A stretch of 34,402 nt of DNA from Candidatus Bathyarchaeota archaeon (GTDB lineage: Archaea; Thermoproteota; Bathyarchaeia; 40CM-2-53-6), in the NCBI GenBank assembly GCA_005883075.1, contig VBAX01000053.1, positions 1-34,402 of the forward strand, read 5' to 3'. Positions 1-34,402 of this stretch are shown in pieces. The notes below the pieces were generated by a model that worked only from the letters and a program-made list of their open reading frames with translations, was not told where the DNA came from and ran no database searches. The first letter of the stretch is position 1, and each line of letters starts with the position of its first letter. A program made the position numbers and the translations under genes.

Positions 1-167
1 ACTTTACTTCATGGAAAATCGCGATGGAAAATTAGGAAGCTTCCTCCTCATCTTACGGTGGACTCAATCTAATGCTCCTTGGCGGACTTCAACTCTCGTG
101 GTCTTCAATGAGAATATCGGTTGAAGTGAAACTCACCCAATGTGTTTGTGGGAGAGGAGGGTGAGAA

Positions 168-674
168 TTGGAAGAGAAACAAAAATCGAGGTTAAGATTC
201 AATCGGACAGGAAAAATCATACTGGGCATAATCGCCATCGCCGCAGTCGCGGGCGTCGCGGCGTTCGTGACCTTCACACAGTACTTCCCAGCAGTTCCAA
301 CAGCAACACCAGCAGCAAACCTAGTGCCGAACTGTGGAACATCTACACCGGGAGACGTACTGACATTCACGCCAGCCACAGTGGTAGCAGGCCAGCCCTT
401 CGCCATAGTCTACAGTTGCACGTCTGGACCAGCAATAACAGTGACAAACGGTCCTATCACCAAGATTCCAACAGAGGCACCAGCAATCGGCGCAGGCGGC
501 ATGCCTACAACCCTTAGCCTAATCGCTCCGGGCGACACCTGTACCTCCACAGCAGGAATAGCTCTAGCACAAAGCACGGCAGTCAGTATCCCAACAGGCA
601 GCTACAACTATTGCGCGACTGGAACCTCTGCCGCAGTGACGGGAGTCGTTAGCTTCACCGTGGCTTGGGCTTAA
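168..674 (+). CDS. Small secreted/membrane-anchored protein with N-terminal TM segment (paralogue of 883..1341)
   Basis: TTG-start ORF; hydrophobic N-terminus (IILGIIAIAAVAGVAAFV) then NLVPNC...ATVVAG...YSC...YC...TGVVSFTVAW, shared with the next ORF. Confidence 0.75.
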   Translation: MEEKQKSRLRFNRTGKIILGIIAIAAVAGVAAFVTFTQYFPAVPTATPAANLVPNCGTSTPGDVLTFTPATVVAGQPFAIVYSCTSGPAITVTNGPITKIPTEAPAIGAGGMPTTLSLIAPGDTCTSTAGIALAQSTAVSIPTGSYNYCATGTSAAVTGVVSFTVAWA

Positions 675-882
675 ACGATATCCCAAGGCACCTCTATCTC
701 CCCCTTTTTTCCTACGACGAATATCATTTACGTGCCAACAAGTGCCGGAGAACCTCTTGTCAAATAACCTGAATGGAGAAGAAGCCACGAGTAGTTTTTA
801 AGGTAAGGCGGCGTTACTTGTATTCTAAGCAATTGGTAACGCTGCGGTCAAACAGGACCCCAATACCCGACATTATCCGACC

Positions 883-1341
883 TTGTCTGTTCCTGAAAGA
901 AGAAACAAGGTGGCCCGGGCTATCATGATTGGGGTACTGGTCTTTCTGGTCGCAATTCCGATCGGGGCTACGGCAGTTCTGGCCACATCACGTGAGAAGA
1001 GAAATTCCAACCTGGTACCTAACTGCTTGACCCTTCGGTCCAGTCAGGCGACCGTTGTTGCCGGCGGTTCCGGAGTGATATTGTTCTCTTGCGGTGGTAA
1101 TGCCGCGCTCACTGTCGGGAAGTCTGATCAGTTCCGACCCTTCTTCACGTTGCCGACAGGATATACAGGTCTGAAAATCGTGAATCATGCTCTCGGAGCT
1201 AACGACTGCAACCATGGTCCGATCCTGGTTTCGGGCCAGCGCTTTGATCTTGGTGGGCCAGGAAACTTCGACTACTGCGTGGGCTATGCTAACGCTCCAA
1301 GTACTGGACTAGCTTCTTTCAAAGTGACATGGTCGAAGTGA
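883..1341 (+). CDS. Small secreted/membrane-anchored protein, paralogue of 168..674
   Basis: TTG-start ORF; N-terminal TM (AIMIGVLVFLVAIPIGATAVL) and the same NLVPNC/ATVVAG/SC/YC/TG..SF.V.W pattern. Confidence 0.75.
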   Translation: MSVPERRNKVARAIMIGVLVFLVAIPIGATAVLATSREKRNSNLVPNCLTLRSSQATVVAGGSGVILFSCGGNAALTVGKSDQFRPFFTLPTGYTGLKIVNHALGANDCNHGPILVSGQRFDLGGPGNFDYCVGYANAPSTGLASFKVTWSK

Positions 1342-1556
1342 TCCGGACGCCCCGCATTGAAATGGGATTTCTACCTGTCCAGCAAGCCTAGAAGAAAGTT
1401 CTAGCCCGGTCCCATCTGAAGGCTAGTCCTGGACAAATCAGGAAAGGTCAAAATAAGCTGCGGAATGGATTTAGAGAGAATGAAAAAAGTTTCAGTATGG
1501 TATAAGGTTCGGAAAAACAACAACCCTTAACTGAAACTTATTTTCTGGGAGCCTTT

Positions 1557-1667
1557 GCTCCGGTAGTATAGCCCGGTCCACAAGTTTGGCCGAAAGTATG
1601 CCGGACTCTCGATCCGGCGACCCGGGTTCAAAAGGCTCCAAAGAGCCTGACTGTCCCGGCCGGAGCA
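1557..1667 (+). tRNA. tRNA-Glu (anticodon CTC at 1608-1610) with putative introns in D-loop (~1579-1593) and T-loop (~1633-1653)
   Basis: Acceptor GCTCCGG/CCGGAGC (7 bp), anticodon arm CCGGA-CTCTCGA-TCCGG, T-stem CCGGG...CCCGG; removing ~15 and ~21 nt leaves a canonical 75-nt tRNA with loop TTCAAAT. Confidence 0.85.
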
Positions 1668-1680
1668 CTAGACCACAAAC

Positions 1681-2250
1681 TTGGCCAGCATCATACTCAT
1701 AACCGGCACACCCGGAGTCGGAAAGACGGTGTTGGCCCAGAGCCTCTCACGAAAGTCAGGCTTCAAACTGGTCGAACTAGGCAATCTGGTAAGGAAAGAA
1801 AGGCTCTACACCCGCTTTGATAAAGCTAAGAAAACCTACATCGTAGATGAAGGAAAGCTTCGAAGGCGTCTGGAAGTGTTGTCGCGATCACCGGAGAGAG
1901 TCGTTCTACCAACTCACCTGATTGGAAGATTTCTCCCCAAAGCCTCGGTGAAAACGGCCTTAGTACTTCGTCTAGATCCGGTAGTTCTCTATAAGCGACT
2001 GCGGGGGAGGGGGTGGACGAAAAGGAAGGCTTGGGAAAATACAGAAGCAGAGATATTGGACGTGTGCCTCCAAGAGTCTCGTTTGCTCCTCGGAACCCGG
2101 AAGGTGTTTGAGATTGACACTACTCGAAAGTCGGCCAGTGCTGTATACAGGGAAGCGTTGAGCGCCTTGTCAGGTGGGAGAACTGGCAGGTCAGGGTTAG
2201 TAAACTGGCTCGCTCGTTACGATCCGGTCGAATTGGAGAGAACTCTATGA
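1681..2250 (+). CDS. AK6/Fap7-like adenylate kinase (P-loop nucleotide kinase)
   Basis: N-terminal IILITGTPGVGKT Walker A; LGNLVRKERLYTRFDKAKKTYIVDEGKL and PTHLIGRFLP resemble AK6-type kinases. Confidence 0.85.
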   Translation: MASIILITGTPGVGKTVLAQSLSRKSGFKLVELGNLVRKERLYTRFDKAKKTYIVDEGKLRRRLEVLSRSPERVVLPTHLIGRFLPKASVKTALVLRLDPVVLYKRLRGRGWTKRKAWENTEAEILDVCLQESRLLLGTRKVFEIDTTRKSASAVYREALSALSGGRTGRSGLVNWLARYDPVELERTL

Positions 2251-2471
2251 CTGAGAGGGAAAGGTTCTGGATTATCAAGTGCCCGCGTTGCCAGACATAT
2301 CAGATTGCTGATTCTAGGAACAAGAGCAAGACTTGTTCTCAGTGCTCGCGACGGTTTGAGATTCTCGATCTGCCTGTTCTTGCTTCTGCCAAGGGTGCGA
2401 GGGAAGCGAGGGCTATAGTGGCCGACCTGAAGATGCCGAGAACAACTGTATCTGAACCAAAGGTGATATAG
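2247..2471 (+). CDS. Small zinc-ribbon protein
   Basis: 74 aa, CPRC...CSQC pair; start overlaps stop of upstream gene. Confidence 0.75.
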   Translation: MTERERFWIIKCPRCQTYQIADSRNKSKTCSQCSRRFEILDLPVLASAKGAREARAIVADLKMPRTTVSEPKVI

Positions 2472-2537
2472 CGGTCTCCGGGTCCGCACGCTTCAAGGGT
2501 GCCTGGATAACTGTCTTCGACCGCGGGCCGGAAGTTC

Positions 2538-2939
2538 ATGGAAGAACTCTCGAATCTTCTCCAAAAACACGTTAGCGTCTTGACCACTCAGGGAAAGACT
2601 TTCATCGGCACTCTGACGGGCGTTGACACCGAAACCCTTAGCGTCTGCCTCACTAATGCAAAGTCGGACGCTGGTGATATCCACAAGGTCTTTCTGAACG
2701 GCGACACTATTGTCCAAATATCTAGTTTTGAGAAGCCATTTGATCTTCAGAGTCTTGGCGAGAGACTTGAACGGGTCTTTCCAAGAATGGTACGCGTGAT
2801 GGATGATGCGGGAGTGATCGTTGTGATGGACAGAATCCGGGTCAACGAGAGGGGAATCATCGAAGGCACGGGTCCAGCTGCGGAGCGGGTTCAGCGGGTC
2901 TTTGACGAGTTCATGAGGGAAAAAGGCGTCAAGGCCTAA
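2538..2939 (+). CDS. Lsm/Sm-like archaeal protein with C-terminal extension (SmAP3-like)
   Basis: N-terminal Sm fold pattern (LLQKHVSVLTTQGKTFIGTLTGVDTETLSVCL...GDTIVQI) plus C-terminal domain. Confidence 0.7.
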   Translation: MEELSNLLQKHVSVLTTQGKTFIGTLTGVDTETLSVCLTNAKSDAGDIHKVFLNGDTIVQISSFEKPFDLQSLGERLERVFPRMVRVMDDAGVIVVMDRIRVNERGIIEGTGPAAERVQRVFDEFMREKGVKA

Positions 2940-2947
2940 ATCCCGTT

Positions 2948-4522
2948 TTGTCCTTTCAGGTACACGGCAAGGATCTTCTCGGTAGAATCGGAACACTGAC
3001 CACTAAGAGCGGTAGCTTTCAGACACCTCACATGTTTCCCGTCGTGGACCCGAACCTTCCGATCATTGATCCAAAATTCTATCGCGAGGCCGGCATTAGC
3101 GCGATAATGACGAACGCCTATCTCTTGAAGAGAGGTCGTCCAGGTCAGCCGCCGAAGGATATTCATGAGACCCTGGATTTCAAGGGGACAGTGGCCACAG
3201 ATTCTGGAGCTTACCAGATTCTCGAGTATGGACATGTAGGCGTGAGGCCCGCCGAGATCGTTGCTTACCAAGAGAAGATCGACACTGACATTGGAGTGAT
3301 TCTTGATCTTCCAACTGGCTTCCACAGCGATGCAAGACGAGCCGGATGGACTGTTGACGAGACGGTTCGCAGAGCAGATGAAGCTCTCAAGCGAATCAAA
3401 CGGAAGGATATCCTATGGGTAGGTCCGGTCCAGGGAGGAATCCACATCAAAGAAGTCGCTCGGTCCGCCATCGAGATGGGAAAACGACCATTCTCAATCT
3501 ACGCGCTCGGTAGCCCCACCGAGCTAATGGAGGCGCAGCGTTTCGACGTTCTAGTGGACATGATAGTCGCTGCCAAGAAGGGTCTCCCCCATTCCCGACC
3601 CTTGCACCTGTTCGGCGCAGGTCATCCTTCCATGTTCCCATTCATAGTCGCTCTGGGCTGCGACATGTTCGATTCGGCTGCATACGCGCTCTACGCCCGG
3701 AGAGGCAGGTACCTCACCTCCGAAGGAACCCAGGAACTGGCTGAGATCGAAGAGTTCTCCTGCATGTGTAGGATCTGTGACAGAACTACTCCGGGAGAGA
3801 TGCGACGTCTTGATCTACCCGAAAAGGAGCAACTCTTGTCAAAACACAACCTTCTCGCCTGCTTCTCTGAGCTACGCAGGATTCGAGAAGCGATCAGAAG
3901 GGGCCACCTCTGGGATCTCCTCGAACATCGGACCTATGCAAACCCAGCCTTCAAAAAATTCCTTGCAAAGATCGTTCAACATTCTCCCTTTCTGGAACGG
4001 TTCACGCCGACAGTGAAGCCTCGCGGGATCTCCCATTTCGGCAAGGCAAGTGATGATCGTCCCGAGATGGTTCGTTACAATGAGAGGAAGTCGCGCATCC
4101 CGATGGAACGGGGCAAGGCTGTTGTTCTCTTGCCTGGCCGCTGGAGGAGACCCTATCACGAGGACCCACGAAACCTGCCCATGGTCAGTAAACTCGCAAA
4201 CAGGCCAAACGTGTCCATCTGCTTCTACACAATCCCATTCGGGCCGGTGCCGATGGAACTTGATGAGACCTTTCCTCTAGCGCAGACCGAGAGCTTCGAT
4301 AGTCACGAACCGACAATGTACGAGGAGAGAGCGTGTCAGGTGGCCGCCTGGGTCAAACGATTGTCCCCGAAGCAGGTTTTCCTAGTTTCCGAGGGAGAAT
4401 ACGGCGGGGCACTTCGAAAGGAACTCTCAGGGGCAACTCGGCAGTTGAAAGTTATTGGAATCCAGGCCAAAGGGTCGAAGCCGGACCTTATTGTAGATTC
4501 GATCATTCGGCGGTTGCGCTAG
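2948..4522 (+). CDS. tgtA: Archaeal tRNA-guanine(15) transglycosylase (archaeosine pathway), with C-terminal extension
   Basis: FQTPHMFPVVDP, TDSGAYQI, WVGPVQGG, HLFGAGHPSMFPF, CMCRICDRTTPGEM motifs; TTG start. Confidence 0.92.
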   Translation: MSFQVHGKDLLGRIGTLTTKSGSFQTPHMFPVVDPNLPIIDPKFYREAGISAIMTNAYLLKRGRPGQPPKDIHETLDFKGTVATDSGAYQILEYGHVGVRPAEIVAYQEKIDTDIGVILDLPTGFHSDARRAGWTVDETVRRADEALKRIKRKDILWVGPVQGGIHIKEVARSAIEMGKRPFSIYALGSPTELMEAQRFDVLVDMIVAAKKGLPHSRPLHLFGAGHPSMFPFIVALGCDMFDSAAYALYARRGRYLTSEGTQELAEIEEFSCMCRICDRTTPGEMRRLDLPEKEQLLSKHNLLACFSELRRIREAIRRGHLWDLLEHRTYANPAFKKFLAKIVQHSPFLERFTPTVKPRGISHFGKASDDRPEMVRYNERKSRIPMERGKAVVLLPGRWRRPYHEDPRNLPMVSKLANRPNVSICFYTIPFGPVPMELDETFPLAQTESFDSHEPTMYEERACQVAAWVKRLSPKQVFLVSEGEYGGALRKELSGATRQLKVIGIQAKGSKPDLIVDSIIRRLR

Positions 4523-5247
4523 GCGTAGAGTCTCTCATGCGATTTCGTGAGTTTCGATTTGTGATCATACTCTCTCTCGATAAGTTTCGCATCCTTCAAT
4601 AGCTCTTTGAGGTTGACCTTGAAATTGTATGCTTTCGAGATCTTTCGGATAGCTAGCGCGGCAGCTGCAGGGTCAGCCCGCGCCGGCTCGGCATATGGAA
4701 GAACCGCAATCGCGGGGAAGTCATGAATTTCAAACTCGCTCAACATCACTGCAAGTGGCCCATAGACTAGAAGGCCAGGCTCGAGGATCGGTGCTTTGAA
4801 GACCTTGGCTCGATCAATGTATGCGCCAGTTGGAACGACGCAGAATTCGTCGTTGTTATTTCTGAAAGACGAGTCTAGCCCACCGATCAGAATCGCGTCT
4901 TTGAACTTGCCCTTGACAGCCCAGTTTGCAAGGACCTTTGCAAACTCGGCCTCTTCAGATCTGTGGGGAGAAAATTCCAGCTTGACAAGGACCGTCTTGC
5001 CTCTCCGGTATACTTCGAAAGGTGTGACCAGGCCCCCGTCGGCTGTCCCGACCCATGGCGGTGGGTTTGCAACTTGGACAAAGCCCACCCGCTCGGCTTT
5101 TAGTGCGTGTATCATGTAGGACGTTGCAATGTAACCTGTCTGTCCCACGCCGTGGAACCCCGTGACTAGCGTGGATCCTTTGAGATTCTTCGCATCGACG
5201 AGGAGCTGAACTGGCACTCTAATACCCACTGAACAATGTAGATTCAT
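4519..5247 (-). CDS. PAC2 family (proteasome assembly chaperone-like) protein
   Basis: TLVTGFHGVGQTGYIATSYMIHALKAERVGFV and the DAILIGGLDSS region match the archaeal PAC2 pattern. Confidence 0.8.
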   Translation of the reverse strand: MNLHCSVGIRVPVQLLVDAKNLKGSTLVTGFHGVGQTGYIATSYMIHALKAERVGFVQVANPPPWVGTADGGLVTPFEVYRRGKTVLVKLEFSPHRSEEAEFAKVLANWAVKGKFKDAILIGGLDSSFRNNNDEFCVVPTGAYIDRAKVFKAPILEPGLLVYGPLAVMLSEFEIHDFPAIAVLPYAEPARADPAAAALAIRKISKAYNFKVNLKELLKDAKLIEREYDHKSKLTKSHERLYA

Positions 5248-5382
5248 CTAGCTTAACGGTGCCTAAAAATCTCTCCGGAGACAGGGTTGTAGGGCTTTTA
5301 TTGTAGTCTTTCAAACCAGTCCATTCGTAGAGTGAACAAGAATTTCTCGCGATAATCCATTTCATACTGTTACGGTGAACGG

Positions 5383-6642
5383 ATGAAGATCAGGTTCTTA
5401 GGCGCCTGCCAAGAAGTAGGCAGGTCCGCATTCGCAGTAAGCGTCGGCAGCAAGTACCTCGTCCTCGACTACGGCGTAATGGTAAACCATCACGTCGGAT
5501 TCCCGATGCACATCCCTCCGAAGGAGGTGGAGGCGATCGTGCTTACACACGCGCACCTGGATCACGTCGGGTCTGCTCCAATATTCTACATTCACGGCGG
5601 CGTCCCTCTCTATGGAGTACAACCAACTTTCACGCTTACCAGTCTAATCATCAAAGACTTCCTCAAACTTAGCGGTTACTACGCACCGTACGAGTTCATG
5701 GACCTCCAGACGATGCTGAAGCATCAGCGTGAGCTTCAGTATCACCAGTCGATCGATGTCGGGGACGCGTCTCTAACTCTTGTTAATGCTGGCCACATAC
5801 CGGGCAGCGCTCAGGCACTAATCACTTCCGAAGGCAAACGCTTGCTGTATACGGGCGACTTCAACCGTCAGCCAACCAGGCTCGTTGACGGTGCGGACCC
5901 TGGCAACTACAAGGATCTGGATGCGATCATCATCGAAGGAACGTACGCCACAGAGGACCACCCGATGCGGGATGGACTGGAAAAAGAGTTTGTCGAAAAA
6001 GTAACAGAAGTAGTCGAGGGAGGTGGAACGGTTCTCGTCCCAGCCTTCGGTGTCGGCCGATCTCAGGAACTACTGTCAGTACTCTCAGCTTACCATTTCG
6101 AGCATCCGGTTTTCGTCGACGGAATGGCCCTCGATGCTATGGAGATGCTGCTGAAATATCCATCATCCCTAAGGGACTCGTCAGTTTTCGAGCGGGCTAG
6201 CAAGATGGCTCACTGGGTGGACGGATGGAATGATCGAAGGAGGGCTGCAAAGACTGCGGGTGTGATAATATCGCCGGCAGGGATGCTGAAGGGGGGTGCG
6301 TCCGTTTTCTACATGGAGAATGTTGCCGCGAAGAAACAGAATGCGGTGTTCATGGTCAGCTTCCAGGTCCCCGGTAGCCCTGGCAGGATCCTCTTGGAGC
6401 GGAAGAAGTTCGTTATCCACGGCAAAGCTCGACCGGTAGATGCGAGAGTAGAGAGGTTCGACTTCTCATCCCACGGGGGCAGACGAGAACTCGAATTGAC
6501 GCTATCGGATCTCGATAAGAAGACGAAAGTGTTCATTGTGCACGGCGCGGAAGGAAACTGCAAGAAACTTGCGGACTGGGCTTCGAAGGAACAGGGACTG
6601 GACGCAAAGGCTCCCAAGACCGGGGACGTTATCGAGATTTAG
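5383..6642 (+). CDS. Metallo-beta-lactamase/beta-CASP RNA exonuclease family protein
   Basis: LTHAHLDHVGS, GHIPGSAQALI, LYTGDF, VLVPAFGVGRSQELL, SSHGGRREL and IVHGAEGNC motifs. Confidence 0.88.
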   Translation: MKIRFLGACQEVGRSAFAVSVGSKYLVLDYGVMVNHHVGFPMHIPPKEVEAIVLTHAHLDHVGSAPIFYIHGGVPLYGVQPTFTLTSLIIKDFLKLSGYYAPYEFMDLQTMLKHQRELQYHQSIDVGDASLTLVNAGHIPGSAQALITSEGKRLLYTGDFNRQPTRLVDGADPGNYKDLDAIIIEGTYATEDHPMRDGLEKEFVEKVTEVVEGGGTVLVPAFGVGRSQELLSVLSAYHFEHPVFVDGMALDAMEMLLKYPSSLRDSSVFERASKMAHWVDGWNDRRRAAKTAGVIISPAGMLKGGASVFYMENVAAKKQNAVFMVSFQVPGSPGRILLERKKFVIHGKARPVDARVERFDFSSHGGRRELELTLSDLDKKTKVFIVHGAEGNCKKLADWASKEQGLDAKAPKTGDVIEI

Positions 6643-6648
6643 CGCTCC

Positions 6649-7503
6649 ATGGCAGAGGAAGAACACAGGGCTTTCAAGCCCCGCCCACGCCATCTCTATC
6701 CGGTAATTCTCAGCCTAGCTGTAACGGGCATTCTTGGATATCCGATCTCAAACCAGATCGTTCCCCAAGCCCAGGTAACGCCTTTCCAGGGCGACAGTCT
6801 GGGTTCAGCAGGTCTCAACGCGATAATTTTCGTAATTGCTCTTGGAGCGAGCGCAACGGCAATGCTTCTCATGATTAGGAGAGGCAAGATGGGGTTCATC
6901 CGCTCGCTCATCAGAGCCGCGGTTCTCGTAGTGTCGTTTGCCGTTGCGTTCTGGTACACGTCCTCTATCTTCTTCGTGATTCCAAACTCTCCCTCAGACC
7001 CTTTGGCGACCATTATCCTCCTGGGTGTTTCGCTCGGAACAGCCGTGGCGATTGGCCTTACAATATTCGGAAGAGCTAGAAAGTATCAGTTAATCGGTGT
7101 GACACTCATCGGTGCGCTGACGGGGATCTTCTTAGGCTACTCGATCGGACCCGTGACTGCGCTCGTACTCATTGGCGCCCTTGTGATATACGACATTGTC
7201 GCGGTGTTCCGTGGTCCTGTCGGAGCCCTCGCGAGGACAATTGGAGAAGGTGATCTTCCCGGTGCGGTTTTTACCTATGGGGATTTGACCATCGGGATGG
7301 GAGACATGGTCTTCTATTCGCTGGTCGCAACAACAGCCCTCGTCTACTTCGGTGGAGTTCTCTCATTCTTCGGGGCGGCGATCGGGATACTCGCCGGAAC
7401 CTTCCTCGGGTTCAAAGCGCTCTCAAAGTATGAGATGTTTCCCGGTCTCCCGTTTTCCCTGCTACTCGGGGTCGCGGGAATGCTCCTTGCAAGTTTCCTA
7501 TAG
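6649..7503 (+). CDS. Presenilin/signal-peptide-peptidase-like intramembrane aspartyl protease (A22)
   Basis: Polytopic protein with catalytic YD (LVIYDIVAVF), GxGD (TIGMGDMVFYS) and PAL-like (FPGLPFS) motifs. Confidence 0.88.
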   Translation: MAEEEHRAFKPRPRHLYPVILSLAVTGILGYPISNQIVPQAQVTPFQGDSLGSAGLNAIIFVIALGASATAMLLMIRRGKMGFIRSLIRAAVLVVSFAVAFWYTSSIFFVIPNSPSDPLATIILLGVSLGTAVAIGLTIFGRARKYQLIGVTLIGALTGIFLGYSIGPVTALVLIGALVIYDIVAVFRGPVGALARTIGEGDLPGAVFTYGDLTIGMGDMVFYSLVATTALVYFGGVLSFFGAAIGILAGTFLGFKALSKYEMFPGLPFSLLLGVAGMLLASFL

Positions 7504-8211
7504 AGACGCCAGTGTCGCTGATGCCTCAGCCAAACTCGAAAATCGATAATCGGCAATGCTGTCAACCATGGGTCTCTTCGAGACCAGAACCGTCTTCATT
7601 CCGGTAATCCTGCCTCCCCAGATATCATGTCTCTCTGAATCGCCCACAATGACAGCTTCCCGTGGCTGCAGCTTAAACTGCATGAGCGCGTAGAGAAAGA
7701 TTCCCGGGTCAGGCTTACGGATCCCTACAAAAGCCGATGTTACGACTCTGTCGAAATATTCCAGCAGCCCTACTTGGCGGAGGATCTCTACTGCAACATC
7801 GTGAGATGATACATTCGATATTATTCCAAGCTTGATCCTTCGTTTCGAAAGCTTCTCCAAGAGAGGTTTCGAATCGGGGAAAACGACCGCGTTTTCGGCC
7901 CTGGCGGAGACGATGATCTTGATTGCATCCTCGACCAAACTGTCCTCAGGTTCATGGCCGAGTGCCCGTCTTAGGAGTTGTACTATCCACGCCTGTATTG
8001 GAATCTCGACGTGGTGCCTTGTGCGAAAGGCCTCGTTTACCTTGTAGCCTTGCTTATAGATCGCGAAGAGTTCTGATGGGGACTTTCCTCGTGGTAGGAT
8101 CTTGCTCACTTTTTCTAGGGCCTTCATCGTGACTAGGTTGTCTTCGATGTTTTGTGTTACAAGAGTCTCTCCAAGGTCGAAAAAAATAGCTTTAGTCCGC
8201 GCCATGGACAA
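7498..8211 (-). CDS. HAD-superfamily hydrolase
   Basis: FFDLGETLV (motif I), IISNVSS (motif II), RKPDPGIF, VIVGDSERHDIWGG (motifs III/IV). Confidence 0.9.
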   Translation of the reverse strand: MSMARTKAIFFDLGETLVTQNIEDNLVTMKALEKVSKILPRGKSPSELFAIYKQGYKVNEAFRTRHHVEIPIQAWIVQLLRRALGHEPEDSLVEDAIKIIVSARAENAVVFPDSKPLLEKLSKRRIKLGIISNVSSHDVAVEILRQVGLLEYFDRVVTSAFVGIRKPDPGIFLYALMQFKLQPREAVIVGDSERHDIWGGRITGMKTVLVSKRPMVDSIADYRFSSLAEASATLASL

Positions 8212-8220
8212 TTGCTCGAA

Positions 8221-9489
8221 CTAGTTGGCAGGGTAGCGTAAGACTGCGGCAACCTTTCCAAACGCATCGCGTAGCATTCGTCCCTCCTCGGTCTCCTCTG
8301 ATACAACCTCGACTTTGCTTCCGCCTTTCTCCGCGTAGTCTAGGAAACTGTCGATGATATCATTGTCCTCGACGACTTCAAGATTTGGTTTGCCGCACTT
8401 CTTGCACGGTCGCGTGGGAAGCTCGCTCTTGACTGAGTGAGCTTCATACCTTGTCCCGCGAAATTCTTCTAGATTGCCGCAGTTTTTGCATTTTAGGACG
8501 AGTCGCTGACCTTCTAGTTTCTCTGAGATCAGCAATGTATCAACAACGCCTTTTTCCAAGTACTTCTGGACCTGTAACTCTCCAAAGACTCCTTTGCCAG
8601 TTTCGTGGCCTAGCTCGTAGAGGAATTTCTGGACCATCTGCTTCTCTTCCTTGTACCGGACTCCCTTCAGTATCTCGCTGCTCTTCTCAACGACCTCCTC
8701 CACGCCTGCCTCGCTTGTGTAACTTGTATCAACGACCGAGAGCACCTTGTTCTTCAGCGTATACTGCAAGTATTCTCCCTCGGACCAGACATACTTGGTG
8801 GGTCCCGGTCCGCCGATGATAATTCCTTTGAGATCGGGTATCGCAAGCATGATCTCGTTGAAATGCTGGCCGACGCGTTTGTAGTAGTCGTTGGCGACCT
8901 GTTCGCGGATACGTTCGAAACGTCTAGCTGACTGTCCCCCGGCGCGACTCTTTCCGGGTATTCCTGAGGTGAAGCTTTTGACGATCTCGACTCGCCGTCC
9001 TTTGAGGGTTGCAACAACCGCCTCTGTACCGTCGATGACGATTATTCCGTAGGTATCCTTCTCTACAACGAGAGCTAGGAGGGGTTCGACGTGGAAACGG
9101 GCGTCGCACCTGTAGAACCCGACTGTAATTGCTTCAGGGGGGGTTAACACGTAGATTTCCATCCGTTCACTCCCGAGACCGTTCTGAGGAATCATCCCAG
9201 CAAAGATCACTAGTCCCGTAGGGGGCGGTTCCTTGAACAATCGCAACCGCTGCATGACTCGTTCTATTGAGTCTTGGACGGCTTGGCGGGTTGTGCGTGA
9301 CTTGATGTTGGATGCTGTCCCTGCTTCTTCTCGGAGCTGACCGAGAACTTCGTGTATTCTACGGTCCGGGGGAACGTATAGGCTGATGAGTTCTGTTCCC
9401 CGGCCTTCTTTCCGTGCCAGTTGTTCTAGGGTTCGTCTGAACTTGAACTTGGCGACTGAGTCTGATGCTGAAAGGACTGAGCTGGTCAC
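8221..9489 (-). CDS. prf1: Archaeal peptide chain release factor subunit 1 (aRF1)
   Basis: NIKS motif (ASNIKSRTTRQAV), GGQ motif (RAGGQSARRFERIRE), C-terminal CxxC zinc region. Confidence 0.95.
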   Translation of the reverse strand: MTSSVLSASDSVAKFKFRRTLEQLARKEGRGTELISLYVPPDRRIHEVLGQLREEAGTASNIKSRTTRQAVQDSIERVMQRLRLFKEPPPTGLVIFAGMIPQNGLGSERMEIYVLTPPEAITVGFYRCDARFHVEPLLALVVEKDTYGIIVIDGTEAVVATLKGRRVEIVKSFTSGIPGKSRAGGQSARRFERIREQVANDYYKRVGQHFNEIMLAIPDLKGIIIGGPGPTKYVWSEGEYLQYTLKNKVLSVVDTSYTSEAGVEEVVEKSSEILKGVRYKEEKQMVQKFLYELGHETGKGVFGELQVQKYLEKGVVDTLLISEKLEGQRLVLKCKNCGNLEEFRGTRYEAHSVKSELPTRPCKKCGKPNLEVVEDNDIIDSFLDYAEKGGSKVEVVSEETEEGRMLRDAFGKVAAVLRYPAN

Positions 9490-9676
9490 TGGCTATTCGA
9501 CCTCCAGCCAGAAAAAGGAAGGACTGTGGCCTACGGCGGTAGGCCGGCTCGTTCACATCTTGGATTTTTTCTTCTTTCCCGGGTTGTGCTTCGCGCACGT
9601 GCTACACATTTTACTGACGAGTCCTCAAGAGAAACAGGTGGGTTTTACGTATAAAATGCTTTTTCCAGGTTCGGAG

Positions 9677-10573
9677 CTACCCGATTACTCCCTGTCTCTG
9701 TAGTTCGTCCTGGAGCCCTGCCTTTACCTGTCGCAGCCGGACTCGTTGGTCAGCGTATTCGTCCCCTGAAACCTTGCCTGACTTGAAATCCTCGTCCAAC
9801 TGTTTCATTTGTCTCTCGAGCTCTGACATGCGGTGGCGCAGCTGATCCAAGTACGAGCTTGACGTGTCCTGTGAGGCGATCTGGCTGGGAGTGAGGGAAG
9901 ATTTGATGGTTCCATCCTCTATTCTCATGATGTTGTTCGCTGTCTTGGCAACATTCTGGTCATGTGTGACCATTATCAGTGTCTTCCCTAGCTCACGGTT
10001 TATCTTGACCAGAAAGTCTGTGACCATCTTCGCGTTCACACTGTCGAGTTCGCCCGTCGGCTCGTCTGCTAGGAGGAGGGGAGGGTCGTTGGCCAGGGCC
10101 GCAGCTATTGCGACTCGTTGCTGTTCTCCACCGCTGAGTTCGTCGGGCTTGTGGTCGTGTCTATCAGCGAGGCCCACGATGCCCAGCAGTTCTCGAGTTC
10201 TGGCCGAGCGAGCTCCGCCCGGCGTTCCCATGGCCATCATTGGAAGCTCCACGTTTTCCGCGGCCGTGAGCGTTGGAATCAGATTGAGGGTCTGGAAAAT
10301 GTGACCGACGATTTGGCGACGGTAGTAGACTAACCGTGTCGGGTCTAGGTCTGTCAGTACAGTATTGCCAACATGAACGTTTCCCGCTGTCGCTCTGTCA
10401 AGTCCCCCAAGAATGTTCAGCAAGGTGGTCTTTCCGCTGCCACTCGGGCCTATAATCGAGACCATGCCGCCCGCTTCGACCTTCAGATTGATCCCTCGTA
10501 GCGCTTGAACCTCTACTCTGCCGAGCTTGTAGGCTTTGACAAGAGAGTCCACCACGACTGGGACGGCGGTCAT
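9677..10573 (-). CDS. ABC transporter ATP-binding protein (MacB/LolD-like) with C-terminal coiled coil
   Basis: Walker A GPSGSGKTT, signature LSGGEQQR, Walker B LLLADEPTGELD; helical C-terminal extension. Confidence 0.95.
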   Translation of the reverse strand: MTAVPVVVDSLVKAYKLGRVEVQALRGINLKVEAGGMVSIIGPSGSGKTTLLNILGGLDRATAGNVHVGNTVLTDLDPTRLVYYRRQIVGHIFQTLNLIPTLTAAENVELPMMAMGTPGGARSARTRELLGIVGLADRHDHKPDELSGGEQQRVAIAAALANDPPLLLADEPTGELDSVNAKMVTDFLVKINRELGKTLIMVTHDQNVAKTANNIMRIEDGTIKSSLTPSQIASQDTSSSYLDQLRHRMSELERQMKQLDEDFKSGKVSGDEYADQRVRLRQVKAGLQDELQRQGVIG

Positions 10574-13383
10574 GCGAATCTCACCGTTCTACTCATCTTT
10601 GAAAGGTCTTTCCGTGCAGCGGTGATAGCAGGCACAAAAACCCCGACGAACAACAGACCGATTATTGCAAAGATGTTCTCTGAGGCCCATAGCGGAAAAA
10701 CAACTCTGCGTGGGGCAAGGAGGCTCGAATAGTTCGGGGTCAGGGAATTCTGAGCCAGGCTGTCTCCACGGACCGTGATCAGTCCAACTGCTGTTGCCAG
10801 TATCAGCGCAAAGATCACTAGCGGCAGGACTTCCGTGACCAGGAGTCCGAGCATCTGCTTGTACGACAGCCCTCTCACAGCCAACATTGTAGTCTCCTTT
10901 TCTCTCTCCTTGAAGCCGGTGTAGGCTACTGCTCCGACTCCAATAGATGCAGCGAGCCCAGCAAAAACTGTTCCGAGCCGTAGAACGTTCTGGGTCCCAT
11001 TGGAGATCACTGCTCCTGCGCTTTGAACGCTCGCTTGGACTCCGTTGGAAACAACAGTTCCAGTTCCTCGCGTGTAATCTTGTGTCGTGCTGACTGCAAG
11101 GGATGGATAGGCTCTCCGTATTGAGCTCGCGAGATCGGCAAATGAGACTCCGGTCCCGGCTTTGACTAAGACAATATTCGTCCCAGAAAAGAGGTTTGGG
11201 TGCTGAGTAACGAAGCTCGATGGGATGAACGACCATCCCTCGGGTTGAAAATAGGAGAAACCAAAAGGTTGGCCTGAGGACTGTTGGGAGTAATCTGGGC
11301 CGAAGAAGCTGATCACAGTAAGACTCACGGTCTGGTTTACGCTTACTGTCCCGCCCTGTAGAATATTGTAGTACGATGCAACGCCCCTGTCAAGTACGAT
11401 AGCCTGGCTGTTATCCTGCAGGTTTTGAAAAACTGTATCAATGTTTCCGGTGAACCAGTCAGCTTCATAGTATGCTCCCTGCCTCCATGTTGTCGGGTCT
11501 ATGGCCTTGACTTGGAGGCTCGCGCGAGATGAGAGGCTGACGGTTGTGTCAAATTCTGGAGTAGCTCCGGTGATGTTGCTCCAGCCGCGCAACTGGCTGG
11601 CTACCAGAGTTGCATAGCTGATGTTGAGATTGCCTAACGGCTGTGAAACACGGAGATCCGATCCTACTTGGATCTCCGCCTGTCGAATATTGTAGTCCTG
11701 TTGGCTGGCGAGGTCGCCTATCACCCAGATGGAATATCCGGCAATCAGGGCCACGAGGAAGACCAGGGCGGTGACACGCCGAGGGTTTCGGAATACGCTC
11801 TTTGACGCAAGAGATGCGATGTCTCCTACCAATCGTTTTGATATGGAGGCGAACGCTTTGTGGAAACGGGTAGCTAGCCCGGTTGACAGTTGAGTGGCTC
11901 CGTAGAGGAAGAGGAAAGGGCCAATAATGTTCAGCCCGTAATCGAGGACCGCCATGATTATCAGAAGAATTGCGAGCAGGAAGTTTACCCCGAAGAGGTA
12001 GCGGCCGATGTTCTGGAAGTTTACGCCGAGGAGAAGGAGGATTATCTTGTAGAGGCCGAGGGAGAAGGCGATTATTGCGCCTCGTTTCTTGGATGGGCGA
12101 GTGTCTTCAAGATACACGTACTCTCTCAAAGCCTTCGCAGGGTCCATTGTTGCGGCAGCGCGGGCTGGAGAATAGATCGCAAGAACGGTAAGAGCGAGGG
12201 TGAAGATTATCGTGGCGACGGCGGTGTCCTGGCTGAGAAACGCTCCGCTTTGATAGCTGCCGCTGAGGATCTGGACAAAGTACGGGTTTAGCAGTACGAC
12301 CGCGGCGAGTCCCAGACCTCCTCCTATCAATCCGACTAGGAGGGCTTCGACGAGGAAGTGTCTGAACAGTTGGGTCTGGGAGAAGCCTTTGGTCATGAGT
12401 AGTCCGATTTCTCTTCGGCGGAGGTTGAAGGATGCTTGGGAAACGGTTCTGCCGACGAACCAGGCTACGAAGAAGACTGGGATCGAGAAGATTGTGAATT
12501 CGAGCCTGAGCGCGAATATGCTGGAGGAGAACTGTTGCAGAGGATAGAATAGGTTCGAGTTCGAGTTAAACCCGTTCAGCGCGGCAATATTCGATACTTG
12601 GGCGTCGATCTGTTGAACCTGTGTGATGCTGCTCTCGACATTGAATGCGCTTAGAAGCTTTGCTCGATCAAGGTAGACGTTCACGGTAGCCATGATTGAG
12701 TAGTCCTTGAATCCGGTTTGGCTGTAGAACCAATCCACTATGGGGGCGAAGGTTTGGTCCCAACTTGTGATGAACGTACTTGCAGGCAGTGATGACGACC
12801 CGGAAGGTGTGTAATAATAGGGGCTGACGCCGAGAGTGTTGACAGCGGTTGTGTCAAGTTGTACTTCGCCGACTACTGTTAGAGTCACGTTGTACTTGCG
12901 TCCGGATTGCCCAAGGCTGTACTTGACTGTCTCGCCTGGCTTGTAGTTCTGTGCATACTGCGAGCCAGCGTTGATGACGGATTCATTAGCATGAAGCGTT
13001 TTCCGACCACTCACCAGCGCGAGGTGCTGGAATAGTACAGAGTTGTCTTGAATGGCCTTGATGTTAGGAATTGAGCCGTTATACGGATAGAACTGCGGGG
13101 TGACGCTTCCCACGGGTTCTGCAGAGACGACTCCGCTGACCCCTTGGACTCTTTGGACGACGTTGTCGAATGATGTTCGAGGAACCGATATTCCGCCGGA
13201 TACTGGGTTGAGTGAGATGTCAACAGGAATGTTGGCGAGCTGAGCGTCAAGAGCCTGTTTCCCGACCGTGTCTGCCCCTACGTTGATACCCCCGAAAAAT
13301 GTGGCTGCGAGCATCATGCCAAGTATTAGGGACGCGTAGAGCTTCCAGGATCGTATGATTCTCTTGAACGCGTAAGACAGCAT
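10570..13383 (-). CDS. FtsX/MacB-like ABC transporter permease
   Basis: 937 aa with two TM blocks flanking a large extracytoplasmic domain; ATGA overlap with ATPase gene. Confidence 0.9.
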   Translation of the reverse strand: MLSYAFKRIIRSWKLYASLILGMMLAATFFGGINVGADTVGKQALDAQLANIPVDISLNPVSGGISVPRTSFDNVVQRVQGVSGVVSAEPVGSVTPQFYPYNGSIPNIKAIQDNSVLFQHLALVSGRKTLHANESVINAGSQYAQNYKPGETVKYSLGQSGRKYNVTLTVVGEVQLDTTAVNTLGVSPYYYTPSGSSSLPASTFITSWDQTFAPIVDWFYSQTGFKDYSIMATVNVYLDRAKLLSAFNVESSITQVQQIDAQVSNIAALNGFNSNSNLFYPLQQFSSSIFALRLEFTIFSIPVFFVAWFVGRTVSQASFNLRRREIGLLMTKGFSQTQLFRHFLVEALLVGLIGGGLGLAAVVLLNPYFVQILSGSYQSGAFLSQDTAVATIIFTLALTVLAIYSPARAAATMDPAKALREYVYLEDTRPSKKRGAIIAFSLGLYKIILLLLGVNFQNIGRYLFGVNFLLAILLIIMAVLDYGLNIIGPFLFLYGATQLSTGLATRFHKAFASISKRLVGDIASLASKSVFRNPRRVTALVFLVALIAGYSIWVIGDLASQQDYNIRQAEIQVGSDLRVSQPLGNLNISYATLVASQLRGWSNITGATPEFDTTVSLSSRASLQVKAIDPTTWRQGAYYEADWFTGNIDTVFQNLQDNSQAIVLDRGVASYYNILQGGTVSVNQTVSLTVISFFGPDYSQQSSGQPFGFSYFQPEGWSFIPSSFVTQHPNLFSGTNIVLVKAGTGVSFADLASSIRRAYPSLAVSTTQDYTRGTGTVVSNGVQASVQSAGAVISNGTQNVLRLGTVFAGLAASIGVGAVAYTGFKEREKETTMLAVRGLSYKQMLGLLVTEVLPLVIFALILATAVGLITVRGDSLAQNSLTPNYSSLLAPRRVVFPLWASENIFAIIGLLFVGVFVPAITAARKDLSKMSRTVRFA

Positions 13384-13524
13384 CGGTAAGAATCGTTTCT
13401 CCTCTCGACGGAACGCCTATTCAGCTTTTCCGAGCTGTTTTTTGGAAGAAACCTAGAACACTCGGAAAACTTCCATTCCATTCTAATATACCGAACATCC
13501 TCGGATGGCGAAGGTTGAGAGGGA

Positions 13525-14205
13525 ATGCGCGCAGTCGTCAAACTTGGAGGTGCACTATTCCGCCGCGAACCCAATGTAACCAGCCTCAAAGGCATGGGCA
13601 GAGCTCTTGGAGGGTTTGTCGAGGACGGAAACCAGCTAGTATTAGTTGCGGGCGGGGGAGAGAATGCTAGAACTTACATCGCTACAGCGAGAAAGCTTGG
13701 CGGAGACGAGTCAACCTGCGATCTTCTCGGAATCCAGATCACGAGAGCAAATGCGGAGCTAGTGCGTCTAGCAATTGGCTCGATGGCCTCCTCGAAGATT
13801 CCCACGACTCTGTCGGATCTGCCTCACTTTGTTGGATCGGGAAAGGCCGTGGTTATGGGTGGACTGCAACCTGGCCAATCGACCAATGCTGTGGCTGCGC
13901 TTGCTGCTGAGATTACTCGAGCTGAGATTCTGGTTAATGGCACTGATGTGGACGGTGTCTACACTGAGGACCCGAAGAAGAACCCGAAAGCGAAGCTCAT
14001 CCGATCCGTTCATGTAGACAAATTGTTGAGCTGGGCGATGGGCGGGGAGGTTTTCGCCGGCCGTTATGAATTGCTTGATCCTCTGGCGATCAAGATAATG
14101 CAGAGGGCGAGGATTCCGACACGTTTTGTGTCGCTCGGAGACCCGGGCAACATTATCGCGGCGCTACAAGGGAAGGACATCGGGACCAAAGTGGTCTATT
14201 CCTAA
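13525..14205 (+). CDS. pyrH: Archaeal-type UMP kinase
   Basis: VVKLGGALF, LVAGGGENAR, MGGLQPGQSTNAVAALAAE, VNGTDVDGVYTEDPKKNP. Confidence 0.92.
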   Translation: MRAVVKLGGALFRREPNVTSLKGMGRALGGFVEDGNQLVLVAGGGENARTYIATARKLGGDESTCDLLGIQITRANAELVRLAIGSMASSKIPTTLSDLPHFVGSGKAVVMGGLQPGQSTNAVAALAAEITRAEILVNGTDVDGVYTEDPKKNPKAKLIRSVHVDKLLSWAMGGEVFAGRYELLDPLAIKIMQRARIPTRFVSLGDPGNIIAALQGKDIGTKVVYS

Positions 14206-14210
14206 GATAG

Positions 14211-14492
14211 GTGACAGGGTTGAGATTGGTTGATCTGTTCCAGTCGAAGGCTCAAGTCCGGTTGGTCGAGCATCTGCTTCAGAATAGACAGAAGGTGTTC
14301 AACCAGGCCGGCCTCGCCCGTGTCCTTGACGTGTCGCCCTCGACTGTTGCGAGGATAGCGGAACCGTTGGTAAAGTCTAGAATTCTGCTGTTTGAGAGGT
14401 ATGAGAAGGGGATGAAGATTTTTGCCTTCAACCAGGAAGAGCCTGCGGCTCGTAGTCTGGTTGAGTTTTATGAGAAGATAAGCGGGCTCTGA
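14211..14492 (+). CDS. Winged-helix/HTH transcriptional regulator-like protein
   Basis: 93 aa; FNQAGLARVLDVSPSTVARIAEPLVKSRILL HTH pattern. Confidence 0.75.
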   Translation: MTGLRLVDLFQSKAQVRLVEHLLQNRQKVFNQAGLARVLDVSPSTVARIAEPLVKSRILLFERYEKGMKIFAFNQEEPAARSLVEFYEKISGL

Positions 14493-14978
14493 TTAGGAGT
14501 ATCTTACTACGGAGTATGAGAACGTGCTGCCTCGAGAGGATAACAGGGTTATTGTGTAGGAGTTTCCTGTCGAGAACGTGAACGCGCTTCCGGTATTGGT
14601 GCAGCTGCATGCTGAAGATATCAGAAGCTGGGCCTGTCCTAGTGTCGTCGGGGTTATTGAGGGCGGGCCGGTCCAGGTGGCCTTTGCGTACTGGCTGGAG
14701 TTCGAGTTCTTCACATAATAACTTACCAGGGTGATCGGGGTGCTTCCAGTGTTTCTCAAGTAGAGGGTCACGTTGTAGGTCGGATTGTTTGGTCCGAAAC
14801 TGGAGAACTCGAGGCTTAGCGCTTCCCTCTGAAGGTTCGGTGGCTGGGTCAGGGCGGTGAATAATCCTGTGGCGTAGACGAATACCATGACTGAGGCGGC
14901 CACGACTATGACGACCATTAGGAGCGTAGCTAGGATGCTGTCGATTCCCTTCTTGTTCCTAACTAGCTTTCGAAACAT
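14493..14978 (-). CDS. Archaeal type IV pilin-like protein
   Basis: Class III signal peptide MFRKLVRNKKGIDSILATLLMVVIVVAASVMVFVY; start taken at the internal Met of the longer ORF. Confidence 0.8.
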   Translation of the reverse strand: MFRKLVRNKKGIDSILATLLMVVIVVAASVMVFVYATGLFTALTQPPNLQREALSLEFSSFGPNNPTYNVTLYLRNTGSTPITLVSYYVKNSNSSQYAKATWTGPPSITPTTLGQAQLLISSACSCTNTGSAFTFSTGNSYTITLLSSRGSTFSYSVVRYS

Positions 14979-15055
14979 AGTCTCACTCGTACTCTTGGAG
15001 ATAGGTCGGCAAGAATCATTGAGCGTGGGTATCATCAAATGCTTCTATCGTAACC

Positions 15056-15075
15056 TACCCCCGGCCAAGGGGGTA
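15056..15075. repeat. Perfect 7-bp hairpin TACCCCC-GGCCAA-GGGGGTA in a G+C-rich noncoding region
   Basis: Directly visible inverted repeat upstream of the pilin gene. Confidence 0.7.
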
Positions 15076-15418
15076 ACAGGCAAGAGATCTCAGCGCCAGA
15101 TGGGTGGACCGCTCCGAGGACGCCGGGATGTGGGACCGGTTCTGTCTGATGGACGGGTTTCGGGGTGGATTTCACGAAGGAAGAACCTCCGGGCCGTAAC
15201 CTGTGAACGTGGATTCCTAGCGTTTTCACGAAGGGCGGCGCGCGGGAAAAAAGACCACCCCCGGGGGTCGAGAAAAGCATGCTTATTTTTGGAAAGGAAT
15301 AGTTACGCCGCAGGAATAATTGCGGAAAAAAGGAATCACAACAGGAGAATTGTTGCGGAAGGAGAAATTCTAGGGAAGAACATGTCGCCAAGGGGGTCTC
15401 ACTTGCTCTCGGCGTTAC

Positions 15419-16111
15419 TTACGTTCCCCGGAGTCTCTTCTGGACTTGGGGGCTTTTCAGCTCTCGCAAGGCGTCTGCAGCAACCCACTTTGCACTTCCC
15501 GACTCCATTTTCTGTATCTTCAGCGCGGTGGACACCGAGGCCTTGTTGAGTTTGAGATTGCGCTTTCCGATCTGTCTCAACGACCAGTTGACGGCCTTCT
15601 TGACAAAATTCCTCTTGTCACTGGCTCCATTGATTATCGAAGGGAGGAAGTCGAGGAAGACTTGGTCTTTCGCGTTCTTGTCATGGACCGCAAGCTCCGC
15701 CATGAGAACAAAGCCTGCCCTCTTCTCGTACTCCGCCTCCCGTCTGCACCATTCCTTAGCCTTCGTCACAGCAAACGGGGTCTTGTCGAAGAGATTTCCA
15801 CAACAACCGTCCACAATATCCCACGAGTCAAACTCTCGAACCCATTTCTCCATCTGGGCCACGATCACCTCTTGAGGATCGTCGATCATCGTGGCAAGGA
15901 GTCTAGCATCATGCAACCCGGTCTCCCACAATTTCAACGCCAGCAGATGATCACGTCCAACCTCTCGTGCTAGAGCGCGGAGTTTGGGAACAGAAACCCC
16001 GAATGAATTGCTTGACTGGATTCCGAACCTGGCCATGCCCTCGACCGCTTTCGGGTCGCCGATCGACCTTAACCGGTCGACAACTTGTTTGACTTCCAAA
16101 GCCGAGCTCAT
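15419..16111 (-). CDS. DNA alkylation repair (AlkD-like, HEAT-repeat) protein
   Basis: RFGIQSSNSFGVSVPKLRALAREVGRDHLLALKLWETGLHDARLLATMIDDP, SWDIVDGCCGNLFDKT, SDKRNFVKKAVNWSLRQIGKRN. Confidence 0.92.
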   Translation of the reverse strand: MSSALEVKQVVDRLRSIGDPKAVEGMARFGIQSSNSFGVSVPKLRALAREVGRDHLLALKLWETGLHDARLLATMIDDPQEVIVAQMEKWVREFDSWDIVDGCCGNLFDKTPFAVTKAKEWCRREAEYEKRAGFVLMAELAVHDKNAKDQVFLDFLPSIINGASDKRNFVKKAVNWSLRQIGKRNLKLNKASVSTALKIQKMESGSAKWVAADALRELKSPQVQKRLRGT

Positions 16112-16779
16112 TCTCGCGCGGTCGCACTGGGTCCGGCTCTCTTGTAGAGGAAGACCAGCCAGAACCTGGACTTGGCCTTGTTGGATTGTTGAAGGCCGTT
16201 GTCGACGAGAAGCTTATCGAGGAAACGCAGAGGATGGAGGTATAACCGGAAACCGGTTTTTCTCATCCTCTCAACCAGATTGATGAGCCCTGTTCCGATC
16301 CTCATCACTGGCTTCATCAGTCCTTCGTCGCGCGGAACAACGAAACCCAATAGATCGCTTGAGGACGCGAAAGCGGTCTTCAGAAGAGCGTCAGCGTCAG
16401 GGTAACAGCAGAGGACCTTGTCCATCACGACAATGTCGGCGGCGTGTTGGATCGAAGCTGCGTCTGCGACTTCGAACCTCGCACGATCTTGAAGACCAGA
16501 TTCCTTGGCGAACTCGTTCGCCTCATGGATTGCAGCCGACGATAGGTCAACGCCTATGCAGGAAGATGCTCCATGTCTAAGGGCCTCCAAGGCGAAGAAT
16601 CCCGTCCCGCAGCCGATATCAAGGACCCTCTTTCCAACCAGACCGTTTTCGGTCAGGAGGCCTAGCAACACTTCGGTGCTCGCAGTCAGACCCTTAGACT
16701 TGTACTTGCAACAGCGATCATGGGCGAGATCGTCAAAGGTCTCTGCAATCCCTTTCGTATGAGCAGGATCCGAAGTCAT
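16108..16779 (-). CDS. Class I SAM-dependent methyltransferase
   Basis: VLDIGCGTGFFALEALRHGASSCIGVDLS motif I; ATGA overlap with AlkD gene. Confidence 0.88.
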   Translation of the reverse strand: MTSDPAHTKGIAETFDDLAHDRCCKYKSKGLTASTEVLLGLLTENGLVGKRVLDIGCGTGFFALEALRHGASSCIGVDLSSAAIHEANEFAKESGLQDRARFEVADAASIQHAADIVVMDKVLCCYPDADALLKTAFASSSDLLGFVVPRDEGLMKPVMRIGTGLINLVERMRKTGFRLYLHPLRFLDKLLVDNGLQQSNKAKSRFWLVFLYKRAGPSATARE

Positions 16780-16782
16780 CCG

Positions 16783-17022
16783 CTAATCGGAGTCCTGCTT
16801 AGCGAACTTCCCGAGGACGAGGAAAACAACATCCGATTCAGGCGAGACTGTTTTCAGAACCTCTCGCACCCTATCCTTGATATCCTCAGAATCTGATTCC
16901 AGATAGACCGTAAGCTGTCCCTTTGGGACGCCTATACCGCTGACTCCCGGCAGCTGCAGTATTTGCGAGGATACTTTCCGTTTGAGGGCTCTGGGGTCAG
17001 TAAGGGTCTTGGGAGGCGCCAA
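16783..17022 (-). CDS. Small protein resembling the N-terminal domain of the adjacent trypsin-like protease
   Basis: 79 aa; GVSGIGVPKGQLTVYLESD resembles VGVGIGKKIKGGQS..AVRIYVNRK in 17063..18070. Confidence 0.6.
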   Translation of the reverse strand: MAPPKTLTDPRALKRKVSSQILQLPGVSGIGVPKGQLTVYLESDSEDIKDRVREVLKTVSPESDVVFLVLGKFAKQDSD

Positions 17023-17062
17023 CTATCTCGGGCTAGGACCGAGCACAATCTTTCACTTGAAC

Positions 17063-18070
17063 CTATCCTGCAAGCTGGATTTGGAGCGCTGTTAGAACAT
17101 CTGAGATGTGATTTGCGATGGTTGATTTTGGTGAGCCGCCGAAGAGCAGACCTGTCGCTCTACCCAACCCGCGGTCAACGATGAGCGAACCGGAATCGCC
17201 TGCGTCCGAGAACATCTGGCCCTGGTCAGGGGCGATCAGAATCTGCCCTTGAAAGGTCAACGTTCCAATGTCGTATTGTATGTTCACATCTGCGCTGATG
17301 TCGAGCACAGAGCCGGTGGTGTAGCCTGTCGTCCGGCCGACCTTGTGGACTTTCATTCCATCAGTAGCATCGATCGGGGAGGTAGTGGCGAGCTTGCCCA
17401 CCCTCGGCAGGATGGTAGGGTCTGCCGAGACTGCCTTGTCGATCGCGGCTATCGCACAATCGACGCTATTGTTTCCCTTGGGTGAGAGGGGGACTGCTTT
17501 TGATAGAGTTGCCACCTGGTCGGTCGTCTGGTTTCCCCTGTCGAGAAGAGCAGGCTGAAAAATTGCGGTTCCAGCTGGAAGTTTGTCCTCGTTAGCGAGT
17601 ACGTGGTTGTTGCTGAGGATGTATTGAGCACCCCCGCTCTTTACAATCGCGCCTAGAGTTCCCGCCTCAACCAAGTTTCCAATAGGGGGAGGGCCGATGG
17701 ACGTTCCCGGTCTGATGGGCCTGAATCGGTCTCGGGGAGTGGTCGGCGGCGGGGTAAGAGCGAAGGCTCGGAACCGGCCTGTCTCAACGACATCCGTTGG
17801 AACGCCTCGTATTGCAGCAGGCACCTGTTGTGGCTGGGGAATCTGGGCTTTGGGAAATTTCCTGTTTACATAGATTCGAACCGCGTCCGTGGCTGTCGAT
17901 TGACCGCCTTTGATCTTCTTACCTATTCCTACTCCGACAATGTTCAAGTCGAGCTGGTAGGAAACCGCTCTGGTCGAATAGGCGGCTCTAGCGCTGCTGG
18001 TCAAGAAGCGGGTAGCCGCCTCTTTTTTCGCAGATGCTAGTTGTGGAGGAATGTTTTCGCGGTTCATCAA
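17063..18070 (-). CDS. Trypsin-like serine protease domain protein with N-terminal prodomain-like region
   Basis: ILSNNHVLAN (His), NNSVDCAIAAID (Asp), DAGDSGSLIV (Ser) catalytic motifs. Confidence 0.85.
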   Translation of the reverse strand: MMNRENIPPQLASAKKEAATRFLTSSARAAYSTRAVSYQLDLNIVGVGIGKKIKGGQSTATDAVRIYVNRKFPKAQIPQPQQVPAAIRGVPTDVVETGRFRAFALTPPPTTPRDRFRPIRPGTSIGPPPIGNLVEAGTLGAIVKSGGAQYILSNNHVLANEDKLPAGTAIFQPALLDRGNQTTDQVATLSKAVPLSPKGNNSVDCAIAAIDKAVSADPTILPRVGKLATTSPIDATDGMKVHKVGRTTGYTTGSVLDISADVNIQYDIGTLTFQGQILIAPDQGQMFSDAGDSGSLIVDRGLGRATGLLFGGSPKSTIANHISDVLTALQIQLAG

Positions 18071-18481
18071 AATCGGAAAACGGACCGTCTGCTGATTAAG
18101 ACTTCGTTTACATCAGGCAATCTAGTCAGTCGAATCCGGTCAGGGTTTCAGCGAGCAGCATCGAAAAATGCAATCGGGTTGATGCTTTTCCGGATAATTG
18201 GCGAGTTACACGAAAATGTGAATCCGAGGGTCCCCAAGGCGCATTTCTTGTAGCCGGGAATGTAAATTTTGTCGGGGAGAGAGTCTATCCCTCATCTACT
18301 ATCTAACAACGTGACCATTCGGTTGCGTTACTGGTAATATAGTGTCGAGGGCAACGCTCCAAAAATTCGCAAGCACCGATCACTTTCCTGCCAAATCCGA
18401 CGACACCGATGATGCTGGGTGCAACTTGATCTGCAAATGAATCTCTTACCAAACCCTCAAACTTACGAGCAGTTCCCGACC

Positions 18482-19276
18482 ATGATCCTAAGCTTCGCGA
18501 ACAACAAAGGAGGAACCGGCAAGACCACAACCGCCGTCAACCTCGCCACCGCGCTGGCACAACTAGGAAGAAGAGTTCTGCTCGTGGACCTTGATCCGCA
18601 GGGAAGCGCTACAGTCAGCCTCGGCTTCCAGAAATCCAAACTTCTCTACACGGTCTACGATGCGCTTGCTCAGTCGAGAAAGATCGAAGAGGTAATGCTT
18701 GGAACCAAGGTCGAGAATCTCACGCTTGTCCCTAGCAATCTGGATCTTGCCGGAGCAGAGGTCGAGCTATCCTCCATTCCCGGCCGCGAATTCGTGCTGC
18801 GAGAGGCTCTTTCTGTTGCGAGGCGGAAGTACGACGCGATCCTGATCGATTGCCCACCAAACATCGGGATCCTTACTGTTAACGCAATCGTCGCCTGCGA
18901 CCTCATGGTCGTTCCAGTGCAATCCGAATTCCTTTCAATGGACGGGCTGCCGACACTGCTAAAGTTCATGCGAATCGTAAAATCCCGTGCGAAAACCGAT
19001 TTCGACTATCGAATACTACTCACCCTCTATGACAAGAGAACAGGGCTATCGAAGAAAATTGTCCAACAACTCAGAACCTCGTTCGGAGAACACATACTCA
19101 AAATCGTCATCCCACGATCTATCCGGATGGCGGAGGCCCCCAGCAAAGGAATACCAGGCATCATCTACAGCCCTAGAAACGCGGCCTCGGAAGAATACCG
19201 GCGTCTCACAAAGGAACTGTTGGAAGGCTCTCTTGCAGACACCGTTCTAACCAAACTTGGATCCGCAGCGGACTGA
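18482..19276 (+). CDS. ParA/Soj-family ATPase
   Basis: NNKGGTGKTTTAVNLATALA deviant Walker A, VLLVDLDPQGSATVSLG, ILIDCPPNIGILTVNAI; ATG at 18482 preferred over the upstream start at 18419. Confidence 0.92.
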   Translation: MILSFANNKGGTGKTTTAVNLATALAQLGRRVLLVDLDPQGSATVSLGFQKSKLLYTVYDALAQSRKIEEVMLGTKVENLTLVPSNLDLAGAEVELSSIPGREFVLREALSVARRKYDAILIDCPPNIGILTVNAIVACDLMVVPVQSEFLSMDGLPTLLKFMRIVKSRAKTDFDYRILLTLYDKRTGLSKKIVQQLRTSFGEHILKIVIPRSIRMAEAPSKGIPGIIYSPRNAASEEYRRLTKELLEGSLADTVLTKLGSAAD

Positions 19277-19963
19277 ATCACCTTTGGCCAACGGCGTCAA
19301 CGGCGGCGTTAAGAGAAAGCGGCGGCCAGCCCAGAAGGGCGTTCAGGCGGTATTCACTCCCGACGCCGGTTGGAAGGGACGAGCCCAGGTTGTACTCGGG
19401 CTCATCGCGATTGGAGTCGGCACCGTTGCGTGGGTCTATTCTACGCGTGGTCTCAGAGGATTGGGACTGGGCGATCATATCCCATGGGACTCTTCTGTGT
19501 CGGCTTTTCTCCTCTCTCTCTCTCCGTACCTCTTTTGATCGGTGGAGTAGGCCTTTGTACCTACTACCTTGCAATGAGGAGAACTTGGCGGGCAAGGAGT
19601 CGGATTGAGTCGGCTTTGTACGAACTCGAGGTGCTAGTTGGGCAAAAGAGCACCTCGCAAGAATCTCCACCTGTCGTTGGAGTTGCCATGGACGCGAAGC
19701 AGGCCGGAAGAAAGTCGTTCGGTCCGCCATCCAAGGCTCTATCGATTGCGCTTGTCGAAGCGATTGTAATGATCATGATCTACGGTGGCCTTGTGCGAGA
19801 GTATAGCTCGAATGTGAATATGCAGAACTGGATCCGAGCCAATTTTGCTCTGGGGCGTTACTTTCTCAACGACTATGGACTGCTGATTCTTGCTGGGCTC
19901 TTAGGGATCGCAATATTCCGACTCATACCGAGAAGGCTTCAATCAAGGAACCTCCAAGGCTAG
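19257..19963 (+). pseudogene. Predicted membrane protein split by a frameshift at a (CT)6 tract
   Basis: Frame of 19257..19538 stops at SLSPYLF*; deleting one CT unit gives ...AFLLSLSVPLLIGGVGLCTYYLAMRRTW..., joining the C-terminal part of ORF 19370..19963. Confidence 0.65.
19512..19523. repeat. (CT)6 dinucleotide tract
   Basis: ctctctctctct read directly. Confidence 0.95.
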
Positions 19964-20045
19964 TTCCAGCGCTGGGCCAAGAAACAGTGATGGGGCCGTA
20001 TTGTCTATCACCGCGGCATTCCACCCTATGCCCGAGAATGGTCTA

Positions 20046-20612
20046 CTAAGCGACGATCTTTGCTGGAAGAACCTTCTGGAAGATCTCTAACGCATTCGTG
20101 GCGTATTCTCGGAGGATTGTTTCTCTAGTCTGGGTTTGTCTTCTTGGCTTGAAATACGCGCCCAAGGGCACCATGTAGAACTTTATCATCATCTCAGAAT
20201 TTGGTGTTTGTCGATAGACCAACTCAAAGTCGTATACTTGGAACACTTCCTTTTGCATTCGCATCGTCAGCCGGACGAAAAAGTCGTATTTGCGAGGTTT
20301 CTGCTCTTCCTTCTTCAGCGTTAGCGAGATAGCCGCTTCATGGGGGACTGCAAGGTTCGCCGTATCCGCGGTCAATGAATCTAGGCTGGTCTCCTCGTAG
20401 TCTTCAAGGGTCTTTGGCACTACGTCAGTGACTAGTGCGGTCCCATAGCTCATCTCGCGACGAAGCCAAAAGTTGCCTCTCGTACTTTTCTGACGGACGA
20501 AGATCGAGCGGCGGTCAGTCACTAGAATGGCGTACTCTTTCGGATATTCCTCGCCCGGCACGATAACCCTATGGATCAGCGCTAGCCTCGTCTCAGGTGT
20601 CACGCTCGCCAT
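20046..20612 (-). CDS. Conserved-looking hypothetical protein
   Basis: 188 aa ORF with soluble alternating beta-rich composition; no antisense ORF of similar quality. Confidence 0.65.
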   Translation of the reverse strand: MASVTPETRLALIHRVIVPGEEYPKEYAILVTDRRSIFVRQKSTRGNFWLRREMSYGTALVTDVVPKTLEDYEETSLDSLTADTANLAVPHEAAISLTLKKEEQKPRKYDFFVRLTMRMQKEVFQVYDFELVYRQTPNSEMMIKFYMVPLGAYFKPRRQTQTRETILREYATNALEIFQKVLPAKIVA

Positions 20613-20733
20613 CTCTCACCCAGCTCCACTCGATCTTGTTTTTAGTTCTACCCCCAAAGGGCTTGGAACTCATCGACTGAAAATCTGGACCTTAGTTTTC
20701 TTCAGGTTGAAGAGCAGAGAACGAGATCTGATA

Positions 20734-21348
20734 CTAGGTCAGCTTGTTGCCGCAGTTCTTGCAGTATCTAGCTTCGGTCGGGTTCAGGGTTCCACATGAA
20801 ACGCAGGAAGCCGAGGTCAGCAAAGCTCCACACTTGATACAGTGCTTTGCACCGGCAATGAGCGGGGCGCTGCATCTTGAGCATTTGCCGATGCTCGGAG
20901 ATTCTTCTGGGGGTTTGGCTGGTGCGAACGCGCTAGGCGAGAACACATCCGATAGGATCACCACGTCTCCGACTGTCGCGATTTTTTCGTGTCCCAGCTC
21001 GAACTCGCGCGGCAAATCCCTCTCGTCTAGTAGGGTCTTGAATTGTTCCTTGTCAACTGAAAGGACGAATGATCTGACGTCACCGGTGTCGTTTGAGATG
21101 GCTTTACGGACCCGGCCCACGATCATGCCATGGGAATCTATCACCTGGAGGCCGTTGAGGGCCTCGATTCTCGCGTGCGCGTCCTTGACAAGCGTCGGCT
21201 CGGATGGCCGATCGACGTATTTCTCGCAGGCGTAACAGTACCATCTTTTCTGGTGAGATTTTGTCCGGATGAATGTTAAGGACTGACTGCAGTCTGGGCA
21301 TCGTGCCTTGGGTTCTTCCTCGAACATGGTGGGCATACCGGATTTCAA
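20734..21348 (-). CDS. PRC-barrel-like protein flanked by N-terminal and C-terminal zinc ribbons
   Basis: CPDC...CYAC N-terminal; GLQVIDSHGMIVGRVRKAISNDTGDVRSFVL PRC-barrel pattern; CSRC..CIKC..CVSC..CKNC C-terminal. Confidence 0.8.
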   Translation of the reverse strand: MKSGMPTMFEEEPKARCPDCSQSLTFIRTKSHQKRWYCYACEKYVDRPSEPTLVKDAHARIEALNGLQVIDSHGMIVGRVRKAISNDTGDVRSFVLSVDKEQFKTLLDERDLPREFELGHEKIATVGDVVILSDVFSPSAFAPAKPPEESPSIGKCSRCSAPLIAGAKHCIKCGALLTSASCVSCGTLNPTEARYCKNCGNKLT

Positions 21349-21477
21349 GAAATAGTCTTGCCGGAAATTGCCAATATTACCATTTTACATAGTTAACATC
21401 TTCGCCAAGACCACAGATTTTCTCTCGCACGTGTCAAAAATTCGAAGATCGATATGGCACTCGTTCGTGAACGCGAT

Positions 21478-21495
21478 TTGACTCGTTCGAGTCAA
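21478..21495. promoter_or_regulatory. Perfect inverted repeat TTGACTCG-TT-CGAGTCAA (candidate operator)
   Basis: 8-2-8 palindrome between divergent genes; ACTCGTTCG also occurs 22 bp upstream at 21459. Confidence 0.45.
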
Positions 21496-21686
21496 TTCTG
21501 TTGTTCCATGGGGCGCTAACTTTCAAGCAGGACTCTATTTTGCCGGACTACTCTATTTACGGAAAAAAGTAGTCTCGAAGGTTACGATAAGCCTTTCCGC
21601 GATTGCCGGCAGCGCAGCGAGTCGCCTTTGCCTGCAGCAAGCGTTAGGCGTTATTACTCCGTGGCGATTGGATCATCTGTGGTATC

Positions 21687-22322
21687 TTGAAGAAAAGCGT
21701 TAGGCAACTTCTCACGAAAATCTACGGTGGTCGGGCTGATGCTCATCTCGACCTTTATCGGCTGTCAAATCAACATCGGCGTAAGCATGGGCGAGATTGC
21801 GACATGTTTCCCAGCGACCCGTTTCAGGCACCCCTATGGACTGTGCTGTCATCATTGACACATGCGAGAAGAATATTGGAGGTAGGGTGCGGTCATGGAT
21901 ACACGGCTGCAGTGATGGCCTCAGCGGGTGGACCCGATTGTCGCGTGGACACGATTGAAGGAGACCCGGATCACGCGGACCTTGCCGAGCAGGCTTTCAA
22001 GCAAAGAGGGCTATCCAAACGCATCTGCGTCCTCCGTGGCCGAGGACTGAACCTCCTTCCTCGACTGAAGACTCGTTATGACGTCGTGTTTCTGGACGGT
22101 GATTGGCGCGAATACCTACGATACATTCCACATCTCCGTCGTCTCACGCGTCCCGGCAGCATTATTGTAACTGCGAATCTAAACCCACTCTTTGGCGGCT
22201 GGGGCGGAAGGTTGCCAGGAAAGCCAGCGATAGAATCTTACCTGACACGGCTTCTAAGAGATCCACAATTCCGCACATACGTGGTTCCTGGCGAATGGCA
22301 CTCAATCAGCGTGCGCGTCTAG
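21687..22322 (+). CDS. Class I SAM-dependent methyltransferase (O-methyltransferase-like)
   Basis: RRILEVGCGHGYTAAVMASAGGPDCRVDTIEGD motif I, YDVVFLDGDW. Confidence 0.85.
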   Translation: MKKSVRQLLTKIYGGRADAHLDLYRLSNQHRRKHGRDCDMFPSDPFQAPLWTVLSSLTHARRILEVGCGHGYTAAVMASAGGPDCRVDTIEGDPDHADLAEQAFKQRGLSKRICVLRGRGLNLLPRLKTRYDVVFLDGDWREYLRYIPHLRRLTRPGSIIVTANLNPLFGGWGGRLPGKPAIESYLTRLLRDPQFRTYVVPGEWHSISVRV

Positions 22323-22443
22323 TGCTCGGAGTGTCATTGATTTGGTGAGCAATAGGCACTAATCGATACATTTGCATAGAATAGTTTCAGTAGGCTGACC
22401 CCTCTAAGTTGTTGCCGGCAATTGATCTGACGAACTGATAGCT

Positions 22444-22593
22444 ATGGGTCTGGAATACATCCAATTGGCTCCGCATTTCGTAAGGGAAGTTCTCGAGATT
22501 TACGAAGCCTGGAATGGAAAGGACGGCGTGCCGAAGAAGATTCAGGAACTCATGATGGTCCTTGAGGTCGAAGTTTCTGAACGGTACAAATGA
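22444..22593 (+). CDS. 49-aa small ORF
   Basis: ATG...TGA encoding MGLEYIQLAPHFVREVLEIYEAWNGKDGVPKKIQELMMVLEVEVSERYK; amphipathic helical look; not in supplied ORF list. Confidence 0.4.
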   Translation: MGLEYIQLAPHFVREVLEIYEAWNGKDGVPKKIQELMMVLEVEVSERYK

Positions 22594-22745
22594 CTCCCAC
22601 TTTCTCTTGGAGAATGTACACGATGGAACCAGAGGATTAGGGATTAGAATTTCCCGATTAGAAGGGCGCGTTGAGTGTTATGTTCAAAATTGTTGGCTTA
22701 TCTGTTGAGCATCCGTCTGATGAGGCATTGCCTCGGAGGTGAAGA

Positions 22746-22982
22746 GTTTCGAAGAAGATAGCTCTCATACTACTAGTCGCGGCCGCAGTGCTGATTCCAA
22801 CGGTAGCCATCCTCCACGCAGCAGATACCTCCCCGAGCAATACCACTGCAAGTCATAATGATGAGCAACATGATCAAGATCAGAACCATCAGGATCACGA
22901 TGACAACGAGACCTCAGATGACAATTCAGTGATTCACGCCGACCTCGACGACACTAACGAGAACGCGGCAGACATGGACTAA
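22746..22982 (+). CDS. Secreted Asp/His/Asn-rich acidic peptide (signal peptide plus low-complexity tail); start codon uncertain
   Basis: Reading upstream of listed GTG 22788 gives VSKKIALILLVAAAVLIPTVAILHAADTSPSN..., a good signal peptide; GGAGGTGA at 22735-22742 precedes it, but no ATG/GTG/TTG in frame before 22788. Confidence 0.5.
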   Translation, partial: VSKKIALILLVAAAVLIPTVAILHAADTSPSNTTASHNDEQHDQDQNHQDHDDNETSDDNSVIHADLDDTNENAADMD

Positions 22983-23002
22983 GCCAAGCGTCGAGCCGGA
23001 TC

Positions 23003-23092
23003 TAGTCGACTCGACGGCACATCTTGCCCGTCTTTTGCCAACTCTTTCCCAGCTCAGGGCTGTACTTGATCCATCGGAACTTTCCCTTCATA
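23003..23092 (-). CDS. 29-aa Lys/Arg-rich micro-ORF downstream of PPTase
   Basis: ATG...TAG encoding MKGKFRWIKYSPELGKSWQKTGKMCRRVD, beginning just after the PPTase stop. Confidence 0.3.
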
Positions 23093-23099
23093 GCACAGC

Positions 23100-23822
23100 C
23101 TAGAAGTGGCTCGCCGAAGTGGTCGTCGGGGTTGCGATGGCTAGGGAGCCCACAATTTGTTTCTCTTCCAGAGTCAACTCAAGAGATCTTAGAGACCAGG
23201 GCGGGGCTGATGTGCGATGAACGTGGTCTGAGTCGACTCCATGTCCCAGCATCTTCGCAAACGCTTCCCTCCGCGTCCAAAGTTGATAGAAAAGGAGGCT
23301 ACGTTCGTTCAGGGATGAGCATTGGACTCGTTCGTTATCCTCTTGGTCAAGACAAGTATGGCTTATTGCCAGGATGTCCAAACCCGGATTCTCAACTTCA
23401 ATGTCGATGCCGACGTCACAGCCTAAAGCTGTAGCGATGCAGAGAAAGTTTTCCGAGTGCGAGACATTGAACCTCAACAATCGCTTTGACCGCAGACGCC
23501 TTCCAACAGTTGGGAGGCTCAAGCAAGGCTTACCACACTGGTTTCTGATGATTTCCAATTTTTCAGGTGCGATACCTGTCACTTCGCTCAATATGAGTCG
23601 CGTGAATACACGGCCAGCGAGGTATCGCTGGCGCTCTAGTGGGTTTTTGAGACGAGCCGCCTTAGCATGCTCGTCGGTCGAGAGCCATGAAAGTTGGGCC
23701 ATGTCAGTCTGCTGTTGATCTAGATCGGTGAACCAGACGCTAACACTCCTGTTGTCACTGAATGACTCATGACCGAAGCGATGAACGAAATCGTTGACTT
23801 GTTTCATCATGGTCGATGTCAA
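23100..23822 (-). CDS. Sfp-type 4'-phosphopantetheinyl transferase
   Basis: RFNVSHSENFLCIATALGCDVGIDIEVE and FYQLWTRREAFAKMLGHG motifs; start overlaps or closely follows NRPS stop. Confidence 0.9.
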   Translation of the reverse strand: MTSTMMKQVNDFVHRFGHESFSDNRSVSVWFTDLDQQQTDMAQLSWLSTDEHAKAARLKNPLERQRYLAGRVFTRLILSEVTGIAPEKLEIIRNQCGKPCLSLPTVGRRLRSKRLLRFNVSHSENFLCIATALGCDVGIDIEVENPGLDILAISHTCLDQEDNERVQCSSLNERSLLFYQLWTRREAFAKMLGHGVDSDHVHRTSAPPWSLRSLELTLEEKQIVGSLAIATPTTTSASHF

Positions 23823-26800
23823 TCGCTCCGTCTAGCAGGTATGCCCGCCCACGCCGTGTCAGCAGGGAGTGTTTCACCTTTCATCAGAAGGCTTAGCGAG
23901 TCGAGGTGGCTGTGGTCTTCCATCTGGCTGTCGTAAAGGACGATGGAGTAGGCGCCGATGTCGCACCGGTTGCCAACGGTGAGGTCGCTCGCTTTCAAGA
24001 CGCGATCCTCAAACAAATGGGTCTGCAAGACAGAGTCTTGATTGATACAGCAGTGGTCTCCGATTGTGACGAGGTCAAACTCGATCAATCCGGTTGTATG
24101 AATATAGACGCCCTTGCCAACCTTTGCGCCCATCAGGCGGAAATAGAGAGGGAGCAGGGGCGTGCCCTGTAGCGCATCAAGGGCTAGTGGCGTGGCAAGG
24201 AACTCGTAAAGCGCGTTAACTGCCTCAAGCCGCCACACATAGGTCGTATAGAGAGGATGCGTGAAGGGACGGAAACGTCCCATCACAAGCCACTTGGCAA
24301 GTATAACAGCTAGAGCCGCTCCCGCGCAGGCCGCCCCATATGTCACTGGTAGAAGTAGCAGTGCTTTGACGAGTCCAATACTGCTCATCAGAGCGAGGGT
24401 TGCTGAGATAACAGTCGTTGTGACGATTATGAACCCGGCTGAAGGTAAAGTCACGCGGAAGGCTTCGACAACAGCACGGACAAGCCGAGCTCTACGCGTT
24501 GGCTGGTAGGTTCGCTTCTCCGAGAAACTGGTGCTGGGTTCTCGGTGTGGAAGCCGGACTGGCGGGCTGCCGAGCCACGAGCCGCCGAGCTCGGAAGCTT
24601 GGCTGGGGTCTTGCGGTGGGAGTGTCAGGACACCAAGAAGCGAATTCTCGCCGATCGTGGTGCCTGCAGGGACAACTGCGCTATTGCCGACGAATGCTCG
24701 TTTGCCGATCTTTGTAGGGGCGATTGTCATCCAGCCGTTTTCAACACGGGATGGTCCTAAATCGACCTCGTCTGCTATTGTAGCCCCTTCTTCGATCGTG
24801 AGGAGGTCTGGTGTGGGCGTGGCGGCTGTTGAGAGTTCTACGTTGCGGCCTAGCTTCGCTCCTAGCGCCTTGAACCAGGGTGCAAGGTAGAGGGTGGCGC
24901 GTAGCTGAGCTGTTAGGTCAAGACTCAACGCGTAGAGCTGTTCAACTAGCCAGTTGCGGATGTAGAATGACCCGTGGACCCGGTAGGTCCCGGGCTTAAC
25001 GCGCTGAACTAGGAGCCATTTCGCAACCACGACCTCCAGCATAATGAGGATTGAGAACGTAGCTCCAACGAGTGGGACAGCGGCCGCGTAATAGAATGGA
25101 TGGGCGAGAGGGTTCATCTGGACGAGGACTAGGACGCCCGGTAGGATAGCTGCGAGAAGAAGAATCGGTAGGTTGAGGACTAGGCCCATGTATATGACAG
25201 GCGTTAGCGCGCGCCGAAGCAGGCCAGACCGAGGCCTTTCAGTTCGCCAAACATCTGGGCGAGAGACTTTGCGGGCGGGAGACCCTGCCCAGGATTCCCA
25301 TGTGGGTATGCGGGCGCCGGGCTGGAGTAATGATAGGTCCTCGAGCCGTGCGTTGTCCTCCAACTCTGTTTCTTCAGACAGAACGCTGCGTGTCCCGACG
25401 AAGCAGTTCTGGCCTATCCGGATAGACCCTATGATCAGCTGTGCTTGTTTGACAGTATAGCCGAGAAGAGACGCATCATCGTCGATGCATGACCCATCGC
25501 CTATCGTAACTTGGTCGAATGCGGCGATGTTCTCAGTCGCAAGCTGGACATTACGCCCGACGTGGACGCCGAACAGCCGATAGACGAATGGAAGTAGTGG
25601 GGTCCCTTCGAGATAGTCGATTGGTATGGAGCTTACGAGGGATTGCACGAACCACCAGCGGACGTAGTACCCGCTCCACAGCGGGTAGCGGCCGGCTTTG
25701 ACCTTGCCGATCACGAGCCACTTGGCTGCAACTGCTGCAACGAGAAGAACAGGAAAGATGATGACGGCTCCTGCAACCGCCCACGCGACAGATGAAAGGA
25801 TTGAATGTCCAGTTAGTTGGAGATAAAAGAAGACCAGGTAAGGTGTCATCCACTCCAGTGCTCGGAAGCCGAAGACGAAGTAGAGGAGGAATGTCTGGAC
25901 GAGGCCTGCGCCAAGGTTCCCTTTCGCCTTAGCCTGGCCTATCTTGTTGTCTAGGGCCGCCTGCGTTCTTGCGTCTGTTCCTGAAAGTGATGACTTGTCG
26001 AGTTTGGCGGCGAGGGTTGAGATTGTCGGGTTTTCGTACACATCAGCGACCGAGAGACGTGAGTAGAGTGGGTCTTTTCGAAGCTCGGAAACCATCCGTG
26101 CAGCGAGAAGAGAGTGACCGCCGAGATCGAGGAAAAAGTCATCCTCGACAGAAACGGGCTGGGGGTGAAAGAGAGTGTTCCAGGCCTCCAAGATTCGACT
26201 TTCAGTCTCGCTCCGGGGAAGTTTGAGGTCCAAGCGGTTGGGCGAAAGCAATGTCGGTTTGGGGAGTGACGCGCGATCCAGCTTGCCGCTGGGAAGCCTG
26301 GGCAACTCCATGACCGTCTCAATAAGGGACGGAACCATGTAGGCTGGCAAACGGTCACGAAGGTGCAGACGGAGACGGTCCGGGTCTATGCTAGCCCAGT
26401 CCCTGGGAACAACATAACCGACGAGCTGCTTGAGACCCCGGATATCTTCGCGGACCGTGCAGGCAGCCGAGAGGACGCTAGCTTCCTCCATGAGCACGGA
26501 TTCTATCTCGGCTAGTTCTATCCGGAAGCCGCGAAGCTTCACTTGGCCGTCACTCCGGCCGAGGAATTCGAGGTTTCCCTCAGCATCAAACCTGCCAAGG
26601 TCGCCTGTTCGGTAGAGTCGCGTTTCGACCTCGCCTTTCTGCACATACGGATCCTGAATGAATCGCGCCAGAGTTTCTTTCGGTCGTCCAACGTATCCGC
26701 GCGCCACTCCGATCCCACCAATACAGATCTCCCCAGTCGCGCCCTCGGGTACCGGATGTAGGGTCTCGTCGAGAATGCGGACACGATACCCAGGTAGCGG

Positions 26801-27778
26801 TCGTCCGATTGTTACCGGTTTTCCAAGTGTGAGGTCTGAGTATGTTGCGGTGACAGTGGTCTCGGTGGGACCATATGTGTTGACTAAACGCCGGCCGGGA
26901 CGAGCCCAGCGCGTGACTAGGTTTTCAGGGCACACTTCTCCGCCGAGAATTACAAGATGTAGGGTGGGGATCTCTTCGTCAAGCATGTTGAGGAGGGTTG
27001 GGACGCAAGAGAGGACAGTCACTTGGTGCTCTACTAGGAATTTTGAGAGGTCAGGGCCTCCATGAGTCAACTCGCGGATCGCAGGGACAAGGCACGCACC
27101 GGCTTGGAAGGCGAGCCAGATCTCTTCCACGGAGAGGTCAAAGGATAACGAGGCGATCTGGCAGACCCGGTCTTCAGAGGCAACGCGGAAGATTTCGGCC
27201 TCTGCCTCGACTAGGTTGCAGACGCTACGGTGCCGGACTAGGACACCCTTCGGCCGACCCGTCGAGCCTGAGGTATAGATGACATAGCACAGGTCGTTAG
27301 ATCCCACTCTGACCACTTCGGTTGGGAGGCGGTTCGGATTTTCCGAGCTGATAGCATCAGCATCCACGTCGACCGCGATGATCCTTCCATGAAATTCCCG
27401 GTGATGCGAGGCCAGAGTGGCCGTGGTGAGGAGGGTCTCAGCGTGAGAGTCACCGAGAATGTAGGAGATCCGGTCCGCCGGATATTCCGGGTCCAAAGGC
27501 ACGTAGGCTGCCCCAGCTTTTAGAGTGCCCAGAATCGATACGTACGCGTCGAGTGATCGGGAGAGAAGTATTGCGACAAGAGAGCCGCGGCCCACCCCAT
27601 GGTTATAGAGGTATCGAGCTAGACGATTGGCCCGTTGCTCAATCTCAGCGTAAGTTATTCTTCTGCCTTCGACTATTATCGCAATTGCTTCGGGGCGCGT
27701 GTCAACTTGCGCTTCGAAGAACTCGTGGAGTATGCTGAATCGGCCGGCTTCTTCTGGGGGCCTGATTCTTCGAAGCAT
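23819..27778 (-). CDS. Pls-like nonribosomal peptide synthetase: adenylation, carrier (T), then three tandem TM/left-handed-beta-helix-like modules
   Basis: A-domain YVIYTSGSTGRPKGV, NTYGPTETT, YRTGDLGRF, RSDGQVKLRGFRIELAEIE; carrier DDFFLDLGGHSLLAARMVSEL; three repeats each beginning AKWLV/AKWLL and the first and third ending W.G.PAR; no thioesterase motif. Confidence 0.93.
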   Translation of the reverse strand: MLRRIRPPEEAGRFSILHEFFEAQVDTRPEAIAIIVEGRRITYAEIEQRANRLARYLYNHGVGRGSLVAILLSRSLDAYVSILGTLKAGAAYVPLDPEYPADRISYILGDSHAETLLTTATLASHHREFHGRIIAVDVDADAISSENPNRLPTEVVRVGSNDLCYVIYTSGSTGRPKGVLVRHRSVCNLVEAEAEIFRVASEDRVCQIASLSFDLSVEEIWLAFQAGACLVPAIRELTHGGPDLSKFLVEHQVTVLSCVPTLLNMLDEEIPTLHLVILGGEVCPENLVTRWARPGRRLVNTYGPTETTVTATYSDLTLGKPVTIGRPLPGYRVRILDETLHPVPEGATGEICIGGIGVARGYVGRPKETLARFIQDPYVQKGEVETRLYRTGDLGRFDAEGNLEFLGRSDGQVKLRGFRIELAEIESVLMEEASVLSAACTVREDIRGLKQLVGYVVPRDWASIDPDRLRLHLRDRLPAYMVPSLIETVMELPRLPSGKLDRASLPKPTLLSPNRLDLKLPRSETESRILEAWNTLFHPQPVSVEDDFFLDLGGHSLLAARMVSELRKDPLYSRLSVADVYENPTISTLAAKLDKSSLSGTDARTQAALDNKIGQAKAKGNLGAGLVQTFLLYFVFGFRALEWMTPYLVFFYLQLTGHSILSSVAWAVAGAVIIFPVLLVAAVAAKWLVIGKVKAGRYPLWSGYYVRWWFVQSLVSSIPIDYLEGTPLLPFVYRLFGVHVGRNVQLATENIAAFDQVTIGDGSCIDDDASLLGYTVKQAQLIIGSIRIGQNCFVGTRSVLSEETELEDNARLEDLSLLQPGARIPTWESWAGSPARKVSRPDVWRTERPRSGLLRRALTPVIYMGLVLNLPILLLAAILPGVLVLVQMNPLAHPFYYAAAVPLVGATFSILIMLEVVVAKWLLVQRVKPGTYRVHGSFYIRNWLVEQLYALSLDLTAQLRATLYLAPWFKALGAKLGRNVELSTAATPTPDLLTIEEGATIADEVDLGPSRVENGWMTIAPTKIGKRAFVGNSAVVPAGTTIGENSLLGVLTLPPQDPSQASELGGSWLGSPPVRLPHREPSTSFSEKRTYQPTRRARLVRAVVEAFRVTLPSAGFIIVTTTVISATLALMSSIGLVKALLLLPVTYGAACAGAALAVILAKWLVMGRFRPFTHPLYTTYVWRLEAVNALYEFLATPLALDALQGTPLLPLYFRLMGAKVGKGVYIHTTGLIEFDLVTIGDHCCINQDSVLQTHLFEDRVLKASDLTVGNRCDIGAYSIVLYDSQMEDHSHLDSLSLLMKGETLPADTAWAGIPARRSD

Positions 27779-27826
27779 TTCTCTCGCTCGACCATCTTAC
27801 CAAAGCTTTGAACTTTGTCCATCGCG

Positions 27827-27844
27827 GTATATCTTCGGATATAC
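27827..27844. promoter_or_regulatory. Perfect inverted repeat GTATATC-TTCG-GATATAC in the predicted 5' leader of the NRPS gene
   Basis: 7-bp stem, 4-nt loop, between the TATA-like element and the NRPS start. Confidence 0.5.
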
Positions 27845-27888
27845 GAGGGCAGCTGTGCGACAGGTGCCTGGACTAGTCCTCCGGGAGA

Positions 27889-27903
27889 TTGAAATATAAA
27901 TCA
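27889..27903 (-). promoter_or_regulatory. Putative TATA-box promoter of NRPS gene
   Basis: Minus-strand TTTATATTTCAA in an A+T-rich patch ~115 bp upstream of the start. Confidence 0.45.
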
Positions 27904-28000
27904 ACGGATTTTAAACGACCACAAACAGTTACAATCACGACCGAGAAATCTGCTACTCCTACTCGAGACTGGACCAGTTGTGACTGCGATCCTAATCCAG

Positions 28001-29089
28001 CTAAACGGCCTTAACGTATTCTGGAGTGATGTCAGCTGGTCGTGCTACGCCGGCAAGCCTCATCACATTTACCAGCTCCGCTCGCAAATGCTCCAGTACC
28101 CCAGCAACTCCATCTGCTCCGTAGAGAGCGAGACCCCATAAGACTGGACGTCCCACGCCGACCGCTTCGGCGCCTAACGCCAATGCTTTGAAAACGTCAG
28201 TTCCCCTCCTGATTCCGCTATCGAATAATACTCTCGTTTTTCCTCTGACTCTATCAGCTATCGGTCGAAGAGCTTCGATCGCGCCGAACCCCGTGTCGAG
28301 TTGTCTCCCTCCATGGTTCGAGACGATAATCGCGGAGACCTTCCGCCTAGCAGCCTCTTCCGCGTCATCAGGCGAGAGGATTCCCTTGATTATGACAGGT
28401 ATGGAAGTATGCTCTCGGGCCCATTCGTAGTCGTCCCAGCTGAGATCGTCTTTGATACCCGCAGTAAGAGACTGAAGACCTCTCGTTCCGGCTATGAATC
28501 GCTCGGACTGAACGCTAGGCCGGTTAAGGTCTTTAGGTAACGAGAAGCTGTTCCTGACATTGCGATCCCGGATCCCTAACACGGGCAGGTCGACTGTTAG
28601 AACGATCGCGGAGTAACCGGCTGTCTCGGCTCGCTGTAGCAGTTGTTTGTTTACTTCAGGATCCTTATTGAAGTATAGTTGAAACCATCGCGGGCTCTCC
28701 TGAATCGATGTTGCCACTTCCTCCATCGTCTTACTCGAGCCAGTGGGAGCAATGAAGAGTGTGCCTGCCTTCTTCGCACCCTGCGCACTTCCAACTTCGG
28801 CCAAAGGATGGACGACGCCATGGTTTGCCATCGGCGTAACATAGATCGGCATGGACAACCGCTGCCCGAGAAGATCGATTGACGTATCGACCCTCTTGAT
28901 TCCTGTCAGGACCCGAGGAACGATCGTAATCTTCTGAAAGGCTTCTCGGTTAGCCCTCAGGGTCAGCTCAGAGCCCGCGCCGCCGGCCACAAAATCGTAG
29001 CTGGCCTGGTCGAGATGGTGCTTCGCTTGCTGTTCTAGTTCATCCAGGTTGACAATATCGGGTCTTGTTGCAGTTCTTGTTTGAGTCAG
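28001..29089 (-). CDS. FMN-dependent alpha-hydroxy-acid dehydrogenase/oxidase (lactate oxidase-like)
   Basis: YDFVAGGAGSELTLRANREAF, RWFQLYFNKD, IIVSNHGGRQLD, VLFDSGIRRGTDVFKALALGAEAVGVGRP; homology-like sequence extends upstream of the listed GTG 28990, possible CTG start at 29089. Confidence 0.85.
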   Translation of the reverse strand: MTQTRTATRPDIVNLDELEQQAKHHLDQASYDFVAGGAGSELTLRANREAFQKITIVPRVLTGIKRVDTSIDLLGQRLSMPIYVTPMANHGVVHPLAEVGSAQGAKKAGTLFIAPTGSSKTMEEVATSIQESPRWFQLYFNKDPEVNKQLLQRAETAGYSAIVLTVDLPVLGIRDRNVRNSFSLPKDLNRPSVQSERFIAGTRGLQSLTAGIKDDLSWDDYEWAREHTSIPVIIKGILSPDDAEEAARRKVSAIIVSNHGGRQLDTGFGAIEALRPIADRVRGKTRVLFDSGIRRGTDVFKALALGAEAVGVGRPVLWGLALYGADGVAGVLEHLRAELVNVMRLAGVARPADITPEYVKAV

Positions 29090-29153
29090 TTGGGCTCCCC
29101 CGATCGATTCCGGCTCGTAGATATGTATGTTCTACCATCTCTCACAGTAGTGG

Positions 29154-29480
29154 CTAGCATCCTTCGATTTCGCGTTTCATGCGAGCCAGCAGATCGATTG
29201 CACGGTCTGCGTAGCCGCCGATCCATCTGTCATGCAATTCTTTGATGGGGAGCGGGTTGATATAATTCCAGCGAAGACGCCCCTCACGCTTCACGATAAC
29301 GAGATCCGCCTTTTCGAGAACGTTCAGGTGCTGCATCACAGTGCACCGGTCCAGTTGCTTGAAGCGTTCAACCAATTCTCCTGTTGTTCTTCCTCTCTCC
29401 TTTAGGAGGTCTAGTATCTCTCGTCTGCGAGTGTCGCCTAGTGCCTTGAAAATAAGATCGTACTTGTCTTCTCTTGGCAT
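29154..29480 (-). CDS. ArsR-family HTH transcriptional regulator
   Basis: IFKALGDTRRREILDLLKERGRTTGELVERFKQLDRCTVMQHLNVLEKADLVIVKREGR. Confidence 0.9.
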   Translation of the reverse strand: MPREDKYDLIFKALGDTRRREILDLLKERGRTTGELVERFKQLDRCTVMQHLNVLEKADLVIVKREGRLRWNYINPLPIKELHDRWIGGYADRAIDLLARMKREIEGC

Positions 29481-29552
29481 GTTACCGTCTCCGAACTAGA
29501 GTGTTCAAGTGACCGTTCACGACTGGTAATTGGTAGTGGACAAAGTGTTATA

Positions 29553-29569
29553 AATATATAACATATATT
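29553..29569. promoter_or_regulatory. Perfect inverted repeat AATATAT-AAC-ATATATT (TATA region/candidate ArsR operator)
   Basis: 7-3-7 palindrome in the divergent ArsR/SRPBCC intergenic region. Confidence 0.55.
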
Positions 29570-29585
29570 CACCCACGGTGGAAGG

Positions 29586-30080
29586 ATGAATATGGACCTG
29601 AGATTTACTGTTCAGACGAAAATCCAGAAACCCATTGGCGAAGTATTCGATGCCGTCTATAATCCGAAGAAACTTAGCAGCTACTTCACGTCTGGAGGCG
29701 CTGACGGACCATTGGATGAAGGAAAAACCGTGCTATGGAAATTCAATGACGTTGGAGACAAGATTGTGTCGGCACCGGTGAAGGTACAGAAGGTTGTACG
29801 GAACAAGCTGATTCGATTCTCATGGGAGGCGAGCGAGGGGCTCTTTGATCCGAAAACTGGATCAATACCAGAATCGGGCGGATACGACACTGTTGTCGAG
29901 ATGAGTTTCGAACCTTTGAACGCGAAGGAGACGCTTGTGAAGATTGTTGAGGGTAAATGGCGATCTACAGAGGCCGGTCTGCAAGGCTCGTACGGGAACT
30001 GCCAGGGCTGGATGCAGATGACTTGTTGCCTGAAGGCCTACTTGGAATACGGGATCAATCTGCGAAAAGGGTCGTTCTAA
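29586..30080 (+). CDS. SRPBCC/AHSA1-like domain protein
   Basis: FTVQTKIQKPIGEVFDAVYNPKKLSSYFTSGGADGPLDEGKTVLWKF; divergent from ArsR gene. Confidence 0.85.
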   Translation: MNMDLRFTVQTKIQKPIGEVFDAVYNPKKLSSYFTSGGADGPLDEGKTVLWKFNDVGDKIVSAPVKVQKVVRNKLIRFSWEASEGLFDPKTGSIPESGGYDTVVEMSFEPLNAKETLVKIVEGKWRSTEAGLQGSYGNCQGWMQMTCCLKAYLEYGINLRKGSF

Positions 30081-30199
30081 AAAACGAAAATCAATCTAAC
30101 TGGCGTCTTCTTAGCCCACCAAGACAATGCCTTCCAGTTCTACACAGGGGTCCTGGCTTTGTCAAGAAATCCGATTTTCCAATAGGCAGATTATCCATC

Positions 30200-30550
30200 T
30201 CAAGACTTATCCTCCAACATTGGTATCTTCTTTCCGCGTAGACGATTGAGTATTCCAGGTTTCTGTATCAACTTAATCCTCTCGTTTTGAAGGATAATAT
30301 TAGTTGAGGCTATTGTCAACTGCATTTTCAATCCATACCCTATGTCCTGCCAACCCTCTGATGCGAGAATAACACCAGTTCTATCCCAACTTGGCCTTTC
30401 GGTCAAGGCGATATGAACTATCAGTTCATTGCCTTTCCTTTCAACTTTAATGGTGTGTGGTATTCCCCTCAAGTCAAAGTCACCATGGCTAGACGGACAG
30501 TGAAGGGATATATGGACAACATTCAGATCAAGACTGGAAAGACCGCACAA
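30200..30550 (-). CDS. Hypothetical protein
   Basis: 116 aa ORF with plausible composition; overlaps the start of 30485..30631 antisense. Confidence 0.35.
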   Translation of the reverse strand: MCGLSSLDLNVVHISLHCPSSHGDFDLRGIPHTIKVERKGNELIVHIALTERPSWDRTGVILASEGWQDIGYGLKMQLTIASTNIILQNERIKLIQKPGILNRLRGKKIPMLEDKS

Positions 30551-30631
30551 GACTTCTGGAAACTTGCCAGCAAGAAAAGTTTTGTCAAGCGGGGCAAGGT
30601 TGCATCAGGGTTTATGGCCTACGAGAAATAA
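30485..30631 (+). pseudogene. C-terminally truncated DUF4287-like protein
   Basis: MARRTVKGYMDNIQIKTGKTAQDFWKLASKKSFVKRGKVASGFMAYEK* resembles the N-terminal half of DUF4287 and then stops. Confidence 0.5.
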
Positions 30632-30682
30632 GATATGAGTAGTGTCGAACACTTGCTCGAAGAGCCCCACGAGTGAACGAGA

Positions 30683-31051
30683 ATGGTACCCGCTAAGAAA
30701 TTCGAAACCATAGACGAATACATCGAGTCTTTTCCGGAGAACGTTCAAGATATCCTCGAAGAGCTGAGAGACACCATACGGAAAACGGCGCCTGGAGTGG
30801 CAGAATCAATCAGCTATCAAATGCCGACCTTCAAACTAGACAGGAAGAGACTAGCATATTTCAGCGCGTGGAAAAATCATATCGGGTTCTACTCCATACC
30901 CGTCGGCGATGCGGCCTTCCGAAAGGAGTTATCTCCCTATAGTGGAGAAAAAGGCTCGTTACGGTTCCCGATGGACAAGCCAATTCCATATGATCTCGTG
31001 AAGAAGATCGTCATGTTCCGAATGAGGGAAATTCAACAGAAAAGGAAATAA
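30683..31051 (+). CDS. DUF1801 (YdhG-like) protein
   Basis: IDEYIESFPENVQDILEELRDTIRKTAPGVAESISYQMPTFKLDRKRLAYFSAWKNHIGFYSIP. Confidence 0.88.
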   Translation: MVPAKKFETIDEYIESFPENVQDILEELRDTIRKTAPGVAESISYQMPTFKLDRKRLAYFSAWKNHIGFYSIPVGDAAFRKELSPYSGEKGSLRFPMDKPIPYDLVKKIVMFRMREIQQKRK

Positions 31052-31142
31052 CCAGATTTTATGCGTTGACTGGAACTAACGATAGCTCTGTCCGTCTCAA
31101 GGGTTCATCTATTTCCTCTAGTCATATGGAGGTGACTCTACC

Positions 31143-32024
31143 GTGGATATCTACCTCGTGGATGGCACCTACGAACTGTTCCGTCACTTCTACGCCCTCC
31201 CGACCCATGCCAACGATAGAGGCGAGGAGGTTGCAGCGACCCGCGGCGTACTCAACAGCATAGCAGGCATGCTCGAATCCGGAATCACTCACATTGGGGT
31301 TGCGACAGACCATGTCATCGAATCATTCCGGAACAACTTGTGGCCCGGATACAAAACAAGTGAAGGAGTTGATCCACAGCTTATGGCACAATTCCCGCTG
31401 CTTGAAGAGGCATTGCAAGCGATGGGGGTCGTCGTCTGGCCCATGGTCGAGCTTGAAGCCGATGATGCTTTGGCTGGGGCGGCCGCGTCTCTGGACAAAT
31501 TATCCAAAGTCGAGCATATTTACATTTGTTCTCCAGACAAGGACTTGGCCCAGTGCGTTCGGAACAACCGTGTTGTACAACTTGATCGTCGCGCACGAAC
31601 TGTTCGGAACGAGGCGGGTGTAATTGAGAAGTTTGGTGTCCCGCCGAGTTCTATACCGGATTATCTTGCCCTAGTAGGCGATGATGCTGACGGATACCCT
31701 GGTCTGGAAGGCTGGGGAGACAAATCAACCGCGGCTGTTCTCGGATTCTACAAGCACCTAGAAGCCATTCCCTCGAAGTCGGACAACTGGGGAGTACAAC
31801 CACGATCCGCTGTTCGCCTTGCGGAAGTCCTAAGAGCCAATTTCAAGCTCGCACTCTTATTTCGCGACCTAGCGACCCTTCGAACGAAAGAACCGAAGAT
31901 ATCGTCGCCCGACGAAGTTTACTGGAATGGGCCCTGGCCTCTGTTTCCGACTATCTGCAAGCGACTCGATGATGCTCAACTGGATGATCGCGTGGCCAAG
32001 CTTGTTTCTTCTCGTATTGCCTGA
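31143..32024 (+). CDS. Stand-alone 5'-3' exonuclease (DNA polymerase I N-terminal domain-like)
   Basis: IYLVDGTYELFRHFYA, ATDHVIESFRNNLWPGYKTSE, LEADDALAG, CSPDKDLAQ, LVGDDADGYPGLEGWGDKSTAAVL. Confidence 0.85.
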   Translation: MDIYLVDGTYELFRHFYALPTHANDRGEEVAATRGVLNSIAGMLESGITHIGVATDHVIESFRNNLWPGYKTSEGVDPQLMAQFPLLEEALQAMGVVVWPMVELEADDALAGAAASLDKLSKVEHIYICSPDKDLAQCVRNNRVVQLDRRARTVRNEAGVIEKFGVPPSSIPDYLALVGDDADGYPGLEGWGDKSTAAVLGFYKHLEAIPSKSDNWGVQPRSAVRLAEVLRANFKLALLFRDLATLRTKEPKISSPDEVYWNGPWPLFPTICKRLDDAQLDDRVAKLVSSRIA

Positions 32025-32226
32025 GCTCGCCCGGATTCACCTAAGAATAAGGCGAGTCCGTTTGCTGGTTCGAGGCCCCGTTACTTCGCGAAATATCGAC
32101 CAGTAACGACACTGTTTCAACAGCCATGTCGTGAGGGTCAGTAGAATTGTCAACTGATCCAAAGGCCATGCACGACAAACTCCTAATGATCGACATCATG
32201 CTCATAATGGTCGCGCCTTAAACGGG

Positions 32227-32364
32227 ATGGACAAGAAGCCCAAACAATAGGATCGGACGCATATCGAAATCCTGCGAGAAATAGTCAAGGTGGGCTGTCG
32301 TTATTGCAGCGCCCTGAATCCTGGGACGAATGGAGGCTGCACTATATGCGGCGTCCCACTTTGA
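32227..32364 (+). pseudogene. Small zinc-ribbon ORF interrupted by in-frame TAG (32248-32250)
   Basis: MDKKPKQ*DRTHIEILREIVKVGCRYCSALNPGTNGGCTICGVPL; CxxC...CxxC after the stop. Confidence 0.4.
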
Positions 32365-32556
32365 GAACGAAATAATTCAATCTTACGTCTCAAGAGTCCT
32401 TCTGGCCCACTCTCCTCCGGTTTTTCCCATTAGGTCGAAAAACAGTTGCCGACAGAACCCTATCGCTCACAAGCAACATTTCATCCGTAGGATTGTTCGG
32501 ATCGGACCTTGGCAATTGTAACACGTTCCTTTTGCCCAGCGGTGATGTGACATTTA

Positions 32557-33777
32557 GTGGTGGCCTTGTCCCGCTCTCTTCGTCGCTCGCGAAGAGGAAT
32601 GAGCACAATCTACGCAGAAGCACTGATGATTGTGATCGTGATAATATTGTCCACCATTGTCTTCGTGTGGGTAGTTCCCGCCCTCACGTCCAACACCGCT
32701 CAGGATAATGCCGGAGCCGCATACTCGGAAAATTTCAAGACTATACAGGGCCAATTTGCAACATATGTCCAATCCATACCCGAGACCGTGAGAAACAGTC
32801 CCTCTCCGCCAACCCCATACCAGACTTGCACATTATCGTCGCCCGTGACTTCCCCTACCTCAGCGAATATTTTCGTCCCCCCCAACGGCGCGTGTTCAAT
32901 CACAGCATCGGTCGGGAGCGTATTTGTCTCCCCTGGTGCCAGCTTGACGGTGGTAGGCGCGACCATCAACGGGGACTTAAACGGCAACTACTCATCAGGC
33001 ATCAATCTGAGAAACGCTCGCGTCACTGGATTCACAGGCTTGTATTATGTTCAACTAGTGAACATTTCGGGCAGCTTACTCAACACTTCCGGAAACGGTG
33101 CAGCAATGTACGGCGGTGGCCGAGGCTCGTTTACGATGACGAATACGACCGTAACAGGAATGGTGGAGAACGAGGTCGGTCATCAAACCTTCATTATCGG
33201 AAATCGAATCTCGGGGGACTTGGAGGTTGAAAGCGCCGACCAGGGTCAAATTATCAACAATACGGTAGCTAGTCTCGATCTCGACCAAAACGGTGTTATC
33301 GTAATTTCCGGGAACACTGTGAACGGCCCGATTCTCTACGGCACCAATGGCTGGTGTGCCACAGGAAACAACAGAATCTCTGGTTCGATCAGTGGGAGCT
33401 GTATTGGCAATACTGAAGTGGACGTGATGAACACGGGCTCTATACCAGTGAAACTCGTCGCAATTTATCTCAGCAACCTCCCATTGGCCGGAGGGCTTTC
33501 ATGGCAATTAGCTTCTGGAAAACAAGCCCAGTGCGGAACAACACAATCTCTAGCCTGCACACAGCTTCCGATCATAATTCCGGTCCGAGACATGGTCCAG
33601 ATTACGATGAGATGGACTCCGCCCCCTGGAGCCTTTCCCCTTCCATGGGACTATGTCTACTTCGTCTTTGTGTCATCGCATAGCAACTTCGTGGACGGAT
33701 ACCTCTACTTCTCAATAGGGCTTGGACTACCCTCGCAGTCACGCCTGGAGAACAGGGTCTGTCCACCCTGTTACTAG
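32557..33777 (+). CDS. Pilin-like/class III signal-anchored protein with probable parallel beta-helix body
   Basis: RRSRRGMSTIYAEALMIVIVIILSTIVFVWVVP N-terminus; repeated N/G-rich rungs (INNTVASLDLDQNGVIVISGNTVNGPILYGTNGWCATGNNRISGSISG). Confidence 0.75.
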   Translation: MVALSRSLRRSRRGMSTIYAEALMIVIVIILSTIVFVWVVPALTSNTAQDNAGAAYSENFKTIQGQFATYVQSIPETVRNSPSPPTPYQTCTLSSPVTSPTSANIFVPPNGACSITASVGSVFVSPGASLTVVGATINGDLNGNYSSGINLRNARVTGFTGLYYVQLVNISGSLLNTSGNGAAMYGGGRGSFTMTNTTVTGMVENEVGHQTFIIGNRISGDLEVESADQGQIINNTVASLDLDQNGVIVISGNTVNGPILYGTNGWCATGNNRISGSISGSCIGNTEVDVMNTGSIPVKLVAIYLSNLPLAGGLSWQLASGKQAQCGTTQSLACTQLPIIIPVRDMVQITMRWTPPPGAFPLPWDYVYFVFVSSHSNFVDGYLYFSIGLGLPSQSRLENRVCPPCY

Positions 33778-33794
33778 CCACACGGTTCCTCAAC

Positions 33795-34402
33795 TCAGAT
33801 TGTTCTTCGCATCACAACGGTGGTTGTTCGGCCAGTTCCGAAGGGTCCGACTGTCTTGAACCCGGCCTTTTGGAACATCGAGATTGTTCCTGTATACATG
33901 TAGCCTGGTCCCTGATCAGTCTTGCTTACAGGAATGGCCTCTACGAGTCCACCACCCTTCCTCCTTATGGCTTCGAGAGCAGATTTCAGCGCCGTACTGG
34001 CTGCGCCGCTTTTGCGATACTTCTTGTTAACAACAAAACAGGTTATCCTCCAGAGTTTCTTGTTCTCATCCGTAGGCGCGAGATTTCGATAGTTGCGACT
34101 ATGGTCAACCCGTGGAAGTTCCTCTCTGGGACCATACTGGCACCATCCCACTGGCTCCCGATTTGCGTAGACAATTACCCCGTGAGCTCGTCCATTCTTG
34201 ACGAGCGCTTCCTTGTGTCTACGGTTTCTAGCCGCTCTCTCAGCCCTCGTACGACGTTGCGCGCTCTCGGGCGCAGAGTAAGATTCCACATGATGGTGCA
34301 TGCACCAACACCACCACGCATCCCCAATTTCCGGTTTCTCGAAAAGCCGAGCTAGATCAGGCCACGTCTTCGCCGAGAGCTCCTTAGACGTGTATTTCGG
34401 GA
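33795..34402 (-). CDS. GNAT-family N-acetyltransferase, 5' end truncated by the window edge
   Basis: RITCFVVNKKYRKSGAASTALKSALEAIRRKGGGLVEAIP; frame stays open upstream of Met 34301 as PKYTSKELSAKTWPDLARLFEKPEIGDAWWCWCMHHHVES. Confidence 0.85.
   Translation of the reverse strand, partial: PKYTSKELSAKTWPDLARLFEKPEIGDAWWCWCMHHHVESYSAPESAQRRTRAERAARNRRHKEALVKNGRAHGVIVYANREPVGWCQYGPREELPRVDHSRNYRNLAPTDENKKLWRITCFVVNKKYRKSGAASTALKSALEAIRRKGGGLVEAIPVSKTDQGPGYMYTGTISMFQKAGFKTVGPFGTGRTTTVVMRRTI

Follow-up and report, generated by a model that had tools for sequence, protein, structure and literature searches.

Introduction

The bulge-helix-bulge (BHB) is the substrate of the archaeal tRNA-splicing endonuclease. 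Introns in archaeal tRNA genes can lie at positions other than 37/38, including 20/21 and 59/60, several may occur in a single tRNA, and lengths from 11 nt upwards have been documented (PMC4090602). In the Thermoproteales (Pyrobaculum and its relatives), tRNAs carry two to three short BHB introns at non-canonical sites (Sugahara 2007, 2008; Fujishima 2010; as summarised in PMC4090602 and PMC8450103). These organisms also have an (alpha-beta)2 endonuclease and similar introns common to different tRNAs, and the movement of introns between tRNAs is known in this group (PMC4090602). Together with the epsilon2 enzymes, (alpha-beta)2 endonucleases form the class that efficiently cuts relaxed BHBs, a broad specificity for which a lysine in a loop of the enzyme is required (PMC6379350).

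A second likeness is found in Atabeyarchaeia and Freyarchaeia, Asgard archaea of wetland soil in which nearly all tRNA genes are interrupted (92-95% of tRNA genes in soil Asgard genomes) and over half hold multiple introns, often at non-canonical positions (PMC11291895). The host studied here differs from both groups: whereas the Thermoproteales are hyperthermophilic crenarchaea, it belongs to soil Bathyarchaeia, and Atabeyarchaeia and Freyarchaeia, although they too are soil archaea, form a phylum-level lineage separate from Bathyarchaeia. No comparable report of tRNA introns for Bathyarchaeia was found in the literature searched.

Results

A tRNA-Glu(CTC) gene with two inserts

The window, the whole stretch of 34,402 nt that was analysed, lies on contig C23 of a 1.9-Mb, 147-contig genome whose assembly is 87.6% complete. 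Positions 1557-1667 of its forward strand hold a 111-nt tRNA-Glu(CTC) gene with two inserts. When run on the window, ARAGORN and Rfam at its gathering threshold both reported nothing, and this tRNA-Glu was absent from the matches to RF00005 at E values up to 10. After removal of both inserts, ARAGORN identified a tRNA-Glu(ctc) of 75 nt, and in both its output and the cloverleaf all stems of a canonical tRNA-Glu were complete; this bears out the gene, its extent and its spliced length as given in a preliminary description made from the sequence. A blind search, allowing one or two BHB-like excisions and requiring a cloverleaf in the remainder, returned, as its top solution for the locus, the removal of 1580-1594 and 1633-1653 with a score of 24.4, compared with a maximum of 15.9 among 200 random stretches of the same contig.

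Exon 1 (1557-1579), placed by the cloverleaf and by ARAGORN on the spliced form, comprises the 5' strand of the acceptor (1557-1563), the D-stem (1566-1569) and the D-loop as far as CC (1578-1579). Exon 2 (1595-1632), taken from the blind-search cloverleaf, runs from A21 through the 3' strand of the D-stem, the anticodon arm (CTC at 1608-1610), the variable region and the 5' strand of the T-stem to the TTCAAA of the T-loop. Exon 3 (1654-1667), placed by ARAGORN and the cloverleaf, contains T60, the 3' strands of the T-stem (1655-1659) and acceptor (1660-1666) and the discriminator A73; the CCA end is not gene-encoded. With two BHB introns this is a multiple-intron tRNA gene. Its three exons lie together, in the usual order, within 1557-1667, and a split or permuted tRNA was rejected on this ground.

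Upstream, CTTAACTGAA at 1527-1536 of the forward strand, about -30 to -21 from the mature 5' end, is a putative promoter element. CTTAAC stands at a constant upstream distance in nearly all members of the genus, and order-level relatives have a TATA-like CATATTTAAC or AAATTATTTAAAG at this position. Downstream (1681-4522) lie genes for a small AAA_18 kinase, an Lsm protein and a TGT-family tRNA-guanine transglycosylase, the last of which is likely to be the archaeosine enzyme, whose target is G15 of the tRNA D-loop. The kinase gene flanks tRNA-Glu(CTC) throughout the genus. In the 3' flank (1671-1686), CCACAAACTTGGCC is identical at 12 of 14 positions to CCACAAGTTTGGCC, which spans the D-loop intron, the two having CCACAA(A/G)(C/T)TTGGCC in common; since this stretch shares bases with the beginning of the kinase gene and is not conserved throughout the genus, the likeness is probably due to chance.

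The D-loop intron

The first insert is 15 nt long (ACAAGTTTGGCCGAA, 1580-1594, forward strand), as delimited by the blind search, relatives and pairing analysis, and lies directly 5' of A21, at 20b/21 in our own numbering. The central helix of its BHB is formed by CGGT (1574-1577) and GCCG (1589-1592), with bulges of 3 nt on either side (CC|A at the 5' end; AA|A, 1593-1595, at the 3' end), and the cut within these bulges leaves AGCCCGGTCCA as the mature D-loop. All four pairs of this helix are found here and in every D-intron-bearing relative scored, tRNA-Asp included. The BHB is of the relaxed type, with four unpaired nucleotides (AGCC) between the D-stem and the central helix. For the window sequence alone, the D intron gave a shuffle P of about 0.001.

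The insert recurs in genus and order, being carried by 16 members of the genus and by relatives in several families. Its interior varies in length (11-23 nt) and in sequence, while the CGGT/GCCG pairing is kept in all cases scored, including pairing-preserving changes of GCCG to ACCG (L078) and, in a tRNA-Asp, to GTCG (L163). Summed over 18 introns, central and inner pairs came to 120 against a shuffled mean of 39.4, a sum that none of 20,000 shuffles reached, with the proviso that kinship overstates the independence of these introns.

The T-loop intron

The second insert occupies 1633-1653 of the forward strand (21 nt, AGGCTCCAAAGAGCCTGACTG) at site 59/60, as placed by relatives, by pairing and by the uninterrupted TTCAAATCCCG of L078. 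The preliminary description had named exactly these 21 nt, which are also the top excision of the blind search, and the AGGCTC-CAAA-GAGCCT hairpin that it saw within them is present. In the central helix, TTCA (1627-1630) pairs with TGAC (1648-1651) between the bulges AA|A (5') and TG|T (3'). Three of four pairs form here, a T-C mismatch giving the relaxed form, and four of four in most relatives. Both inserts have the BHB setting that the earlier reading had suggested looking for. Inside the intron, GGCTC (1634-1638) and GAGCC (1643-1647) form a hairpin, and central and inner helix together gave a shuffle P of about 0.0006 for the window sequence alone.

Among relatives the insert ranges from 18 to 26 nt and TTCA/TGAN is kept in most, while the inner hairpins differ on both strands (GGCTC/GAGCC, GCAGC/GCTGC, GCCGGG/TCCGGC). 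Central and inner pairs summed to 219 over 27 introns, against a shuffled mean of 60.8 and with 0 of 20,000 shuffles reaching this value; kinship again overstates independence. The minimum-free-energy fold of the window prefers another register in the D-loop, CGG(U)CCA/UGGCCG, and leaves the central helix of the T-loop open; the BHB reading is founded on comparative evidence and not on thermodynamics.

Uninterrupted and differently interrupted homologues

By our count, the D-loop is uninterrupted in 77 of the 106 matched Bathyarchaeia genomes, where it reads CCGGTCAAGTAT or CCGGTTAAGTAT and has the length predicted for the spliced product. Likewise, the uninterrupted T-loop of L078 (TTCAAAT) is identical to the product of splicing the T intron. 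The exons hardly change within the order, and the introns vary in length and sequence with BHB geometry kept. The sites occupied also differ: tRNA-Glu of family f5 (L077, L146) has three introns, in the D-loop, at 37/38 and in the T-loop, and family f4 and genome G026 lack the D intron and have those at 37/38 and in the T-loop. Outside the order, three genomes (G064, G072 and G116; L142, L143 and L144) carry a different D-loop insert in tRNA-Glu, in which, by inspection, GGTY pairs with GACC one base downstream and the same D-loop is restored. Because this insert is distinct and displaced by one base, the D-loop of tRNA-Glu has probably been interrupted more than once. An additional apparent insert at 37/38 was seen in the tRNA-Glu of these three genomes.

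Interrupted tRNA-Glu matches came mostly from 'Candidatus Bathyarchaeota' MAGs, many of them, by their titles, from soil-depth samples. One match labelled 'bacterium' (L129; JAJPJY010000147.1, Centralia_MAG_577) is probably a mislabelled Bathyarchaeia, since it carries the archaeal two-intron tRNA-Glu. The gene is single-copy in nearly all relatives, including one estimated to be 100% complete. Genome G016 has two different tRNA-Glu(CTC) genes, on C38 and C30, 100% and 86% identical to that of the window, possibly through contamination from a second species of the genus. A pattern for tRNA-Glu(TTC) had no match in 38 genomes and was most likely too strict.

Introns in other tRNA genes

In the tRNA-Asp(GTC) of the family, the D-loop is interrupted by an intron of 23 nt that has a strong inner hairpin; its site and splice helix are the same as in tRNA-Glu. 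In the present genome tRNA-Asp(GTC) was seen on two contigs (L051/L170, from G000:C134:79 on; L162, from G000:C110:22571 on), both times with the 23-nt intron, and L051 has an apparent further insert in the variable region. The tRNA-Asp genes of the genus were found with a shortened pattern, the insert near the variable region being longer than the gap limit of the first one. The predicted spliced D-arm of tRNA-Asp, CCGGTCCAGTATGC, occurs uninterrupted in two distant members of the class, preceded upstream by T for C at one D-loop position. The common D-loop site of tRNA-Glu and tRNA-Asp may reflect intron movement between tRNAs, or parallel insertion into identical exon sequence.

A census of tRNA genes was drawn from the RF00005 candidates plus tRNA-Glu and is incomplete, as RF00005 misses heavily interrupted genes. 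It yielded 25 genes solved at a score of at least 20, each of them assigned one intron or more and 16 of them two or more; these figures are approximate because of such misses, because anticodons were not individually checked, and because for one single-intron case, a tRNA-Leu (L025), an intronless solution scores nearly as well. Three introns were assigned to tRNA-Asn(GTT) and to a tRNA-Met(CAT). Among L023-L052, L136 and L137, nearly every resolvable tRNA gene is interrupted, many of them twice. Finally, tRNA-Gly(GCC) and tRNA-Gly(TCC) (L034, L038) have a near-identical 26-nt T-arm intron (AAACCGCCTTAAC.GCGGTTCGGGA.), a likeness that points to copying of the intron or to gene conversion.

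The splicing endonuclease

Turning to the enzyme, the genome encodes two EndA (tRNA-endonuclease) paralogues, and the same is true of nearly all relatives searched. For the alpha subunit (C18, 189 aa) the best solved match is the catalytic subunit of the Aeropyrum pernix (alpha-beta)2 endonuclease (PDB 3p1z; E 3.8e-42). The two proteins are about 42% identical and have the catalytic residues and loop lysine in common: catalytic Tyr, His and Lys are present in C18, and its Crenarchaea-specific loop carries K42, aligned with Lys44 of A. pernix. In the beta subunit (C134, 176 aa) the loop is missing, as is part of the active site. Homology thus points to the two assembling into a tetramer, an (alpha-beta)2 splicing endonuclease of the broad-specificity type, and the genome has the genes for an enzyme able to cut relaxed BHBs.

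Alternative readings of the locus

Three other readings of the gene were weighed. If only the T-loop insert were spliced, that of the D-loop would be retained as an enlarged D-loop in the mature tRNA, a reading favoured by the shortness of the insert and by a BHB that is not the minimum-free-energy fold here. We regard this as very improbable. The insert varies between 11 and 23 nt and in sequence while its flanks and central helix stay constant. In many relatives the D-loop has exactly the length predicted after splicing, and the arrangement recurs in tRNA-Asp together with a strong inner hairpin. Retention of the insert should also disturb the contact between D-loop and T-loop. Still harder to credit is a decayed or disrupted pseudogene whose work is done by another tRNA-Glu(CTC). 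A fragmented assembly could miss such a copy, but BLAST of this 87.6% complete genome found no second tRNA-Glu(CTC), the single copy is the rule among relatives, the stems are all perfect once spliced, and the exons are almost identical throughout the genus.

The remaining alternative accepts both introns and concerns the exact D-loop cut. The preliminary description had the length of 15 nt right, and its placement needs to be shifted one base downstream on both sides: it had removed CACAAGTTTGGCCGA, which leaves GGTCAA in place of GGTCCA. In favour of that cut, the uninterrupted tRNA-Glu of relatives is mostly GGTCAAGTAT, which it reproduces in this species. It has no BHB helix, however, and in the sister species with GCCGAGAG (here GCCGAAAG) it would yield GGTCGA, whereas the BHB cut gives the same product in both; moreover, GGTCCAGTAT is a natural uninterrupted D-arm in the tRNA-Asp of Bathyarchaeia. 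Given the missing BHB and the differing products in sister species, we rejected this cut, which is very unlikely to be the true one. Nor is a 15-nt intron 'very short', as had been remarked, in view of the 11-nt minimum and of isodecoder medians mostly between 12 and 25 nt (PMC4090602).

Discussion

We conclude that the gene is almost certainly a functional tRNA-Glu(CTC) interrupted by two short protein-spliced BHB introns, of 15 nt in the D-loop and 21 nt at 59/60. The blind search, the uninterrupted homologues, the conserved BHB helices and the matching endonuclease all argue for two non-canonical introns, as first proposed, at sites that have precedents in other archaea (20/21 and 59/60; PMC4090602). 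In the precursor, the D intron would form a BHB from CGGT/GCCG with the bulges CC|A and AA|A, and the T intron one from TTCA/TGAC with the bulges AA|A and TG|T. The (alpha-beta)2 endonuclease would then cut within the bulges, at 1579/1580, 1594/1595, 1632/1633 and 1653/1654, and a ligase would join the exons into a standard 75-nt tRNA-Glu, with predicted junctions CCGGTCC + AGTATG in the D-loop and GGTTCAAA + TCCCGG in the T-loop. Transcription, cleavage and ligation in the cell are what we infer from these sequence features.

The locus adds a clean new case to a known intron type and brings no new mechanism. The modest novelty lies in the host, a lineage of soil Bathyarchaeia whose tRNA genes carry introns throughout, and in the occupation of the same D-loop site in tRNA-Asp. 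We tentatively suggest, at somewhat less than an even chance, that tRNA introns have spread widely in this soil order, on a scale comparable with the Thermoproteales, and that they have moved between tRNA species, tRNA-Glu and tRNA-Asp having an intron site and splice helix in common.

Heavy multi-site interruption of tRNA genes thus extends beyond hyperthermophilic crenarchaea and a few Asgard lineages to soil Bathyarchaeia. As ARAGORN and Rfam at its gathering threshold both missed this gene, these genomes may have more tRNAs than have been counted, and annotations based on such counts may fall short as well. In this class one gene occurs both with and without introns, and this makes the gain and loss of introns, and their movement between tRNAs, directly traceable. 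If the proposed spread in this soil order is real, intron gain and loss could be dated in a lineage that is not hyperthermophilic and in which genomes with and without introns are closely related.
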